The notes beneath the pieces are model-generated. The model did not search any database. It was not told where the DNA came from and saw only the letters and a program-made list of their open reading frames with translations. The position numbers and the translations under genes are program-made. Of a stretch of 64,000 nucleotides of DNA, positions 1 to 64,000 are shown in pieces. Source of the stretch: Lachnospiraceae bacterium (GTDB lineage: Bacteria; Bacillota; Clostridia; Lachnospirales; Lachnospiraceae); assembly GCA_024404675.1 (NCBI GenBank), contig JAKSPO010000002.1:1-64000 (forward strand), read 5' to 3'. Position 1 is the stretch's first letter. Every line of letters begins with the position of its first letter.

Positions 1-137
1 CCAGTCATATCCAAAACGACGATGAGAGTTATGTCCGGCCTGTATTTACAGTGAAACGAAGCGAACCTATTGAATTACGGACACTTGATACTGAGCAGGT
101 GCAGGGTACTGTGTATGTTTTTTCGGCGGATAAATAA
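1..137 (+). CDS. DUF6273-like protein, C-terminal fragment (gene starts before the window)
   Basis: Only the last 44 codons are in the window, ending ...VYVFSADK-TAA. The translated tail is almost identical to the tail of the next gene and begins SHIQNDDESYVRPVF. The nucleotides match 823-953 nearly base for base, apart from a 6-base in-frame insertion (GTGCAG, adding Val-Gln) and a few substitutions near the stop. This is therefore the end of a tandem paralogue. The VRPVFTV ending is typical of DUF6273-type domains, whose function is unknown. No terminator separates it from the next gene, so the two are probably co-transcribed. Confidence 0.75.
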   Translation, partial: SHIQNDDESYVRPVFTVKRSEPIELRTLDTEQVQGTVYVFSADK

Positions 138-173
138 AGCTGGATGTAAGTAAAAGAGCTCGCAGGGGGGCAT

Positions 174-953
174 ATGAAGAAAAAAATCATCCTAAGTATA
201 CTTGTATTGGCAGTGCTTGCTTTCGGTGTATACCGGGTTATTGTCGAAATTAAGATACACAAGACACCGACAGTGATCGAAGATTTGTGTTACAGTAAGC
301 GCTATAAAAAGGATGGACTGGTGTATGTGATGGAGAATGGAGTATATACGCCATACATTGCCATTGATACGAAGAATTATGGTAAGGATGCAGTGATTCT
401 GGTCCGTCAGACAGCGTGGCTTGAAGAGATGATGTATCGTGACGAGAACATATATGGTGTTGGAGGGGCGTATTATCCGGGAAGCATCGTGGATAACTTC
501 CTTGAAGGAGTTGTCTATAATGCGTACTCCGACGGGATGAAGGGAATCATTCGAAATGCCCCGGTCAAGGTACATACCATAGAGTTTGTTTCAAAGCATT
601 TTAGTAAGTGCCCACCTAATCTGGAAACCATCTACCGTCATGTGTTTGCATTATCCTCGGCAGAGACAGGAATAAAAGGAAGCCCTATGAAGGGAGAAGA
701 TGAAGGGAAGCTGATTCCGGAAATCATTGAGAACTCTGATGTGTATTACACATGGTTGCGTTCGGAAGCCTTTGGAGGAGATGATACCCGGGCGGCAATG
801 ATGCGAGGCCCGGAAGGAGCATCCAGTCATATCCAAAACGACGATGAGAGTTATGTCCGGCCTGTATTTACAGTGAAACGAAGCGAACCTATTGAATTAC
901 GGACACTTGATACTGAGCAGGGCACTGTGTATGTATTTTCGGCGGATAAGTAG
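174..953 (+). CDS. Membrane-anchored DUF6273-like protein
   Basis: A 259-residue protein. Residues 4-24 form one hydrophobic segment (signal anchor) after MKKK, so the rest is predicted to lie outside the membrane. The body has the hallmarks of DUF6273 repeats: GSIVDNFLEGVVYNAYSDGM, then FALSSAETG, then YYTWLRSEAFGG, then VRPVFTV near the end. Such domains are common in Clostridia surface proteins and have no established activity. The start follows a GGGGGG-rich ribosome site about 6 bases upstream. It lies 36 bases after a paralogue with a near-identical tail, so the pair arose by tandem duplication or was homogenised by gene conversion. Confidence 0.65.
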   Translation: MKKKIILSILVLAVLAFGVYRVIVEIKIHKTPTVIEDLCYSKRYKKDGLVYVMENGVYTPYIAIDTKNYGKDAVILVRQTAWLEEMMYRDENIYGVGGAYYPGSIVDNFLEGVVYNAYSDGMKGIIRNAPVKVHTIEFVSKHFSKCPPNLETIYRHVFALSSAETGIKGSPMKGEDEGKLIPEIIENSDVYYTWLRSEAFGGDDTRAAMMRGPEGASSHIQNDDESYVRPVFTVKRSEPIELRTLDTEQGTVYVFSADK

Positions 954-966
954 CAAATAGAGATAC

Positions 967-998
967 AGACCTGAAGGCTTGGCCCTTTGGGTCTTTTT
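967..998 (+). terminator. Rho-independent terminator after the DUF6273 pair
   Basis: An 11-bp stem with two G-U pairs (967-977 with 984-994) has a 6-base loop and runs into TTTTT. Confidence 0.75.
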
Positions 999-1108
999 GC
1001 TTTTCTGCCTGCGCTTTAGTAAAGTTTTTGATGCTTTTCTTCGGAAAATGTTATAGAATGAGATACTGTAGGATACACATAATTTTATTATTGCGAATGG
1101 AGAGTATT

Positions 1109-1804
1109 ATGAAGTCAGACAACCCTATTAAGAAGATTATTATGTTCCCGGTGGCATTTGCCGTTCTTTCGGTAGTGCTTTACGTACTGTCAAAGGATCA
1201 GATTGACCTGACCGATCCGAAGAATCGTGGAATCGTTGGCATCTATGTAGCGATGGCAGTGCTTGTACTGATTGGAACTATTGTGAGAATTATGAAAGCT
1301 GTTTCGGAGCGGGCTGACAAGCATGTCTTTTATATCGGCAAATACTGGGAGAAGAGCATTGGCGGAAGCGACGAAGCGATGCTTTTCATCGATTATCTTG
1401 CGGCGAAGGATAAGCCTGTGCTTGCCGTAAGAGATATTCTGGAGGAGACCGGAATCAATCGCCTGAACGGCAACCTTCGTCATGTTGAGGATTCCGTAGC
1501 GCTTCCGCTTGGCGGCGGTATGGAAGCTGCAGAGGTACACTATCCGATTGAAATCGTCACGGTTCTTGCAGCACTTATGCTTGAATGCAGAGTTAGCGGC
1601 AGCGTCAATTATAACGACCTCGACAGCACCAGAGAGAAGAAGGAATTGAAGCTTTTCTACGGCGCAGAGGAGCTTAAGAAGGTAAAAGAGATGCTTTCAG
1701 ACTATGTACGCAATCCGAAGGAGTATGACATTTACGAGCTGATGCTCGAGGATGAGGCAAAGGAAGTGCTGGCAGGAGTCAGCAGCCTGTTAGGGGAACT
1801 GTAA
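1109..1804 (+). CDS. Two-helix membrane protein of unknown function
   Basis: A 231-residue protein. The chosen ATG has GGAGAG 4 bases upstream; longer in-frame starts lack a ribosome site. Two membrane helices lie near the N-terminus (about residues 13-28 and 41-59, VAMAVLVLIGTIVRI). A soluble C-terminal domain of about 160 residues follows, with charged helices and no motif I recognise. It stands alone, facing an opposing gene across a strong shared terminator. Function unknown. Confidence 0.6.
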   Translation: MKSDNPIKKIIMFPVAFAVLSVVLYVLSKDQIDLTDPKNRGIVGIYVAMAVLVLIGTIVRIMKAVSERADKHVFYIGKYWEKSIGGSDEAMLFIDYLAAKDKPVLAVRDILEETGINRLNGNLRHVEDSVALPLGGGMEAAEVHYPIEIVTVLAALMLECRVSGSVNYNDLDSTREKKELKLFYGAEELKKVKEMLSDYVRNPKEYDIYELMLEDEAKEVLAGVSSLLGEL

Positions 1805-1931
1805 GGATTTCAAAAGCATAGTCCATCGGGACAAGCATAGGTGTTTCGCAGCCAGCGGAACCGGCTGTATCGTTCGGGATCGTGAGGAATTCTACCCGCT
1901 CTATCAGCGGAATGTACTGGGAGAAGAATAG

Positions 1932-1974
1932 AAAATGGGTCGTGAGTTGCATTGACATTCTCACGACCCATTTT
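1932..1974. terminator. Bidirectional terminator between convergent genes
   Basis: A perfect 15-bp inverted repeat (1932-1946 with 1960-1974) starts with AAAA and ends with TTTT, so it can terminate from both sides. It sits between the stops of two convergent genes. Confidence 0.85.
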
Positions 1975-1984
1975 AGTACGAACT

Positions 1985-3256
1985 TTATTTATTACCGGAA
2001 AGCATCTCCTGGGCGAGCAGCATACCGAACACAGCGTATCTGGCCTGGATGGGGGCATTCGGTGTAACGGAGATGCGGTATTTGTCTGCAGTCGAGAAGA
2101 CACTCTTAAGAGCGAACTTTCTTGTGGCATTGCCAAGCTCGACATCGTTCATATCATATATTGTGAAAAGCCCGATGATCTGGGAGCGACCCTTTGCAAA
2201 CGGTTCGCCGGAAGCTGTGCGGATTCCGCCGCCCTTGATACTGAATATCAGGCGATCCTCCGGGTCGAGAACCTGGAAGGAAGTCATGCCGCTACGCTGC
2301 ACGCTGAACACCGTGACATCATTGAGATCCTTGATATAGTACTTCGTCTTCTGGAAGGAAGCGGCAGCTTTGCCGAGAAAGAATCTCGCGAACTTAGCAC
2401 CGGCAGAGCGGAGCTTCTCCTGAACGGAGCCGATGAGCTGACCATCTTCGCCGTAGATGCTAAAGGACTTCACGGTCTTGAACATCTGCGCCTTCTCATC
2501 AATGATAAATGCATTGTTGTTGATGAATACCGGGTTAGAAGTAAGCGCGGCATTCCCGGGCATATAAGCGTCTGCGCCGGAAGCAGTAGGCGTCATACCC
2601 GCGTTAGCCACACCAGAAGGTGCAACCACGGCAGGTCGTGCTGCTTTATCCGCAGCGCGGACGGCAAGGACGAACGCAGCCTGATAGCAGGCGAACAGAA
2701 ACATATTGCCGAAGCTGTTGCCGGGAAGATAGGTGTCGCACTGGAAGTCGTTCATAAAAAGAAGGCCGATAACGGAATACCCTGCGGACGCGAGAAGCAC
2801 GGGAATGGTAAGGAGAATCTTCCGAAAGCTTATGGCAAGTATTGTCAGGACAAGCATAACGGCGGAAAGAAGAAGTAACAGCTTGACCTTGGAGGAGTTC
2901 ACATAGTGGGCATATTCGGAACGCCATATCATAACATTTAAGACAAGGTCAAGAATCGGAACCAGAAGGAATACCGCGAAAACCTTGTGAAGCAGAAGAA
3001 CGAGCACATATGCGGCCGCAAAGCAGGCAGCGAAGATAATCAGATAAAGGTACAGATCATACTGCGCGAGACGGCGGTTGGCGTACCATTTCATCCCGGG
3101 CTCCGTGAGTGCAGCTTCCTTGTTCGATAAGTATTCCTCGTAGCGACTCTTTCGATCACGGATGGAATCGAAGAGGGTGAAGACATTCACGATTATGCCG
3201 AGAAGGCAGATAATATTGGCGAATGTATACTTGGGTTTTACAGCTTTGCTGTTCAT
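1985..3256 (-). CDS. Polytopic membrane protein with a possible tubby/LURP-one-like C-terminal domain
   Basis: A 423-residue protein. About six membrane helices occupy residues 10-210. A Pro/Ala/Gly-rich linker (about 210-245) leads to a soluble domain of about 175 residues. That domain repeats a beta-strand pattern: FIIDEKAQMF, SFSIYGEDGQLIGSV, FQVLDPEDRLIFSI, FTIYDMNDVELG. Short strands containing Asp-Gly or Asp-x-Asp turns recall the tubby/LURP-one/scramblase beta-barrel fold. That is an inference from pattern only. Monocistronic, and divergent from the symporter gene. AGGAGAA precedes the start. Confidence 0.6.
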   Translation of the reverse strand: MNSKAVKPKYTFANIICLLGIIVNVFTLFDSIRDRKSRYEEYLSNKEAALTEPGMKWYANRRLAQYDLYLYLIIFAACFAAAYVLVLLLHKVFAVFLLVPILDLVLNVMIWRSEYAHYVNSSKVKLLLLLSAVMLVLTILAISFRKILLTIPVLLASAGYSVIGLLFMNDFQCDTYLPGNSFGNMFLFACYQAAFVLAVRAADKAARPAVVAPSGVANAGMTPTASGADAYMPGNAALTSNPVFINNNAFIIDEKAQMFKTVKSFSIYGEDGQLIGSVQEKLRSAGAKFARFFLGKAAASFQKTKYYIKDLNDVTVFSVQRSGMTSFQVLDPEDRLIFSIKGGGIRTASGEPFAKGRSQIIGLFTIYDMNDVELGNATRKFALKSVFSTADKYRISVTPNAPIQARYAVFGMLLAQEMLSGNK

Positions 3257-3434
3257 TGGTTGTTCTCCTTCCGGATATTGATATATCGTAGAGTATACTA
3301 TGATTTTATGCGTTCATATGTCGGTTTGTCAAGCGGACGGGGAAATGTTGGTATAGACAATGTGTTCTTTTTGCGATATACTTTATAAGTTATTATTTCT
3401 GTCCATAAGTAAGTACATATTATCGGAGGTTTGT

Positions 3435-4961
3435 ATGAACAATCAAAGAGATAGTTGGGCTTCCAGAGCCGTTTTTATTCTTGCGGCAATCGGAAGCGCG
3501 GTAGGACTTGGAAATGCCTGGAGGTTCCCGGGACTTGCGGCTAAGCACGGCGGCGGAACGTTTCTGATGGTTTATCTGGTGGCAATGTTTGTCATGGGTA
3601 TTCCGCTTCTGATGATGGAGATCTCTATCGCAAGAAAGCTGCAGAAGGGTGCAGCTGAGTCCATGCGAGGAATCAATAAAAAGAGTGAATTTGTTGGCTG
3701 GGCGGCTACGGCCAATGCCTTTGTTATCGTTACCTACTATGCGGTTGTATTCGCGTGGGTGCTGATGATGGTAGTGTATGCGTTCAGATTTGCCGGCATG
3801 ACCGGAGATGTGAATGCAGCTAAGAATGTATTCGCTGAAGCAACCAAAACGACCTGGGATGTAAAGGGTTATTCGATCCCGATTCCCGTTCTGATTGCGC
3901 TTGTCATCGCCTGGGCAGCAATTTATTACTGCATCAGAAACGGTGCACACAGTGTCGGCAAGGTCGTAAAATACACGGTATTCCTTCCGGTCATCTTTCT
4001 TATCATGATGGCGGTAAAGGGCTGTACCATGAAGGGCGCAGGCGAAGGTCTTCGCATGTTCTTTGTTCCCAAGGCGGAAGCGCTTAAGGATCCCGGCCTC
4101 TGGATCGATGCGATCGGCCAGGTATTTTACAGTCTTTCCATTATGATGGCTATTATGTTTGCATACGGTTCGTATCTGCATGAGAAGACCAATATTGCGG
4201 TGGACGCATGCGTGATTGCGATTGCGGATGCGGCAGTCAGCATTCTCTCCGGCATCGTTATGTTCTCAACGATGGGTGGTGTAGGCATGCTTGACAATAT
4301 TTCCGATTCCGGTATTGCGACCGCATTCATCATCTATCCGAGCGCAATCGTAAACTTAACGAGTGTCGGCTGGTTCAATGCCGCATTCGGTGTGATTTTC
4401 TATCTGATGCTTGTAACACTGGCGGTTGACTCCGCATTTTCCATCGTGGAAGGCGTATCCGCATCGGTTGCCGATAAGTTCCGCCTGAATCCGAGAAAGG
4501 TTACAAAGGGCGTCTGTGCGGTTGCTGCGGTTATCTCTCTTCTGTATGCGACAAGAGCAGGACTTGCCTGGCTTGATATTGTTGATAACTGGACCAATAT
4601 GTTCAACCTGATTCTGATCGGTGTTTTGGAGTGTATTACCGTCGGCTGGTTCTTTAATCCCCGCAAGGTCCTTAAAGAGGTCAACAGAAACACGACGAAT
4701 TTCAAAATGCCGGCATTCTGGTTTGTTACATCGGTCAAATTCATCTCGCCGATTGCACTTGCAGGCCTGTTTGGCTGGAATATGTACAACCTTTTCGTGA
4801 ACAAGGGCGGTCATTACGGCTATGCACTCTGGGCTGAGATCGCAGGCGGTTGGGCAGTATCTGTCCTGGTATTCGTAAGCGGCTTCATCATCAGAATGAT
4901 TGTAAATGCAAGAAAGAAGCATGGCTTTGTTGAAAATGAGGTTGTCTGGAAGGAAGATTAA
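3435..4961 (+). CDS. Neurotransmitter:sodium symporter (SNF/NSS) family transporter
   Basis: A 508-residue protein. The ATG follows CGGAGGT at a 4-base spacing; upstream in-frame starts lack a ribosome site. The family signature in TM1, GSAVGLGNAWRFP, is present near residues 21-33. It holds the unwound helix that binds Na+ and the amino-acid substrate in LeuT-type transporters. About 11-12 membrane helices can be counted, as in bacterial NSS proteins. The likely substrate is an amino acid, imported with Na+; which one cannot be read from the sequence. The gene stands alone behind its own upstream region. Confidence 0.92.
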   Translation: MNNQRDSWASRAVFILAAIGSAVGLGNAWRFPGLAAKHGGGTFLMVYLVAMFVMGIPLLMMEISIARKLQKGAAESMRGINKKSEFVGWAATANAFVIVTYYAVVFAWVLMMVVYAFRFAGMTGDVNAAKNVFAEATKTTWDVKGYSIPIPVLIALVIAWAAIYYCIRNGAHSVGKVVKYTVFLPVIFLIMMAVKGCTMKGAGEGLRMFFVPKAEALKDPGLWIDAIGQVFYSLSIMMAIMFAYGSYLHEKTNIAVDACVIAIADAAVSILSGIVMFSTMGGVGMLDNISDSGIATAFIIYPSAIVNLTSVGWFNAAFGVIFYLMLVTLAVDSAFSIVEGVSASVADKFRLNPRKVTKGVCAVAAVISLLYATRAGLAWLDIVDNWTNMFNLILIGVLECITVGWFFNPRKVLKEVNRNTTNFKMPAFWFVTSVKFISPIALAGLFGWNMYNLFVNKGGHYGYALWAEIAGGWAVSVLVFVSGFIIRMIVNARKKHGFVENEVVWKED

Positions 4962-4976
4962 TTCTGTTTCATACAT

Positions 4977-5004
4977 ACTGCCGCCTTTTACGGGCGGCAG
5001 TTTT
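4977..5004 (+). terminator. Probable terminator after the symporter gene
   Basis: A perfect 9-bp stem (4977-4985 with 4993-5001) has a 7-base loop and is followed by only four T, so it may be leaky into the next operon. Confidence 0.6.
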
Positions 5005-5024
5005 GAAAGGAACCGGAGGTTTTT

Positions 5025-5258
5025 ATGAAAAGTATATTGGTGGAGGATACGACCAGAGAAGAGCGGGAAGCAATCGTTGAGGAATCGCTTGGAGTGATTG
5101 ACGGAAGCTGCGACGGATGTGCCCCCGGCGTGCTTGAGATGTACCAGCCGTATATCGACGGAGAGATGGAGCTTAAGGATTGCAATATGGCATATCGGGC
5201 GCATTACGTTTCAGGCGAGGACGAGCCCGGTCGAAGCGGCTGCGGGTATATGCGTTAG
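5025..5258 (+). CDS. Small Cys-containing conserved protein
   Basis: A 77-residue acidic protein with GGAGGT upstream. It has a SCDGCAPG motif near residue 28, later lone cysteines, and ends in GRSGCGYMR. Similar small proteins occur in Lachnospiraceae and are sometimes mislabelled as PurH; there is no PurH domain here. It precedes the 2-hydroxyacid dehydrogenase by 11 bases and is probably in the same operon. The paired cysteines suggest metal or thiol chemistry, but this is only a guess. Confidence 0.65.
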   Translation: MKSILVEDTTREEREAIVEESLGVIDGSCDGCAPGVLEMYQPYIDGEMELKDCNMAYRAHYVSGEDEPGRSGCGYMR

Positions 5259-5269
5259 GGAGGATCGGC

Positions 5270-6262
5270 ATGAAGATTTTTGCATACAGTGTGCGTGAGG
5301 ACGAAGAGAAGTATTTTGACCGCTTTATTGCCGAGCATCCCGGAGACCATTGCAGCTATGTTTCCGAGTATCCGACGATGGATAACCTTGAGCTTGCAAG
5401 GGGCTTCGATGCGGTCAGCATCATCACAAATGTCATTACAACGGAAATGTACGATCGCTGGTACGAGATGGGAATCCGCTATATTGCAACAAGAAGTGTC
5501 GGCTATGATCATCTCGATGTGGTGCATATGAAGAAGCTCGGCATGCGCGGCGTTCACGCGTCATATTCGCCCAATGCGGTAGCGAATTTCACCATCATGC
5601 TCATGCTGATGGCTTGCAGAAAGGTCACATTTATTCTTGATAAGGCAAAGGTACAGGATTTCTCGCTGCCCGGAAAGATCGGTAAGGAGATTTCACTTTC
5701 TACGGTCGGAATCATCGGCGCGGGGCAGATCGGCGCGACGGTTGTGAAGCATCTGAGCGGATTCGGCTGCCGTATTCTTGTACACAGCAACCACGAGAGC
5801 GAGGAGCTTAAGCAGTATGCGGAATTCGTGGACCTCGACACGCTTTATAAAGAAAGCGATATCATTTCCCTCCATGTGCCGGGCAATGAGAAGAACAGGC
5901 ACCTGATCGACAGCGCGGCGATTGCGAGCATGAAGGACGACGTGATTCTTATTAATACAGCGCGCGGTATGGTTATTGATTCGGAGGCGCTTATTGCGGG
6001 ACTTGAGTCCGGTAAGATCGGAGCTGCTGCAATCGATACCTTCGAGGAGGAGATGGGGTTATATTATAAGAATCTTGAGCGCGAGAGAATCGTCAATCGC
6101 ACAAGAGCCATTCTCGGAACCTTCCCGAATGTGATTCTGACGCCGCATATGGCATTTTACACGGAGCAGTCCTCGTCGGATATGGTCGGAACGACCAACG
6201 AAGGTCTTCTTGCATTTGAGTCCGGGGCGGAGAATCTGGCGGAAATCGGCTACGAAAGATAA
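5270..6262 (+). CDS. D-lactate dehydrogenase-like D-2-hydroxyacid dehydrogenase
   Basis: A 330-residue protein, the usual length of D-LDH. It would reduce pyruvate or a related 2-oxoacid in the cytoplasm. Visible motifs are RSVGYDHLD (residues 75-83), the nucleotide-binding GIIGAGQIG (147-155), catalytic Arg232 in NTARGMVID, Glu260 in DTFEEE, and His293 in TPHMAFYT. The residue after beta-2, usually Asp to bind the NAD ribose, falls in VHSNHES, so cofactor preference may differ from classic D-LDH. The start uses GGGAGGA 5-6 bases upstream. It is followed after 10 bases by a gene of unknown function, in an apparent three-gene operon. Confidence 0.88.
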   Translation: MKIFAYSVREDEEKYFDRFIAEHPGDHCSYVSEYPTMDNLELARGFDAVSIITNVITTEMYDRWYEMGIRYIATRSVGYDHLDVVHMKKLGMRGVHASYSPNAVANFTIMLMLMACRKVTFILDKAKVQDFSLPGKIGKEISLSTVGIIGAGQIGATVVKHLSGFGCRILVHSNHESEELKQYAEFVDLDTLYKESDIISLHVPGNEKNRHLIDSAAIASMKDDVILINTARGMVIDSEALIAGLESGKIGAAAIDTFEEEMGLYYKNLERERIVNRTRAILGTFPNVILTPHMAFYTEQSSSDMVGTTNEGLLAFESGAENLAEIGYER

Positions 6263-6272
6263 GGAGCGAGCT

Positions 6273-7184
6273 GTGAAAGAAGAAACAAAGCCCGGGAAGG
6301 CGTACTATCACCTGCCCGGACTCTTTGAATTTTATGAACTTTATTCTGTATTCCTGCCGCTTTTCAAAACGCATCGGGAATACTTCTACGACTGGTGCGA
6401 AATCGGCTCGATATACGGAGCGCCCGCAGACTGTCTGTGGGGCGGCGGGCGTGTCGGCTTCGGCACGGCGGATCCGCACGATGTGCTTGGTCTGATGGAG
6501 CGGTACGGTATTTCGGCGAGACTTACCTTCAGCAATTCACTGCTTAGAAAGGAGCATCTATCCGACAGGCGCGGCAACAGACTTTGCCGTATGTTTGCTA
6601 AGGCCGCCCCAGCACATGGTGTGATCGTTCACGCAGACCTTCTTGTGGATTACCTGCGAAATACGTACCCGGAGCTGTATCTTGTGTCTTCGACAACGAA
6701 GGTGTTAACGGACTTTGAGGAGCTTCGTAGGGAGCTTCAAAGAGAGGAGTTTTCCTATGTTGTTCTGGACTTTCGGTTGAACAAGGCCTTTGACCGGCTC
6801 GAAACACTTTCGGACGCCGAGAAGGGCAGGGTGGAGTTTCTTTGTAACGAATGCTGTGCATTTTCCTGCACTGAGCGAAGAGCTTGCTATGAAAATGTCA
6901 GCCGAAGGAGTCTCGCGGAGGATTGTGCGGAGCATGTATGCCGTGCGGACACCGGTAAGAGCGGATATCTTTTTTCAAGAGCCATGCAGAATCCGGGCTT
7001 TATCGGCATAGAGGATATTCGGAATCGGTACCTTCCGATGGGCTTTACGCAGTTCAAGCTCGAGGGGCGAAGCCTTGGAAGCGCGCTCGTCCTTGAGTTT
7101 CTGCTCTATTATATGACCAAGCCGGAGTATCAGCTTCATGTGCGAGAGGCTATCTATCTGGACAACACGCTTGATCTGTTCTGA
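6273..7184 (+). CDS. Conserved protein with a U32-peptidase-like C-terminus
   Basis: A 303-residue protein. The GTG start has AAGGAG 6 bases upstream, right after the preceding stop. The middle reads like a TIM-barrel of the peptidase U32/UbiU type (HADLLVDYLRNTYPELYLVSSTTK). A cysteine cluster LCNECCAFSCTERRACYE lies near residues 190-207. The segment FIGIEDIRNRYLPMGFTQFKLEGR resembles the U32 C-terminal signature. U32-type proteins use a four-cysteine Fe-S site or act as hydroxylases and proteases. The relation is inferred by eye, and the reaction is unknown. Confidence 0.6.
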   Translation: MKEETKPGKAYYHLPGLFEFYELYSVFLPLFKTHREYFYDWCEIGSIYGAPADCLWGGGRVGFGTADPHDVLGLMERYGISARLTFSNSLLRKEHLSDRRGNRLCRMFAKAAPAHGVIVHADLLVDYLRNTYPELYLVSSTTKVLTDFEELRRELQREEFSYVVLDFRLNKAFDRLETLSDAEKGRVEFLCNECCAFSCTERRACYENVSRRSLAEDCAEHVCRADTGKSGYLFSRAMQNPGFIGIEDIRNRYLPMGFTQFKLEGRSLGSALVLEFLLYYMTKPEYQLHVREAIYLDNTLDLF

Positions 7185-7190
7185 CGGGCG

Positions 7191-8093
7191 TTACGAAATC
7201 CCCATCAGCTCCTTTTTGATCAGGTCGGTCATGATGGTTGTGTTCAGGCGGAGCGCAGCAAGCGGATAGAGCTCCACGGCGCTTCCGTGCCAGAAGCGAG
7301 CCTTGAAATCATCGATGACATCTTCGGTCGTCTTGCCTTCCGAGAGCATACGCACGATATTTTCGGCAAATGATACGCTGGCCTTCTTCATATTGGCAAG
7401 GAAGAACTTCGTCTCCTCCGTGCTCAGAATTCCCATATGCGGCGCAAGCAGATATTCGATATCGTATGCGGATACGCGATCCATCGAATCGAGCGCCATC
7501 TGATAGCCGACGAGATAGGACGGGAATATGTCATAATCGCCGTTATAAACGCCGAGTGTTTCGCTTCCGAGAAAAAGCTTCTTCTCCTTGCAGTAATAGC
7601 CGACCGAGCATTTGGTGTGGCCGGGCAGGTTCAGAACCTCAAAGCTTAGATCACCGACCGTAACGATATCGCCGTCCTTAACGGGAATGTCGACGCGAAG
7701 CTCGCTCCCGAGGAACGGGTAGTCGGTTACCCCATGGGAAAGCGCATGTGTATTGTCAAGCTCCTTCATCACGCGAAGGGCGCCCTCGCGCTTGAAGATT
7801 CCTGCGGCATATTCGCCCGCAACAACCTTCGCGTTCGGATAATACCGGAGAATATAGGCGCTTCCGAGAGCATGGTCATAATGGCTGTGTGTCAGAAATA
7901 TATAATCCAAAGGACGCTCCTTCAGATAGGCCTTGATTTTCTCGGCCACCTGAAAGCCCGTGAAGCCGAAGCCGCTGTCGTAAAGAATCGTGTGGCTTCC
8001 GGTGTCGATCAGAAAGGCACTGTCGCCCATCAGAACCTTCATATTGTGAACGGTGATGCCCTCCGGGCCGCGATTGTCGGGAGTATTGATCAT
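7191..8093 (-). CDS. MBL-fold metallohydrolase
   Basis: A 300-residue protein. The chosen ATG has AAAGGAGA 7 bases upstream; the longer in-frame start lies in non-coding-like sequence. The metallo-beta-lactamase signature THSHYDHA (HxHxDH) binds the metal pair. The later histidines are in LPGHTKCSVGYYC and APHMG. MBL hydrolases of this size act on thioesters, lactones or phosphoesters; the substrate is not apparent. It converges with the preceding operon with 6 bases between stops, and diverges from the alkyltransferase fusion. Confidence 0.85.
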   Translation of the reverse strand: MINTPDNRGPEGITVHNMKVLMGDSAFLIDTGSHTILYDSGFGFTGFQVAEKIKAYLKERPLDYIFLTHSHYDHALGSAYILRYYPNAKVVAGEYAAGIFKREGALRVMKELDNTHALSHGVTDYPFLGSELRVDIPVKDGDIVTVGDLSFEVLNLPGHTKCSVGYYCKEKKLFLGSETLGVYNGDYDIFPSYLVGYQMALDSMDRVSAYDIEYLLAPHMGILSTEETKFFLANMKKASVSFAENIVRMLSEGKTTEDVIDDFKARFWHGSAVELYPLAALRLNTTIMTDLIKKELMGIS

Positions 8094-8230
8094 AATATAC
8101 GTCTCCTTTGGTATGAAGAATTGATATCGTTCAATAGTATATCCCATTTGCCTCGGGAAAGCGAGAGCGAATTTGTGGATTTCAGGGTATTTACCGGGAA
8201 TAGAAAAAAACATGACAAAGGAGTCATTTT

Positions 8231-8872
8231 ATGAAGACCAGAGAGGAAGCACTTTCATATGGTTTGAGCCTTCCGAACACCTATCAGGAGGCACCGTTTC
8301 ACGACCCGAACTGGCAGCTTGTGCGTGTCACCGGCAGCCGGAAGGCATTTCTTTGGACCTATGAGCGCGACGGACTGATTCACCTGAATGTGAAGGTTTC
8401 GCCGGGCTGGAGAGATTTCTTCCGGTCGGTATACCCGTCGGTTCTTCCCGGCTGGCACCAGAACAAGGATCACTGGAACACAATCATTCTCGACGGGACC
8501 ATTCCGGATGAGGATATATGCCGGATGATTGCGGAGAGCTACGATATCGTTACGGACAGCCCGACGAAGCGAATCTATGAGGCAGTGAAGAAGATTCCTG
8601 CCGGCAGGGTTGCGACCTACGGACAGGTTGCAAGGCTTGCGGGTAATCCGAGAATGTCCCGCGCGGTCGGCAATGCGCTTCATAAAAATCCCGAGCCGGG
8701 AGTGATTCCCTGCCACCGAGTGGTGGATTCTCAGGGAAGACTTGCGGGCGCCTTTGCGTTCGGCGGGAAGAATGTTCAGGCAGAGCTTCTTGCCGCAGAG
8801 GGTGTTACGGTTGTTGACGGTCGGGTTGACCTGACAAAATACCGGATGGAGACGGAGCAGGAGGAGACCTGA
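8231..8872 (+). CDS. Fusion of a MmcQ/YjbR-like domain with an O6-alkylguanine-DNA alkyltransferase domain
   Basis: A 213-residue protein with AAAGGAGT upstream. Residues 1-105 match the MmcQ/YjbR-like pattern (PNTYQEAPFHDPNWQLVRV, HLNVKVSPGW, HWNTIILDG). Residues 111-190 are a methylguanine-DNA methyltransferase DNA-binding/active domain. This has the helix KRIYEAVKKIPAGRVATYGQVA, recognition-helix Arg in RMSRAVGNAL, and the active-site motif IPCHRVV with nucleophile Cys161. The Cys is retained, so this is not an inactive alkyltransferase-like protein of the ATL type, at least by that residue. The classical N-terminal Ogt/Ada domain is replaced by the YjbR-like one. Likely role: repair of alkylated DNA. 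Confidence 0.85.
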   Translation: MKTREEALSYGLSLPNTYQEAPFHDPNWQLVRVTGSRKAFLWTYERDGLIHLNVKVSPGWRDFFRSVYPSVLPGWHQNKDHWNTIILDGTIPDEDICRMIAESYDIVTDSPTKRIYEAVKKIPAGRVATYGQVARLAGNPRMSRAVGNALHKNPEPGVIPCHRVVDSQGRLAGAFAFGGKNVQAELLAAEGVTVVDGRVDLTKYRMETEQEET

Positions 8873-8899
8873 TTCGGACAGATGTGAAAGAGGTAGACG

Positions 8900-9334
8900 A
8901 TGCAGCTTGTTTTCTTGGGAATTATCATCATTGTACTGCTGATTGTGCTCGGCGTTCCGGCAATGCCGCTGATTCGCGGGGCACTGCGGCTCCTTGAGGG
9001 CTTTTCGGTGCTTTGCGAGCTGTTCTTTCTGATAAGCTTTGTTCTTCTTCTGTTTACGAAGCGGCGCAGAGCACATTTTCTTCGAATGGACGAGGAAGAG
9101 GAGCGAATCGGCAATTATGCGGTTTATGATGTTGATGGCGTGGAATATGTTAATACCTTTCCCACGGAGCTGATGTGGGAGAAGTTCCTTTACAAAAAGG
9201 ATTCGACGGTGCTTCGGATTCTTTCCTTTAGGAAGCGGAAGCTCGTCTTTGACAGAGTAAGCGTCGGAATCGTTGGCTCCGGGCTTGCCGCATTTACCGG
9301 AATCCTTGTGGTGTTTATGAAAATATTCGGATAG
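8900..9334 (+). CDS. Small membrane protein of unknown function
   Basis: A 144-residue protein. It has two N-terminal hydrophobic helices (about residues 3-21 and 34-52), a basic KRRR loop, an acidic soluble stretch, and a third helix near the C-terminus (VGIVGSGLAAFTGILVVFM). AAAGAGG lies upstream. It follows the alkyltransferase fusion by 27 bases and ends at a terminator, so it is probably co-transcribed with it. No family recognised. Confidence 0.6.
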   Translation: MQLVFLGIIIIVLLIVLGVPAMPLIRGALRLLEGFSVLCELFFLISFVLLLFTKRRRAHFLRMDEEEERIGNYAVYDVDGVEYVNTFPTELMWEKFLYKKDSTVLRILSFRKRKLVFDRVSVGIVGSGLAAFTGILVVFMKIFG

Positions 9335-9343
9335 AGATGAAGA

Positions 9344-9374
9344 GGACAGAGATTTTTAAGTCTCTGCCCTTTTT
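9344..9374 (+). terminator. Terminator between convergent genes
   Basis: A 9-bp stem with one mismatch (9344-9352 with 9361-9369) is followed by TTTTT. The neighbouring minus-strand gene ends at 9377. Confidence 0.7.
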
Positions 9375-9376
9375 AA

Positions 9377-10117
9377 TCAGTGATTTTTAGCAATGATAGA
9401 GGTTTTGACAAGTGTGGGAAGCGGGTCGCCCGAAACGGTGGTAACGATACCGCCGGCTTCCTCAACAATCAGGGCACCTGCGGCATAATCCCAGGGTGAC
9501 AGAATCAGCTCGAAGAACAGCTCGGCCCGTCCTGCTGCCACGGCACAAAGATCAAGTGCGGCGGAACCGCTTCGTCTTATATCGAGCGCCTTCTGAAAAT
9601 ATTCGTACACAAGCTCGAAGGACGCTTTGGAAAGCTCCGCATTGTAGGGAGACGAGCCGAAGAGTACGATTCCGTTCGAAAGCGGCTCATCGGAAACATG
9701 AATCGGCTTTCCGTTCAGAAATGCGCCCTCGCCCTTCACGGCGTGGAACATTTCCTCGAGATACGGGTTGTAAACAACGCCAAGATAGCGTTCCCCGTTA
9801 TGGAGTAAGCCGATGGAGATGCAGCTCATGTGATAATCCTTTATAAAATTGGTCGTTCCGTCAATCGGATCGACGATGAAAATGTATTCCTTCGTGGCAT
9901 CTACGGTGCTGCCCTCCTCCTCGCCGAGAAAACCGGCATCCGGGAGAATCTGACGAAGCGCCTTCTCCGCGTAAGCCTGCACCTTACAGTCATAGGCCGT
10001 AACGAAATTGGCACGTCCCTCCTTGTCCTTGATTCCAATCTGTGAGCGGTCGGCATCGCGAATGATAGCGCCGCAGCTTCGTGCCACTTCCATAATCTGC
10101 TCAAGTAGTTTCTTCAT
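9377..10117 (-). CDS. Inositol monophosphatase family protein
   Basis: A 246-residue protein. It carries all metal and phosphate motifs of the Li+-sensitive sugar phosphatase family: FLGEEEGS, DPIDGTTNF, and SPWDYAAGALIVEEAGG. It should be a Mg2+-dependent phosphatase of inositol-1-phosphate or a related sugar or nucleotide phosphate (such as 3'-phosphoadenosine phosphate) in the cytoplasm. The exact substrate cannot be read from sequence. AAGAAGGA lies upstream. It stands alone. Confidence 0.9.
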   Translation of the reverse strand: MKKLLEQIMEVARSCGAIIRDADRSQIGIKDKEGRANFVTAYDCKVQAYAEKALRQILPDAGFLGEEEGSTVDATKEYIFIVDPIDGTTNFIKDYHMSCISIGLLHNGERYLGVVYNPYLEEMFHAVKGEGAFLNGKPIHVSDEPLSNGIVLFGSSPYNAELSKASFELVYEYFQKALDIRRSGSAALDLCAVAAGRAELFFELILSPWDYAAGALIVEEAGGIVTTVSGDPLPTLVKTSIIAKNH

Positions 10118-10286
10118 GTATGTATCCTTCTTTCTTCAGGCTGGCTCTCATTATAGCAGAAGGTACGGAAAATACCACCCCTTTCCGCCATAAGGTTGAT
10201 GATGGTACCGATTAAGAATAAGAAAGTCTATTTTCTACCCCTGAACGGATAATATAATAGATGAAAGGCTTATTATTCGTATTTTT

Positions 10287-10420
10287 ATGGTTAACAAGAT
10301 GGGGCTTGATTCCTTTATTCAGATCTGTATTGTGGTTGAGAATATGGAGGAGGCTGTAAAATCGTGGTCTGCGATGTTCAATATTCCGGAGCCGGAGATC
10401 GTTGTGAATAAGCCGAATCG
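10287..10420 (+). pseudogene. Truncated VOC/glyoxalase-family gene remnant
   Basis: The first 43 or so codons read FIQICIVVENMEEAVKSW then SAMFNIPEPEIVV, the standard first beta-alpha unit of a vicinal-oxygen-chelate (glyoxalase-like) protein of about 130 residues or more. The reading frame then runs into the 3' end of the opposing PTS gene, where the protein pattern is lost, so the rest of the gene is missing. Best explained as a remnant left by a deletion or rearrangement. Confidence 0.55.
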
Positions 10421-10438
10421 GATCGACCGACGGAATCG

Positions 10439-11557
10439 TTATTTGGTAACCGTAGCATCCTCGGTAAGCGGCATCGGAATTCCCTTCCGGATTGCGTTCT
10501 TCTGCAGGTAAGTCAGGCAGAAGCCAATCGGAAGTGCGATTGCCATGGACACGAGGAAGAATACAAAGCCGGGACTTACATAAGCTACGCAGGTCAAAAA
10601 GCTCGGAAAGGCAAAGGAGGTGCAATGTACCCCTGCCGCACCGGCGATCGCACCGCCGACCGCACCGGCCGCACAAGCGGAAAGCATTGCTCGGGGTGCA
10701 CGAAGCGTTACACCGTAAAGGGACGGCTCGGTAACACCGAGAGCTGCGGAAAGCGCTGCCTGATAGGCAATCTGTCGCTGCTCCTTCTGTTCCTTACGAT
10801 AGATCAGTGCCATCGCAAGGCAGGCACCGCACTGGCCGTACACCGCACCGCCGAGGAGCGGGAGCAGGATGTCGTAGCCCTGTGTCATTATATTACCCAT
10901 GCTGACCGGAACGACACTCCATTGTGCACCGATGGCAACCATCGGTTGAATGAAGAAGCCCATAAATGCTCCGGCAACGATAGGATTTCGATTATAAAGA
11001 AGATTGAACAGCTCGGTTAAGAAGTTGCCGATCCAGGAGCCGATCGGGCCGAACAGCAGGAAGGTCACGGGAAGCACAATCAGCGCACATACCATCGGCT
11101 TTAAGAAGCCACGGATGGCTTCTGGGATGAAACGGTCGCAGGGCTTTTCCACGAAGTAGAGAAGGCCGACCGCCAACAGCACCGGAATGACACTTGAGTG
11201 ATATATTGCCGGCTGAATGGTAAGTCCAAAGAACGAGAGCGTCTGCTTGTGCTCTAATGCGGCAAGAATGTCCGGGTACAGCATCGCTACCGGAATGAAA
11301 AGCGACAGGAAGAGGTCGGTCTTCCACTGCTTAGAGGCAGTGATCGCAAGGAAGAACGGCAGAAAATAAAAGAAGCCGTCCGAAACCGCGAAGAAAATCT
11401 GATATACGCCGCTTCCCTCGGAAAGGACATGAAACTGTGCAAGCAGGATTACGATGCATTTGATCAGGCTGGCAGCAGTCAGGTAATTAATAATCGGAAC
11501 GAAAAGACCGGAGATCTGTTCTGTCACGGTCTGGTAAAGTTTCTTCTTCTCTTTCAT
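10439..11557 (-). CDS. PTS transporter EIIC component, glucose/beta-glucoside superfamily
   Basis: A 372-residue polytopic membrane protein. The family signature ALGVTEPSLYGVTLR lies in the C-terminal half, and a substrate-site region IGAQWSVVPV is present; about 8-10 helices are visible. Usual members carry an N-terminal EIIB domain with a phospho-Cys and often a C-terminal EIIA domain. Neither is present here or next door, so EIIB and EIIA would have to come from elsewhere. The 3' end abuts a broken VOC gene, suggesting a rearrangement. The sugar substrate is unknown. Confidence 0.85.
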   Translation of the reverse strand: MKEKKKLYQTVTEQISGLFVPIINYLTAASLIKCIVILLAQFHVLSEGSGVYQIFFAVSDGFFYFLPFFLAITASKQWKTDLFLSLFIPVAMLYPDILAALEHKQTLSFFGLTIQPAIYHSSVIPVLLAVGLLYFVEKPCDRFIPEAIRGFLKPMVCALIVLPVTFLLFGPIGSWIGNFLTELFNLLYNRNPIVAGAFMGFFIQPMVAIGAQWSVVPVSMGNIMTQGYDILLPLLGGAVYGQCGACLAMALIYRKEQKEQRQIAYQAALSAALGVTEPSLYGVTLRAPRAMLSACAAGAVGGAIAGAAGVHCTSFAFPSFLTCVAYVSPGFVFFLVSMAIALPIGFCLTYLQKNAIRKGIPMPLTEDATVTK

Positions 11558-11741
11558 GATTTCTTCGCTTTCTGTGTGCGGGTTTATCCTGCAGCTTTAT
11601 CAAGAATAGCATAGTGTCGGCGGAATGTCACGCACAACTCGCAGTAAATTCGGATATTCTTTTCGGTGGAAAATACGGGCGGCCTGTGGTATGATGGATT
11701 CATCCGACAGGAGTGTGTGAGGAAAGGAATCGGTATAAAAT

Positions 11742-12395
11742 ATGGATACAATATCTACATGCCCGCTTTGCGGCAAGCCATTTAAGAGAAAGATGTGCGT
11801 GAACTGTCGTATCAATCTGGAGGATATCGACGCAAACGGCGTCGTAACGATTCTTTCGGAAGAGAATCTTGACAGAACGAAACCCTATAAGGTGCATGGT
11901 CTTGTGGACGGACAGAAGGGACGCGGTGCAACGGAGTATTATCCGGGCGAACTTGTGGAGTATGAGGAGCCGGAGCAGAAGTATTTCGTTACGGATGAGA
12001 GCCGGAGCATGTATGTGGACGGCGGCCGCAAGTATTTTCCTTTTGTGATGCCGATGCGTGATATTGCCATAACCTATTCGGTGACGGGAATGGCAATGAA
12101 TTCCACCCGGTATACCGGCCCTTACGGTGAAGCATTAAGGAGCCCCGAGTATTCGGAGGACAATATTCTTAAGCCCGGGGAGGTTGTGCCGGCACGGGAT
12201 ATGCCGAAGCCGATGCCCTTTGGCATGATGGGTTCCGTGGATGGAATGGCCATGCTAAACGGCTCGCCGATGCTTGCAGCGCCCGTTGACGAGAGCAAAG
12301 AGCAGAAGCCGGCGGAGGAACCGTGGACCTGCATCTGCGGTTTTCAGAATGAAAAGGGCCGTTTTTGCAGTAACTGCGGATACCCGCGCAAATGA
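11742..12395 (+). CDS. Protein with zinc-ribbon motifs at both ends
   Basis: A 217-residue protein. The N-terminus has CPLCGKPFKRKMCVNC (two CxxC knuckles). The C-terminus has CICGFQNEKGRFCSNCG, a second rubredoxin/RanBP-like zinc ribbon. The centre is acidic and Met/Pro-rich (MPKPMPFGMMGSV), with no membrane helix. Such double-ribbon proteins may be scaffolds, and no function is established. AGGAAAGG lies about 14 bases upstream, somewhat far. Monocistronic, just before the trp operon. Confidence 0.65.
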   Translation: MDTISTCPLCGKPFKRKMCVNCRINLEDIDANGVVTILSEENLDRTKPYKVHGLVDGQKGRGATEYYPGELVEYEEPEQKYFVTDESRSMYVDGGRKYFPFVMPMRDIAITYSVTGMAMNSTRYTGPYGEALRSPEYSEDNILKPGEVVPARDMPKPMPFGMMGSVDGMAMLNGSPMLAAPVDESKEQKPAEEPWTCICGFQNEKGRFCSNCGYPRK

Positions 12396-12424
12396 TCGGG
12401 CGGCGTCCGCACAGCAGAAAACAG

Positions 12425-12453
12425 TTGACAGAACCGCAAAATCATGCTATCAT
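12425..12453 (+). promoter_or_regulatory. Promoter of the trp operon
   Basis: TTGACA, then a 17-base spacer, then TATCAT. Transcription would start near 12460, just before the T-box leader. Confidence 0.8.
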
Positions 12454-12494
12454 TACGGCAAATTTAACAGTAAACCGTTGAAGCGGAGATAACG

Positions 12495-12742
12495 GCGTTT
12501 ATGCCTTCACAGAGAGCCTGCGTTGCTGAGAGACAGGTAAGAAACATTTCGTCAAATGGACCGCTGAGGGTGCAGTCAAATGTTCCTTTTGGAACAGAGT
12601 ATTCTGCAACGTGAGGGCATACGTCAGTTGCCGAAGACATGATGGTGTCTTGCTGAGAGCACGTGATACGTGAATTCAAGGTGGCAACGCGGATTAGATG
12701 ATTCGTCCTTGACAGAGCTGAAGCTTTGTCAAGGATTTTTTT
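12495..12742 (+). promoter_or_regulatory. Tryptophan T-box leader with terminator/antiterminator
   Basis: The leader has the usual T-box order. Stem I contains GAGAGCCTG...CTGAGAG. A TGG at 12557-12559, followed by A, is the probable specifier for Trp. The T-box bulge GGTGGCAACGCGG is at 12680-12692. A terminator follows, with a 13-bp stem having one mismatch (12706-12718 with 12723-12735) and seven T. CAAGG before the T-box can pair with CGTCCTTG in the terminator arm to make the antiterminator. The bulge reads TGGC, which fits the G discriminator base of bacterial tRNA-Trp. Uncharged tRNA-Trp should turn the operon on. Confidence 0.9.
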
Positions 12743-12847
12743 ATTGCCAATCCCGTGAAGAATAAACGCTTTGTTAAGGCTACGGCCGGTGCGCATTTCG
12801 CAGGACAATAATACGACACAGGGTCCGAAGGACCCGAAGGAGGAAGC

Positions 12848-14314
12848 ATGAAATTTTTACCTGAGCTGGAGGAAGTGAAGCGTATTGCCGCGACCGGCGA
12901 GTACAAGGTTCTCCCGGTAAGCTGTGAGATTCTGTCCGATGTGTGCACGCCGATTGAAGCGCTTAAGAAGCTGAAGAACATCTCCACCCACACCTACATG
13001 CTGGAATCGGTTGCGGAGAAGGAAAAATGGGGCCGTTACACATTTCTCGGTTATGACCCGAAGCTTGATATTACCTGCGTAGACGGCAATATGAAGGCCG
13101 GAAGCATTCGTCTGAAAACAGACGACCCGTCAGCATTTCTTCGCGAAATTCTTGCGGATTACAAGAGCCCGAAATTCGATTATCTGCCGTCCTTCACCGG
13201 CGGTCTTGTGGGATATTTTTCTTATGATTTCCTGGGCTACAGTGAGCCGACGGTTCGCCGCGACGTGCAGGATACAGAGGACTTCAAGGATATCGACCTG
13301 ATGCTTTTTGATAAGGTTATTGCATTTGATAATTTCCGTCAGAAGATCATATTAATCAAGAATATCTTCTTAACAGAGGCGGAAACCGAGTACAAAAAGG
13401 CTGAACTTGAGCTTCGCCAGCTTTGTGAGCTGTTAAGAAACGGCGAAAAGGTTTCCGAGCAGCCGGGACGTCTTCTTGGCGAGGTTACTCCGCTTTTTGA
13501 TAAGGAAGCCTACTGTGCGATGGTCGAGGAGGCCAAGCGGCATATTTTCGAGGGTGATATCTTCCAGATCGTTCTTTCGAACCGTCTGAGCGCTCCCTTT
13601 GAGGGAAGCCTGTTAGATACCTACCGCGTGCTTCGTACGGTGAATCCTTCTCCGTATATGTTCTATTTCTCCGGTACGGATGTTGAGGTTGCAGGCGCTT
13701 CTCCCGAGACGTTGGTCAAGCTTGAGAACGGCGTGCTTCATACATTTCCCCTTGCCGGAACGAGACCGAGAGGCAAGACGGAGGCAGAGGACCTTGCTCT
13801 GGAAAAGGAGCTTCTTGCAGACGAGAAGGAGCTCGCGGAGCATAACATGCTTGTTGACCTTGGAAGAAATGACCTTGGCCGTATCAGTAAGTTCGGTACC
13901 GTTATGGTGGAAAAGCTTCATTCCATCGAGCGCTATTCCCACGTTATGCACATCGGTTCAACCGTAAGAGGAATCGTTCGTGACGACAAGGATGCATTAG
14001 ATGCAATCAGCGCGGTGCTTCCGGCAGGAACACTTTCCGGCGCACCGAAGATCAGAGCCTGCCAGATTATTGGCGAGCTTGAGAACAATAAGAGAGGAAT
14101 CTACGGCGGCGCAATCGGTTATATTGATTTCACCGGCAACATGGATACGTGTATCGCAATTCGAATCGCATATAAGAAGAACGGCAGAGTATTTGTCCGT
14201 AGCGGTGCCGGAATCGTAGCGGATTCGGTTCCCGAGAAGGAATTCGAGGAGTGCATTAATAAGGCTAAGGCGGTTGTTAATTCGCTGAAGCTTGCAGGGG
14301 AGGTAGAGGAATGA
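12848..14314 (+). CDS. trpE: Anthranilate synthase component I
   Basis: A 488-residue protein, normal length. It converts chorismate with ammonia (supplied by TrpG) to anthranilate. The N-terminal feedback-site region reads [22 protein letters not shown]. The chorismate-binding domain holds [57 protein letters not shown] and [11 protein letters not shown]. The start has GGAGGAAGC upstream. It is the first gene behind the T-box. Its stop overlaps the trpG start (ATGA), indicating translational coupling of the two subunits. Confidence 0.97.
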
Positions 14315-14877
14315 TTTTACTGATTGATAACTACGACAGCTTTTCCTACAACCTTTACCAGCTGATTGGCGAGATCAATCCGGATATTCGCGTAATCAGA
14401 AACGACGAAATGACCGTTGAAGAGATCAGAGCCCTGAAGCCGGATCACATTATTCTGTCGCCCGGCCCCGGAAGACCGGAGGACGCGGGTGTGATCATCG
14501 AGGTGGCGAAGACGCTTGCGCATGAGATTCCGACGCTCGGCGTATGTCTCGGACATCAGGCAATCTGCGCAGCCTACGGTGCGACCGTAACCTATGCGAA
14601 GAAGCTGATGCACGGCAAGCAGTCCATGACGAAGCTCTGCACCGATACAAAGCTGTTCCGTGACTGCCCTGAAGAGGCACCGGTTGCGCGTTATCATTCG
14701 CTTGCGGCCGATCCGGAGACGATGCCTGCGTGCCTTGCAATCACCGCCCTTACCGAAGACGGCGAAATCATGGCCGTTCAGCATAAGGAGTACCCGATTT
14801 ACGGTGTTCAGTTCCACCCGGAGTCGATTATGACACCGGACGGCAGGAAAATGCTTCGCAATTTCCTTGCGCTGTAG
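14311..14877 (+). CDS. trpG: Anthranilate synthase component II (glutamine amidotransferase)
   Basis: A 188-residue class I glutamine amidotransferase. Motifs are DNYDSFSYNL, the oxyanion strand LSPGPGRPEDAG, nucleophile Cys in GVCLGHQAI, and the His-Glu pair in VQFHPESI. It supplies ammonia from glutamine to TrpE; in some bacteria the same subunit also serves PabB. It is stand-alone rather than fused to TrpD as in enteric bacteria. Confidence 0.96.
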   Translation: MILLIDNYDSFSYNLYQLIGEINPDIRVIRNDEMTVEEIRALKPDHIILSPGPGRPEDAGVIIEVAKTLAHEIPTLGVCLGHQAICAAYGATVTYAKKLMHGKQSMTKLCTDTKLFRDCPEEAPVARYHSLAADPETMPACLAITALTEDGEIMAVQHKEYPIYGVQFHPESIMTPDGRKMLRNFLAL

Positions 14878-14934
14878 AAAATATAAACACAAGTCCCGAG
14901 AAGGGCATATAATTATTATCAGGAGGATAAATCA

Positions 14935-15951
14935 ATGATTAAAGAAGCGATTGTAAAGATTGTAAACAAGGGAGACCTTTCCTACGATGAGGCTTATGCC
15001 GTAATGAACGAGATCATGAGCGGTGAGACTACACCTACGCAGAACGCGGCATTTCTTTCCGCACTTTCCACGAAGAGTGCAAAGGCTGAGACCACGGACG
15101 AGATCGCAGGCTGCGCAGCAGCAATGAGAGATCACGCAACCCGCGTCGATACCGGCATGGACGTATTTGAAATTGTAGGAACCGGCGGAGATAATGCACA
15201 GAGCTTCAACATCTCCACCACCTCCGCAATTGTTGCGGCAGCAGGCGGCGTAAAGGTTGCAAAGCACGGTAACCGTGCGGCTTCCTCCAAGTGCGGTACC
15301 GCAGATTGCCTTGAGGCGCTCGGCGTAAACATCGACCAGTCTCCGGAGCGCTGCGTAGAGCTTCTGAATGAGGTAGGTATGTGCTTCTTCTTTGCACAGA
15401 AGTATCACACCTCCATGAAATATGTCGGCGCAATCCGCAGAGAGCTCGGCTTCCGTACCGTATTTAACATTCTTGGACCGCTTACCAACCCCGGCTCCCC
15501 GAAGATGCAGCTTCTCGGCGTATATGACGAGTATTTGCTCGAGCCTCTTACCAAGGTTCTGATCAGCCTCGGCATCAAGCGCGGTATGGTTGTATACGGC
15601 AAGGACAAGCTTGACGAGATTTCCATGAGCGCACCGACCGCAATCAGTGAGTTCCGCGACGGCTGGTACAAGGTTTATACCATCGCTCCCGAGGATTTCG
15701 GCTTCGAGCGCTGCACCAAGGAAGACCTGAAGGGCGGCACTCCTGAGGAAAATGCAAAGATTACCCTCGATATTCTGAACGGTGCAAAGGGTCACAAGAG
15801 AAATGCAGTTCTGATGAACGCCGGTGCATCGCTTTATATTGCCGGCAAGGCAGAGTCTATGCAGGCCGGTATCGCTCTTGCAGCAGAGCTGATTGATTCC
15901 GGCAAGGCTATGGAGACTCTTAAGAAGTTCATTGAAGTCAGCAACCGCTAA
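14935..15951 (+). CDS. trpD: Anthranilate phosphoribosyltransferase
   Basis: A 338-residue protein of normal length. It joins anthranilate and PRPP to phosphoribosylanthranilate. Motifs are [14 protein letters not shown] (PRPP-binding glycine loop), [21 protein letters not shown], and FHTSMKY-like [13 protein letters not shown] followed by [26 protein letters not shown] precedes the start; a 57-base gap after trpG holds no obvious structure. Codon choice here is strongly biased (GCA, GGC, CGC), suggesting good expression. Confidence 0.97.
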
Positions 15952-15969
15952 TCGGAAGGATCAACCGTT

Positions 15970-16791
15970 ATGATTACAGATCGCAACAATATTCTGTTCC
16001 GCCTTGCAGAGCATGCAATGGAGAGAACCGCGCGGAATAAGCAGATTATCACGCCCGAGGATATAAGAAGGAAGGCACTTGCCCTCCCGAAGGGAACCTT
16101 TTCCTTTGAAAAGGCGCTTAAGAAAGAGGATATCGCTTTCATCTGCGAATGCAAGAAGGCGTCACCGTCTAAGGGAATTATCGCTGAGGATTTTCCGTAT
16201 CTTGAGATTGCAAAGGCCTACGAGGCCGCAGGGGCCGAGTGCATATCGGTGCTTACGGAGCCGAAGTGGTTTCTCGGAAGCGACGAGTACCTGAAGGAAA
16301 TCACCGCGCAGGTGAATATCCCCTGTATCCGTAAGGATTTTACGGTGGATGATTACATGATATATGAAGCTAAGCTGCTCGGAGCTTCGGCAGTGCTTCT
16401 CATCTGCTCCATTCTTACGGAGGAGCAGATTCGGGAGTATATCGCCGTATGCGATGAGCTCGGTCTTTCGGCGCTTGTTGAGACGCATGACGAGTCCGAG
16501 GTTGAGATGGCGCTTCGCTGCGGCGCGAGAATGATCGGGGTCAATAACCGAAATCTCAAGGATTTCACCGTAGATACGGACAACAGCACAAGGCTTCGCA
16601 GAATGATTCCCGGCGATGTCGTTTTTGTCTCTGAAAGCGGTGTAAAGGATGCTTCGGATGTGGCACGCCTTCGTGCGGTAGGCGCAGATGCGGTGCTGAT
16701 CGGTGAAACGCTGATGCGTGCTTCGGATAAGAAGCAGAAGCTTGCCGAATTAAAGGGCTTGACGAACAGAGCGGATGAGGCGAAAATATGA
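15970..16791 (+). CDS. trpC: Indole-3-glycerol-phosphate synthase
   Basis: A 273-residue (beta/alpha)8 enzyme that closes the indole ring. Motifs are FICECKKASPSKGII (catalytic Lys), ISVLTEPKWFLGS, IPCIRKDFTVDDYMIYEA, LVETHDESEVEMALRCGA, IGVNNRNLKDF, and SESGVKDASDVARLRAVGADAVLIGE. Separate from TrpF, as in most Firmicutes. GGAAGGATC is upstream. Its 3' end overlaps the trpF start (ATGA). Confidence 0.97.
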   Translation: MITDRNNILFRLAEHAMERTARNKQIITPEDIRRKALALPKGTFSFEKALKKEDIAFICECKKASPSKGIIAEDFPYLEIAKAYEAAGAECISVLTEPKWFLGSDEYLKEITAQVNIPCIRKDFTVDDYMIYEAKLLGASAVLLICSILTEEQIREYIAVCDELGLSALVETHDESEVEMALRCGARMIGVNNRNLKDFTVDTDNSTRLRRMIPGDVVFVSESGVKDASDVARLRAVGADAVLIGETLMRASDKKQKLAELKGLTNRADEAKI

Positions 16792-17426
16792 TTAAGATAA
16801 AGCTTTGCGGAATGAGACGACCCGAAGATATCGATGCGGTCAATGCACTTCTGCCGGACTATGCCGGATTCATACTGGCAGCAGGCTTTCGAAGGACGAT
16901 AACGCTCGAAGAGGCGTGGCAGCTTCGTAAGAAGCTCGCCCCTGGTATTCGTGCGGTCGGCGTCTTTGTAAACAATGAGATCCCGTGGATCACCGAGCTT
17001 GTGAAGACCGGTCTGATTGATGTGGTGCAGCTTCACGGAAGAGAGGATATCCAATATCTGAAGGCCCTCCGGGAAAGCCTTGCGGCAGTTGGAAAGCCGG
17101 ATACCGAGATTATCAAGGCCTTTCGTATCGACAGTGAGGAGGCTGCGAAGGCGGCTTCTTACTACCCTTCGGACCATATTCTGGTCGATTCCGGAACCGG
17201 AACGGGGCAGGTTTTTGACTGGGAGCTTTTGAAATACCTTGAAAGACCGTTTATCCTTGCGGGCGGACTGTCCGCAGACAATATTGCGGAGGCACTCGCA
17301 GTGGTTAAGCCCTATGGGGTTGATGTCAGCTCCGGCATTGAAACCGACGGTGTGAAGGACGCAGCGAAGATGGAAAGATTTGTATGTGCTGTTCGTACGG
17401 CGCAGAAAGGAATAGAACATGACTAA
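16788..17426 (+). CDS. trpF: Phosphoribosylanthranilate isomerase
   Basis: A 212-residue TIM-barrel enzyme that isomerises phosphoribosylanthranilate to CdRP. Motifs are [13 protein letters not shown] (catalytic Cys), [36 protein letters not shown] (catalytic Asp), [12 protein letters not shown], and [15 protein letters not shown]. It overlaps trpC by 4 bases and trpB by 8, so the three are translationally coupled. Confidence 0.96.
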
Positions 17427-18609
17427 TGCAAACGGACGCTTTGGCGTACATGGCGGACAATATATCCCCGAGACACTGATGAACGCAGTGATTGAGCTCG
17501 AGGAGGCTTACAATCATTACAAAAATGACCCCGAGTTCATCAAGGAGCTGTCGGATCTGTTCAATGATTATGCAGGAAGACCGTCCAGATTATATTATGC
17601 GGAGAAGATGACGAAGGATCTCGGCGGTGCGAAGATTTATCTGAAGAGAGAGGATCTGAACCATACCGGCGCGCATAAGATCAATAATGTTCTCGGTCAG
17701 GCATTGCTTGCAAAGAAGATGGGAAAGACCCGTCTGATTGCCGAAACCGGCGCGGGTCAGCACGGTGTTGCTACCGCAACGGCTGCAGCGCTGATGGGTA
17801 TGGAGTGTGTTGTTTTCATGGGTGAGGAGGACACGATTCGCCAGGCTCTGAATGTATACAGAATGAGACTTCTCGGCGCAGAGGTTATTCCTGTTAAGAC
17901 CGGAACCGCAACCCTTAAGGATGCCGTATCCGAGGCGATGCGTGAGTGGACGAACAGAATTGCAGACACGCATTACTGTCTCGGTTCCGTTATGGGTCCG
18001 CACCCGTTCCCGACGATTGTCCGTGATTTTCAGGCTGTGATTTCACAGGAGATCAAGTCACAGATGCTTGAGAAGGAAGGACGTCTTCCCGATGCGGTCA
18101 TTGCCTGCGTAGGCGGCGGCTCCAATGCAATCGGAAGCTTCTATCATTTTATCGAGGACGAGGGCGTTCAGCTGATCGGCTGTGAGGCAGCCGGACGCGG
18201 TATCGACACCTTTGAGACCGCAGCAACCGTGAATACGGGTCGAATCGGTATCTTCCACGGTATGAAATCCTATTTCTGCCAGGACAAATACGGTCAGATC
18301 GCTCCCGTGTACTCTATCTCCGCCGGCCTTGATTATCCCGGCGTAGGACCGGAGCACGCATACCTTTACGATATCGGACGTGCTTCCTATGTACCGGTTA
18401 CCGATGATGAGGCAGTTGAGGCCTTTGAGTATCTCGCAAAGACGGAGGGTATCATTCCCGCCATCGAGTCCGCACATGCGGTTGCCTATGCAAGAAAGCT
18501 TGCGCCTACGATGGACAAGGACAAGATTATCGTTGTTACCATTTCCGGACGCGGCGACAAGGACTGCGCTGCAATCGCAAGATACAGAGGGGAGGATATC
18601 CATGAGTAA
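17419..18609 (+). CDS. trpB: Tryptophan synthase beta chain
   Basis: A 396-residue PLP enzyme that condenses indole and serine to tryptophan. Motifs are [12 protein letters not shown], the PLP-lysine site [38 protein letters not shown], and the phosphate loop [15 protein letters not shown]. This is the classical TrpB1 form that works with TrpA. It starts inside the end of trpF and overlaps trpA by 8 bases. Confidence 0.97.
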
Positions 18610-19372
18610 GATTCATTCCGCTTTTGAAAACGGCAAAGCATTTATCGCATTTATCACCTGCGGCGACCCGGACCTTGCTACAACGAAGGAGGTTGTTAAG
18701 GAAGCGGTAAGAAACGGCGCAGACCTGATTGAGCTCGGCATTCCCTTCTCCGATCCGACGGCAGAGGGACCGGTTATCCAGGGCGCTAATCTGAGAGCAC
18801 TTTCCGGCGGCGTTACGACCGACTCCGTTTTCGAGCTTGTGAAGGAGCTTCGAAAGGAAGTTTCCGTTCCGCTTGTATTTATGACCTATGCCAATGTGGT
18901 ATTCTCCTACGGAGCCGAGAAGTTTATGGCTAACTGTAAAGAGGTTGGCATCGACGGAATCATCCTTCCCGACCTTCCCTATGAGGAGAAGGAAGAGTTC
19001 CTTCCCGTATGCCATGAATACGGTGTGGACCTGATTTCCCTGATTGCACCGACCTCGGCCAATCGTATCTCCATGATTGCAAAGGAGGCAGAGGGATTTA
19101 TTTACCTCGTATCAAGCCTTGGTGTAACGGGTACCAGAACCGAGATCAAGACGGATCTTGCATCAATCGTTGAAGTGATTCGTGAGAATTCCTCCGTGCC
19201 GTGCGCAATCGGTTTCGGTATTTCGACCCCCGAGCAGGCCAGAAAAATGGCCGACATCGCGGATGGCGCAATTGTCGGCTCGGCAATTATCAAGATTCTT
19301 GAAAAATACGGTAAGGATGCCCCGAAATATGTGGGCGAATACGTGAAATCCATGAAGGATGCTATTCGGTAG
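18602..19372 (+). CDS. trpA: Tryptophan synthase alpha chain
   Basis: A 256-residue TIM-barrel subunit that splits indole-3-glycerol phosphate and channels indole to TrpB. The start inside trpB has GGGGAGGATAT upstream. Catalytic Glu44 in [11 protein letters not shown] is present. The second acid, Asp60 in E. coli (ADGP), is Glu55 here (TAEGP). I believe this variant also occurs in other Clostridia, but could not check. The phosphate site SSLGVTGTR and GFGISTPEQ are intact. Its last 11 bases overlap the stop end of the opposing MATE gene, and no terminator is seen. Confidence 0.96.
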
Positions 19373-20756
19373 TTTTCTGCAACGGATTCCATCTTCCCAA
19401 AAGGAAGATGATGAGCATCAGAAGGAAGAGAACAAGGTTGTGGGTGATCATGCAGCTCCAAGCGGCAATCAGTCCGAGTCCCCAGACACGGGTGCAGAGG
19501 AAGGTGCCTAAGATGCGGATTACCCACATGGTTGAGATGCTGCAAAGAAGCGGCTTGATCGTTTCGCCGACACCCTGCATCATGCCCTCCATAATGATGG
19601 ACATGCCGTAGAAGGGCTCGGAAAGCGCAACCATACGAAGCACGAAGGCTCCGAGGCGGATTACGCGGTCGTCCTTTGAGAAGATTCGCATCATATTCGG
19701 TGCGAAGGCGAACAGAAGGCCGCCGGATACAACCATAAGTGCGGTTTCTACGACGAGAGCGGTGCGGGAAAGCTCCTTCATCCGCTTCGAGTCGCGGGCG
19801 CCGAGCGCGTTGCCGGCAAGTGTTGCGGACGCAGTCATCATTCCGTAGCCAGGAATATAGAAGGCGGACTCCACCGTGTTGGCGATGGTATGCGCGGCGA
19901 TGGAAACCTTTCCGAGGGAATTGATCATAGAGGCAAATGCCACATAGCCGAAGGAGGTCACGAAGCGCTGCAGCATGTTCGGCATAGCCACGCGAAGTGC
20001 CGGCAGAAGGATGTCTGCACGCGGGCGCAGGCTCTGTCCCTTCGGGGAGATGAGTGGCTGGCGCCAGAGTGCAACCGTGATGCAGATGCCGCCGAGTGTA
20101 TAGGAGATTGCGCTGGCAATCGCCGCACCGATGACACCCATTCCGATTCCGGGGATGACGATCCGGTGCGAAAGAAGCATATATTCTCTCGTCGGAAAGA
20201 TGAAAAGAATATTTAAAAGGACATTGGATACATTGACGATGATGCCTGCTGCCATCGGTGTTTTCGTATCACCGGCAGCACGAAGCACCGTGCCGAAGAT
20301 TGTAGTGGCGGCGCGGAACAGCATCGGTGTATACAGAATGAAGAAATACAGTGCGGCATCCTTTTGGAGTGATTTCTCCACCTGCATCCAGACAGGGACG
20401 TAGGAGCTGATGCCGAGCGTGAGTGCGGTGAAGAAGATACCGGTGAGAAGCACAACGAAGATCGACTGTGCGGCAACCTCTCTGGCACGCGCCTTGTCGT
20501 CTGAGCCGAGTGCCCGGGCGATGAAGGTCAGAAAGCCAACGCCAAATGCGGAAACCGTGCTTCCGACAAGCCAGTTAACTGTCGTTGTCGCGCCGACCGT
20601 TGCGGTCGCATCCGTACCGAGGGAACCGACCATGGCGGTATCGATATACTGTACAAGTGTCTGCAGAAGCTGCTCTAGCATAGTAGGACCCGCAAGTCGG
20701 AATATGACGCCCACCAGTGCAAGCGAGAAGAGTCGATTGGCTTTTTTGTTCTGCAT
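19362..20756 (-). CDS. MATE family efflux transporter
   Basis: A 464-residue protein, typical for MATE exporters, with about 12 membrane helices in two halves. Family patterns include MLEQLLQTLVQYIDTAMVGSLG near the N-terminus, and IPGYGMMTASATLAGNALGARD at the start of the second half. It is an H+- or Na+-driven exporter of cationic drugs or metabolites; the substrate is unknown. GAAAGGAGC is upstream. It is transcribed against the trp operon, with an 11-base overlap of coding ends. Confidence 0.92.
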   Translation of the reverse strand: MQNKKANRLFSLALVGVIFRLAGPTMLEQLLQTLVQYIDTAMVGSLGTDATATVGATTTVNWLVGSTVSAFGVGFLTFIARALGSDDKARAREVAAQSIFVVLLTGIFFTALTLGISSYVPVWMQVEKSLQKDAALYFFILYTPMLFRAATTIFGTVLRAAGDTKTPMAAGIIVNVSNVLLNILFIFPTREYMLLSHRIVIPGIGMGVIGAAIASAISYTLGGICITVALWRQPLISPKGQSLRPRADILLPALRVAMPNMLQRFVTSFGYVAFASMINSLGKVSIAAHTIANTVESAFYIPGYGMMTASATLAGNALGARDSKRMKELSRTALVVETALMVVSGGLLFAFAPNMMRIFSKDDRVIRLGAFVLRMVALSEPFYGMSIIMEGMMQGVGETIKPLLCSISTMWVIRILGTFLCTRVWGLGLIAAWSCMITHNLVLFLLMLIIFLLGRWNPLQKTTE

Positions 20757-20892
20757 GAGGGCGCTCCTTTCTTTTCATCCGAGAAACTTCTTTGTAGCGG
20801 TATTGAAGACATCATATTGCATTTTCCGGGAAAATACAAGGCGGATTCCTTCGAATACAGCGAATGATGCCTTGTTTTCGGTCGGTTTGCAC

Positions 20893-20921
20893 TTGACAGA
20901 TGGGCGACAAAAAGTTATACT
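20893..20921 (+). promoter_or_regulatory. Promoter of the aromatic (shikimate) operon
   Basis: TTGACA, an exact 17-base spacer, then TATACT. The predicted start site near 20928 leaves about 65 bases before the leader-peptide start codon. Confidence 0.85.
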
Positions 20922-20992
20922 AATGCACAATGAAAATATTATATCCGTTCGGCACAGCCGCGGATATATGCGAAAAGGAACCACACTGACTT

Positions 20993-21055
20993 ATGAAGAA
21001 CACCACGAGCTTTTACTTTAGCTACTTTTACTTTCTTTACTTTAGCTCTAAGTAA
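20993..21055 (+). CDS. Phe/Tyr-rich leader peptide of the aromatic operon
   Basis: A 20-codon ORF: MKNTTS, then FYFSYFYFLYF, then SSK and TAA. Five Phe (all TTT) and four Tyr (all TAC) codons fall in an 11-codon run. AAAGGAA lies 12 bases upstream, a rather long spacing. It is too short for routine gene calling. Position, composition and the RNA structures just downstream make it a transcription-attenuation leader like PheL. Slow Phe or Tyr decoding would stall the ribosome before the stop codon. Product inferred to have no function beyond control. Confidence 0.85.
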   Translation: MKNTTSFYFSYFYFLYFSSK

Positions 21056-21134
21056 GGATAATTTGTGGTGCAAATCTTTGTGAGAAATTCATGAATTCCA
21101 ATGCGGCACAGATTATCCTGAGCCGCTTTTTTTT
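21055..21134 (+). promoter_or_regulatory. Attenuator: mutually exclusive antiterminator and terminator
   Basis: Antiterminator: 21055-21067 pairs with 21107-21119 over 13 bp with one G-U. Its 5' arm begins at the last base of the leader stop codon. Terminator: 21103-21110 pairs with 21119-21126 (8 bp, one mismatch), followed by eight T (21127-21134). The two share 21107-21110 and 21119, so only one can form. A ribosome at the stop codon covers the 5' antiterminator arm and gives termination. A ribosome stalled on Phe/Tyr codons leaves it free and gives read-through. Confidence 0.85.
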
Positions 21135-21181
21135 CGCATTGCGGGATTTCCCTTTAATGCAGAACTACGGAGGATGAGAGA

Positions 21182-22183
21182 ATGATTATCGTATTAAAGC
21201 AGAATGTAGAGGCTGACAGACAGGAGCAGCTGATTGATTGGTTCAAGGGACTCGGACTCGGTGTCCATGTTTCCGACGGCCAGTACCAGACCGTTTTGGG
21301 TCTTGTCGGCGATACCAGCAAGGTTGATTCCGATCTTGTGGCAAGCCTTGATATTGTTGATTCGGTTAAGCGTGTTACGGAGACCTTCAAATGTGCAAAC
21401 CGTAAGTTCCATCCCGATGATACCGTGATTACGGTTCGCGACGTAAAGCTTGGCGGCGGGCATTTTGCTACGATTGCAGGCCCGTGCTCTGTTGAGTCCG
21501 AGGAGCAGATTGTCGGCATTGCGAAGGCAGTTAAGGCAGCCGGAGCGGATATGCTTCGCGGCGGCGCATTCAAGCCCAGAACCTCCCCGTATGATTTCCA
21601 GGGACTGAAGGCCGAGGGTATCGAGCTTCTGAAGATTGCACGTCAGGAGACCGGCCTTCCGATTGTTACCGAAATTATGAATATCACTGACCTTCCGCTT
21701 TTCGACGATGTCGATGTTTTGCAGGTCGGTGCGAGAAATACGCAGAACTTCGACCTTCTGAAGGAGCTTGGCCGTACCAACAAGCCGATCCTTCTGAAGC
21801 GTGGTATCGCCGGCACGCTTAAGGAGCTTCTGATGAGCGCCGAGTACATTATGGCGAACGGCAACGAGAATGTAATTCTTTGCGAGCGCGGTATTCGTAC
21901 CTACAGCGATTATTTCAGAAATACACTTGATCTTTCTGCTGTTCCGATGCTCCACGAGCTGTCCCATCTTCCGGTTATCGTTGACCCGAGCCACGCAACC
22001 GGTATGGCACGAATGGTACCGCAGATGGCACTTGCCGCTACCGCAGCCGGTGCGGATGGCCTGATTATCGAGGTTCACAATGACCCGCCGCACGCACTTT
22101 GCGACGGCGCACAGTCTCTTCGTCCGGAGGATTTTGCTAAGCTCGCCGGAAAGATTAAAACCGTAAGGGAGGCAATCAGATGA
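21182..22183 (+). CDS. aroF: 3-deoxy-7-phosphoheptulonate (DAHP) synthase, type I-beta with N-terminal regulatory domain
   Basis: A 333-residue protein. It condenses PEP and erythrose-4-phosphate, the first shikimate step. Residues 1-65 are a ferredoxin-like/ACT-like domain ([20 protein letters not shown]), as in the Thermotoga enzyme, where it confers feedback inhibition by Tyr/Phe. The barrel holds [71 protein letters not shown], and DPSHATG. ACGGAGGATG precedes the start. First structural gene after the attenuator; it overlaps tyrA (ATGA). Confidence 0.96.
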
Positions 22184-23010
22184 TAGTCGGAATCGTAGGT
22201 CTTGGACTGATCGGAGGCTCCTTTGCGAAAGCCTACAGCAGAGCGGGACATGAAGTATGTGCATTTGACACAGATGAATCGATATTGAATTTTGCTAAGC
22301 TGAGCGGTGCGGTGCACGGGGTATTGGATGATGCGAAGATTCCTACCTGCGACCTGATTCTAATCTGTACCTATCCGCAGGCGGCACTTACGTACCTCGA
22401 GGAGAAGGGCCCGATCTTCGGACCGTACCCATTCGTCATCGACTGCTGCGGAACGAAGCAGAATGTGGTTGAGAAGGGCTTTGCGTTAGCAAGGCAGTAT
22501 GGATTTTCCTATCTTGGCGGACATCCGATGGCCGGTACACAGTATTCCGGCTTCAAATATGCGAACGCAGACCTCTTTAAGGGAGCACCGATGGTTATTG
22601 TTCCGGAGAAGAACGATGATATCTCCTGTCTTGACTATGTAAAACAGCTTCTTGAGCCGGCCGGCTTCGGAAGATATACCATTACCACCGCGGCACAGCA
22701 CGATCAGGTTATCGCATTTACCTCTCAGCTGGCGCATGTTGTTTCCAATGCATACGTGAAGAGTCCGACGGCGAAGCTGCACACCGGCATGTCGGCCGGA
22801 AGCTACAAGGATATGACCCGTGTAGCGTGGCTGAATCCGGAGATGTGGTGTCAGCTTTTCTTAGATAATGACGAATACCTTGTAAGAGAGATTGATATTC
22901 TGATGGCGAATCTCGCAGAGTACAAGGAAGCAATCGTAAATAAGGACCGGGCAAGGCTTACAAAGCTTCTTGCTGACGGTCGTAAATGCAAAGAGGAGGT
23001 AGACGGTTGA
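22180..23010 (+). CDS. tyrA: Prephenate dehydrogenase
   Basis: A 276-residue protein without a chorismate mutase or ACT domain. It oxidatively decarboxylates prephenate to 4-hydroxyphenylpyruvate using NAD(P)+. N-terminal Rossmann loop VGLGLIGGSFAKAY; catalytic region GGHPMAGTQYSGF with the key His; helical dimer domain with HDQVIAFTSQLAHVVS. Mutase activity must come from PheA downstream. Starts within the aroF stop and shares a TGATG junction with aroB. Confidence 0.95.
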   Translation: MIVGIVGLGLIGGSFAKAYSRAGHEVCAFDTDESILNFAKLSGAVHGVLDDAKIPTCDLILICTYPQAALTYLEEKGPIFGPYPFVIDCCGTKQNVVEKGFALARQYGFSYLGGHPMAGTQYSGFKYANADLFKGAPMVIVPEKNDDISCLDYVKQLLEPAGFGRYTITTAAQHDQVIAFTSQLAHVVSNAYVKSPTAKLHTGMSAGSYKDMTRVAWLNPEMWCQLFLDNDEYLVREIDILMANLAEYKEAIVNKDRARLTKLLADGRKCKEEVDG

Positions 23011-24068
23011 TGAGATCCGTTACCGTAAAGGCAGGTAAAAAATACGAAGTATTGATTGGAACCGGCATCCTTGATTCTGTTTCGGAGCTGATTGCCGGTG
23101 TGACAAAGACGAAGCATGTCATTGTGGTATCCGATGATAATGTATATCCTTTGTACGGGCAGACGGTTGTGAAGAAGCTTGAGGATGACGGCTATCAGGT
23201 AGAGCGGTTTGTATTCCCGCACGGAGAGGCAAGCAAGAACCTCAGCGTATTTGGCGAGCTGCAGGAGAAGATGTGTGACGCGCATCTTTCAAGAGAGGAC
23301 CTTCTGATTGCGGTTGGCGGAGGTGTTGTCGGTGATCTTGCCGGCTTTGCCGCTGCAACCTACCAGCGCGGAATCCCCTTTGTGCAGATTCCGACCACGC
23401 TTCTTGCGGCTGTTGACTCCTCCGTTGGCGGAAAGACGGCGGTTGACCTCCCGAACGGAAAGAATCAGGTCGGCTGTTTTTATCAGCCGTCACTTGTCAT
23501 CTGTGATCCGGCAACTCTTGCGACCTTACCGGATACCGAGTATCGAAACGGCTGTGCAGAGATCATCAAATACGGCGTGCTTGACAGTGAGGAGCTTTTT
23601 GAGAAGATTCTTCAGAAGCCTGTCTGCGAGCAGTACGAGGAGATCATCGAGCGCTGCGTCTCCATCAAGCGTGATTACGTTGAGGAGGATGAGTTTGATC
23701 GCGGCAAGAGAATGCTTTTAAACTACGGTCACACGATTGCGCACGCAATTGAAGCCTGCAGCAGATATGAGATTCCGCACGGTCAGGCAGTTGCCATCGG
23801 TATGGTTATGATTACAAAGGCTTCGGCAGCCAAGGGTCTTTGCGATCCCGAGCTTGCGAAGCGCGTTGAGAATATTGTTCGTGCCTACGGACTCCCCTAT
23901 GAGACCGGTTTTGCGAAGGAAGACCTGAGCGAAGCAGGTATGGCCGACAAGAAGAACACCTCGGATTCCGTAAGACTGGTTATTCCGGAGGCGATTGGAG
24001 GCTGTACGGTCAGAAGAATCCCCAGAGCTGAATTCATCTCCTGGCTTCAGGAAGGAGGCGCCGTATGA
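23010..24068 (+). CDS. aroB: 3-dehydroquinate synthase
   Basis: A 352-residue NAD- and Zn/Co-dependent cyclase converting DAHP to 3-dehydroquinate. Motifs are FPHGEASKNLSVFGEL, AVGGGVVGDLAGFAAATYQRG, PTTLLAAVDSSVGGKTAVDLP, the metal-site Glu in NGCAEIIKYGVL, and the metal histidines in LLNYGHTIAHAIEA and HGQAVAIGM. The ATG overlapping the tyrA stop has AGAGGAGGT upstream; an in-frame start 24 bases earlier has none. Confidence 0.97.
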   Translation: MRSVTVKAGKKYEVLIGTGILDSVSELIAGVTKTKHVIVVSDDNVYPLYGQTVVKKLEDDGYQVERFVFPHGEASKNLSVFGELQEKMCDAHLSREDLLIAVGGGVVGDLAGFAAATYQRGIPFVQIPTTLLAAVDSSVGGKTAVDLPNGKNQVGCFYQPSLVICDPATLATLPDTEYRNGCAEIIKYGVLDSEELFEKILQKPVCEQYEEIIERCVSIKRDYVEEDEFDRGKRMLLNYGHTIAHAIEACSRYEIPHGQAVAIGMVMITKASAAKGLCDPELAKRVENIVRAYGLPYETGFAKEDLSEAGMADKKNTSDSVRLVIPEAIGGCTVRRIPRAEFISWLQEGGAV

Positions 24069-25318
24069 TCAAGACGCTTCAGGGCGGTATGAGAACCGGT
24101 GCGGTTGCAATCCCGGCTTCGAAATCATTTGCCCATAGAATCCTGATCTGCGCAGCGCTTTCGGATGAGGCGAGCACGGTCAGCTGTGACGGAATCTCCA
24201 AGGATATTGCCGCTACGATGAAATGTCTTTCGGCACTTGGTGCGAATTTCGAGCAGAAGGACGGCAATACCATTCTTGTTACGCCCGGCAGACCGGACGG
24301 ACCGGAAACCAGACATATGTACTGCGGAGAGAGCGGCTCGACACTTCGCTTTCTGCTTCCGCTTTCCGCTGCACTCGGTGCGGATGTGGAATTTCACATG
24401 GAGGGACTGCTTTCAAAGCGCCCGCATAAGGAGCTGATTGAGCAGCTTGAGCTGCACGGTGTTCGCATCTGTCAGGAGGGCGACATCTTAAAATGCAAGG
24501 GACAGCTTGCACCCGGCGAATATGTCATTCCGGGCGGGGTATCGTCCCAGTTTATATCCGGACTTCTCTTTGCGCTTCCGTTACTTGCGGGCGAGAGCAG
24601 AATTCGGATCGTCGGCAGAATGGAGTCGGCTGCGTATGTTACGATGACGGAGCAGGCGATTAAGAAGGCCGGGATTACATTTGTCCGGGAGGGCGATACG
24701 TATATCGTTCCAGGAAACCAGCGCTACCATGTGTCGGCAGCCTTGACAGTCGAGAGAGACTGGTCCAACGCAGCGTTCTTCCTTTGCCTCGGCGGACTTT
24801 CCGAGAAGGGTGTTCTGGTGCGCGGCATGGATCCCGAATCCAGCCAGGGTGACCGTAAGATCATCGATGTGATTCGTGGCTTTGGTGCTTCGGTGGAATA
24901 TACGAACGGTGATTACCTTGTGAAAAAGGGCAATATGGTACCGCAGGTTATCGATGCATCAGAGATTCCCGATCTGGTACCGGTTATCAGCGTGTTTGCG
25001 CTCGGTGCGGTTGGCGATACTAAAATTGTGAATGCAGCAAGACTTCGCTTCAAGGAGTCGGACCGCCTACAGTCAACGGCGGCGCTAATCAACGCACTCG
25101 GCGGCAAAGCAGAGGAAACCGAGGACGGACTTGTAATCCACGGAACCGGAGCACTACGTGATGGAACGGTTGATCCGGTCAATGACCACCGAATCGCGAT
25201 GGCAGCAGCTGTTGCGGCAAGCCTTTGTGACGGAACGGTCACGGTTACGGATGCGGAATGCGTACAGAAATCCTATCCCGCTTTCTGGGATGACTTTGGA
25301 AGTATGGAGGTTATGTAA
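24065..25318 (+). CDS. aroA: 3-phosphoshikimate 1-carboxyvinyltransferase (EPSP synthase)
   Basis: A 417-residue protein. It transfers enolpyruvyl from PEP to shikimate-3-phosphate. Visible sites are PASKSFAHRILICAAL (Lys-Ser-Arg), GESGSTLRFLLPL (the loop that sets glyphosate class), SSQFISGLLFALPLL, VERDWSNAAFFL, LRFKESDRLQS, and VNDHRIAMAAAVAA. GGAAGGAGG is upstream. The 4-base overlap with aroB and the 1-base overlap with aroC show tight coupling. Confidence 0.97.
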   Translation: MIKTLQGGMRTGAVAIPASKSFAHRILICAALSDEASTVSCDGISKDIAATMKCLSALGANFEQKDGNTILVTPGRPDGPETRHMYCGESGSTLRFLLPLSAALGADVEFHMEGLLSKRPHKELIEQLELHGVRICQEGDILKCKGQLAPGEYVIPGGVSSQFISGLLFALPLLAGESRIRIVGRMESAAYVTMTEQAIKKAGITFVREGDTYIVPGNQRYHVSAALTVERDWSNAAFFLCLGGLSEKGVLVRGMDPESSQGDRKIIDVIRGFGASVEYTNGDYLVKKGNMVPQVIDASEIPDLVPVISVFALGAVGDTKIVNAARLRFKESDRLQSTAALINALGGKAEETEDGLVIHGTGALRDGTVDPVNDHRIAMAAAVAASLCDGTVTVTDAECVQKSYPAFWDDFGSMEVM

Positions 25319-26385
25319 TGGGAAGTGTATACGGCGAGAACATAAGACTTACCATCTTCGGTCAGTCCCATTCTCCGGCAATCGGTGTGACGGTTGACGG
25401 AATCCCTGCGGGGGAGCATATCGATATGGAGGAGCTTCGGGCATTTCTCTCAAGACGTGCACCCGGGCAGAATGCTTATTCGACGGCGAGAAAGGAAGCG
25501 GATCTTCCCGAATTTGTCGGCGGCCTTTTTGAAGGAGTGACCTGCGGCGCACCGCTTGCGGCAATTATTCGCAATACGGATACCCGCTCCGGGGATTATT
25601 CCAATCTGAAGACCGTGCCGAGACCCGGTCATGCCGATTATGTTGCTTCCGTCAAATACGGCGGCCATCAGGACTATACCGGCGGCGGGCATTTCTCCGG
25701 AAGACTTACCGCACCGCTTTGCATCGCAGGTGGTGTGATGAAGCAGTTCCTTGCGGCGCAGGGAATTCAGATCATATCAAGAATCGCTGCAATCGGCGGC
25801 GTTTCCGATAACGGCGCGCTGACAGAATCCACTGCGGAGAAGGAATTCCCGGTTGTGGATGATGTACAGGGTGAGAAGATGCGTGCAAGAATCGCTGAGA
25901 TGCGCGAGCAGGGCGATTCCGTCGGCGGCATCGTGGAATGTACGGTGCTCGGCCTCCCCGTGGGACTCGGAGATCCGATGTTCGGCGGCATGGAGAATCG
26001 TCTTGCACAGATTATCTTCGGAATTCCTGCGGTTAAGGGATTGGAATTCGGAACCGGCTTCGGCGTTGCGGAGCTTCTCGGAAGTGAGAACAACGACGAT
26101 TTTATTATGGACAACGGTGTGGTGAAGACAGAAACCAATCATTGCGGTGGTATCCTTGGCGGAATCACTAATGGAATGCCGCTTACCTTCCGCGTGGCCT
26201 TTAAGCCGACCCCTTCCATCGCAAAGGTTCAGAAAAGTGTAAATCTTTTGGAAGGACAGGCAGAGGATCTGGTTGTTCGCGGCCGTCACGATCCCTGTAT
26301 CGTTCCGCGTGCGGTGCCGTGCGTGGAGGCAGCGGCAGCAATTGCCGTATATGATGCATTGTTGGGAAGAAGAAAGGAGAATTAG
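25318..26385 (+). CDS. aroC: Chorismate synthase
   Basis: A 355-residue reduced-FMN-dependent enzyme that makes chorismate from EPSP. Motifs are IRLTIFGQSHSPAIGV, SRRAPGQNAYSTARKEAD, RPGHADYVASVKYGGHQDYTGGGHFSGRLTA, DSVGGIVECTVLGLPVGLGDPMF, NHCGGILGGITNGMPL, and GRHDPCIVPRAVPC-type RGRHDPCIVPRAV. It starts at TAATG on the aroA stop. This is the branch point feeding the trp operon and pheA/tyrA. Confidence 0.97.
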   Translation: MGSVYGENIRLTIFGQSHSPAIGVTVDGIPAGEHIDMEELRAFLSRRAPGQNAYSTARKEADLPEFVGGLFEGVTCGAPLAAIIRNTDTRSGDYSNLKTVPRPGHADYVASVKYGGHQDYTGGGHFSGRLTAPLCIAGGVMKQFLAAQGIQIISRIAAIGGVSDNGALTESTAEKEFPVVDDVQGEKMRARIAEMREQGDSVGGIVECTVLGLPVGLGDPMFGGMENRLAQIIFGIPAVKGLEFGTGFGVAELLGSENNDDFIMDNGVVKTETNHCGGILGGITNGMPLTFRVAFKPTPSIAKVQKSVNLLEGQAEDLVVRGRHDPCIVPRAVPCVEAAAAIAVYDALLGRRKEN

Positions 26386-26390
26386 TAGTT

Positions 26391-27533
26391 ATGGGTATGA
26401 ATGAATTGCGTCAGGAAATTGACAGAATTGATGAGCAGATGATCCGCCTTTTTGCGGAGCGTATGGACGTGGCAACCAGAATCGGCCAGTATAAGAAGGA
26501 GAATAACCTTCCTGTGCTTGATTTGAGCCGCGAGAAGGAAAAGATTCTAAATGTTATCGATCAGTCTCCGGAGCATTTGAAGGAGTTTACCCCCCTTCTG
26601 TTCTCGCTTCTTTTCGAAATCAGCAGAAATCAGCAGAGCCGTCTGTGCGGTCTCGACGGTGAGATTGCAAGTGCAATCAAGAAGTCGATCGAAACCACTC
26701 CGCAGATCTTCCCGGACAACGTATCCGTTGCCTGCCAGGGTATCGCCGGTGCAAACTCTCAGGCAGCCTGTGAGAAGCTGTTCCGTTACCCGAGAACCTT
26801 CTTCTGCTCCTCCTTTGAGGCTGTTTTCTCCGCAATCGAGAACGGACTTTGCGCATACGGTGTGATTCCGCTTGAGAACAGCAGTGCAGGTTCCGTAAAC
26901 CTTGTATATGACCAGATGATGCGTCGTCATTTCTACATTGTACGTAGTATTCGTCTGAAGATTAGCCACAATCTTCTGGTTAAGCCCGGCGTTAAGCTTG
27001 AGAATATCCGCGAGATTTATTCTCACGAACAGGCTTTGAATCAGTGCTCCGTATATCTTTCCAAGCTGAAAAATGTACGCGTGATTCCTTGCGAGAATAC
27101 CGCTGTCGCTGCAAAAATGGTAGCGGAGAGCGACCGCGATGATATCGCAGCAATCGCATCCGAGCAGTGCATTAAGCAGTATGGTCTGAACTGCCTTGAA
27201 GAGTCCATTCAGAATGTTGACAATAACTATACCAGATTTATCTGCATTGCAAAGAACCTCGAGATCTATCCCGGTGCAAACCGTACCAGCCTTATGATGA
27301 CGCTGCCTCACGAGCAGGGTTCCCTTTTCAAGGTGCTTTCGAAGTTTTATTCGCTCGGAATCAACCTGAATAAGCTCGAGAGCCGTCCGCTCCCGAATAA
27401 GGAGTTTGAGTTTATGTTCTACTTCGATCTGGATACGCCGGTATATTCCCCGAACCTTCTTCAGGTAATCGAGGAATTGAAGACCTCCTGCGATTTCTTC
27501 CAGTATCTTGGAAGCTACAGCGAGGTAATCTAG
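26391..27533 (+). CDS. pheA: Bifunctional chorismate mutase / prephenate dehydratase (P-protein)
   Basis: A 380-residue protein. Residues 1-88 are an AroQ-type chorismate mutase (LRQEIDRIDEQMIRLFAERM, VLDLSREKEKI). About 105-285 is prephenate dehydratase (GANSQAACEKLF, GVIPLENSSAGSVN, then the catalytic YTRF near residue 281). The C-terminal ACT domain contains the Phe-binding ESRP motif (near residue 330, KLESRPLPNKEFEFMFYFDLD region). It makes phenylpyruvate and also prephenate for TyrA, and ESRP predicts feedback inhibition by Phe. GAAAGGAGAA is upstream; an ATG two codons in is an alternative start. Confidence 0.96.
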   Translation: MGMNELRQEIDRIDEQMIRLFAERMDVATRIGQYKKENNLPVLDLSREKEKILNVIDQSPEHLKEFTPLLFSLLFEISRNQQSRLCGLDGEIASAIKKSIETTPQIFPDNVSVACQGIAGANSQAACEKLFRYPRTFFCSSFEAVFSAIENGLCAYGVIPLENSSAGSVNLVYDQMMRRHFYIVRSIRLKISHNLLVKPGVKLENIREIYSHEQALNQCSVYLSKLKNVRVIPCENTAVAAKMVAESDRDDIAAIASEQCIKQYGLNCLEESIQNVDNNYTRFICIAKNLEIYPGANRTSLMMTLPHEQGSLFKVLSKFYSLGINLNKLESRPLPNKEFEFMFYFDLDTPVYSPNLLQVIEELKTSCDFFQYLGSYSEVI

Positions 27534-27534
27534 T

Positions 27535-28749
27535 ATGCTGCACTGCGGTCTGTTGGGAGAGAAGCTCGGACACAGCTATTCGCCCGCAATACACAATATG
27601 CTTGGAGATTACGAATACCGCCTGTATGAGCAGGCGCCCGATGCGGTTGAGGCATTTCTCCGCGAAGGCGAGTGGAACGGACTGAATGTTACGATTCCGT
27701 ATAAGAAGACGGTATTTCCCTATATGGATACGGTTGGTGAAGCCGCGAAGGAAATCGGTAGCATCAACACAATCGTGAAGGACGCTGACGGGAAGCTTCA
27801 CGGCGATAACACGGATGTGTACGGCTTTGAGAAAATGCTGCTTCGTTCCGGCATTCCGGTCAGAGACCGAAAGGTTCTGGTGCTCGGAAGCGGTGGTGCG
27901 TCCGTTGCGGTTTTGTATGTGCTTCGTAAGCTGGGAGCACTTCCCGTGGTTATCAGCCGAAAAGGTCCCGATAATTACGAGAACCTTGCAAAGCACGCCG
28001 ATGCTGCGGCTATCGTCAACACAACGCCGGTAGGAATGTATCCGAAAAACGGTGAGAGTCCGATTGATCTTCGATTGTTCCCGGAGTGTAAGGGTGTGCT
28101 GGATCTGATCTATAATCCGAGCCGTACCGCTTTCCTTTTGCAGGCAGAGGAGCTCGGCTTACCGTATGAGAACGGTCTTTATATGCTTGTTGCGCAGGCA
28201 AAGCGTGCTTCGGAGCTTTTCACCGGAAAGGCTATTGCGGATGAAGAGATTGACCGGATATATCGTAGCCTGTCGCTACGGCTTTCCAATATTGTTCTTG
28301 TAGGAATGCCCGGCTGCGGCAAGAGTACGGTTGCTGCGAAGCTCTCGGAGCTGACCGGTCGCCCGGTGCTTGATTCCGACACGGAATTTACGACGTGTTA
28401 CGGGGTAACCCCCGAGGAAGTGATCACGACGAAGGGCGAACCGGAGTTCAGAAAGATGGAAACCGAGATCCTTCGAAGCGTGGGCGCACAGTCCGGCGCG
28501 ATTATTGCAACCGGTGGCGGTGTGGTAACACGCCCGGAGAATTATCCGTTATTGCATCAGAACGGTGTGATCGTGTGGCTTAAGCGGGATATTTCCGTTT
28601 TGGACACGAGTCATCGTCCTCTGTCCCAGCAGAACAAGCTGGCAGATCTTTATGCGGTTCGGAAGCCGATGTACGAAGCATTTGCCGATATAAGTGCAGA
28701 TGTGGACGACGATACCGCACAGACGATTTTAGAAAAGCTTACAAAATAA
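27535..28749 (+). CDS. aroEK: Fused shikimate dehydrogenase - shikimate kinase
   Basis: A 404-residue protein with two complete enzymes. Residues 1-245 are AroE: KLGHSYSPAIHN, LNVTIPYKK with catalytic Lys57, GDNTDVYGF with Asp94, GSGGASVAVLYVL, and NTTPVGMYP. Residues 250-404 are AroK: P-loop GMPGCGKST (257-265), DSDTEF, GGGVV, and an Arg in SHRPLSQ. It would take 3-dehydroshikimate through shikimate to shikimate-3-phosphate. No internal ribosome site or stop separates the halves. The start is 1 base after the pheA stop, with only a weak site (AGCGAGG), so translation probably depends on coupling. Confidence 0.95.
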   Translation: MLHCGLLGEKLGHSYSPAIHNMLGDYEYRLYEQAPDAVEAFLREGEWNGLNVTIPYKKTVFPYMDTVGEAAKEIGSINTIVKDADGKLHGDNTDVYGFEKMLLRSGIPVRDRKVLVLGSGGASVAVLYVLRKLGALPVVISRKGPDNYENLAKHADAAAIVNTTPVGMYPKNGESPIDLRLFPECKGVLDLIYNPSRTAFLLQAEELGLPYENGLYMLVAQAKRASELFTGKAIADEEIDRIYRSLSLRLSNIVLVGMPGCGKSTVAAKLSELTGRPVLDSDTEFTTCYGVTPEEVITTKGEPEFRKMETEILRSVGAQSGAIIATGGGVVTRPENYPLLHQNGVIVWLKRDISVLDTSHRPLSQQNKLADLYAVRKPMYEAFADISADVDDDTAQTILEKLTK

Positions 28750-28783
28750 AACTGTCGGAGGCATCCGACCGGGAGGTATCAGG

Positions 28784-29218
28784 ATGAAGGTTTTAGTAAT
28801 CAACGGACCGAATATCAATATGCTTGGAATTCGCGAGCCTGCAGTTTACGGCTCTCAGAATTTTCAGGATCTTTTGAAGTTTATCGAACAATCCGCTGCC
28901 GAAGAAGGGATTTCGGTGGATTGCTACCAGAGCAACCATGAGGGTGACCTGGTGGATAAGATTCAGGCGGCATACGGTGTATATGACGGTATTGTCATCA
29001 ACCCGGCTGCATATACGCACACGAGCGTTGCAATTCTCGACGCACTGAAGGCGGTTGCGATTCCTGCGGTTGAGGTACATATCTCGAAGGTTTCAGAGCG
29101 CGAAGATTTCCGCCAGATTTCTTACGCCGGCAAGGCTTGCGTCAAGACCTATGCGGGACTTGGCTTTGAGGGCTATAGACAGGGGCTCCTCTTTTTGAAG
29201 GAGTATTTGAAGAAATGA
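28784..29218 (+). CDS. aroQ: Type II 3-dehydroquinate dehydratase
   Basis: A 144-residue dodecamer-type dehydroquinase, unrelated to AroD. Motifs are LVINGPNINMLGIREPAVYG (catalytic loop Arg/Tyr), CYQSNHEGDLVDKIQ, INPAAYTHTSVAILDAL (Asn and His), and EVHISKVSEREDFR. GGGAGGTAT is upstream. The 34-base gap after aroEK includes a small hairpin (GTCGGA/TCCGAC). Last gene of the operon; it fills the step between AroB and AroE. Confidence 0.97.
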   Translation: MKVLVINGPNINMLGIREPAVYGSQNFQDLLKFIEQSAAEEGISVDCYQSNHEGDLVDKIQAAYGVYDGIVINPAAYTHTSVAILDALKAVAIPAVEVHISKVSEREDFRQISYAGKACVKTYAGLGFEGYRQGLLFLKEYLKK

Positions 29219-29225
29219 AAAGGGT

Positions 29226-29258
29226 ACGGGCCGGGAGCAGATTCCGGTCCGTTTTTTT
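29226..29258 (+). terminator. Terminator of the aromatic operon
   Basis: A 9-bp GC-rich stem with one G-U (29226-29234 with 29244-29252) runs into seven T. Confidence 0.9.
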
Positions 29259-29314
29259 CGTTGGTGCGGCGAGAGAATCTAATGGAAAATTGAGGGAAAA
29301 GTGAGCATTTTTCA

Positions 29315-29343
29315 TTGACAGATAGGGTCTATGCGTACATAAT
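29315..29343 (+). promoter_or_regulatory. Promoter of the flippase-like gene
   Basis: TTGACA, 17 bases, then CATAAT. Transcription would start near 29350, too close for an ATG at 29353 to be used, which supports the GTG start at 29392. Confidence 0.7.
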
Positions 29344-29391
29344 GATTACTGTATGTCCGGGGGGACAAATAGAGGTCAGGGGAGTATTTCG

Positions 29392-30441
29392 GTGTTAAAG
29401 TTTATTAAAGAAAAGATGAGTTTAATCCTGCAGCTGTTGGTTATCATAACAATTGCGGGAATTACGGTGTTTCTGATGTTTCGCGGGAAAGAAGCGCGGA
29501 AGATTATCCACTGCCTTAAGGAGGCGAAGAAATGCTGGATCGGTGTAGCAATCGTTCTGATGGTGTTCTTCCTTTTCGTGGAGGCGGTGCAGCTCAAGAT
29601 GATATTTAAAGGGATGGCAGAGAAGCTTTCCTTGTGGAAGTGCTTCCTCCTTTCCAATGTGGAATATTTCTTCGCGCAGGTTACGCCCGGTGCGGCAGGC
29701 GGACAGCCGATTCAGATGATTTTCATGAGCCGTTTCGGTGTGGATGTCCTGGTTGGCGCATTGGCGTGCATGATGATTGCGGTATTGTATAAGAGTGCCT
29801 TTCTGACCATCTTCCTCGTGGCGTTGATCGCAAGACGGCCATTTGTCTGCAACGCGATTTCCAGAGTACCGATTCTTTTTACCTTCGGTGTATGCTTCCA
29901 GGTGATATCGATTGGGTTCCTGCTTCTTTGCATATTCCGCCCGTCGGTGGCGTCTGTAATTGTCAATGGGTTGATTACCTGCGGCGGCAAGCTTCACATT
30001 TTGAAGCACCCTGAGGAGACAAGACAGAAGGCTGCTGATTCGATTGCAATGTATCGACGCGGCTCGACATATCTGAAGGAGAATAAATTCGCAGTATTCA
30101 GAATGTTTATTTATACGATTGCGCAGCGACTGGCGTACTTCTCCGTAACCTTCTGTGTAGCAAAATCGCTCGGCGTACCGCATGTTGACTGGTTCGGCGT
30201 CGTTGCCGTTCAGGCAATTCTCTCGCTTTCGGTTGACGCGCTTCCGATTCCCGGTGCGGCAGGTGCCAATGAGCTTGTGTTCGTGAACCTGCAGAGAAAG
30301 CTGTTTGAGCCGGAGATTATGGCGGCAGGTCTTCTTCTGAATCGTGGTATCACCTATTATTTTCTTCTTATCTGCTGCGGAATCTTTACGATTCTTTGTA
30401 ATCTTGCCGCGAGAAGAAAGAATAGGGTTCAAAATGGATAA
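29392..30441 (+). CDS. Flippase-like membrane protein (lysylphosphatidylglycerol synthase TM-region family)
   Basis: A 349-residue protein from a GTG start with GGGGAG 7 bases upstream; an ATG 39 bases earlier lacks a site. About eight membrane helices. Family hallmarks are SNVEYFFAQVTPGAAGGQPIQ and the C-terminal ALPIPGAAGANELVF. This is the UPF0104/LPG_synthase_TM fold, found alone or fused to MprF synthase domains. Likely moves or handles lipids or lipid-linked glycans; the substrate is unknown. No synthase domain is attached. Confidence 0.85.
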   Translation: MLKFIKEKMSLILQLLVIITIAGITVFLMFRGKEARKIIHCLKEAKKCWIGVAIVLMVFFLFVEAVQLKMIFKGMAEKLSLWKCFLLSNVEYFFAQVTPGAAGGQPIQMIFMSRFGVDVLVGALACMMIAVLYKSAFLTIFLVALIARRPFVCNAISRVPILFTFGVCFQVISIGFLLLCIFRPSVASVIVNGLITCGGKLHILKHPEETRQKAADSIAMYRRGSTYLKENKFAVFRMFIYTIAQRLAYFSVTFCVAKSLGVPHVDWFGVVAVQAILSLSVDALPIPGAAGANELVFVNLQRKLFEPEIMAAGLLLNRGITYYFLLICCGIFTILCNLAARRKNRVQNG

Positions 30442-30491
30442 GGTTTTCCATTTTCAGTATTATAGGACAACAATATAATGTAGGTGTTCTG

Positions 30492-30520
30492 AGGCGGAAC
30501 TTCGGTTCCGCCTTAATTTT
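30492..30520 (+). terminator. Terminator with UUCG tetraloop
   Basis: A perfect 9-bp stem (30492-30500 with 30505-30513) capped by TTCG, followed by TTAATTTT. Confidence 0.85.
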
Positions 30521-30544
30521 AGAATGATTGCGGAGTGACGTGTC

Positions 30545-31744
30545 TTGAAAAATATGAGACTTACAATATATTTTGGCCTGATTATGGCGATGTATTCGCT
30601 TGGGTTCGTTATTATGTCAGCCTTCTCAAGCTTCTATCTTTTGGATATCGGCTTGAAAAGTGGGCAGATTGGTATTCTGATTGCCATCGGAAGTTTTCTT
30701 GCGGTTTGCTTTGAACCGATTGTGGGCGGTTTGATTGACAGACATCCGAAGGTTTCCACAAGAAAGTCGCTGTTCATGCTTTCGGTGCTGATCTTCTTCT
30801 TAGGAATCGCGTTAATCCTGATTCCTTCCGGACAGCTGACAGCTAAGACAGTGGTTTATGGTGTCGGTATCCTTGCGCTGATGCTTGCGCAGCCCTTTTA
30901 CAATGCGCTCGGCATCGACACGCTGCGCTCGGGTCGCGTGTTCCGCTTTGAGGTCGGCCGTGCGATGGGGTCGCTTGGCTATGCGGCGGGTTCCTCCGGA
31001 TTTGGCTTCGTTTCGACGATATTCGGACCGAAATGCGTTCCGGCATTTTTCTGCGGTGCCTTTCTGGTGCTTGCCTTGATGCTTGTATTCTACCCGATTG
31101 ACAAGCCGCTTCAAAGGAAAGAAGGTAAGGAGAAGCACTCGTTAGGGAATCCCTATCTGCTTCTTAAAAAATACAAGCGATTTGCGATTATGCTGATTGG
31201 CTTAATCGGAATCTATTTCAGCCATACCTGTATCAACACATTTGCCCTGCAGATCGTAACGCCCAAAGGCGGAACGAGCCAAACGATGGGAATTGCAGCT
31301 TCCATCGCCGCCGTTGTGGAATTAACGACGACACTTCTGTTTCCGTTCTACCGAAAATATTTCCGCTTGAGCTTTCTGGTGAAGATATCGGGTGTGTTCT
31401 TTATCTTGAAAATCTTTCTAAGCTACGCGGTTGCAACGGTTGGCGGCTTCTATGCGGTTCAGCTCATTCAGATATACGCTTGGGGACTTCTGTCCATCGG
31501 TATCGTGTATTACGTTGATGGCATTGTGGCGGAAGAGGACAAGGCGCAGGGGCAGGCGTATGCCGGCATGGCAATGACCATCGGCAACCTGATCGGGAGT
31601 CTGTTCGGTGGCGCACTGATTGATGATTTCGGTGTGAATACGATGCTTCTGGTTGGCACCGCGGCTGCAATCGTCGGAACGATTATTGTAGCAATTGCCG
31701 GACCGAAGACCGAACCGGTTCGTATGAAAGCTTCCAGGGAGTGA
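30545..31744 (+). CDS. MFS transporter
   Basis: A 399-residue protein with 12 predicted helices. Loop patterns are GLIDRHPKVSTRKSLFM after helix 2 (the MFS motif A region), and IDTLRSGRVFRFEVGRAMGSLGYAAGS. It resembles the sugar/nucleoside-type H+ symporters more than drug pumps, but the substrate is not clear. The start is TTG at 9 bases from CGGAG; an ATG three codons on is too far from that site. Monocistronic between two terminators. Confidence 0.88.
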   Translation: MKNMRLTIYFGLIMAMYSLGFVIMSAFSSFYLLDIGLKSGQIGILIAIGSFLAVCFEPIVGGLIDRHPKVSTRKSLFMLSVLIFFLGIALILIPSGQLTAKTVVYGVGILALMLAQPFYNALGIDTLRSGRVFRFEVGRAMGSLGYAAGSSGFGFVSTIFGPKCVPAFFCGAFLVLALMLVFYPIDKPLQRKEGKEKHSLGNPYLLLKKYKRFAIMLIGLIGIYFSHTCINTFALQIVTPKGGTSQTMGIAASIAAVVELTTTLLFPFYRKYFRLSFLVKISGVFFILKIFLSYAVATVGGFYAVQLIQIYAWGLLSIGIVYYVDGIVAEEDKAQGQAYAGMAMTIGNLIGSLFGGALIDDFGVNTMLLVGTAAAIVGTIIVAIAGPKTEPVRMKASRE

Positions 31745-31753
31745 ATAAAGGTA

Positions 31754-31786
31754 AGGCGTCAAAGCGAAGTGCTTCGGCGCCTTTTT
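31754..31786 (+). terminator. Terminator after the MFS gene
   Basis: A 12-bp stem with one mismatch and one G-U (31754-31765 with 31771-31782), followed by TTTTT. Confidence 0.7.
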
Positions 31787-31829
31787 GTGTCTTTCGTTTC
31801 GAGAAATCTCCGATACGGATATTTTTGAA

Positions 31830-33008
31830 TCAGTGACGATTCTGCGGGAGAGCAAATACGGAGGTGTGAAGACCTTCCATATCAACCTCGCAGTCAATTC
31901 CGCGAATCATTTTGTTGAAGTAAGGGAGCATCAGAAGGAAATCCTCTTCAATCACGGCGTGTCCCTCTTTATGGAAATTACAGGCGAGATGATCTTCGAG
32001 GGATAGAAAATGAAAAAGCTTTGATACCTCGCAGTAGCATTCCCACATGGAGGGGGCATTGACCCAATCCTCGCCTGTGCAGGAGGCAATTAAGAAGAGG
32101 CAGCGGTTCGGGGCTGCGGAAAGCGCAGCCAGTTCATACTGCTCCACCGGAAGCTCGAACGGAGAAGCGTAATGAAGGAACGCGTCATTGAACCAGCCGC
32201 GTTCGGCATCGGACTGCAGGCAGCTTAACGGTTCGTTCTGCCCGTAAACATATTCTGCGGAGGCTCCTTTGGTTGAAAAGTCATATTTCTTTCCTTCGGA
32301 GAAATAGCGGTAGAGTGCCAGTCCGCCGGCGCCGGAGCAGGAAGGTGCAACAAGGCGGAAGCGTGCATCGTATGCTCCGCACACGGCTGTAGCCTTACCC
32401 CATCTGGAGACACCGGTCACAATGGAAAGAGACGGATTCAGCCCAAGAGTCTTACCGGCACCATTATATATTGCATCCAGTATTTTGGAAGCACCCCAGG
32501 CCCATGCCATCAAAACACCGGTCTGTGTTTCGGCCGCGGTTTCGTAGGGGTAAAGCTCGTAAAAGCTTCCGAGATGTCTTGTGTCGTCGGTTGCAACGAG
32601 CGTGCTGTTGTTCGCTAATACGGCAAAGCCTTGAGAGAGCGCGGCTTCCATGGAAGGAAGACCATGCATGCTGACGATGAAGGGATATCCGCCCTCAGGC
32701 ATTGGGACCTTATCGGGGTCCGGAAGATATACCGGCAGTGACCAGGCTGTGGTTCGCGCGCCGACAGATACCTGAATCGTCAGATTCTTCGCTCCCTCCG
32801 CTGGATGATCGCCGAAGAAAGAGATGCTGCGGGCTCCTTCGTCCGAAACCGTAAAAGTAACATTCTCGCCCGAACGCCATACACCGTACATCGTTCTTTC
32901 ATACAGTTCCCGAAGCTCTGCGGCACGAAGCTGCCAGTCGTTCGCGGTTTCCACGCGGGTTCCGTTTTCAAAGGTAAATATATCTGGAAAGGACTTAGTT
33001 GTATCCAT
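31830..33008 (-). CDS. CE15-like glucuronoyl esterase / alpha-beta hydrolase
   Basis: A 392-residue protein. The nucleophile elbow GVSRWGKA has Ser201 followed by Arg, the GxSRxG pattern of carbohydrate esterase family 15. Downstream are APSCSGAGGLALYRY, ELAALSAAPNRCLFLIASCTGEDWVNAP, and the catalytic His350 in HKEGHAV, all in CE15 order. CE15 enzymes cut the ester between glucuronoxylan and lignin alcohols. There is no signal peptide, so a cytoplasmic role on imported oligosaccharides or another ester is more likely. GGGAGGTTATT precedes the start. A GH43 enzyme lies about 5 kb away. Confidence 0.72.
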   Translation of the reverse strand: MDTTKSFPDIFTFENGTRVETANDWQLRAAELRELYERTMYGVWRSGENVTFTVSDEGARSISFFGDHPAEGAKNLTIQVSVGARTTAWSLPVYLPDPDKVPMPEGGYPFIVSMHGLPSMEAALSQGFAVLANNSTLVATDDTRHLGSFYELYPYETAAETQTGVLMAWAWGASKILDAIYNGAGKTLGLNPSLSIVTGVSRWGKATAVCGAYDARFRLVAPSCSGAGGLALYRYFSEGKKYDFSTKGASAEYVYGQNEPLSCLQSDAERGWFNDAFLHYASPFELPVEQYELAALSAAPNRCLFLIASCTGEDWVNAPSMWECYCEVSKLFHFLSLEDHLACNFHKEGHAVIEEDFLLMLPYFNKMIRGIDCEVDMEGLHTSVFALPQNRH

Positions 33009-33077
33009 AATAACCTCCCATGTTTAGGTAATACTACCAGTATACAGGAAACTAAGGAGGTTTACAAGTAAATTCTA

Positions 33078-33106
33078 TTGACATATGTGGGAGAATACAG
33101 TATAAT
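33078..33106 (+). promoter_or_regulatory. Consensus promoter upstream of the DUF3795 gene
   Basis: TTGACA, 17 bases, then TATAAT, a perfect vegetative promoter. A second possible -10 (TATAAT) sits near 33258. The 33009-33357 gap holds these and a leader of about 245 bases with no ORF I can support. Confidence 0.8.
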
Positions 33107-33357
33107 TGCGGCATGCTTGACTTTGCTTTCGATAGCGGCATGTAGGTAAGATTTCAGAAATAGATAGTAGTAAAAGTATAAAATGACAGATTATCTTACA
33201 TTTTCCGATGGAGCATCTAAGCGCGAGGTCGCTTCTTGTGCACTCGGAAAAGTATGTGCTATAATTATCGTGGTGATGAACCGGCATGGGGGATTGTTTT
33301 TGGTTAAAGGGATAATGAATATGTTAGGAGGTAGCGGGGAAACCTGCGGTTAAGCAA

Positions 33358-33810
33358 ATGGATTATTCAAAGATTAAAGCTGAATTTGAAAAGTACGGGA
33401 AGGAATTTCCCGAGGAGCTTATGGGTGAAGGACTTACCGAAGCCGAGAAGATGCAGATCAACCCCTGTGGTTCCTTCTGCGGCAAATGTGACGAGTACGG
33501 CGTAACCTGCGACGGCTGCAGAAATCGTGGCGGACGTCCGCTCTGGTATCAGATGTTTGGCAACGAATCCGCATGCGCTTACTATGAGTGCTCCCAGAAT
33601 AAGGGACTCCATGACTGTTCCCAGTGTAAGCAGCTTCCGTGTCAGGAGTATTTCTCTTATCCGGATCCGGATATGTCCATCGAGTATAAGCAGTGGTGGT
33701 TCAAGCTTCGTATGAATAACCTGAAGAAGAGCAATCCTGATTGCAAGGTCGAGGTTATGGACACCTATGAAGAGAATGTCATCCGCTATCTTGGTGAGGA
33801 TGAGCAGTAG
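33358..33810 (+). CDS. Cys-rich DUF3795-type protein
   Basis: A 150-residue protein. The core is CGSFCGKCDEYGVTCDGCRN, then CAYYECSQNKGLHDCSQCKQLPC, at least ten cysteines in CxxC-like pairs, as in DUF3795. It probably binds metal; function unknown. The best ribosome site (AGGAGGT) lies 25 bases from the ATG, and a 5-bp hairpin with a GAAA loop (33334-33347) lies between them. Folding it would bring the site to about 11 bases. No other in-frame start is available. Followed closely by a helical protein. Confidence 0.75.
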   Translation: MDYSKIKAEFEKYGKEFPEELMGEGLTEAEKMQINPCGSFCGKCDEYGVTCDGCRNRGGRPLWYQMFGNESACAYYECSQNKGLHDCSQCKQLPCQEYFSYPDPDMSIEYKQWWFKLRMNNLKKSNPDCKVEVMDTYEENVIRYLGEDEQ

Positions 33811-33836
33811 TTTTTGATTGGAATGTGGAGGGTTTT

Positions 33837-34346
33837 ATGAATATTACATCAGCGGAAGCGAATAAAATGCTTAGAAAACTGGCAGACGAGCATGCCCTGT
33901 TACTTCGTAAGGAGACGAGCAGCGCATCGTTCTATGCATCCGTGGGAGAGGATCCTGAGGATGTGCGTCCGGAATATGATTATGCACTTACGCAGAAATT
34001 GCTTGCGGAGAATGAAAGCAAGACGCGTAAGCTTAAGCATGCCTTGAATGTTTTCAATACAACGACGGTTGTTCCCGGCTTTGATATGACAATTGACGAG
34101 ATGCTGGTCTATATTCCGCAGCTTACAAAGGCCAAGGAGAAGCTTGGTCAGATGATGGTTGCGCTCCCGAAGGCAAGACGCGAGGAGAATTTCCACAGTA
34201 TATCGAATATCGTCGATTATGTTTATGCGAACTATGATATCGCGGCAACAGAGGCCGACTTTGAAAAGGTTTCGGATGCGCTTTCTAAGGCACAGACGGC
34301 GATTGACAGATTGAATAACGCAGAGACATTTGCCTTTGAATTCTGA
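33837..34346 (+). CDS. Helical protein resembling the DIP1984 family
   Basis: A 169-residue, almost entirely helical protein with GGAGGGTTTT upstream. The middle (KLKHALNVFNTTTVV, MTIDEMLVYIPQLTKAKEKLGQMM) has the N-x-x-T turn and following helix pattern of DIP1984/septicolysin-like proteins, which have no known function. This is a weak match by eye. It lies 26 bases after the DUF3795 gene and is probably co-transcribed. The 374-base gap after it holds only a terminator and the next promoter region. Confidence 0.5.
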   Translation: MNITSAEANKMLRKLADEHALLLRKETSSASFYASVGEDPEDVRPEYDYALTQKLLAENESKTRKLKHALNVFNTTTVVPGFDMTIDEMLVYIPQLTKAKEKLGQMMVALPKARREENFHSISNIVDYVYANYDIAATEADFEKVSDALSKAQTAIDRLNNAETFAFEF

Positions 34347-34555
34347 TAACTTTCCTTCGAGAGCTTCTTTTTTTCAATAAGTGATGTGAAGGTTTATGGT
34401 TACGGATTATTCGTTATTCTTTCCGTTATCCGTTATTTCCGGTTGTTTATGGTTGGAGAAACTTCCAGATCAAGCACAGAAGCTTTCGTAAAAACTTCTC
34501 TGCCGGCGGAAGTTTTGGTTATATTCCGGCAATCTGACAGATTGATATGTTGATT

Positions 34556-34582
34556 ACGGTCGCACCTGGTGCGGCCGTTTTT
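34556..34582 (+). terminator. Terminator in the gap before the phosphodiester glycosidase genes
   Basis: A 10-bp stem with one G-U (34556-34565 with 34569-34578), 3-base loop, then TTTTT. It lies about 210 bases after the preceding stop, so it may end a small untranslated transcript. Confidence 0.75.
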
Positions 34583-34720
34583 GCGTCCTTGGGTTTTCCC
34601 GGTTTTCCTTGCCGCCTGTCCTGCCATGCTTCGGGATTACTACTATCTTTTTATGAAAAGATGTGCTATACTCCACTCATAGTATGCCCTTATGCGGGCA
34701 GTGAATGACAGAGGCTTTAT

Positions 34721-35731
34721 ATGAAATTGAAATGTGGTAGATACTTTTGGGCGATCTGTTTCGGTATTCTGTTGACCGGGTTTACGGTATATGCAGTACT
34801 CGATATCTTCGTGATTCAGCGTGCATATAAAAAGAATGCGACGGAAATCAATGATGCCATGTTTGATGTTACGCCTGTGGTTGTTGCATCACCGACACCG
34901 TCGATTCCCGAGCCGACCAAGCTTCCGGACGTAACCCCTACCTTGGGACCGACTTCTACCCCTACGCCGACACCGACACCGTCAATCTTCACCGAAGAAG
35001 AGTATGTTTCGGATAATTACTATTCTAACGACCATCTTGTTGTTTCGATGACTGACTATCGTGTCTGTGAAACCAATGTGCATGTCGGTGAGATTTGGGT
35101 AACCTCGCCCCGTTATATTCTCTCCGCTTTCGCTAAGGATACCTATGGTATGCATATCAACGAGAAGACAACCGTGCTTGCCAAGAAGAAGGAAGCGGTA
35201 CTTGCAATTAATGGTGACAATTATGGACAGCGCGAACGTGGATATGTGATTCGTAACGGTGTCACCTACCGCGATAAAGGCGATAAGGTCAAGGATGCGA
35301 TGATCTTCCTTGCAAACGGTGACTTTCTGTTCACTTACGGAAGTAATCTGACACCGCTTAAGGACTATGTGGAGATGGATGCCTGGCATGCGTTCTCCTT
35401 TGGTCCGGTGCTTCTTGATAACGGCGAGATTATGGTTGCGAAGAACTACGAGATTAAAGACAATTACGGCTCCAATCCTCGTACCGGAATCGGTATGATT
35501 GAGCCGAACCATTATATCTTCTTAGTGTCTGACGGCCGTACTTCGAAGAACAAGGGACTGTCCCTTTATGAGATGGCCGACTTTATGAAGGAACTTGGTT
35601 GTACGAAGGCGTTTAATCTGGATGGCGGAGGATCCTCCACGATGGTATTCTGCGGTCGGGTAGTGAACTTCCCGACGACCTCCGGCAAATACAGTGAGCG
35701 AGCCGTCGGAGACATCCTTTATGTGCGCTAA
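34721..35731 (+). CDS. Membrane-anchored phosphodiester glycosidase (NAGPA-type) family protein, copy 1
   Basis: A 336-residue protein. One N-terminal membrane helix (about residues 8-28), a Thr/Pro-rich linker with TPTPTPTP, then a NAGPA domain (PF09992 type) from about residue 85. Domain motifs are VLAINGDNYG, NPRTGIGMIEPNHYIFLVSDGR, and FNLDGGGSSTMVF. Family members remove GlcNAc from phosphodiesters or act on wall glycans such as teichoic-acid or exopolysaccharide N-acetylglucosamine. Likely extracytoplasmic. The next gene is a paralogue. Confidence 0.85.
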   Translation: MKLKCGRYFWAICFGILLTGFTVYAVLDIFVIQRAYKKNATEINDAMFDVTPVVVASPTPSIPEPTKLPDVTPTLGPTSTPTPTPTPSIFTEEEYVSDNYYSNDHLVVSMTDYRVCETNVHVGEIWVTSPRYILSAFAKDTYGMHINEKTTVLAKKKEAVLAINGDNYGQRERGYVIRNGVTYRDKGDKVKDAMIFLANGDFLFTYGSNLTPLKDYVEMDAWHAFSFGPVLLDNGEIMVAKNYEIKDNYGSNPRTGIGMIEPNHYIFLVSDGRTSKNKGLSLYEMADFMKELGCTKAFNLDGGGSSTMVFCGRVVNFPTTSGKYSERAVGDILYVR

Positions 35732-35789
35732 AGTAGTTGTAGTCGCATAGAAAGAAGTGCTATGCGAGTATTGTGGAGGGGGAGAGAGT

Positions 35790-36869
35790 ATGCGTAAGAA
35801 TCCGGTGTGGGCGATTTCTTTCGGACTGCTTCTTACATGGTTTACCCTGTATGTGGTCTTTGACGTATTCATATTTGCCCGACCGATGCAGGAGAATGCA
35901 ACGGCAATGAATCTGGCAATGTTCGAAGGGGTTCAGCAGGCGGAGACATCGCTGCCTGAGCCGCAGGAACCGGCAGATGACGGTATAGGTACAGAAGAGG
36001 TGCAGCCCGGTACATTAGTGGACGATAAAGGGGAAGGCACTCTGGCAGGAAGCCCGTCGGAAGGTGCTCCGGTCGATACGATCAAGGAACCGGAAGCAAC
36101 CCCTTCCCCGACGCCGATTCCCTCCCGGTTTTCGAAGGAAGAGATTATCACCGAGAATTATTATTCGAACGACCATCTGGCAATAGAAATCACGGAGTAT
36201 CGTGAGCATAATACGCAGATTCACGTTGCGGAGATATGGGTTTCCTCCGCGCAGTATATCATGACGGCATTTGCCAAGGATACCTATGGAAGGAATATTG
36301 TGCAGAAGACCTCGAAGATGGCAGCATCGAAGAATGCAATCTTCGCCGTAAACGGAGATAACTATGGCTCGCGGGAAGGCGGTTATGTGATTCGAAACGG
36401 TATTCTTTATAGAAAGGCCGGCAACAAAACGAAGGATGTTCTCTGTATCATGCCTGACGGAGACTTCATGTTCAGTCACTCTAACAGAGCGTCCGCACAG
36501 AGTCTTCTGGACGCAGGGGCATGGCAGGTGCTTACCTTCGGTCCTGTGCTTCTTGACAACGGAGAGTTCATGGTCAATACCAAGTCGGAGGTGGATCTCT
36601 GTTATGTAACGAACCCACGTTCCGCAATCGGTATGGTGGAACCGCTTCACTATTATGTGGTTGTTGCGGACGGCCGTACGAAGGTCAGCCACGGACTTAC
36701 CTTGTATGAGGTTGCTGATTTTATGAAACGACTTGGCTGTGTTAAGGCTTATAATCTGGATGGCGGCGGTTCTTCAACCATGGTATTCCAGGGCCGAATC
36801 ATTAATTATCCGACATCTGAAGGATCATTTTACGAAAGAGAGGTAACGGATATTGTATACCTGCGGTAG
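35790..36869 (+). CDS. Membrane-anchored phosphodiester glycosidase (NAGPA-type) family protein, copy 2
   Basis: A 359-residue paralogue of the preceding gene. It shares the anchor (ISFGLLLTWFTLYVVFDVFIF), a longer acidic Pro/Glu linker, and the same domain: IFAVNGDNYGSREGGYVIRNG, NPRSAIGMVEPLHYYVVVADGR, YNLDGGGSSTMVF. GGAGGGGGAGAG is upstream. Only 58 bases separate the copies, so they arose by tandem duplication. The linkers have diverged far more than the catalytic cores. Confidence 0.85.
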   Translation: MRKNPVWAISFGLLLTWFTLYVVFDVFIFARPMQENATAMNLAMFEGVQQAETSLPEPQEPADDGIGTEEVQPGTLVDDKGEGTLAGSPSEGAPVDTIKEPEATPSPTPIPSRFSKEEIITENYYSNDHLAIEITEYREHNTQIHVAEIWVSSAQYIMTAFAKDTYGRNIVQKTSKMAASKNAIFAVNGDNYGSREGGYVIRNGILYRKAGNKTKDVLCIMPDGDFMFSHSNRASAQSLLDAGAWQVLTFGPVLLDNGEFMVNTKSEVDLCYVTNPRSAIGMVEPLHYYVVVADGRTKVSHGLTLYEVADFMKRLGCVKAYNLDGGGSSTMVFQGRIINYPTSEGSFYEREVTDIVYLR

Positions 36870-37278
36870 AGTTTTTAATCTGCACTGGAGAATCTTTCTC
36901 GGTGTTTCCATCTTCGTTGGTGTTTTTGCTGCAATCTATGAGCACTATGGTCACGGCGTTATGTCAAATGCGATGATCTTCGCATTCCTGTACCCTTTGC
37001 TGCTCGGTTTCCTGCCTACAATCGTACTCGCTTGCTTAAGAAGTGTACGGAAGATGGAATACGCGGGCGGTATCCGTGCGGGCGTTAATCTGTTGTATTC
37101 CGGAATCGCGTCATTGACAGTCGGATCGATTGTGACCGGTGTTGTGGAAATCTACGGAACCACATACTACCTTCTGGTAGTATACTCCTATGTAGGTGTG
37201 ATTCTTACGGTGCTTGGTACCCTTGTGACAATTATTGCGCTTGCAAGGGAAACCGGACGTGCTGCAAAAAGAGCGTAG
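36853..37278 (+). CDS. Four-helix membrane protein of unknown function
   Basis: A 141-residue hydrophobic protein with about four membrane helices. The start is TTG, overlapping the last 17 bases of the glycosidase gene, with AGAGGT 8 bases upstream. The first ATG further in is at residue 37, which would lose a helix. Probably translationally coupled to the glycosidases. No recognised family. Confidence 0.55.
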   Translation: MYTCGRVFNLHWRIFLGVSIFVGVFAAIYEHYGHGVMSNAMIFAFLYPLLLGFLPTIVLACLRSVRKMEYAGGIRAGVNLLYSGIASLTVGSIVTGVVEIYGTTYYLLVVYSYVGVILTVLGTLVTIIALARETGRAAKRA

Positions 37279-37376
37279 CGGCATAATGACTGTTCTGTTG
37301 TCAAATGTTGTAACTGATCAGGGGGACCTGATAAAATTATATTAATGTGCTGCGGGAGCAGCGGAAGGAGAGTTTT

Positions 37377-37769
37377 ATGCAGGAAGTTTATGAGTTTTTA
37401 AAGGCATGCGGAACCTATTATCTGGCAACCGTTGAGGGCGATCAGCCGAGAGTACGTCCCTTTGGTACGGTTGATATATTCGACGGAAAGCTTTATATCC
37501 AGACCGGTAAGATCAAGGAGGTATCCAAGCAGCTCCATGCTAACCCGAAGGCAGAAATCTGTGCATTCATGAACGGACAGTGGATCCGTGTTGCAGGCAA
37601 TCTGATTTCTGATGATCGCAGAGAAGCAAAGGCACATATGCTTGATGCATTCCCGAACCTTCGTGCTATGTACAACGAGGACGACGGCAATACGGAAGTA
37701 TTCTATTTTGAGAATGCTGTTGCAACAATCAGTTCCTTTACCGCAGCACCGAAGACCATCACTTTCTAA
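37377..37769 (+). CDS. Pyridoxamine 5'-phosphate oxidase-like (FMN-binding split barrel) protein
   Basis: A 130-residue protein with GGAAGGAGAG upstream. The fold pattern is clear: YYLATVEGDQPRVRPFGTVDIFDGKLYIQTGKIKEVSKQL, then AEICAFMNG, then GNLI. These are small flavin-binding proteins of uncertain substrate, often F420- or FMN-linked reductases or nitroreductase-like proteins. It is not a full PNPOx. A 98-base gap separates it from the upstream membrane protein. Confidence 0.82.
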   Translation: MQEVYEFLKACGTYYLATVEGDQPRVRPFGTVDIFDGKLYIQTGKIKEVSKQLHANPKAEICAFMNGQWIRVAGNLISDDRREAKAHMLDAFPNLRAMYNEDDGNTEVFYFENAVATISSFTAAPKTITF

Positions 37770-37793
37770 AAATTCCCATAAAAGAGGATTACT

Positions 37794-39329
37794 ATGAAGC
37801 CAATCAATCCAATCACGAGGGCTGATTATCCCGATCCGGATATTATTCGGGTCGGGAATGTCTACTATATGATCAGTACCACGATGTACTTTATGCCGGG
37901 CGGCGAAATTCTTCGCTCCTATGACCTGATTCATTGGGAGATTGCTGCGCATATCTTTGATTCGTTAGACGATACGCCGGCCGAGAGACTGGAAGGCACG
38001 GAGAATTGTTACGGCAAAGGCATGTGGGCGGCTACCCTTCGGTATCACAAGGGGCGTTTCTATGTCATATTCGTCAGTCACGGACAGGAGGATACGCATC
38101 TGTTCCTTTCAGATTCGATAGAAGGACCGTGGGAGCATCGAAAGCTTCGGGGCTATTACCACGATTGCTCGCTTCTGTTCGATGAAGACAGGGTGTTTCT
38201 GGTGTACGGCAATATGCAGATACATCTTACCGAACTCAATGATGCACTGACGGGGCCTAAGATTGGCGGTGTAGATGAGATCATCATAAAGGACGATCCG
38301 GAACAGGTATTCCTTGGATATGAGGGCTCGCACTTTTATAAGATAAACGGAAAGTATTATATTACACTGATTCACTGGCCGAAATCGACATCAAGAAGAA
38401 CAGAGGCGGTTTTTGTAAGTGATTCTGTTACGGGACCGTATATCGGCCGCGATGTCTGCTGGGATGATATGGGATATCACGGACAGGGTGTTGCTCAGGG
38501 CGGTATCGTGGACACACCGGAAGGGGACTGGTATTCGATTATGTTCCGTGATTCCGGCGCAATCGGGCGTGTGCCCGTGCTGGTTCCGGTACATTTTGAC
38601 GGCCAGTGGCCCGTCTTCGGTGATGACGGGAAGATTCCGGAGCAATTTCAAACGGTTGACGGGAATCCGGGATATGTGTACGAGAGTTCTTTTACTTCGG
38701 ACTTCTTCTGTGGCGAAACAGGAAAGCAGCCGACACTAAAGCCGCAATGGCAATGGAACCACGTGCCGAATCCCGCGCTTTGGGCGAAGGCATCGGAGGG
38801 TGGACTGCAGATTACTACCGGCAAGCTATGCACGAATCTGATTCAGGCGCAGAATGTATTAACGCAGCGAATGTCCTATCCACGCTGCGCGGGAACGGTG
38901 ACAATCGATGCTTCCGGTATTCGGGAGGGAGACTATGCCGGTCTGTGTGCTCATCAGGGCTGCTATGCGATGATTGGTGTAACGAGGACGGAGGACCGAT
39001 ATGAGCTGGTGCGGATCGAGAAGCTCGAACCGGTTGCCGGTTTTGGAATCGGCAGTAACGACCGGGAGCCCGGCGTTATTACCGAGCGTATTCCGTTAGA
39101 TACTCCGGTAGTGCGGGTGCGCATCGAAGGCTTCTTCGAGGATATGGAGGACCGCGTCACACTTAGTTACGAAAAGGACGGAAGCTTTCTGCCGCTCGGC
39201 GGAGACCATAAGCTTACCTTCCGTTTGGACCACTTCACCGGCGCACGCTTCGGTCTTGCTATCTTCTCAACGAAGACAGTTGGCGGAACGGCGGTATTCC
39301 GGGATTTTGTGTATGAACACAAGGAATAG
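37794..39329 (+). CDS. Glycoside hydrolase family 43 (beta-xylosidase / arabinofuranosidase type)
   Basis: A 511-residue cytoplasmic protein without a signal peptide. Residues 1-305 form the five-bladed GH43 propeller, with candidate catalytic acids Asp14 (YPDPDI), Asp124 (HDCSLLFD) and Glu177 (GYEGSHFYK). Residues 320-511 form a C-terminal beta-sandwich like that of beta-xylosidases. It likely releases xylose or arabinose from imported xylo-oligosaccharides. AGAGGATT precedes the start. No transporter or xylose isomerase is adjacent. Confidence 0.88.
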   Translation: MKPINPITRADYPDPDIIRVGNVYYMISTTMYFMPGGEILRSYDLIHWEIAAHIFDSLDDTPAERLEGTENCYGKGMWAATLRYHKGRFYVIFVSHGQEDTHLFLSDSIEGPWEHRKLRGYYHDCSLLFDEDRVFLVYGNMQIHLTELNDALTGPKIGGVDEIIIKDDPEQVFLGYEGSHFYKINGKYYITLIHWPKSTSRRTEAVFVSDSVTGPYIGRDVCWDDMGYHGQGVAQGGIVDTPEGDWYSIMFRDSGAIGRVPVLVPVHFDGQWPVFGDDGKIPEQFQTVDGNPGYVYESSFTSDFFCGETGKQPTLKPQWQWNHVPNPALWAKASEGGLQITTGKLCTNLIQAQNVLTQRMSYPRCAGTVTIDASGIREGDYAGLCAHQGCYAMIGVTRTEDRYELVRIEKLEPVAGFGIGSNDREPGVITERIPLDTPVVRVRIEGFFEDMEDRVTLSYEKDGSFLPLGGDHKLTFRLDHFTGARFGLAIFSTKTVGGTAVFRDFVYEHKE

Positions 39330-39331
39330 AA

Positions 39332-40090
39332 TTAATGTATGAATTCCACAGCGTGCTTACGCATCCACTCAGGGAAGAGATTTCTCTGACAACGTGCGTT
39401 GGCACGCTCTTTTATTGCGATGGAATCGAAAAATGCCCGCCAGAGGTCGGTATAATCATCGTTCGCAGCTTCACTTACGAGAAGGTCTGAGAACTCCTCC
39501 TCGGTCGGGTTCCACAGAAAGAAAGGAGAATCCTTCGGATGTACGATTACTTCACGGTGAATATCGTCGGCAATCATCCAGTGTTCAGAAGGCATTCTGT
39601 CCGAAAAATGCGGCGCTAAGGCCGTGACAATACGGCTCTTTGGCTCAATATGCGCAATATATGCGCCGCCAGGCATGGAGTGGAAGCGGGTGAATTCGCG
39701 AAAGCCGCAGATCTCTCGGCCGACACGGCGGCTGATCTGCTGAAAGCGCATAACCTCGCGGTACTGCAGCATATCAAGCGCCTGCGGTCCGTAGGCAAAT
39801 CCTAGCAGCATGACCCGGTAGATGGTATCGAGTGTCTCGGGCTCATAGGCTGCGGAGCAGTAAGCAAGCGAAGCATAGAAGCCAGGAGAAATCTTGCGGG
39901 TGATTGCTTCAATTACCTTCTCCGCCAGCGCACTGTCCGGCTCCACGTGGATGTAATCGTCTAAAAAGGAAATCTGCTCAAGCGGTTCAACCATCAGCTG
40001 CAGATTCTTATGGCCGATTCCGCTCATGCGGGCAATATAGATACAGGTTAGCATCGCTTCCCAGTTGGGTGCGCAGGAATATATGGTCAT
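39332..40090 (-). CDS. TIGR03915-type putative DNA repair protein
   Basis: A 252-residue protein that is always paired with the radical SAM protein next door in the families I know (TIGR03915 with TIGR03916). Typical parts are YSCAPNWEAMLTCIYIA at the N-terminus, FARYI-type MPGGAYIAHIEPKSRIVTALAPHFSDRM, WMIADDIHRE and a C-terminal WRAFFDSIAIKERANARCQRNLFPEWMRKH region. In other bacteria it can be fused to a uracil-DNA glycosylase-like domain, absent here. Last gene of a LexA-box operon. It converges with the GH43 gene at 2 bases. Confidence 0.85.
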   Translation of the reverse strand: MTIYSCAPNWEAMLTCIYIARMSGIGHKNLQLMVEPLEQISFLDDYIHVEPDSALAEKVIEAITRKISPGFYASLAYCSAAYEPETLDTIYRVMLLGFAYGPQALDMLQYREVMRFQQISRRVGREICGFREFTRFHSMPGGAYIAHIEPKSRIVTALAPHFSDRMPSEHWMIADDIHREVIVHPKDSPFFLWNPTEEEFSDLLVSEAANDDYTDLWRAFFDSIAIKERANARCQRNLFPEWMRKHAVEFIH

Positions 40091-40104
40091 AATTACCTCG
40101 TAAA

Positions 40105-41583
40105 TCAGCCGTGTGCGGCCATTTGTGTAAGATGGAAGTCTGTAAAGAGATTCAGCTGCGTCATGCTGTTACCGCTTTCGGTAATTTGGGCACGCTCGGG
40201 AGCCTCTAGCATCGTGAGCTGACCGGTAATGAACTTCTCTTCAATCGGGATACGGTTCAGCATCTTGCCGTTGCAGGTGATAAAATACTGGGCGCGTTTC
40301 AGCGTGATACGCATCTGTTTCAGCATCTCAAAGGTTACGGAGCCGTATCTGCGCGCCTGCATGATTCGCTTGACGCCGGTCGGGCCGATGCCCGGAACAC
40401 GGAGCAGCTCGTCATAGCTTGCCTTGTTCACCTCGACGGGGAAGCGGTCCAGATGATGCACTGCCCAGTCGCACTTCGGATCGATCTTATCGTTGAAAAA
40501 TGGTGTCTCTTCGCTAAGCAGCTCCTCAGCGTGAAAGCCGTAGAAGCGAAGCAGCCAGTCAGCCTGGTACAGGCGATGCTCCCGAAGAAGCGGCACGGGT
40601 GTGTCAAGGGAGGGAAGCGCACTGTCCTCGTTCAAAGGAATATAGCCGGAATAGAATACACGCTTCAGATCAAAGCTCCGATACAGGCTCTGCGTTGTCT
40701 TAATCAGTTCGAGGTCGGTCTCGCCGGAGGCGCCGATAATCATCTGTGTGCTCTGCCCGGCAGGCGCGAAGGGTCTCTTCAGATCGCGATCAATCCGCTC
40801 GGCGGGAACACTGAGCGCATTGCTTGCCGTAAGCAGGGAAAGCTTCTCCTGCTCGCTCTTCTTAGAAGAGATGCGGTCGGTATCAGGGCCGAAGATACTG
40901 TTCATCAGATGTCGGTTGATGCCGGCACGTTCCATACGCGCGTCCTTACCGATTGCAAGCCGGTGGTCGGCGATCGTTTCGGAAATCTGATTCATCGGGC
41001 GGAGGATGCCGGCCATGGACTTGTTCGGTGCAAGTGTGCTAAGGCTCTGCATGGTCGGGAGCTCCATGTTGATGCTGATTCGATCAGCCAGAAGGCCTGC
41101 CGAATACAGAAGCTCCTGGGAGGCGCCGGGAATTGCCTTTACATGAATATACCCATTGAAGCGGTACTTCGTTCTTAAGAGGCGGAGCGCTTCGCAGATC
41201 TTCTCCATCGTGTTGTCGGGCGTTCCTAGGATTCCGGAGCTTAAAAACAGTCCTTCGATATAGTTGCGCTTATAAAACTCTACGGTAAGCGCGCAGATCT
41301 CATCGGGGGTAAAGGTAGCACGCGGGATATCGTTGGAACGGCGGTTCTTACAATACTTGCAATCGTAGGTGCAGTGGTTCGTCATCAGAATCTTAAGAAG
41401 GGAGATGCACCGTCCGTCGGCCGCAAAGGAATGACAGATTCCCGCCGCGCAGGAGTTGCCGAGAAAGCCCTCCTTACCCGCACGGTCTACGCCGCTTGAG
41501 GTGCAGGCCACGTCATACTTGGCCGCATCGGAAAGAATGATTAACTTCTCTTCTAATGTCTTTTGTAACTGCAAACCGTTCAT
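40105..41583 (-). CDS. TIGR03916-type putative DNA modification/repair radical SAM protein
   Basis: A 492-residue protein. The ATG chosen has CGGAGGT 7 bases upstream; earlier in-frame starts fall before the promoter -10. A radical SAM cluster motif (CTYDCKYC) lies near residue 75, after a Cys-containing N-terminus (CAAGICHSF). The C-terminal half has a helix-hairpin-helix DNA-binding motif (KASYDELLRVPGIGPTGVKRIMQAR). It should bind a 4Fe-4S cluster and SAM and act on DNA. The reaction is unknown. First gene of the pair, directly behind the LexA-type box. Confidence 0.88.
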   Translation of the reverse strand: MNGLQLQKTLEEKLIILSDAAKYDVACTSSGVDRAGKEGFLGNSCAAGICHSFAADGRCISLLKILMTNHCTYDCKYCKNRRSNDIPRATFTPDEICALTVEFYKRNYIEGLFLSSGILGTPDNTMEKICEALRLLRTKYRFNGYIHVKAIPGASQELLYSAGLLADRISINMELPTMQSLSTLAPNKSMAGILRPMNQISETIADHRLAIGKDARMERAGINRHLMNSIFGPDTDRISSKKSEQEKLSLLTASNALSVPAERIDRDLKRPFAPAGQSTQMIIGASGETDLELIKTTQSLYRSFDLKRVFYSGYIPLNEDSALPSLDTPVPLLREHRLYQADWLLRFYGFHAEELLSEETPFFNDKIDPKCDWAVHHLDRFPVEVNKASYDELLRVPGIGPTGVKRIMQARRYGSVTFEMLKQMRITLKRAQYFITCNGKMLNRIPIEEKFITGQLTMLEAPERAQITESGNSMTQLNLFTDFHLTQMAAHG

Positions 41584-41602
41584 ATGTTCTACCTCCGATA
41601 CC

Positions 41603-41631
41603 ATTATACAAACATATGTTCGATAAATCAA
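41603..41631 (-). promoter_or_regulatory. SOS-type promoter with LexA box in the spacer
   Basis: On the minus strand: TTGATT (41631-41626), 17 bases, TATAAT (41608-41603). The spacer contains CGAACATATGTTTG (41622-41609). It differs at one position from the best Firmicute LexA site CGAACATATGTTCG. Bound LexA would cover the space between -35 and -10. Confidence 0.85.
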
Positions 41632-41665
41632 CTGTTTTTTTATATTCCGGAGGATTTTTCGACGG

Positions 41666-41694
41666 TTGCGCATGCGGGGGGATAATGGTATATT
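41666..41694 (+). promoter_or_regulatory. Probable promoter of the DUF4342 gene
   Basis: TTGCGC, 17 bases, TATATT. The -35 is imperfect. It diverges from the SOS-type promoter, and the remaining 125 bases to the start codon hold only a short inverted repeat. Confidence 0.45.
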
Positions 41695-41818
41695 AGAAAA
41701 TGAAAGCATTTCTTAATCAAACGTTAATCTTTCTCACGTTATCATTTCATCTTGGGCTGTTAAGATAACACCATCGAAAGCACGAAGGAACGTGTGAGGA
41801 AAGAAAGGAACGAACATA

Positions 41819-42370
41819 ATGGAAAGAGAAGAAAAGATTTCAAAGCTTTGTGAGAAGGTAATGGTTACCCGCGAGGAAGCGGAGGCAGCATTGAATGCGT
41901 GCAACGATGATATTCTGGATGCTGTTTTGTACCTTGAGATGTTAGGAAAAGTCAGAAACCCAAAGGCTGCATCTTATGTGGATGAAAGTCTTGCGGAGCT
42001 GAATCGTCAGGATCCGCCGAAGGCATCGCATAAGAGCGAGACCTTCTTTGAGGCACTCGGCCGCTTCTGTGCATGGCTGATGGGACTGATCAAGATTGCC
42101 TGTGACAATTGCCTGCAGATTGACAGACAGGGCGAGACGTTAATCAGAATTCCGCTGATCATCCCGATCGTGCTTCTGATTCCCTGCTTCTGGCTTGTAT
42201 TGATTCTTCTGATCGTCGGCCTGTTCTTAGGCTTTCATTACTCCTTCAGCGGACCGGCCTTTGCAAAGGACAGTAAGATCAATAAGATGTCGCAGAAGGC
42301 TGCTGAGAAGGCAGAGAAGATGAAGAACGACTTTAATCGCGGTTTTGACGGTGGGGATAAGACAGAGTAA
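41819..42370 (+). CDS. DUF4342 protein with UBA-like N-terminus and membrane segment
   Basis: A 183-residue protein. Residues 1-45 resemble the UBA/EF-Ts-like three-helix domain (EKVMVTREEAEAALNACNDDILDAVLYLE). The DUF4342 core (IDRQGETLIRIPLIIPIVLLIPCFWLVLILLIVGLFLG) contributes one or two membrane helices, and the C-terminus is a charged helix. Membrane tethering of a UBA-like domain suggests a regulatory or stress role; this is inference. AAAGGAACGAA is upstream. It precedes a two-component system by 130 bases. Confidence 0.7.
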   Translation: MEREEKISKLCEKVMVTREEAEAALNACNDDILDAVLYLEMLGKVRNPKAASYVDESLAELNRQDPPKASHKSETFFEALGRFCAWLMGLIKIACDNCLQIDRQGETLIRIPLIIPIVLLIPCFWLVLILLIVGLFLGFHYSFSGPAFAKDSKINKMSQKAAEKAEKMKNDFNRGFDGGDKTE

Positions 42371-42449
42371 TTTACGATAGACAGCGGCGCGGGCTCAAAG
42401 GGCACCGGGGTAAAAAGGTGCAGGCTTAAAGGAGCGTCGGGGTAAGAAA

Positions 42450-42474
42450 GTGCGGGTGGGGGTTTCACCCGCAC
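42450..42474. repeat. 9-bp inverted repeat just before the response regulator
   Basis: A perfect stem (42450-42458 with 42466-42474) of GC-rich sequence lies about 26 bases before the start codon. No T-run follows on the plus strand, so it is more likely an operator or mRNA hairpin than a terminator. GGGGTAA is repeated nearby. Confidence 0.5.
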
Positions 42475-42500
42475 AAAAGCATGTATAAAGGAGACAGACA

Positions 42501-43187
42501 ATGGCGGTACGAGTATTGATTGTTGAGGACGAGGAGCAGATCGCCCGATTTACCGAGCTGGAGCTTAAGCATGAGGGCTACGAGGTATCCAAGGCGGCTG
42601 ACGGCCGGACGGGACTTGCGATGGCTGAGGAGGGCGGTTTTGATATCATTTTACTTGATATTATGCTTCCCGAGCTGAACGGTCTTGAGGTATTGCGGCG
42701 TCTTCGCAAATCCTCCGATGTACCCGTCATTATGCTGACGGCGCGGGATTCGGTTATGGACAAGGTCTCCGGTCTTGACTCTGGGGCGGACGATTACGTT
42801 ACGAAGCCCTTCGCGATTGAAGAGCTTCTGGCACGCATTCGTGTCTCCTTAAAGAAGCATAGCGGCAGTAAGACCGCGGAGGAGGAATCGGTTATTACCT
42901 TCGGGCCGCTTAAGATGAATACTGCCGCTTACAGTGTGACGGTGAATGGTGAGCCGATTGAGCTGTCGAAGCGGGAATTTGATCTGTTAAGCATTTTACT
43001 GAAGAACCGGAATATCGTTCTGTCGAGGGATACGCTTCTTGGGAAGGTATGCGGCTACGATTATTTCGGCGAAACCAATGTAATCGATGTATATGTGCGC
43101 CATGTCAGAAGTAAGATTGACGAGCCCTACGGCCTCAATATGATTCAGACGGTGCGCGGTGTGGGATATGTGATTAAGGATGAGTAA
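42501..43187 (+). CDS. OmpR-family response regulator
   Basis: A 228-residue protein. The receiver domain (1-118) has acidic pocket VEDEE, phospho-acceptor Asp53 in LLLDIMLPE, Thr in MLTARDS, and Lys in VTKPFAIEE. A winged-helix DNA-binding domain follows (ELSKREFDLLSILLKNRNIVLSRDTLL, then TNVIDVYVRHVRSKID and TVRGVGYVI). AAGGAGAC is upstream. Its end overlaps the region of the kinase start, so the pair is coupled. Target genes are unknown. Confidence 0.95.
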   Translation: MAVRVLIVEDEEQIARFTELELKHEGYEVSKAADGRTGLAMAEEGGFDIILLDIMLPELNGLEVLRRLRKSSDVPVIMLTARDSVMDKVSGLDSGADDYVTKPFAIEELLARIRVSLKKHSGSKTAEEESVITFGPLKMNTAAYSVTVNGEPIELSKREFDLLSILLKNRNIVLSRDTLLGKVCGYDYFGETNVIDVYVRHVRSKIDEPYGLNMIQTVRGVGYVIKDE

Positions 43188-43188
43188 T

Positions 43189-44490
43189 ATGAATCAGGTA
43201 GAACAGCAGGCAAAAGAAAGAAAGAGGAAAATGCGTTCCACCGCCGGCAAGCTGCATCGGCTCTTTTTGGCAAAGCTGGTGGGGATTTTCCTTCTGATTG
43301 ATATCGGAATAGCAGGGCTTTTTGCGGCGGGAACGGTTTATTATCTGGAAAATTCCCTTTTTGGAACGGGGATTTCTAGGGACATAGCCGTCAATCTGAC
43401 GGATGAAGGTGTTGACACCTTTAAGCTGGTGCTCGATGACGGCGTGCGGACGGAGGAGTTTATTCCCTCTGCGGCATTTCTTCGCACAATTACCTACGGC
43501 GGTGGCGGCATTCTCGGAATTGAGGGCTTTATCTTCCTGTGGACGCTTCTGTTTATGCGCTTCCCGATCCGCAGAAAGCTTCGGCCGCTCCGTGAAATGG
43601 CAGAATCGGCGCAGGCACTTACGATGGTCGGCTGGGAGCAGGAGAAGATGCAGAATCTGACCTATGCCATCAGTCATGTCGATGCGGAATCCGGTTCCCC
43701 CCGTCTTGTAACCAACGACAGTGAGCTGGCCGGAATAGAAAATGCGATGAACGATCTGCTTTCAAGAATGCGCGATTCGTATCGCGAGCAGACACGCTTT
43801 GTAAGTGATGCGTCCCACGAGCTTCGCACTCCGATTGCCGTAATCAAGGGCTACGCGGATATGCTTGACCGGTGGGGCAAGGAGGATAAGCAGGTACTTG
43901 AAGAGGGTATCGAAGCTATCCGGGCCGAGTCCGACCGAATGAATGTACTTGTCGAGCAGCTGCTGTTCCTTGCAAGAGGAGATGCCGGCAGGCAGAATCT
44001 TGTGATGGAACCAATCAGCCTTACCGCCCTGATGCGTGAGGTTTATGACGAGTCGGTAATGATTGACCACAAGCATACTTACGAGCTTCAGGAGGAGCCG
44101 GGCGAAATCGTGTGCATCGGCGATTACGGAATGTTAAAGCAGTCGGTGCGTATTCTTGTGGACAATGCTTCGAAATATACCAACGAGGGCGATACCATTT
44201 CCCTCCGCGTCGGTGTTAACCGCGAAAGACTTTGCCCGTACGTATCCGTTCAGGACAACGGAATCGGAATGAGCAGTGAGGATGTGCAGCATATCTTCGA
44301 GCGTTTCTATCGCTCCGATGTTGCAAGAAACAGTAAGACCGGCGGCACCGGACTCGGGCTTTCCATCGCAAAATGGATCATCGACCGCCACAAGGGCGTA
44401 ATCGAGGTGAAGAGCCGTCAGGAAATCGGCACACGCTTCACCATCTTCCTTCCCGATGCGGGGGTAGCAGAGGTCGGCAAAGTAAACTAG
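43189..44490 (+). CDS. Membrane sensor histidine kinase
   Basis: A 433-residue protein. It has a first membrane helix (about 25-45), an extracellular stretch of about 55 residues, a second helix (LGIEGFIFLWTLLFM), HAMP-like linker, dimerisation/phospho-His motif SDASHELRTPIAVIKGY, and a full ATPase domain (N box DNASKY, G1 DNGIG, F box FERFYR, G2 GGTGLGLSIA). The ATG at 43189 is chosen because AAGGA lies 8 bases upstream. An ATG 9 bases earlier is possible. The signal is unknown. Confidence 0.93.
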   Translation: MNQVEQQAKERKRKMRSTAGKLHRLFLAKLVGIFLLIDIGIAGLFAAGTVYYLENSLFGTGISRDIAVNLTDEGVDTFKLVLDDGVRTEEFIPSAAFLRTITYGGGGILGIEGFIFLWTLLFMRFPIRRKLRPLREMAESAQALTMVGWEQEKMQNLTYAISHVDAESGSPRLVTNDSELAGIENAMNDLLSRMRDSYREQTRFVSDASHELRTPIAVIKGYADMLDRWGKEDKQVLEEGIEAIRAESDRMNVLVEQLLFLARGDAGRQNLVMEPISLTALMREVYDESVMIDHKHTYELQEEPGEIVCIGDYGMLKQSVRILVDNASKYTNEGDTISLRVGVNRERLCPYVSVQDNGIGMSSEDVQHIFERFYRSDVARNSKTGGTGLGLSIAKWIIDRHKGVIEVKSRQEIGTRFTIFLPDAGVAEVGKVN

Positions 44491-44500
44491 AATTTAAAAG

Positions 44501-44534
44501 AGGCGAGTCCTTCGGATCTCCGGGGAACTCGCCT
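44501..44534. terminator. Probable bidirectional terminator
   Basis: An 8-bp stem (44501-44508 with 44527-44534) is flanked by AAAA on the left and TATTCGTTT on the right, between a plus-strand and a minus-strand gene end. Confidence 0.6.
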
Positions 44535-44566
44535 TATTCGTTTCTGTTCTGTTATGTCGAAAAATA

Positions 44567-45076
44567 CTATCTTGCAGCCAGCGCCTTCATAATTCTTTCG
44601 TAATGCAGAAAGCCGTCGGTTTCATGCAGCGCCTTGATCTCCTCGACGGTAGCAAGACGGACGTCGATAACCTCCTCTTCCTGCGTGTGCACATCGTCAA
44701 TCGTAAAATCCGCACTGCATAAGAAGATGTCGTTATAGTAATTGTCGCCCTTAGGGTCGTCGTTTCGATAGGAATATAAAAGTCTTGTGTTCTCGGGAGC
44801 TACCGAAATGCCGGTCTCCTCAAAGGCCTCACGGCATACCGTGTCGGTCGTTGTTTCGCCTGCATGCGCACCGCCTCCGGGAATCTCCCAGCTGCCGGGT
44901 GCCCATTTCTTCGTAAGTGCACGCTTTGTAATAAGAATCCGGCCCTCGCGATCCGAAAGAAGTGCCAGGGCGTAAAGCATATACTGTCCCTTCTCCAGCT
45001 TGGTCTTTCTGGGAACCGTACGACCGGTAAATTCACGGTTCTCGTCGTAAATATCAATCAATTCTTCCATACTCAT
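44567..45076 (-). CDS. Nudix hydrolase (IPP isomerase-like subgroup)
   Basis: A 169-residue protein. The Nudix box is complete: GGGAHAGETTTDTVCREAFEETGI (pattern Gx5Ex7REUxEExGU). The N-terminus EELIDIYDENREFTGRTVPR resembles the YfcD/IPP-isomerase-like Nudix subgroup. It hydrolyses a nucleoside-diphosphate-linked compound, identity unknown. GGAGGTACC is upstream. Stands alone, 29 bases after the CDF gene end on the same strand. Confidence 0.9.
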   Translation of the reverse strand: MSMEELIDIYDENREFTGRTVPRKTKLEKGQYMLYALALLSDREGRILITKRALTKKWAPGSWEIPGGGAHAGETTTDTVCREAFEETGISVAPENTRLLYSYRNDDPKGDNYYNDIFLCSADFTIDDVHTQEEEVIDVRLATVEEIKALHETDGFLHYERIMKALAAR

Positions 45077-45105
45077 AAATGGTACCTCCGTTAATTACTG
45101 CCGTA

Positions 45106-46272
45106 TCAGGCAAGCTTATAATCGATGTTAATCACGCAGAAATAGCGATCTCCGATCTCCTTGCGAACGAGCGAGGAAATTCTGCCGGTCAGTTCTCCTG
45201 ACGAGCCGGAAAGTCGGAAGGGCAGCACAATATCGAAGATCAGGTTGGTGTGCGAGGGTCCGAATACCACACGGAAATCGTGGAAGGTGATCTCCTCGTC
45301 GATAGAACTAAGAATGTCTTTGAGCTGCTTTTTCAGGGCATCGATCCTGGGATCCTTTGTAACAACCGGATCCATGTGAATGGTCGGCAGGCAGGAAAGA
45401 CGCTCGCCGATTGTGTGCTCGAGGTTGTCGATGACATCGTGAATCTCAAGCATATCGCCTTCGGCGGGAACCTCCGCATGAAGCGAAATGATTCTGCGCC
45501 CCGGACCGTAATCGTGCACGATCAGGTCGTGGATGCCGAGAATCTTCTCATCAAAGCCGAGGACGATATCTTCAACGGAATGAACAAATTCCGGGCTCGG
45601 CGGTGTGCCAAGCAGCGGATTAAGGGTTTCCTTGCCGGCGCGGTAGCCTGCAATCAGAATGAAGACGCCGACCAGAAGACCGAACCAGCCGTCAAGGCGC
45701 CAGGAGAAGAAATGCTCCAAAAGTGTGGCAACCATTACAGCGGTTGTTGCAAGGCAGTCACTAAGGCTGTCCGTAGCGGTTGCCCGTAGCGTAGCGGAAT
45801 CGATCTTCCGTCCGATAGCGGAGTTGTAATAGGCCATGTAAAACTTAACTACAATGGATACAAGCAGAATTGCCACAACGACAAGCGACCATTTGGTGCA
45901 TGACGGATGAAGAATCTTGCCGATGGAGTCCTTGATCAACTCGTAGGCCATCAAGAGAATAACTCCGGAGATGATGAGACCGGCAATATATTCGACTCTT
46001 CCGTGTCCGTAAGGATGCTCCGCATCGGGCTTCTGCTCGGCAAGACGGAAGGATACGAGCGATACGACGGAGGAGCCGGCATCGGAAAGGTTATTAAATG
46101 CATCGGCGGTTATCGCAATCGAGGAGCTGAGTACTCCGGCGAGCGCCTTACCGGCGAAAAGAAGCATGTTCAAAAGGATGCCGACGAGACCGCACAGGCG
46201 TCCGTAGGCGCCGCGCTTTCGTTCCTCAGGAAGGTCTTTCGGAAGAAATAATTTTGATAAAAGCGTAATCAT
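45106..46272 (-). CDS. Cation diffusion facilitator (CDF) metal exporter
   Basis: A 388-residue protein. Six membrane helices hold the metal-site pairs ITADAFNNLSDAGSS (helix 2) and RATATDSLSDCLATT (helix 5). The acidic and His-bearing loop EHPYGHGRVEYIAG is typical. The soluble C-terminal domain (SLHAEVPAEGDMLEIHDVIDNLEHTI) is present and followed by a second ferredoxin-like stretch (EITFHDFRVVFG) that makes it longer than a minimal CDF. Exports Zn2+, Mn2+, Fe2+ or Co2+ against protons. An inverted repeat upstream may be its operator. Confidence 0.92.
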   Translation of the reverse strand: MITLLSKLFLPKDLPEERKRGAYGRLCGLVGILLNMLLFAGKALAGVLSSSIAITADAFNNLSDAGSSVVSLVSFRLAEQKPDAEHPYGHGRVEYIAGLIISGVILLMAYELIKDSIGKILHPSCTKWSLVVVAILLVSIVVKFYMAYYNSAIGRKIDSATLRATATDSLSDCLATTAVMVATLLEHFFSWRLDGWFGLLVGVFILIAGYRAGKETLNPLLGTPPSPEFVHSVEDIVLGFDEKILGIHDLIVHDYGPGRRIISLHAEVPAEGDMLEIHDVIDNLEHTIGERLSCLPTIHMDPVVTKDPRIDALKKQLKDILSSIDEEITFHDFRVVFGPSHTNLIFDIVLPFRLSGSSGELTGRISSLVRKEIGDRYFCVINIDYKLA

Positions 46273-46334
46273 AGGCTGACCTGACTCTCTTAAGTGATAT
46301 ACGGCATCCGTTTGATGCCTGTCTTTTGGAAAAT

Positions 46335-46351
46335 ATACCACAAAGTGGTAT
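46335..46351. promoter_or_regulatory. Inverted repeat upstream of the CDF exporter (possible operator)
   Basis: ATACCAC-AAA-GTGGTAT is a perfect 7-bp palindrome lying 63 bases before the CDF start codon, within a 355-base gap. The rest of the gap is AT-rich and holds a possible plus-strand promoter (TTGAAA near 46540, TACACT near 46564) for the next gene. Confidence 0.5.
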
Positions 46352-46627
46352 TTATGTCAAAAAATGGTGTTGTCGGAAGCGGATTTTTTTGGTAATATAG
46401 AGATAGAAGCAGAGGAAGGATTCGTTCTCTGCCATGTGTACGAACTGCTCATATTCGACTTTTTGACCGGTGTTGCAAAAAAGGTGCCGCGAAAAGTCTA
46501 TTTTGCGTTAAAAAAGTAACATAAAATTGAGAAAAGTACTTGAAAAAAACGGCAGGAAAATGTTACACTAATAGATACCAAAAAAGTTGAAGTGTATTGT
46601 GAACAGAATATAGGGGAAGCTATTTAA

Positions 46628-48640
46628 ATGGGTGAGAGTGTAGCAAGCGTGCTGTTTGCCAGGCGCAGGCCCGGCGGAAAGCTGTTTGCTTTTTTTGAGC
46701 AACATGGCGATGAGGATAATCGCATAAGCGGTGCGCATCTGGCGTGCAAAAGCTTCCGGAAGACGAAGCTTTCGAAGGAGCTTTCCGGAGCGCTTAGAAC
46801 GGTTAAAAAGAAGAAATATTCGCTTAATGAGAATGCGGAACGGCTGTCGAAGGCGCTTATACATGAGCGATTCGGAGATGCGGCCGAGATGGTCCGCAGA
46901 CAATATATACGTAGTGTGGCGGATTTGCATGCACTTCGCTCCTTTGCCTGGACGATCGGAGAGTATCGTAAGCAGACGGGAACGGAGTACGAGAATCTGT
47001 CGGAGAAGGAACTGCAGGGTGCTGCGGAGACTGTAATTGCGGCGGGTTATTTGAATTACCGCGGCGGTTCACATTTTCCGGGACTGTGCAGTCAGCCGGA
47101 CAAGGATGTGTTCTTTCTTCCCGAAGGAATCGACAAGGGAGTGAAGACAGAGGCCGGCACATATGGTTCAACAGCCTCTTTGAATCGTCTTCGGATGGAT
47201 CTGATCCGTTTGAAGCCGGTTGTGGAGAATATAGCAATGGCGCTTCTCGTCGATATGGTTGACGGGGCGTGCCGGGATTGCTTCGCCAGGGTGCTTTCTG
47301 CATGGTGCGTTTTGGCCCTTTCGGCAACGGAACCGTTTTTTATGACGGACGGGCCGAAGAGCTTAAGACTTCCAAAGGTGAGATCCGCGGAAGCGGAGGA
47401 AGTGCAGCAGGTTCCCGAGGCGGAAGGGGATTACCTGATTGCCGAAATTGACGGCGAGATGGTGCGGATTCCCAATCATTTGTCCGCGAAAGAGGATATG
47501 TATAATTTGCTGAGGAATAGCGCGTTGAGCTCAGCAGAATTGGTGGATACAGAATCGACCGAACGAAAGCTTTCCGACTTCGGAGAGATTGACTTTCAAG
47601 TTATTTCAAAAAGATTATTTGAGTTACAGGAGGACGAAATGGTAGCTAACAATGATCCAGGAAGAGAAAGAACAGTAGAGGAGCTGATTGCGGAGATGAT
47701 GGGGACCGCATTGCAGAAGGCTTCCGAGCCGGCTCCCGCACCTGCTCCGACACCTGCTCCGGTAGAGCCCGAGTGGGTTGTTTCCACGAATAATTCAAAC
47801 AGTATCGATTCCGGCTGGGACGCAACTCCCGTTGCACCCGCACAGCAGGCAGCACCTGTTCCGGAACCGGCACCGTTTATTCCCACAATTGAGTATGTAG
47901 CACCCGAGCCGATGCCCTATATTCCGCCGCAGCCCACATATGTTGCTCCGGAACCGATGCCTTACATCCCGCCGCAGCCTGCATACGTTGCTCCGGAACC
48001 GATGCCCTATATTCCGCCGCAGCCTGCATATGTTGCCCCGGAACCGATTGTTGAGCCCGCTCCCGTAATTCCTGAGCCCGTAGTAGTTCCGGAACCGGTA
48101 GTGATTCCGACTCCCGTAGTTACACCTGAGCCGGTAGCAGCTCCCGAGCCCGCACCTGCACCCGAACCGGTTAAGCCTGTCAGCACGATTCCTGATATCA
48201 CGCCTGCCGGCGCACCTACCCCTGCACCGTCTACCTTTGAGACGAATCAGGCTTCTCAGACTGAGGTCGATGAGCATGAGGCAGCTGTAAGAAGACGTAT
48301 GCGTGAGATTCTTGAGCAGAACAAGAAGAAGCAGCAGGAGAAGGACGAGGTCCGCAGACAGATTGAGGAGCGTCGTCTTGAGGTTGCAAGAAAGCAGGAG
48401 CAGAGACGTCAGGAGATTCTTGCTAAGCGTAGAGCAGATTACGATAAGCTTCTTGCTGAGCAGGAAGAGATGAAGAAGATTGTTGAAGAGAATAAGAATG
48501 CAATCATGGGCGACCGTAAGCGTAAGAGAATGGATGCACAGAGAAGAATCGATGAAATCGAGGATATCATCCTGAAAGAGTATCTGGATCTGAAGCGCGG
48601 TACGAATGATTATCATACCGGTCTTACGCAGGAGCTTTAA
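46628..48640 (+). CDS. Large Pro-rich, coiled-coil protein of unknown function
   Basis: A 670-residue protein. Residues 1-250 are a helical, Leu-rich region without a recognised domain. About 260-350 is a mixed region. About 370-535 is low-complexity Pro/Ala/Glu/Val, containing three 15-residue repeats (YVAPEPMPYIPPQPA). About 545-650 is a long basic/acidic coiled coil (RRRMREILEQNKKKQQEKDE, then RRADYDKLLAEQEEMKKIVEE). No signal peptide or membrane helix. It looks like a cytoplasmic scaffold or cell-envelope-associated structural protein. GGGGAAG is upstream. It is followed at 27 bases by a 180-residue protein, then by the RNA and reverse transcriptase. Confidence 0.7.
   Translation: MGESVASVLFARRRPGGKLFAFFEQHGDEDNRISGAHLACKSFRKTKLSKELSGALRTVKKKKYSLNENAERLSKALIHERFGDAAEMVRRQYIRSVADLHALRSFAWTIGEYRKQTGTEYENLSEKELQGAAETVIAAGYLNYRGGSHFPGLCSQPDKDVFFLPEGIDKGVKTEAGTYGSTASLNRLRMDLIRLKPVVENIAMALLVDMVDGACRDCFARVLSAWCVLALSATEPFFMTDGPKSLRLPKVRSAEAEEVQQVPEAEGDYLIAEIDGEMVRIPNHLSAKEDMYNLLRNSALSSAELVDTESTERKLSDFGEIDFQVISKRLFELQEDEMVANNDPGRERTVEELIAEMMGTALQKASEPAPAPAPTPAPVEPEWVVSTNNSNSIDSGWDATPVAPAQQAAPVPEPAPFIPTIEYVAPEPMPYIPPQPTYVAPEPMPYIPPQPAYVAPEPMPYIPPQPAYVAPEPIVEPAPVIPEPVVVPEPVVIPTPVVTPEPVAAPEPAPAPEPVKPVSTIPDITPAGAPTPAPSTFETNQASQTEVDEHEAAVRRRMREILEQNKKKQQEKDEVRRQIEERRLEVARKQEQRRQEILAKRRADYDKLLAEQEEMKKIVEENKNAIMGDRKRKRMDAQRRIDEIEDIILKEYLDLKRGTNDYHTGLTQEL
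47894..48046 (+). repeat. Tandem 45-bp coding repeats
   Basis: Three consecutive 45-base units (47894, 47939, 47984) and a partial fourth encode YVAPEPMPYIPPQP(A/T). The units differ mainly at synonymous third positions, so selection appears to keep the peptide. Confidence 0.9.
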
Positions 48641-48667
48641 TTCCCGTGCGAAAAGGAGGACAAAACG

Positions 48668-49210
48668 ATGGGTTTATTTGATAAAGTAATGAACTCGCTT
48701 TTTGATTCAACGAAGAAGGCCCTGGATTCCTTTGCAAACGGAACGAAGCCGGAGGGCGCTACACAGGCAGAAACGCCTGCAGCGAATCCGGTGAATCCCG
48801 CTCCGGCAGCTTCGGTAACTGCTCCGATGAACGCGGCAGATGATGCTGAACGTATTTACAGAGAAGACGGAACCTATGCATTGAATGCTTCCTTTCACAG
48901 AGATGTGGATTATTTCCGTGGCATACTCGCTTCGGGATTTGCCGGCTGTACGATTGAGGAGAACGTATCAATCTCCCGATTTGACGCGACCGCGCATCCG
49001 AAATGCCTACCGGTAACCTTTATGATTACCGAAGGAGACAGAAGCATAGCATTTTTCGTTATTAAAAAGGGACAGAAGAATGCGATGACATATCGCGGTT
49101 CGCTGCAAGCACTCGACGCTGCGGGAATTGCACATACGCACTGCATTACCTGTTACAAGAACGACGCGGCATACGTCGTAGCTCGAATCAGAGCGGCAAT
49201 GAATGCCTGA
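48668..49210 (+). CDS. Uncharacterised cytoplasmic protein
   Basis: A 180-residue protein with AAAAGGAGGAC upstream. The N-terminus is an amphipathic helix (MGLFDKVMNSLFDSTKKALDSF), then a Pro/Ala linker (about 28-55). An alpha/beta domain of about 120 residues follows (DVDYFRGILASGFAGCTIEENV, VTFMITEGDRSIAFFVIKKGQK, VVARIRAAMNA), faintly like a restriction-endonuclease-type or receiver-type fold. I cannot assign it. Directly precedes the structured RNA and reverse transcriptase, and may be part of the same locus. Confidence 0.65.
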   Translation: MGLFDKVMNSLFDSTKKALDSFANGTKPEGATQAETPAANPVNPAPAASVTAPMNAADDAERIYREDGTYALNASFHRDVDYFRGILASGFAGCTIEENVSISRFDATAHPKCLPVTFMITEGDRSIAFFVIKKGQKNAMTYRGSLQALDAAGIAHTHCITCYKNDAAYVVARIRAAMNA

Positions 49211-49212
49211 TG

Positions 49213-49229
49213 GAAGCGAAAGCTTTTTC
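49213..49229 (+). terminator. Small hairpin with T-run after the 180-residue protein gene
   Basis: GAAGC-GAAA-GCTTT followed by TT forms a short GAAA-loop hairpin directly after the stop codon. It may be a weak terminator separating the upstream genes from the structured RNA. Confidence 0.45.
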
Positions 49230-49239
49230 ATGAATATTA

Positions 49240-49370
49240 GGATAGAGAAGAACGCATATCGGATGCTCCTGCAGAGGGCGCAGCATAACCTTTGTATGGT
49301 TTTGCAGGAAGCCGGTTATGTATCGCCCGGTATAGCAAAATTGCTATTTTAAAGCACTTCTTCTCTATCC
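49240..49370 (+). ncRNA. Structured, pseudoknot-capable RNA directly upstream of the reverse transcriptase (retron-like position)
   Basis: Perfect 13-bp inverted repeats bound a 131-base element: 49240-49252 pairs with 49358-49370. Inside are a 4-bp hairpin (49254-49257/49263-49266), a strong hairpin of 5 plus 7 bp (49276-49280/49324-49328 and 49284-49290/49314-49320), and a 6-bp hairpin (49332-49337/49342-49347). The loop of the strong hairpin carries TGCAGGA (49303-49309), which pairs perfectly with TCCTGCA (49267-49273), making a pseudoknot. The closing repeat ends 22 bases before the reverse transcriptase start. In retrons, such a1/a2 repeats flank the msr-msd RNA in the same position. 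That this RNA is a template is inference. Confidence 0.65.
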
Positions 49371-49392
49371 CTTTTATTTTTTCGAGGATAAC

Positions 49393-50637
49393 ATGGACTA
49401 CCTGAGGAGTGTCGGAAGTAAGGAGGCGTGGGAGGAGTTCTACGCGTACTGCACTTCCAACGAGCATATCGTAAAAAGCGAATTGAAGGAGCTGCGGCAG
49501 TTTATCGACTGCGGCAGCTTTTTGTCGTGGTATGAGCGAATCGTTAGCGGGGATTTTCCGATAGCCGAGAGAACGGTTCTTAACAAGAAGGGCACTGCGA
49601 AGAAGCGTGTCGTATATATGTTTCCGGGCGAAGCCGGATGGATTCTTAAGTACCTTTCGTTTCGGTTACATGCTTACGATGACTGCTTTGCGGACAATCT
49701 CTATTCCTTTCGGGTGAAACGCGGCGTGAAGCGTGCCGTTTCGGATATTCTGGCGATTCCGGGGCTTCGGAACCGATATGTTTATAAGCTTGATATTCAT
49801 GATTATTTCAACTCTGTATCGGTTGAGGCGATTCTTCCGATGCTTAAGGAGCTTCTTTACGACGAACAGCCAGGGCTATATTCGTTTATCGAGGCCTTTC
49901 TGAGAAATCCGTATGTATATGCGGACGGGGAGCGGATCGAGGAGACAAAGGGCATTATGGCCGGTAATCCATTGTCGGCATTTCTCGCTAATCTGTATCT
50001 CTCGGATATGGATCATTTCTTCGAAGGAGCAGGGATTCCGTACGCCCGGTATTCGGATGATATGATTGTGTTCGCGGAATCCGAGGAGCAGCTTTCTTCT
50101 TATCGGGAGGAGATTCTTCGAAGACTATCCGAAAAGGGGATGACGGTCAATCCGGCGAAGGTTTTTCTTGCGGCTCCCGGGGAGACGTGGGATTTTCTCG
50201 GCATTACGTACCGGGATGGTGCGGTGGACATCGCGAAGGCATCAGTTGAAAAGCTGAAGCATAAGATGAAGCGAAAGGCCAGAGCGCTCTACCGTTGGAA
50301 GGTGAAACGGCAGGCCTCCGATGAGCAGACGATTCGTGCCTACATTCGACATTTTAACCGAAAGCTGTACGACAATCCGGCGAAAGGGGAGCTGACCTGG
50401 TGCAGGTGGTTCTTCCCGGTAATCACAACAACGGACAGCCTTAAGGAGCTTGACACATATATGGTTGCCTGCATTCGTTATCTCAAAACGGGACGGTATT
50501 CGAAGGCCAATTATTCGCTTCGTTACGAAACGATTCGCTCCTATGGCTTTCGGAGCCTTGTGCATGCCTATTACGAAAGTGACCGTTTTGCTGCGGTAGA
50601 TATGCCACTTGGCATAGAAGACATACCCGAAATGTGA
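49393..50637 (+). CDS. Stand-alone reverse transcriptase (RNA-directed DNA polymerase)
   Basis: A 414-residue protein. RT palm motifs are clear: KKRVVYMFPGE (70-80, fingers), motif A YKLDIHDYFNSV with Asp134, motif B GIMAGNPLSAFLANLYLSDMD (187-207), and motif C YSDDMIVFA with the YxDD box at 220-223. A helical thumb-like region follows (AKASVEKLKHKMKRKARALYRWK). There is no endonuclease, maturase or integrase domain, so it is not a typical group II intron or retrotransposon enzyme. I do not see the NAxxH and VTG motifs expected of classical retron RTs. GAGGA lies 5 bases upstream, right after the structured RNA. Confidence 0.9.
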   Translation: MDYLRSVGSKEAWEEFYAYCTSNEHIVKSELKELRQFIDCGSFLSWYERIVSGDFPIAERTVLNKKGTAKKRVVYMFPGEAGWILKYLSFRLHAYDDCFADNLYSFRVKRGVKRAVSDILAIPGLRNRYVYKLDIHDYFNSVSVEAILPMLKELLYDEQPGLYSFIEAFLRNPYVYADGERIEETKGIMAGNPLSAFLANLYLSDMDHFFEGAGIPYARYSDDMIVFAESEEQLSSYREEILRRLSEKGMTVNPAKVFLAAPGETWDFLGITYRDGAVDIAKASVEKLKHKMKRKARALYRWKVKRQASDEQTIRAYIRHFNRKLYDNPAKGELTWCRWFFPVITTTDSLKELDTYMVACIRYLKTGRYSKANYSLRYETIRSYGFRSLVHAYYESDRFAAVDMPLGIEDIPEM

Positions 50638-50675
50638 AAAATGCGTGGAAAGTGCCCACGTAACGGGCGGGTAGA

Positions 50676-50704
50676 TTGCAAAAGCCCACATTATATGCTA
50701 CAAT
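50676..50704 (+). promoter_or_regulatory. Promoter of the D,D-carboxypeptidase gene
   Basis: TTGCAA, 17 bases, TACAAT. It lies between the reverse transcriptase stop and the next start, marking the end of the RT transcription unit. Confidence 0.65.
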
Positions 50705-50757
50705 GCAGGCGAGTGTATTGTTGAAGCGCAGCTGCGTTTATGAGGAAAGTAGAACGA

Positions 50758-52248
50758 ATGAAGAGATTTATCGGACAATTTATCCCGGTGATGTTGCTGA
50801 TTCTTGCCGTGTTCTTCGCTGATTTCGGCGGAGTATGTATCGGAGGCAACCGGGCTTACGCTGAGGAGAAGCCGATCCCGACGATTAACTCGGTGCTTGG
50901 CGGCGGACCAGCGATTAGCGGAACCTCCGCAATCGTTATGGAGGTTCACTCGGGCGCTATTCTGTTCGCGAAGAACTGTACCGCTTCGATGGCTCCGGTC
51001 AGTCTGACCAAGCTTGTGACGGCGCTGATCGTTTTGGAGGAGGGCTCCCTCGCTGACACGGTTAACTGCTCCTATACCGCGATCAATAACATCGGAAAGA
51101 ATGTAACAAGAATCGGTCTGGTCGCAGAGGAGCGGGTAGAGCTTAAGGATCTTCTCTATGCATCTATGGTTGCATCGGCAGACGAAGCCACCTATGCAAT
51201 GGGTGAGCATGTCGGCGGTAGCATGAAGAAGTTTCTAAAGCTGATGAATACCCGTATGGAGGCGCTGGGCGCTGTGAACTCGGAATTCACAAGCTGTACC
51301 GGCACCGGAACAACGAAGCAGACGAGCTGTGCATATGATATCGGCCTTGCAGCCTGCAAGCTTGGCTGCCGAAGAGATTTCCTTGAGATTGCCGGCGCAA
51401 AATGGTATCAGGTTCCCGCAACCAATCTGAAGGAGGCGCGTACCATCGCGCAGACGCACAAATTCATCCGTAAGACTTTGAAATATGACGCTGCGATTGC
51501 CGGCAAGTCCGGCGGACAGTCGGCGGACGGTACGTACGGTCTTTGCACATTTGCCGAACGAGACGGTATGAGACTTGTGGCGATCGTACTCGGATGTCCG
51601 AACGACGAAAGCTCCTACGACGATACGATCTCGATGTTAAATTATTCCTTCGAGAACTATGTATGCTATTCCATGAAGACAATCGAGCGTGAGTCGAATC
51701 CCGATTATGCGGGCTTCTTCGATGAGTGCGCGATGTTCAACGGTATGAAACAGCCGACGCTTTCCATCGATTCCGGCGCAACCGTGGTACTTCCCTACGG
51801 CGCAAGCCCGAAGGAGCTTGTGAAGCGCGTTGAGTATTCTGTACCTGAGGATTACGTGCATGGAAAAAATGTGATCGGACAGCTCATCTATTCCTACCGC
51901 GGAATGGATATTGGTCGAACGGATATCATCTATTACAACGAAGAGAATCCGCTTTCCCAGAAGGATTTTAATGCAGTCTGGCCGAAATTCCTTCTGTCGC
52001 CGTCCGTTCTCAAATCTGTCGGAGGAGAAGGTGCCGAAACGGTCATTGCAATCAGCGGTTCGAAGAAGACGACACCGACGCCGACACCAAGACCGAGTAC
52101 AATCACGCGTTGGGAGGGAAACGGAAAGGTTGAGGCAGGCGTTAAGGGTGGTGCGCTGTGTCTTGGATTGTTCCTTCTGTGCCTGATCGGAATTTATATC
52201 GTGATGCCGATGTATACAATGTCAAAGCGCCGAAAGAGAAGAGGCTAG
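50758..52248 (+). CDS. Divergent D-alanyl-D-alanine carboxypeptidase (DacF/PBP5-like)
   Basis: A 496-residue protein. It has a signal sequence (residues 8-36, ending AYA-EE), a penicillin-binding serine peptidase domain, a TPTPTPRP linker, and a C-terminal membrane anchor (LCLGLFLLCLIGIYIVM). Active-site motifs are SLTK (Ser82, Lys85), SAD (140-142) in place of SxN, and KSG (250-252) in place of KTG. The loop TSCTGTGTTKQTS replaces the usual NPHGL-type segment. It probably trims wall peptides, but catalysis may be altered. The ATG with AGGAAAG 8 bases upstream is used; one 18 bases earlier is weaker. Confidence 0.85.
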   Translation: MKRFIGQFIPVMLLILAVFFADFGGVCIGGNRAYAEEKPIPTINSVLGGGPAISGTSAIVMEVHSGAILFAKNCTASMAPVSLTKLVTALIVLEEGSLADTVNCSYTAINNIGKNVTRIGLVAEERVELKDLLYASMVASADEATYAMGEHVGGSMKKFLKLMNTRMEALGAVNSEFTSCTGTGTTKQTSCAYDIGLAACKLGCRRDFLEIAGAKWYQVPATNLKEARTIAQTHKFIRKTLKYDAAIAGKSGGQSADGTYGLCTFAERDGMRLVAIVLGCPNDESSYDDTISMLNYSFENYVCYSMKTIERESNPDYAGFFDECAMFNGMKQPTLSIDSGATVVLPYGASPKELVKRVEYSVPEDYVHGKNVIGQLIYSYRGMDIGRTDIIYYNEENPLSQKDFNAVWPKFLLSPSVLKSVGGEGAETVIAISGSKKTTPTPTPRPSTITRWEGNGKVEAGVKGGALCLGLFLLCLIGIYIVMPMYTMSKRRKRRG

Positions 52249-52306
52249 CGGCGCCGCGCAGATTGCATACGGCAGGTTAAAAGTTATATATTAATCTTCA
52301 AACAAA

Positions 52307-52347
52307 AAGGCAGACCCTTTTGACAATTTATCAAAAAGGCCTGCCTT
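52307..52347. terminator. Bidirectional terminator between convergent genes
   Basis: AAGGCAG (52307-52313) pairs with CTGCCTT (52341-52347), continued by an inner CTTTTGA/TCAAAAAG stem. AAAAA lies to the left and TTATT to the right. It ends the carboxypeptidase and the opposing araD transcript. Confidence 0.75.
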
Positions 52348-52369
52348 ATTCTATTGCCAATAGGAACGA

Positions 52370-53065
52370 TCAATTCTGACCGTAGTAGGCATTCTTTCCG
52401 TGCTTGCGGAGATAGTGCTTATCAAGAAGTGCCTGCTGCATGCAAGGGGTATCGCCGATCATCAGTCTGCTGTGAAGCGCCATAAAGGATACCTCCTCCA
52501 AAACGACAGCATTGTGAACGGCTTCGTTTGCATCCTTGCCCCAGGTGAAAGGACCGTGGGAACGAACAACGACTGCAGGAACATCTACCGGATTGATCCC
52601 GCGATTCTTGAAGGTCTCAATAATCACATTACCGGTTTCAAGCTCGTACTCGCCGCCGATTTCCTCCTCTGTCATATAACGGGTGCAGGGGATATCGCCG
52701 TAGAAATAATCGCCGTGGGTGGTGCCGCCGGCAACAATATCACAGCCGGCCTGGGCAAATGTGGTCGCATAACGGCTGTGCGTATGAACCACGCCGCCAA
52801 TCTCGGGCCAAGCGCGGTAAAGCGCAAGGTGGGTCGGGGTGTCGGAGGAAGGCTTCCAGTGTCCTTCCACAATGTTGCCGTCAAGGTCGACAACCACCAT
52901 ATCGTCGGCAGTCATGTTGTCATAGGAAACGCCGGAGGGCTTAATCACAACGAGTCCCTTTTCACGATCGATTCCGGAAACATTACCCCAGGTAAAGGTA
53001 ATCAGTCCGTGCTTAGGCAGAAGCAGGTTCGCCTTTGCCACTTCTTCTTTCAACTGTTCAAGCAT
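52370..53065 (-). CDS. araD: L-ribulose-5-phosphate 4-epimerase
   Basis: A 231-residue protein, the same length as the E. coli enzyme. It is a class II aldolase-fold Zn enzyme that converts L-ribulose-5-P to D-xylulose-5-P. Motifs are [22 protein letters not shown], the metal histidines in [16 protein letters not shown], and RSHGPFTWG. It may alternatively be an UlaF-type epimerase acting in ascorbate use. No araA or araB is adjacent. GGGAGGATTACACT precedes the start. Links to the GH43/arabinose theme of the window. Confidence 0.92.
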
Positions 53066-53117
53066 AGTGTAATCCTCCCTATTCAAATGCCCGTAGGCAT
53101 TCATATTCTAATCAAAT

Positions 53118-53849
53118 TCAGTCGTCCGGGAAGAAAATCTTCGAGATATCATTGGCCATATACGCCGCCGGAGTTCCGAAGAAATGGCGGTCCTTTGCAA
53201 TGTGAAGAATTTTCGTGGACGGAACAATGGTTTTCGCGATGTCGTGAGATATGACGATAATCGTCAGACCATTCTTTTTATTCAGCTCGGCGAGCACCTC
53301 GTAGAGCTCGGCGGTTGCCGAAGGATCAAGTCCGGTAACCGGTTCGTCGAGCATGAGAATCTCATGTGCGGCAAGGAGCGCTCTCGCGAGAAGCACACGT
53401 TGCTGCTGACCGCCGGAAAGGTCTCGGTAGCTTCGAGCCTGGATGTCTGAAATATGAAGCTGCTCCATAACCTCGGCAGCGCGAGCCTTATCCTCTCTTC
53501 GATAGAAAGGGCGCGAGCCGTTCTTAGCAAGAAGTCCGGAGAGTACAACCTCTCTGACCGTTGCCGGGAAATCCTTCTGCAGAGCGGTCTGCTGCGGCAA
53601 ATACCCGATGCAGCCGCTTCCCTTGCTGCAGTTGACGGTAATCGAGCCCTGCAGGGGCTTCATCAGACCGAGCATAGTCTTCATAAGTGTTGATTTACCG
53701 GAGCCGTTTTCGCCAATGATGCTCAGGTAATCACCGGGATAAATCTCAAAGGAAAGGTCTTTGATTACAATCTGATTTTCATAGCCGAGCGAAGCGTTAT
53801 CACATGAAAGAATGGGGCTGTGGCTGTCACAGCAGCAATCGATTTTCAT
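53118..53849 (-). CDS. Metal-type ABC transporter ATP-binding protein (ZnuC/MntB-like)
   Basis: A 243-residue ATPase. Walker A GENGSGKST, signature LSGGQQQR, Walker B LMLDEP, and switch His in VISHD. The LPQQTALQKDFPATVREVVLSG region is typical of the ZnuC/TroB group. The N-terminus carries CCCDSHSP, a Cys/His patch that could touch metal. No membrane permease or binding protein is adjacent, so its partners must lie elsewhere. GGAGGT precedes the start. Upstream, two TTGTAAT repeats are seen, but no convincing Zur or Fur box. Confidence 0.88.
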   Translation of the reverse strand: MKIDCCCDSHSPILSCDNASLGYENQIVIKDLSFEIYPGDYLSIIGENGSGKSTLMKTMLGLMKPLQGSITVNCSKGSGCIGYLPQQTALQKDFPATVREVVLSGLLAKNGSRPFYRREDKARAAEVMEQLHISDIQARSYRDLSGGQQQRVLLARALLAAHEILMLDEPVTGLDPSATAELYEVLAELNKKNGLTIIVISHDIAKTIVPSTKILHIAKDRHFFGTPAAYMANDISKIFFPDD

Positions 53850-53957
53850 AACCGGACCTCCTTATCTGAAATGTGACACCGACAGCGGTATCAGGTTTAT
53901 TGTAATTTACAGAGGAATCTTTGTCAATTGTAATACATACTCATTCATAATTTAGTA

Positions 53958-53986
53958 TTGCAAAACATAGAAAAATATAGTATAGT
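53958..53986 (+). promoter_or_regulatory. Promoter of the zinc-ribbon protein gene
   Basis: TTGCAA, 17 bases, TATAGT, ending 55 bases before the next start codon. Confidence 0.65.
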
Positions 53987-54041
53987 TTTATCAGCGTTGG
54001 TATAACCAGCGGAATTTATAAGAAATGGAAGGATAAGAGAG

Positions 54042-54755
54042 ATGTTTTGTACTAAGTGTGGAAAACAGGTTCCGGATGGATCCGTTATTTGTCCTTATTG
54101 CGGCAATGCTTTGGCAGCACCTCAGGCAGCTCCCCAGGCAGCTCCTCAGGCACCTATGATGGCTAATTTCAAGAATCAGGCAAGTGATGTAGTTGGTAAG
54201 GCTAAGAAGGGCGACAAGAAGGCTCTCCTTATTGCAGCTATCGCAGCTGTTGCAGTTATCGCAGTTGTTGTTGCTTTGATCCTTATCTTCACCGGCGGTC
54301 CTAAGAGTGTTGTTAAGAAGTACCTTAAGGAAGAAGAGAAGATTTCCAAGAAGGCTGAAGCTGTTTACTCTGATGTTTATCTTTTCGCTAACAAGAAGGC
54401 TCTTAAGAAGCTCGACATGGACGACGATGACGAGGAAGAGAATGCTAAGGTTACCTGGAAGATTACCAAGAGCAAGACCTATGGCAGCAGCTCTGATGTT
54501 ACCGAGGGTGTAAGAGCTTTCGTTAAGGCAAGAAAGGGCGATGACGAGAAGGTTAAGGCAGCAGCACTTGTTGAGGTTACTACCACCGTTAAGATTGACG
54601 GCGACAAGGAGAAGTCCAAGGAGTATTACTGCCTCGCTAAGGTTGGCGGCAACTGGTATCTCATTAAGTCCAGCGGCGACTCTGCTGAGAACATCAATGA
54701 TGCAGCTGAGAAGTGGGAGAAGATGGCTAGCTCCAAGAAGAAGTCTGACGACTGA
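54042..54755 (+). CDS. Zinc-ribbon, single-helix membrane protein
   Basis: A 237-residue protein. The N-terminal zinc ribbon is CTKCGKQVPDGSVICPYCG. Then an APQAAPQAAPQAP spacer, one membrane helix (ALLIAAIAAVAVIAVVVALILIF, about residues 61-83), and an outer domain (about 90-225). The outer domain has a DUF4878/NTF2-like outline: VKKYLKEEEKISKKAEAVYSDVY and a final GGNWYLIKSS. Codons are unusually uniform (AAG, GCT, GTT), a sign of high expression. Function unknown. Confidence 0.75.
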   Translation: MFCTKCGKQVPDGSVICPYCGNALAAPQAAPQAAPQAPMMANFKNQASDVVGKAKKGDKKALLIAAIAAVAVIAVVVALILIFTGGPKSVVKKYLKEEEKISKKAEAVYSDVYLFANKKALKKLDMDDDDEEENAKVTWKITKSKTYGSSSDVTEGVRAFVKARKGDDEKVKAAALVEVTTTVKIDGDKEKSKEYYCLAKVGGNWYLIKSSGDSAENINDAAEKWEKMASSKKKSDD

Positions 54756-54783
54756 TATTAATCGGTTAATGGTTGTTATCAAT

Positions 54784-54820
54784 CCCCAGGATACAAGGAT
54801 GTGTCCTGGGGTTGTTTTTT
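54784..54820 (+). terminator. Terminator after the zinc-ribbon protein gene
   Basis: A 10-bp stem with one G-U (54784-54793 with 54802-54811) followed by TTGTTTTTT. Confidence 0.85.
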
Positions 54821-54880
54821 ACATTTCGGGGCTTTTCGTTATGTAAGAGGAAGGCGCTCCGCGTGCAGAGAGGAAGTTTT

Positions 54881-55468
54881 ATGGCAGATAAGAAGGCAGC
54901 AGTGAAGAAATCAAAGAACTCAAACAAGATACTCCTTGGTATGATCATAGGTTTCGTGCTGATTACGGTTTTTTACGTTCTGATGCGTTTTGTTTTTTTC
55001 AGAGAGAATCGGGATCCGAAGGGTGTGGCTGAGAGTGCATTTGCCGCAGTCTACGGTGTGGATTTCGAGGATTTCAAAAAGGCCAGCATCTATAATGATG
55101 CCTGCCAGAAATATCTCCGCATGGAGATGGCATGGGAGATTGACCAGATTGAGAAGGAATTCGAGGTTATGAAGGGCGAGTCCGATGCGTTCTCGATGAA
55201 GATTAACTCTACCGAAGTGATCGAGTTCCAGAAGGGAAGCGAAGGGTACGAAGAGGGAATCCGCCTGCTTCTTCAGTCTCATGCCGAGACGTTGACGACG
55301 GATATTTCGAAAGTTGCACTGGCGAACATCAGTTATTCGCTGACCTATAAGGACGAGGAAGGCGAAGAGAAGGAAGACGGGGTGGAGGAGTATTGGCTTT
55401 ATCAGATTAAGGGAGCCTGGTATGCACATCCGCTTGTAAATACGCTTGAGGAGGGTATGCTTGAATGA
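54881..55468 (+). CDS. Membrane-anchored protein, NTF2-like outline
   Basis: A 195-residue protein. A basic N-terminus (KKAAVKKSKNSNK) precedes one helix (LLGMIIGFVLITVFYVLMRFV), then a domain with the outline PKGVAESAFAAVYGVDFEDFKKA and a final YWLYQIKGAWYAHP. The architecture mirrors the preceding gene (helix plus a domain ending in W-Y), suggesting distant relatedness without the zinc ribbon. GAGGAAG is 4 bases upstream. It overlaps the deacetylase start by 4 bases. Confidence 0.7.
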   Translation: MADKKAAVKKSKNSNKILLGMIIGFVLITVFYVLMRFVFFRENRDPKGVAESAFAAVYGVDFEDFKKASIYNDACQKYLRMEMAWEIDQIEKEFEVMKGESDAFSMKINSTEVIEFQKGSEGYEEGIRLLLQSHAETLTTDISKVALANISYSLTYKDEEGEEKEDGVEEYWLYQIKGAWYAHPLVNTLEEGMLE

Positions 55469-56079
55469 GTGACAGAAAGCTGATTGCATTGACGTTTGAT
55501 GATGGACCGAATACCGATACTACGCCGCATTTTTTGGATCGTTTGGAGCGTTACGGCGTGCGTGCAACATTTTTCGTTGAGGGCCAGTTTATCACGGAGA
55601 AGACGATTCCGGTTATGAAGCGGGCAATGAGTCTTGGGTGTCTGATCGAGAACCATGCGTATACGCATACCAATATGTCGGATATGGGAGAGGAGCAGAT
55701 TCGTAAGGAACTGCTTGATACGGACGGCCTGGTGCTTTTAGCAACCGGACGTGTACCGAAATTCTTCCGCCCGCCCTATATCGGGCTGTCCGATACGCTT
55801 TTTGCAAGTGTTGACAAGACCTTTATCTGCGGCTTTAACGCAGAGGACTGGGATCCGTCTATCGAGACCGAGGAGCGTGCAAAGCGTATTCTTGCGCAGG
55901 CTAAGCATGGCGGCATCATTCTTTTACATGATATGTCCGGCAATATGAAGACTGCGGAAGCGTTAGACACCCTGATTCCTGCACTCCTTGAACAGGGCTA
56001 CAGCTTTGTGACGGTTGAGGAGTTGTTCCGCGAGATGGGAACCGTAGCGGAGAAAGGTCAGATCTATACCTATCTTTAA
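55465..56079 (+). CDS. Polysaccharide deacetylase family protein (NodB fold)
   Basis: A 204-residue protein. Motif 1 TFDDGP (first Asp is the base, second binds metal), motif 2 ENHAYTHTNM (two metal His), motif 3 RPPYIG, motif 4 EDWDPS, and motif 5 LLHDMSGN. All key residues are present, so it should deacetylate N-acetyl sugars of peptidoglycan or chitin-like glycans. There is no signal peptide in this ORF, which is unusual for a wall enzyme. It may act on a cytoplasmic precursor. The start overlaps the upstream membrane protein (ATGA). Confidence 0.9.
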   Translation: MSDRKLIALTFDDGPNTDTTPHFLDRLERYGVRATFFVEGQFITEKTIPVMKRAMSLGCLIENHAYTHTNMSDMGEEQIRKELLDTDGLVLLATGRVPKFFRPPYIGLSDTLFASVDKTFICGFNAEDWDPSIETEERAKRILAQAKHGGIILLHDMSGNMKTAEALDTLIPALLEQGYSFVTVEELFREMGTVAEKGQIYTYL

Positions 56080-56135
56080 GATTACTTCCAGCTATGCCGG
56101 TCGGATGCTTCCGATAGAATATTCAGAATAAAAGT

Positions 56136-56175
56136 CCGCCGAAGCCTTTTTATATAAGGGTTTCGGCGGCTTATT
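56136..56175 (+). terminator. Terminator after the deacetylase gene
   Basis: An 11-bp stem with one G-U (56136-56146 with 56159-56169) is followed by CTTATTCTTTCT. Confidence 0.75.
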
Positions 56176-56251
56176 CTTTCTGAGGGATCGGCTGAGGGGG
56201 CACATCTTATCGGACGTTATCGGTGCGTTTACCCCCCCCCGAAAAAAGCGC

Positions 56252-56299
56252 AAAAAAAGAACCGACCCCAAGGCTCCTAAGTCCTCAAAACCGATTCTT
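56252..56299 (-). terminator. Terminator of the tRNA-Lys gene
   Basis: Read on the minus strand, 56299-56287 pairs with 56269-56257 over 13 bp with many G-U pairs, and is followed by at least five T. Confidence 0.6.
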
Positions 56300-56304
56300 C
56301 AAAT

Positions 56305-56377
56305 TGCACCGCCAGGGGCTCGAACCCTGGACACCCTGATTAAGAGTCAGGTGCTCTACCAACTGAGCTAGCGGTGC
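56305..56377 (-). tRNA. tRNA-Lys (anticodon CTT)
   Basis: A 73-base cloverleaf on the minus strand. Acceptor GCACCGC pairs with GCGGTGC, D-arm GCTC...GAGC, anticodon stem CCTGA/TCAGG with loop CTCTTAA (anticodon CTT, reads AAG), T-arm CCAGG-GTTCGAGC-CCTGG, discriminator A. CCA is not encoded. A single tRNA with its own terminator, transcribed toward the deacetylase gene. Confidence 0.97.
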
Positions 56378-56443
56378 GTTTCTGCGTTTTCGTGAACGCA
56401 AAAGTGATTATATTACAAGAAATCTGAAATTGCAAGTGTTTTT

Positions 56444-57100
56444 TTAATTTTTTTTCAAATTTTTTGCGGGAGCCATTTCGAGGCGGCAAATCGGCTTTCC
56501 AAGGGCAGAGAAACGATCCTCGTATTCGGTGTGAAAATTGCCTTCCTCATAGGGGCTGTGGTGCAGATCGTAGGTGACTGCGGAAAGCTCCCAGCCGCAT
56601 TGCTCTGCGGTTTCTACAGAGAAGTCGAAGAGCTCACGGTTGTCCGTTTTGAAAGCGATATAGCCGTCGCTTCGAAGGAATTCCGTGTAGCGGGCGAGGA
56701 AACGGTCTGAGGTCAGGCGGCGATGTGCATGCCGATCCTTCGGCCACGGGTCTGAGAAGTTCAGGTAGATTCGGTGAATCTCCTCCCGGTCGAAAACATC
56801 GGTTGCATATTCTGCGTCCAATCTTATGAAGCGCAGATTCGGAAGCTGCAGCTCAGCCTGCTTTTCAAGGGCACGCAGGAGAACGCTCGAGTATTTTTCG
56901 ATTCCTAAGTAGTTGATGTCCGGGTTGGCTGCTGCGAGCGCCATAATAAACTGCCCCTTGCCCATGCCGATCTCAATATGAATCGGATGATTGTTTCCGA
57001 AGAATTCCTGCCAATGGCCCTTCTTCTCCTCGGGGTTCTGTACGACATACGGGTTGACGAGCATCTCTTCTCGTGCGCCGGGAATATTTCTAAGTCTCAT
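56444..57100 (-). CDS. trmB: tRNA (guanine-N7-)-methyltransferase
   Basis: A 218-residue SAM-dependent enzyme that makes m7G46 in tRNA. Motifs are the SAM loop IEIGMGKGQFIMALA, YLGIEKYSSVLLRAL, and the signature IYLNFSDPWPKDRHAHRRLT. A C-terminal TDNRELFDFS and TEYEDRFSALGKPI follow. The ATG has TTGGAGA 5-6 bases upstream; a TTG inside that site would add four residues. It follows the DUF3810 gene on the same strand by 12 bases, so they are probably co-transcribed. Placement next to a tRNA gene may be chance. Confidence 0.95.
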   Translation of the reverse strand: MRLRNIPGAREEMLVNPYVVQNPEEKKGHWQEFFGNNHPIHIEIGMGKGQFIMALAAANPDINYLGIEKYSSVLLRALEKQAELQLPNLRFIRLDAEYATDVFDREEIHRIYLNFSDPWPKDRHAHRRLTSDRFLARYTEFLRSDGYIAFKTDNRELFDFSVETAEQCGWELSAVTYDLHHSPYEEGNFHTEYEDRFSALGKPICRLEMAPAKNLKKN

Positions 57101-57112
57101 ATTTGTCTCCAA

Positions 57113-58513
57113 TCAATAAAGTGTTCCGTCGTAATAGCGAAGCAGCTGCTTCACCACTTCAGCATAGCTCTGGATACCGGACTCGACGCCGTTCAGCTTT
57201 AACTCGGTGTCGGTAATGGTATCGGAAATGTGTTCCACCGTCTCGGTTGAAACCAGGGCACCGGATTCGACCTCCTCCCAGGTTTCTGCGGTCAGGAACT
57301 GATCATCGTTATAAATCATATCGTTAATCGGTGTGAGCGGGCGCTCAAATTCCGGATGCGCCTGCAATTCCCTGTCAAGAGCTTCCTCAACGTACCACAA
57401 AACGGAGAGGTAACCGCTGTAGCGAAACATTGCGTCCTCACTGCCGATGCACGCTAAGTAGGCGATATAGTTTGCTTCGTCCTCGTAAATGAAGCCCCGT
57501 ACGTGCGAAAGCTCGTGGCAGTAGCACTCGGGGAAGTTCGTCAGATACATAATCGGATTGACGTTCGCTTCCATGGAAAAAGGAAAATAATAACCGCATA
57601 TGTATGACTGACTGAGAAGATGTGAGAAGATATTCATATTCTTGACCTTCGGCATCCAGCCGTCAAGAAGCGGATACTCCTCAGAAATGCCTTTCAGCGC
57701 CTTCACGGCCTCCTTCTGAAAATCGCCGTCATACACAAGCATCCCGTTATTGTCTCTTGGAAGCTTGGCAGAAAGCTCGTTCACATTGCTCACAATATAC
57801 TCACGAAGCAGATAGACCTCTTCCACCGAGTACTGCTTCTTAGCTGCGTTCGGATTCGGATCGAGCGGCGTGCGGTTGTATAAAATGAAGCAGTTCAGCG
57901 TCATAACAAGCGCCACATCGAGGAACAATACGAGGTAGAAGCGGTAGTAGCGCTGCACATAGAAGCGAAACCTTTGCCCGCTACCGTTACTTTTTAAGAT
58001 GCACGCGGGAATCCAGAGCACCAGAGCGGCAAATGTGAGAATCACCGCAGCGATGATCATCCATTCTCCGAGTGAGAAGGGAAGGAGCGAGGTCACACGA
58101 CCGTATACATTGATCCAGATGGGAAGCACATAGCTTGCATACCAGTCGCAGAAGCGAGGGCTTGTTCTTCCGAGAACGTTTAAAAAGAGGACGATACTAA
58201 AGAGCACCAGCACGCATACCCAGTATTCCTGCCGCTTTGCACGATAGGCCTCTGCCTGCTTTCGTTTCATCCGTGTTGCCTGACGGCGGCGCTGCTCGTC
58301 ACTTGGACGGTTCGATTGCCGCTCTGCATTGTGAGTGCGCTCGGCATTGGCCTCGCCGGAGTGGGAGCGCGTCTTAGAAGTGTTTTTGGTTCCGGCAGAA
58401 CTCCTTGAACGGGAGCCTGCGGCTCTGCTGCCCGCCGAAGAAGACGAGCTCTTCGGGCGGCTATTTCGATTACCGGCCGAAGAAGTGCCGGACTTATTTC
58501 GTTGATTTGCCAT
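57113..58513 (-). CDS. DUF3810-type membrane metalloprotease-like protein
   Basis: A 466-residue protein. Residues 1-95 are a disordered Ser/Arg/Asn-rich cytoplasmic tail. Three membrane helices follow (about 97-115, 150-175, 190-210). The outer domain has the zinc-protease-like motif CHELSHVRGFIYEDEANYIAYLAC near residue 330, an HExxH followed by a downstream Glu, as in DUF3810. It is therefore probably a membrane-bound zinc peptidase of unknown target. Start precedes by 12 bases an AT-rich region with an inverted repeat. Operon with trmB. Confidence 0.82.
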   Translation of the reverse strand: MANQRNKSGTSSAGNRNSRPKSSSSSAGSRAAGSRSRSSAGTKNTSKTRSHSGEANAERTHNAERQSNRPSDEQRRRQATRMKRKQAEAYRAKRQEYWVCVLVLFSIVLFLNVLGRTSPRFCDWYASYVLPIWINVYGRVTSLLPFSLGEWMIIAAVILTFAALVLWIPACILKSNGSGQRFRFYVQRYYRFYLVLFLDVALVMTLNCFILYNRTPLDPNPNAAKKQYSVEEVYLLREYIVSNVNELSAKLPRDNNGMLVYDGDFQKEAVKALKGISEEYPLLDGWMPKVKNMNIFSHLLSQSYICGYYFPFSMEANVNPIMYLTNFPECYCHELSHVRGFIYEDEANYIAYLACIGSEDAMFRYSGYLSVLWYVEEALDRELQAHPEFERPLTPINDMIYNDDQFLTAETWEEVESGALVSTETVEHISDTITDTELKLNGVESGIQSYAEVVKQLLRYYDGTLY

Positions 58514-58536
58514 AATATCCCCATATCATAGATTCT

Positions 58537-58560
58537 TATTGATAGATACCTCTATCAATA
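58537..58560. promoter_or_regulatory. 9-bp inverted repeat in the divergent control region
   Basis: TATTGATAG-6 bases-CTATCAATA, a perfect palindrome. It lies 24 bases before the DUF3810 start and about 80 bases before the promoter of the glycosylation cluster. The form resembles a TetR-type operator, but the regulator is not in the window. Confidence 0.55.
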
Positions 58561-58640
58561 GAATAAAAGAAAGCAGATAAATGTCAAGGCTTTTCCGTGG
58601 AGAAAGGCTTGACGGAGTGTGTGGATTGGGGGGATATTTT

Positions 58641-58669
58641 TTGACATCTATCTGTTGATATGCTATAAT
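58641..58669 (+). promoter_or_regulatory. Consensus promoter of the glycosylation cluster
   Basis: TTGACA, 17 bases, TATAAT. The spacer contains TATCTGTTGATA, which echoes the half-sites of the inverted repeat upstream. Confidence 0.8.
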
Positions 58670-58758
58670 AAAATGTATTTTTCTACTCTGAATGTATTTT
58701 TTGAGACGATTATGCGGGGAAAACTGCAATTTAGCTTATAATTTTGGAGGAGTCAGGC

Positions 58759-60099
58759 ATGAAAACGACGAAAAACGGCAAGGGGAGCACGAAGGCTCTT
58801 GCGAAGGAAGATCTGTTCCGACGTAACCCGATGCCCTACGGCGATGTGAGAAAATATTATCTCGGCGCAAAGCTTTGGACGGTAATTCTGTTCGTGCTCT
58901 GCACATATATCTCGGTGGCAGCGATCGCACTTCGAACCGATTCCTGCGAACAGCTTCCGAATGCGCTTATCTTCGGAGTAATGTTCGGCGCGTTTCTCGG
59001 CATCGTCGGGCATTATATGAGAAGCTATCTCGGCTACGGAATCTCGGCGTTCGGAAGCCTGCTGGTGCTTATTCTTCTGCAGACCTACCACGGAACCGGC
59101 GTTTCTCTCATCAGCAACAATCCCGCTTACGGTGAGAACTTTGTGAAGGGAATTCAGAGTATTGATTTCTGGATCATCCTCTCCAAGGTTTTTGCAATTC
59201 TGCAGCTTGCTCTTTCCTTTGTCTTCATCAATTCAACAAGAAAGGTTAAGGAGGAGCCGAAGGCGGAGGGCATGAACGTTCAGATCGAACGCTTCCGTGC
59301 ATGGCTTAACCGCATCAACGATTCCCTGACGCCCGGCCGCAGACCGCTTGATTACTGGTTCGTTGCGGGAAGCCTGCTTTGTGCGATGGCTTTCATCGCC
59401 TACAATCCGTCGATGGCCAGATACGATTATTATGCGCTTGCTGCATTGCTCGTTGGCTGCGTGATGATTGCCTGTAAGCTTCCGCTTGCCGGTGCCGGTC
59501 TGATTGCAGCTTCCGCGCTGCTTCGCTGTACGATGTATCAGTACCGCTTCGGCATGTCGATTCCGACGGCTTCGGCGTATGCCGGTATGTGGCTTTCCAT
59601 CCTCTATTTCTATTTTGCCTCCGCAAAGGATGCGAATGAAGCTTCCTTCAAGAAGCAGGGGATTTTAAATATCATTGAAAGCGTGCAGGTATGGATCCCG
59701 GTTGCATTTCTTGCGGCAATTTATCCGGTACACGAATTCCTCTCGGTATTCTCGGGAAGCCATATGAATGCAGAGAAGGACAGCCTTCCGCTTCTTATGT
59801 TTCTGCCGCTTCTGATTCTGCTTGCGGTTCGCTCCCGCAGGTGGTACGGATATGCATTGGCCGGCGGCTTTTACATCTGGTTCTGGGATGCGCTTCGCCA
59901 TTCCACGCCGCGTGCCGATAATGCGCTTGTGTTCTTTGATTGCGCGGACTGCCACGGCAGTGTCGGTGCACACACGACGGAGGTGCTTATGTCCATCGTA
60001 GACGCCCTGGCGGTTGCCACAATAGCGATGGCAATCCTTTCCGTCTGTATGGCTGTGATTATTCTTGTGATAAGGGGGGCTAAGCATGAAACGAAATAA
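58759..60099 (+). CDS. Polytopic membrane protein preceding the oligosaccharyltransferase
   Basis: A 446-residue protein with about ten membrane helices. Residues 1-40 are basic and cytoplasmic. Notable are a loop with FFDCADCHGSVGAHTTEV near the C-terminus (CxxCH) and a central NSTRKVKEEPKAEG linker. I recognise no family. The CxxCH sequence recalls a haem-binding site but lies in a membrane-protein loop, so that is uncertain. GGAGGAG is 7 bases upstream of the ATG. It overlaps the oligosaccharyltransferase by 14 bases, so the two are tightly coupled and may form a complex. Confidence 0.7.
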   Translation: MKTTKNGKGSTKALAKEDLFRRNPMPYGDVRKYYLGAKLWTVILFVLCTYISVAAIALRTDSCEQLPNALIFGVMFGAFLGIVGHYMRSYLGYGISAFGSLLVLILLQTYHGTGVSLISNNPAYGENFVKGIQSIDFWIILSKVFAILQLALSFVFINSTRKVKEEPKAEGMNVQIERFRAWLNRINDSLTPGRRPLDYWFVAGSLLCAMAFIAYNPSMARYDYYALAALLVGCVMIACKLPLAGAGLIAASALLRCTMYQYRFGMSIPTASAYAGMWLSILYFYFASAKDANEASFKKQGILNIIESVQVWIPVAFLAAIYPVHEFLSVFSGSHMNAEKDSLPLLMFLPLLILLAVRSRRWYGYALAGGFYIWFWDALRHSTPRADNALVFFDCADCHGSVGAHTTEVLMSIVDALAVATIAMAILSVCMAVIILVIRGAKHETK

Positions 60100-62587
60100 T
60101 GGAAAATGGCTGGATCTTTTAATCATCATCGGCATGCTGCTCCTTGTATATCTTCTGTGCCAGCCGCTCGGACGAAGCTGGGATGAGAAGACAGCGGCAC
60201 TTTACACCGGTACAGAAGGTGTCTATTCCATGGATGCCGATACCTATTATTACCTTCGGAAGGCGAGAGAGTTTACCGAGAATGGATTTTCCTCCATTCG
60301 CGTGTTCTCAAGCCGTAGCGAGGATGCACTCATCACGTCGATTCGTACGGGTGAGAGGGACTTTCTGCCAAATCTTTTAAGCGCAGTGGTTGCAGTAATC
60401 TGGTATCTATTGCATTTCCTTGGGTTGAAGCTCAGCGTGTATGCGATCGCAATTCGGTTTAATGGTGCGATTCTGGCGCTTTGCACCATCCCGGTTTATC
60501 TGTTCTTGAAGAAACGGATCGCAAGACCCTCGGCAGCACTTGGCGCCTTGCTTGTTGCGCTTGCACCGCCGTATCTGAAGCATTCGTTGTATACCTTCTT
60601 TGATACGGATGCGTTGATTGGTCTTTTTGCAATTACCCTGATTCTTTCTATGTACGAATGTATCCTGTGCGAAACGAAGCGTCAGAAGCTTATATACGGA
60701 ATCCTTTCCTGTGTCAGCTCCCTGCTTCTGTTCTGTACCTGGAAGATTTTCTATGTATATGTCATTATCGCTGTCGGAACGGCGGCAGCCGCACTCATTT
60801 TGATGCGTCTTCTGTTCGGGAAGAGGCTTGAGAAGCAGCCGGGGCTTCGCATTCCGCTTATTTTCATGGGCGTGCAGACTTTGATAGCAGTTGTGCTTGG
60901 AGCCGGAGATGTTGCGGACACGTTTCTTTCGAATTTCGGTAAGCCCGGAGAGACAGAGGTATGGCCTTCCGCGTCTGCATATGTCGGAGAGCTTACGACG
61001 CCGGGCCTTTATGAAGGTAAGCTGTTTTGGGATATATTCCTGACGACGGGCTCTGATTATATCAGTTATTTCGGCGGCCTTCTGAGCTTTTTGTTTCTGA
61101 TTGCTTCGGTTGTTCTTTGCGTGATAGAGCTGATCGGTCTTCTGAAGGCACGAAAGAAGGGTGCGGATTTTACGAAGCTCTTCCTGCTTGGCAGCATCGG
61201 TTGCTGGTTTTCGGGAACCGTTCTGATGTGCTTCTTCGGAATTCGATTTATGGAATTCTGTATCATTCCCTCCGCATTAATCGTTGCCCTTGGCTTTGAG
61301 AAGGTCAGTGCTTGGCTTATGTCCGAGGAAAGAAGTATCACGACGAAGCGAATCTGCTATTTGGGGCTTGCGGTGCTTGTATTTTCCATCTTTACCCTGC
61401 AGTATCCGGTAATCGCCTGCGTGAGCGCCGGCATTATTATGGTCTTCGGTTTCTTTGGCAGCCGCTTGAAAAAGGGTTATGCGCTTGTGGCGCTGTCCCT
61501 TGCTTCGGTAATTCTCGGAAGCATGGAGGGCGCATGGTTGATTTCATCTCTCGGACATCCGCTTTTTGAAAAGCCGATGGAGGACGCGATGCTTTGGGTT
61601 CGCGATAATACCCCGGAGGATGCAGTTGTAATCAACTTCTGGGATTTCGGATACATGTATCAGTATGTTGCAGAGCGCCGTACGGTCAGTGACGGCGGTA
61701 CCTATAACGGAGCATTTACCTATTGGCTCGGTACAATGATGGCGACGGATGACATAAAGCTTTCCGCCGGTATTGCGAGAATGCTTCAAAACAGCGGTCT
61801 TGACGCGGTAGAATATGCGGAGAGCATCTCGGGAAGTAAGTCGCAGGCCAGCGCAATGCTGAAGCAGCTTCTTGTGATTCCGACGAAGGATGCAAGAGAA
61901 CGCCTGCTTTCCACATACGGATATTCTTCTGAGCAGGCGGATAAGCTTCTTGCATACACACATCCCGCGTCCATGCCTGAGATGTATTTTGTCACCAACT
62001 ATCATCTGTTCCGTCTGTCGGCAACGCTTGACTATTACAAGTCCTGGGATTTTACGGGCAACACAAAGGCGAACGGAATCACTCTTCTCGGACAGAATTC
62101 CGTAGAGAAGCCTGTCGATGACGAAACCGTGACGGTTGAGCTTTGGAACAAGACCGGTATGAAGGGCTGGAAGGTTATGCTTGAAGCTTCGAACGGAGAG
62201 GTGAAGGCGGTCCTTCGTTCTCCTGAAGGGATTCTTTCCGAGTTTCCGCGTGTGGTTTATGTGAAGGACAGCGAAAGGGTCCGTGATGAGGTGGTAACCA
62301 GACCGGAGGAGGGTCATCTTCTTGTCAGCGGGGAAGCGGTTCTTCTCATAGAGGAAAATGGCCTTTTGTCCGTTGTTGTATGTGAAGAGAGTCTGATTGA
62401 TTCGGCACTTTTCCGTCTGTATCTGTTCGACGGAAGGGACCAGACCTCCTTTACAAAGGCATACACAGCAGAGATTCCCGAGAGCTATTCCGGGGAGAAA
62501 TCCTCTGTGCAGAGACGAATCGGCACGGCTATGACGAGAGATTTCATCAACAACGGTATCTCAATCTGGAAGGTTAATTTTGACTAG
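60086..62587 (+). CDS. STT3/PglB/AglB-like oligosaccharyltransferase
   Basis: An 833-residue GT-C enzyme with about 13 membrane helices (1-485) and a soluble C-terminal domain. Catalytic features of STT3 are present in order. These are acidic DAD (50-52, in SMDADTYYYLR), FFDTDAL (171-177), Glu302 in SASAYVGELTTP (TIXE/SVSE-like loop), Arg387 in GIRFMEF, and FWDFG (518-522). The last corresponds to the WWDYG sequon-binding motif with its first Trp changed to Phe. It should move a lipid-linked glycan to Asn (or another acceptor) of exported proteins. AlgB/PglB-type enzymes are uncommon in Firmicutes. GATAAGGGGGG is upstream. Confidence 0.85.
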   Translation: MKRNNGKWLDLLIIIGMLLLVYLLCQPLGRSWDEKTAALYTGTEGVYSMDADTYYYLRKAREFTENGFSSIRVFSSRSEDALITSIRTGERDFLPNLLSAVVAVIWYLLHFLGLKLSVYAIAIRFNGAILALCTIPVYLFLKKRIARPSAALGALLVALAPPYLKHSLYTFFDTDALIGLFAITLILSMYECILCETKRQKLIYGILSCVSSLLLFCTWKIFYVYVIIAVGTAAAALILMRLLFGKRLEKQPGLRIPLIFMGVQTLIAVVLGAGDVADTFLSNFGKPGETEVWPSASAYVGELTTPGLYEGKLFWDIFLTTGSDYISYFGGLLSFLFLIASVVLCVIELIGLLKARKKGADFTKLFLLGSIGCWFSGTVLMCFFGIRFMEFCIIPSALIVALGFEKVSAWLMSEERSITTKRICYLGLAVLVFSIFTLQYPVIACVSAGIIMVFGFFGSRLKKGYALVALSLASVILGSMEGAWLISSLGHPLFEKPMEDAMLWVRDNTPEDAVVINFWDFGYMYQYVAERRTVSDGGTYNGAFTYWLGTMMATDDIKLSAGIARMLQNSGLDAVEYAESISGSKSQASAMLKQLLVIPTKDARERLLSTYGYSSEQADKLLAYTHPASMPEMYFVTNYHLFRLSATLDYYKSWDFTGNTKANGITLLGQNSVEKPVDDETVTVELWNKTGMKGWKVMLEASNGEVKAVLRSPEGILSEFPRVVYVKDSERVRDEVVTRPEEGHLLVSGEAVLLIEENGLLSVVVCEESLIDSALFRLYLFDGRDQTSFTKAYTAEIPESYSGEKSSVQRRIGTAMTRDFINNGISIWKVNFD

Positions 62588-62595
62588 GGGGAGCT

Positions 62596-63282
62596 ATGCG
62601 TAGCAGGCTTTTACTGATTATTCCCGCCTATAATGAGGCGGACAATATTGAACGTGTCGTGGAGAGTCTTCGCACAGAGTATCCGCAATACGATTATGTC
62701 GTCGTGAATGACGGTTCGAAAGATAGAACGGCAGAAATCTGTCGCGAAAGGGGTTATCGACTGATAAGCCTTCCGGTCAACCTTGGTCTTGCCGGAGCCT
62801 TTCAGACCGGCATGAAATACGCCGCAAAATACGGCTATGAATACGCGATGCAGTATGACGGTGACGGACAGCATGACCCGAAATATATTGCGGCGATGCT
62901 TGATCTTGCTGTTAAAGAGCAATGCGATATTGTGATCGGATCCCGATTTGTGACGGAGCGAAAGCCGTGGAGTGCCCGAATGCTTGGCAGCAGAGTGATT
63001 GCCACTTGTATCGCCGTAACGACCGGGCGTCGGATCAAAGATCCGACTTCGGGAATGAGACTCTTCAACCGGCGTATGATCGAACTGTTAGCGAACCAGG
63101 TTAACTATGGTCCCGAACCGGACACGGTTGCATATCTGCTTCGAAAAGGAGCCGTGGTAAAGGAAAGTCAGGCCTTTATGCGCGAGCGCGTGGCAGGAGA
63201 AAGCTACCTTCGTTTCGGAACCTCGATCAAATATATGATCCGTATGTGTGCATCGATTTTGATTGTCCAGTGGTTTAGATAG
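62596..63282 (+). CDS. Family 2 glycosyltransferase (dolichyl-phosphate mannose synthase-like)
   Basis: A 228-residue GT2 protein. N-terminal LIIPAYNEADNIERVVESL, then VVNDGSKDRT, PVNLGLAGAFQTGMKYA, and metal-site DGDGQHDPKYI; a later DPTSGMRLFNRRM is typical of the DPM1 group. It would charge a polyprenyl phosphate with a sugar, a donor for GT-C enzymes such as the neighbour upstream. No large C-terminal membrane region. GGGGGAG lies upstream, 8 bases after the oligosaccharyltransferase stop. Confidence 0.92.
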   Translation: MRSRLLLIIPAYNEADNIERVVESLRTEYPQYDYVVVNDGSKDRTAEICRERGYRLISLPVNLGLAGAFQTGMKYAAKYGYEYAMQYDGDGQHDPKYIAAMLDLAVKEQCDIVIGSRFVTERKPWSARMLGSRVIATCIAVTTGRRIKDPTSGMRLFNRRMIELLANQVNYGPEPDTVAYLLRKGAVVKESQAFMRERVAGESYLRFGTSIKYMIRMCASILIVQWFR

Positions 63283-63296
63283 CTCGACGCATTTGA

Positions 63297-63317
63297 AATC
63301 GCAACGAAGTTGCGATT
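63297..63317 (+). repeat. 9-bp hairpin between the GT2 and DUF2304 genes
   Basis: AATCGCAAC-GAA-GTTGCGATT is a perfect stem with a 3-base loop and no T-run. More likely an mRNA processing or stability element than a terminator. Confidence 0.5.
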
Positions 63318-63343
63318 CGTTGAATAATAGAGGAGGTATTGAA

Positions 63344-63676
63344 ATGTCACCTGTTCTTCGTGTTATGCTGATTGTTGCCTCGGTTGCAACCGGCTTTTAC
63401 ATCCGCAGAAAGCTTAGAAAATCTCAGATGCAGATTGCGGATGTACTGTTTTGGATTTTATTTGCCGTTGTTTTGATCTTCATGAGCGTATTTCCGGAGG
63501 CGGTGTCCTGGTTTACGGAGCTTTTAGGGGTTGTATCTCCGGTTAATTTCGTATTCCTCGTTGTGATCTTCCTTCTGATCGTGCGCTGCTTCTCTCTTTC
63601 GGTGAAGGTTTCCAGCTTGGAGGCGAAGTTAGACAAGCTTGTGGAAGAGTTTGCTGTGAGTAAGACGGAGGAGTAA
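63344..63676 (+). CDS. DUF2304 family membrane protein
   Basis: A 110-residue protein. Three short helices: LRVMLIVASVATGFYI, ADVLFWILFAVVLIFMSVF, and VNFVFLVVIFLLIVRCFSL, then a coiled-coil tail (SVKVSSLEAKLDKLVEEFAV). The YIRRK-LRKSQMQIADVLFW pattern is typical of DUF2304, which commonly follows DPM1-like GT2 genes in polysaccharide clusters. It may anchor the GT2 to the membrane. AGGAGGTATTGAA is upstream; a longer ORF from 63263 lacks a site. Confidence 0.88.
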   Translation: MSPVLRVMLIVASVATGFYIRRKLRKSQMQIADVLFWILFAVVLIFMSVFPEAVSWFTELLGVVSPVNFVFLVVIFLLIVRCFSLSVKVSSLEAKLDKLVEEFAVSKTEE

Positions 63677-63681
63677 GGACG

Positions 63682-64000
63682 ATGAAAATCTGTCTGATCT
63701 GCCCGCACTTTCTGCCCCATATCGGTGGCGGAGAGCAGCTGGTATATGACATTGCGAAAAATCTGATTGCCGAGGGGCACGAGGTGCGCGTGGTATCAAG
63801 CGGTTCCGGCGGTGTTGTGGGACATGTCCCGTACGAGGGAATTGATGCCTATTACTACGGCTGGCGGATTCTGTTCGGTCACCCGGTGGTGCGCGGGCGC
63901 GACCTGAAGGAGCATATTCGCTGGGCAGATATTGTGCATACTGCGGTATTCACGCCGGCCATTCCTTCATTGCGGCTTGCCCGCCGATACGGAAAGCCCT
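63682..64000 (+). CDS. Family 4 glycosyltransferase, N-terminal part (cut by window end)
   Basis: The first 106 codons of a GT-B fold transferase: MKICLICPHFLPHIGGGEQLVYDIA, KNLIAEGHEVRVVSSGSGG, then WADIVHTAVFTPAIPSLRLA. The N-terminal Rossmann domain of GT4 with its GGGE loop is evident. GTAAGGAC precedes the ATG, 5 bases after the DUF2304 stop. Sugar and acceptor are unknown. The context is assembly of a lipid-linked or surface glycan. Confidence 0.88.
   Translation, partial: MKICLICPHFLPHIGGGEQLVYDIAKNLIAEGHEVRVVSSGSGGVVGHVPYEGIDAYYYGWRILFGHPVVRGRDLKEHIRWADIVHTAVFTPAIPSLRLARRYGKP

What the first reader, a model, noticed from the sequence alone, without database searches (positions are those of the whole stretch)
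49240..50637. Reverse transcriptase with a retron-like RNA immediately upstream
A 414-residue stand-alone RT (YSDD motif) begins 22 bases after a 131-base element bounded by perfect 13-bp inverted repeats. This matches the a1-(msr-msd)-a2-RT order of retrons. The RT lacks the NAxxH and VTG signatures of classical retron RTs as far as I can read, and no toxin or effector fusion is present. It could be an undescribed retron clade or an RT-plus-RNA defence system of the DRT kind. What I see: repeats, palm motifs, spacing. What I infer: that the RNA is the template.
Basis: partly seen in the sequence, partly recalled or inferred. Interest (0 to 1): 0.9.

Follow-up and report, generated by a model that had tools for sequence, protein, structure and literature searches.

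The report
Bacterial reverse transcriptase with structured RNA
A gut bacterium's chromosome carries a reverse transcriptase of a catalogued but apparently unstudied kind (UG26), together with its own folded RNA and a small partner protein; it is not a retron and may copy a short stretch of that RNA into DNA, which can be tested directly.

Summary
In detail: a perfect 13-bp inverted repeat closes a 131-nt element 22 bases upstream of a 414-aa YSDD reverse transcriptase. It is not a new retron. The RNA core is Rfam RT-5 (RF03026) and the RT is PADLOC RT_UG26; both are catalogued, but I found no functional study in the library I could search. Added here: (1) RNA and RT go together (all 32 RNA-positive genomes among 397 of the family carry the RT). 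(2) The closing stem, almost wholly outside the Rfam model, covaries (11 of 13 pairs); a 6-bp pseudoknot covaries at all six pairs. (3) In two relatives RNA and RT lie 1.2 and 7.3 kb apart with opposite-strand genes between, so there the RNA is a gene of its own. (4) A small protein (48668-49210; PADLOC RTasCOG2852, probable PD-(D/E)XK-like fold) is a third part, often lost. (5) The single-stranded segment between the last hairpin and the closing stem sits where DRT9 and DRT10 RNAs hold their templates; its A-B-A' repeat signal is mixed. (6) The locus is chromosomal, among housekeeping genes, unmatched in phage and plasmid collections. Most likely a DRT9/DRT10-like ncRNA-templated, protein-primed RT; defence is inferred, not shown.

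The parts
48668..49210 (+). Small partner protein, 180 aa ('SMALL', PADLOC family RTasCOG2852): N-terminal helix, low-complexity linker, C-terminal probable PD-(D/E)XK-like domain (about 74-180)
   Evidence: homologue in 43 of 50 distinct loci; of 49 homologues in all, 47 end 22-132 nt before the RNA core on the same strand, 1 (L108) lies between RNA and RT, 1 (L118) was not placed by the script; PADLOC RTasCOG2852 in 34 of 45 members at E<=0.1, best 3.3e-63, window itself 0.015; AF2 model and structure matches
49240..49370 (+). Whole ncRNA as defined here, 131 nt (ends inferred from the closing stem, not from transcripts)
49263..49361 (+). Rfam RF03026 RT-5 match, model 1-104 of 104, 81.1 bits
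49240..49252 (+). P1, 5' arm of closing stem (13 bp)
49358..49370 (+). P1, 3' arm of closing stem; followed by a T-rich tail
49254..49266 (+). P2 hairpin GCAU/AUGC
   Evidence: 91.5% of cells paired, 4 of 4 pairs with double changes
49268..49273 (+). Pseudoknot strand 1, CCUGCA
   Evidence: 99.7% of cells paired, 6 of 6 pairs with double changes
49303..49308 (+). Pseudoknot strand 2, UGCAGG, in the loop closed by P3c
49276..49328 (+). P3 arm: P3a 49276-49280/49324-49328, P3b 49283-49290/49314-49321, P3c 49298-49301/49310-49313
   Evidence: 91.2% (P3a+P3b) and 90.5% (P3c) of cells paired
49332..49347 (+). P4 hairpin
   Evidence: not part of the pair count
49348..49357 (+). Single-stranded segment UUUAAAGCAC between P4 and P1: candidate template (inferred)
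   Evidence: position as in DRT9/DRT10 templates; direct-repeat tests, for and against
49393..50637 (+). UG26 reverse transcriptase, 414 aa, YSDD at residues 220-223, C-terminal SLVHAYY at 388-394
   Evidence: PADLOC RT_UG26 E 5.6e-159, 527 bits, next best 112; Pfam RVT_1 only; motif counts

Best explanation
A chromosomal cassette of three parts: small probable PD-(D/E)XK-like protein, RT-5 ncRNA, UG26 RT. Shown by sequence: the cassette, the RNA structure (closing stem P1, P2, pseudoknot, P3, P4) and the linkage of RNA to RT. Inferred: the RT binds the RNA as a stable particle; the single-stranded segment between P4 and the 3' strand of P1 (UUUAAAGCAC in the window) lies in the active site as template, with P4 as its 5' boundary; synthesis is primed by a hydroxyl residue of the RT's conserved C-terminal SLV[HN]EYY tail, as in DRT9 and DRT10; and short template-end homology (UU..UU here, up to 6-7 nt in relatives) lets the product slip back and add tandem repeats, in the window perhaps (GTGCTTTAAA)n. 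The partner protein senses, guards or acts on this DNA or on phage DNA. Anti-phage defence is the likeliest use, by kinship only.
For: RT class: UG26 by a 415-bit margin; all 54 aligned relatives match RT_UG26 and also UG17, UG27, UG4 and Drt9; profile match of the 54 to a UG17 homologue, probability 98.9%, 21% identity over 306 columns. RNA-RT linkage: 32 of 397 genomes have the RNA (31 over the cut-off), 37 have the RT, all 32 lie within the 37 (Fisher 3e-42). RNA structure: 88.3% of cells paired against 74.5% in shuffles and 42-49% when slid; 34 of 40 pairs with double changes. Independent RNA gene: L142 and L143 separate RNA and RT; sigma-70-like promoters (9 of 12 or better) in front of the RNA in 16 of 44 against 3.4 expected. 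Template place: DRT10 A-B-A' at about 107-119 of a 137-nt RNA, just 3' of a stem-loop; DRT9 template U123-U126; here 109-118 of 131, just 3' of P4. Tail: of 54 RTs Y378 in 54, L389 in 53, V390 in 53, position 393 Y in 47, F in 6, W in 1, position 394 Y in 43; DRT9's priming peptide is IMNPQSLNYDYE. A-B-A': direct repeat of 4 nt or more abutting the segment in 20 of 44 against 9.5 expected. Partner: all 3 genomes with the partner among 148 of the class carry UG26, and so do all 14 among 31 near relatives.
Against: The A to A' homology is no better within a sequence than between sequences (3.34 against 3.28, 1600 of 5000 shuffles as high), so the repeat signal may come only from conserved U-rich ends; direct repeats also peak elsewhere in these RNAs (histogram). 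The window itself has only a 2-nt repeat. The A' segment overlaps paired bases of P1. The RT model was unusable (pLDDT 48.5), so the tail was not placed at the active site; the comparison with DRT9's tail is by eye. The best PDB sequence matches are group II intron RTs (6ar1, 2.6e-32) ahead of any DRT entry, and the top NCBIfam model is group II RT (115 bits, below its cut-off of 300), so the UG kinship rests on PADLOC profiles. Neighbours look like housekeeping genes more than a defence island; no match in 50,697 phage or 72,556 plasmid records at 1e-20; 17 of 21 congeners carry it, which is high for a defence system. The partner is missing in 14 of the 61 tree rows that I labelled as having the RNA near by.
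Confidence: 0.5

Rival explanations
1. The RT-RNA particle is a domesticated chromosomal enzyme with a housekeeping role (for example DNA repair or end processing), the RNA serving as scaffold or template; not anti-phage.
For: Present in own genome + 17 of 21 congeners; flanks shared within each of two genus subclades (670-aa family upstream in 7 of 7; family F5 downstream in 8 of 11, tree); housekeeping neighbours; no phage or plasmid match; [quoted passage not shown]
Against: UG kin with known function (DRT2, DRT3, DRT9, DRT10) are anti-phage; patchy in the family (37 of 397) and class (16 of 391); one neighbour among 126 matches another RT-associated family, RTasDUF1848, and single ones match AbiD, DpdF and BrxH models.
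Confidence: 0.25
2. DRT2-like rolling-circle copying of most of the RNA into a repeated DNA that carries an endless reading frame.
For: The RT also matches the Drt2 profile (65 bits); antisense frame -1 is open through the tested segment in 23 of 44 RNAs.
Against: The tripled segment stays open in some frame in only 13 of 44 (one choice of segment, no shuffle control for the tripled case); segment lengths fall in all three classes mod 3 (19, 15, 10).
Confidence: 0.08
3. The RNA is a cis leader or attenuator that controls RT expression.
For: It lies directly upstream of the RT in most loci and in the window is followed by a T-rich tail.
Against: In two genomes RNA and RT are 1.2 and 7.3 kb apart with opposite-strand genes between, the RNA still scoring 86.8 and 86.6 bits; pseudoknot and closing stem unlike a simple terminator. 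Both genomes are drafts and may share one ancestral insertion.
Confidence: 0.07
4. A retron: the repeats are a1/a2, the RNA an msr-msd, the product a branched msDNA.
For: Order inverted repeat - RNA - RT as first read; a VTG string in 10 of 54 RTs.
Against: NAxxH in 0 of 54; retron St85 model 56 bits against a cut-off of 235; best class UG26; no retron RNA family matched at gathering threshold.
Confidence: 0.04

Closest known systems
UG26 (PADLOC RT_UG26 and RTasCOG2852, both listed under DRT)
   Same: Same RT family and the same partner family by profile.
   Different: The PADLOC models cover proteins only; RNA, closing stem, pseudoknot and template candidate are added here. No functional study found in the held library.
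Rfam RF03026 RT-5 RNA (Weinberg et al. 2017 is recalled; paper not held)
   Same: Core 49263-49361, 81.1 bits.
   Different: The model stops inside the closing stem; the structure line that cmscan printed shows no P1 and no pseudoknot. The Rfam entry itself was not read.
DRT10 (UG17), PMC12632851 (sections 6-9 and part of the legends read)
   Same: Related RT; ncRNA of 137 nt against 131 here, a large stem with smaller stem-loops; template just 3' of a stem-loop; small partner gene.
   Different: DRT10's partner is SLATT and its ncRNA lies upstream of SLATT, with A-B-A' identified in 85-95% of RNAs; here the partner is RTasCOG2852, the order is partner-ncRNA-RT in 47 of 49, and the repeat signal is mixed.
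DRT9 (UG28), PMC12483538 (passages read)
   Same: ncRNA-linked RT; conserved C-terminal tyrosines (SLNYDYE against SLV[HN]EYY, by eye); template towards the 3' end of the RNA.
   Different: DRT9 has a universally conserved poly-U template; here the segment begins UUYAA with a variable continuation.

Membership tests
UG/DRT, class UG26 | Best profile match RT_UG26 by a wide margin | tested here: met
   527 against 112 bits; 54 of 54 aligned relatives match RT_UG26
UG/DRT, class UG26 | Associated protein RTasCOG2852 | tested here: met
   34 of 45 homologues at E<=0.1, best 3.3e-63; the window's own ORF only 0.015
UG/DRT, class UG26 | Anti-phage activity | not testable with these tools
   needs a plaque assay
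UG/DRT, class UG26 | Place with UG RTs in a labelled RT tree | not tested
   no labelled reference set at hand; only one UG17 outgroup, on a very long branch
Rfam RT-5 (RF03026) | Score over the gathering threshold | tested here: met
   81.1 against 45.7 bits
ncRNA-templated, protein-primed DRT (DRT9/DRT10 type) | Structured ncRNA genetically linked to the RT | tested here: met
ncRNA-templated, protein-primed DRT (DRT9/DRT10 type) | Template with A-B-A' repeat just 3' of a stem-loop | tested here: inconclusive
   20 of 44 against 9.5 expected, but A does not covary with A'
ncRNA-templated, protein-primed DRT (DRT9/DRT10 type) | C-terminal priming Tyr/Ser at the active site | tested here: inconclusive
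   conserved tail; structure model unusable
DRT10 | UG17 RT with SLATT partner | tested here: not met
   UG17 profile 98 bits against 527 for UG26; partner is RTasCOG2852
Retron | RT with NAxxH and VTG | tested here: not met
   NAxxH in 0 of 54; VTG string in 10 of 54, place not checked
Retron | msr-msd RNA with branched msDNA | not testable with these tools
   no retron RNA family matched; the product needs sequencing
Group II intron | Maturase RT inside an intron RNA | tested here: not met
   no group II RNA at gathering threshold, only RVT_1 in Pfam, TIGR04416 115 bits against a cut-off of 300
PD-(D/E)XK nuclease (partner protein) | Fold | tested here: inconclusive
PD-(D/E)XK nuclease (partner protein) | Catalytic D and (D/E)xK | tested here: not met
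   D in 4 of 45 at column 117, E in 14 of 45 at column 130, K in 0 of 45 at column 132 (columns chosen by eye from the model's strands)

The most novel reading that the evidence does not exclude
UG26 is a further, chromosomally settled branch of telomerase-like bacterial RTs: a pseudoknotted, independently encoded template RNA feeds a tyrosine-primed RT that writes short tandem-repeat DNA, guarded or used by a nuclease-fold partner without a clear active site, possibly for something other than phage defence.
Probability: 0.25. Interest if true: 0.85.

Novelty: new member of a known kind. Interest (0 to 1): 0.58.

Why it matters
UG26 and RT-5 sit in separate catalogues with, as far as I could search, no function attached. 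Joining them, completing the RNA (closing stem, pseudoknot, template candidate) and showing that RNA and RT can lie apart turns database names into a system with a specific, cheap prediction: YSDD-dependent DNA repeats of a given sequence. If it holds, repeat-writing RTs extend beyond DRT3, DRT9 and DRT10 to a locus kept by most members of a gut-bacterial genus. If it fails, UG26 becomes a case of an ncRNA-linked RT that does something else.

Tried and rejected
Retron, group II intron, cis leader and DRT2-like endless ORF were each weighed as above. RT structure: AlphaFold with 4 sequences gave pLDDT 48.5 and was dropped. A viral scan with the RT alignment brought one distant RT only (31% identity over residues 132-274). 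The papers of Weinberg 2017 and Mestre 2022 are not held. No reference tree with retron, DGR or Abi RTs was built, as no labelled sequences were at hand; I relied on profiles, PDB matches and one UG17 homologue as outgroup (very long branch). The statement that I found no function for UG26 in print rests on the paper searches within the held library only. A cold-seep virus paper labels some viral RTs UG26 (PMC10504277, passages); my viral, phage and plasmid searches did not recover such a case.

Rows dropped: L069-L071 (same loci as L061-L063) and L133 (same as L106) as duplicates; L093 (partial RT) from the RT lists; L104 (short) from the tree; the RT alignment A2 held 54 of 69 RTs (the divergent L114, L115, L117, L134 left out), the partner alignment A3 45 of 49; the neighbour set A6 held 126 of 137 candidates. 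One search used 50 of the 61 RNAs (the 11 class-level ones are not in it); one of the 61 (L112) lies below the Rfam cut-off. The 61 RNAs were reduced to 50 unique and 44 representatives. In one search the script misplaced P4 in L057, L060, L097 and L125 and found 4 bp in L111; in the other 56 of 61 it placed a stem of 5 bp or more. The structure counted was written by eye from the window, the Rfam line and a sight of the relatives. The A-B-A' measure was defined after looking at the sequences. The group labels are mine: L121 (RNA 1.2 kb away) counts as having the RNA, L123 (7.3 kb away) as not.

Full report
What is there. The inverted repeat, the spacing and the YSDD reverse transcriptase are as described. 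The stretch 49240-49370 folds far better than shuffles (z -5.65), and its core is Rfam RT-5. The RT is PADLOC RT_UG26 at 527 bits with the next model at 112; Pfam sees only RVT_1. Named relatives of the window are labelled Lachnospiraceae (L062, L063) and Lachnoclostridium (L061), so I call the window's family Lachnospiraceae.

RNA and RT belong together. Over 397 genomes of the family the RNA is found in 32 (31 over the cut-off) and a UG26 RT at E<=1e-60 in 37, and every one of the 32 is among the 37 (Fisher 3e-42). Of the five RT genomes without an Rfam hit, two (G359, G390) have sub-threshold RNA upstream of the RT (35 and 33 bits); three (G251, G351, G365) have none and score lower as UG26 (297-382 bits). 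In the class 16 of 391 genomes carry the RT. Beyond G000 and G239, already in the family sample, 11 loci show the RNA at threshold, one has it 7.3 kb away (G537), one sub-threshold (G742, 36 bits), and one divergent RT has only a 19.6-bit hit elsewhere in its genome (G682).

Structure. In a MAFFT alignment of 50 RNAs, not fitted to any structure, the structure that I wrote by eye is paired in 88.3% of cells, against 74.5% in column shuffles and 42-49% when partners are slid. A pseudoknot CCUGCA/UGCAGG pairs in 99.7% of cells with double changes at 6 of 6 pairs. The structure line printed by cmscan shows neither.

The RNA is its own gene. In two genomes of one genus RNA and RT have been separated: in L143 by 1.2 kb with a glycosyl hydrolase 43 gene on the other strand, in L142 by 7.3 kb of genes, most of them on the other strand, with the RNA at 86.8 and 86.6 bits. 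Both have the GH43 gene beside the RNA, so this may be one ancestral event, and assembly errors cannot be excluded. Across 44 representatives a sigma-70-like promoter of 9 of 12 or better lies just upstream of the RNA in 16, against 3.4 in shuffles: in 8 of 10 where the partner gene is missing and 8 of 33 where it is present, one unknown left out (Fisher 0.0025). In the window no such promoter lies before the RNA (score 7); promoter-like sites lie at 46540-46569, 47589-47618 and 50676-50704 (3 found with 4.4 expected, so weak). Co-transcription with the partner is the likelier case here.

Mechanism. DRT9 and DRT10 RTs copy a short stretch of their RNA and are primed by C-terminal Tyr or Ser. 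Here the matching place is 49348-49357, just 3' of hairpin P4. Its start UUYAA is nearly fixed and its continuation variable. Direct repeats of 4 nt or more abutting it occur in 20 of 44 RNAs, against 9.5 expected from the rest of the same RNAs (p 4e-4), 1 of 300 local shuffles reaching it; at 5 nt or more 8 of 44 against 2.2 (p 0.0015), 6 of 300 shuffles. An example is GGAUUU-AA-GGAUUU in L032. Against this, a sequence's A matches its own A' no better than another's (also not within either of two subsets, 531 and 1337 of 5000), repeats also peak elsewhere in the RNAs, the measure was defined after looking, and the window has only UU. I take repeat synthesis as plausible, not shown. The RT tail SLV[HN]EYY is strongly conserved and resembles DRT9's priming peptide by eye; the RT model was too poor to place it.

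Kinship caveat. By sequence the best solved structures are group II intron RTs (6ar1, 2.6e-32), with Drt2, Drt3a and telomerase entries lower, and NCBIfam's top model is group II RT, below its cut-off. The UG assignment rests on PADLOC's UG26 profile, which is far ahead of every other.

Defence or not. The kinship says defence; the setting does not add to it. Among 126 neighbour proteins 27 PADLOC families matched at 1e-20 (25 shown: mad3 in 4 proteins, the rest in 1 each, among them RTasDUF1848, AbiD, DpdF and BrxH), while the Pfam families shown (25 of 116) are mainly transporters, signalling, sporulation, translation and metabolism; I had no control set for these counts. There is no match in phage or plasmid collections. 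In the genus 17 of 21 congeners carry it; of the four without, two are only 80-86% complete. A housekeeping role is the main rival.

Verdict. Ordinary as a discovery of parts, since both RT and RNA are catalogued; valuable as a complete, testable and, as far as I could search, uncharacterised system.

Noticed in passing
L114:2656-6468: A divergent UG26-like RT stands behind radical SAM domains in one 1271-aa frame (Radical_SAM_N2 2.6e-29, Radical_SAM 3.7e-8, RVT_1 at 940-1145); no RT-5 RNA found in that genome.
   Followed up: partly
window 46628-48640: 670-aa protein with a proline-rich repeat stretch and no Pfam hit ends 27 nt before the partner gene; its family lies there in all seven loci of the window's subclade and in no other locus of the set.
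   Followed up: partly
L108:4958-6901: The one locus with the order RNA - partner - RT, as in DRT10; its RT match holds one in-frame stop (G292).
   Followed up: no
G234:C12, G292:C31, G390:C269: UG26 RT matches with one in-frame stop each, possibly decaying copies.
   Followed up: no
L097:5495-6376 and L101:3933-5048: Longer partner proteins (293 and 371 aa) carrying the same domain with extra N-terminal sequence.
   Followed up: no
44 representative RNAs: Antisense frame -1 of the RNA segment is open in 23 of 44, above the other five frames (5-13); unexplained, may follow from conserved blocks.
   Followed up: no
L136:915-2844: A UG17 (DRT10-type) RT in another family of the phylum with a 193-aa ORF directly upstream, the place where DRT10 keeps SLATT; the ORF was not scanned.
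   Followed up: no
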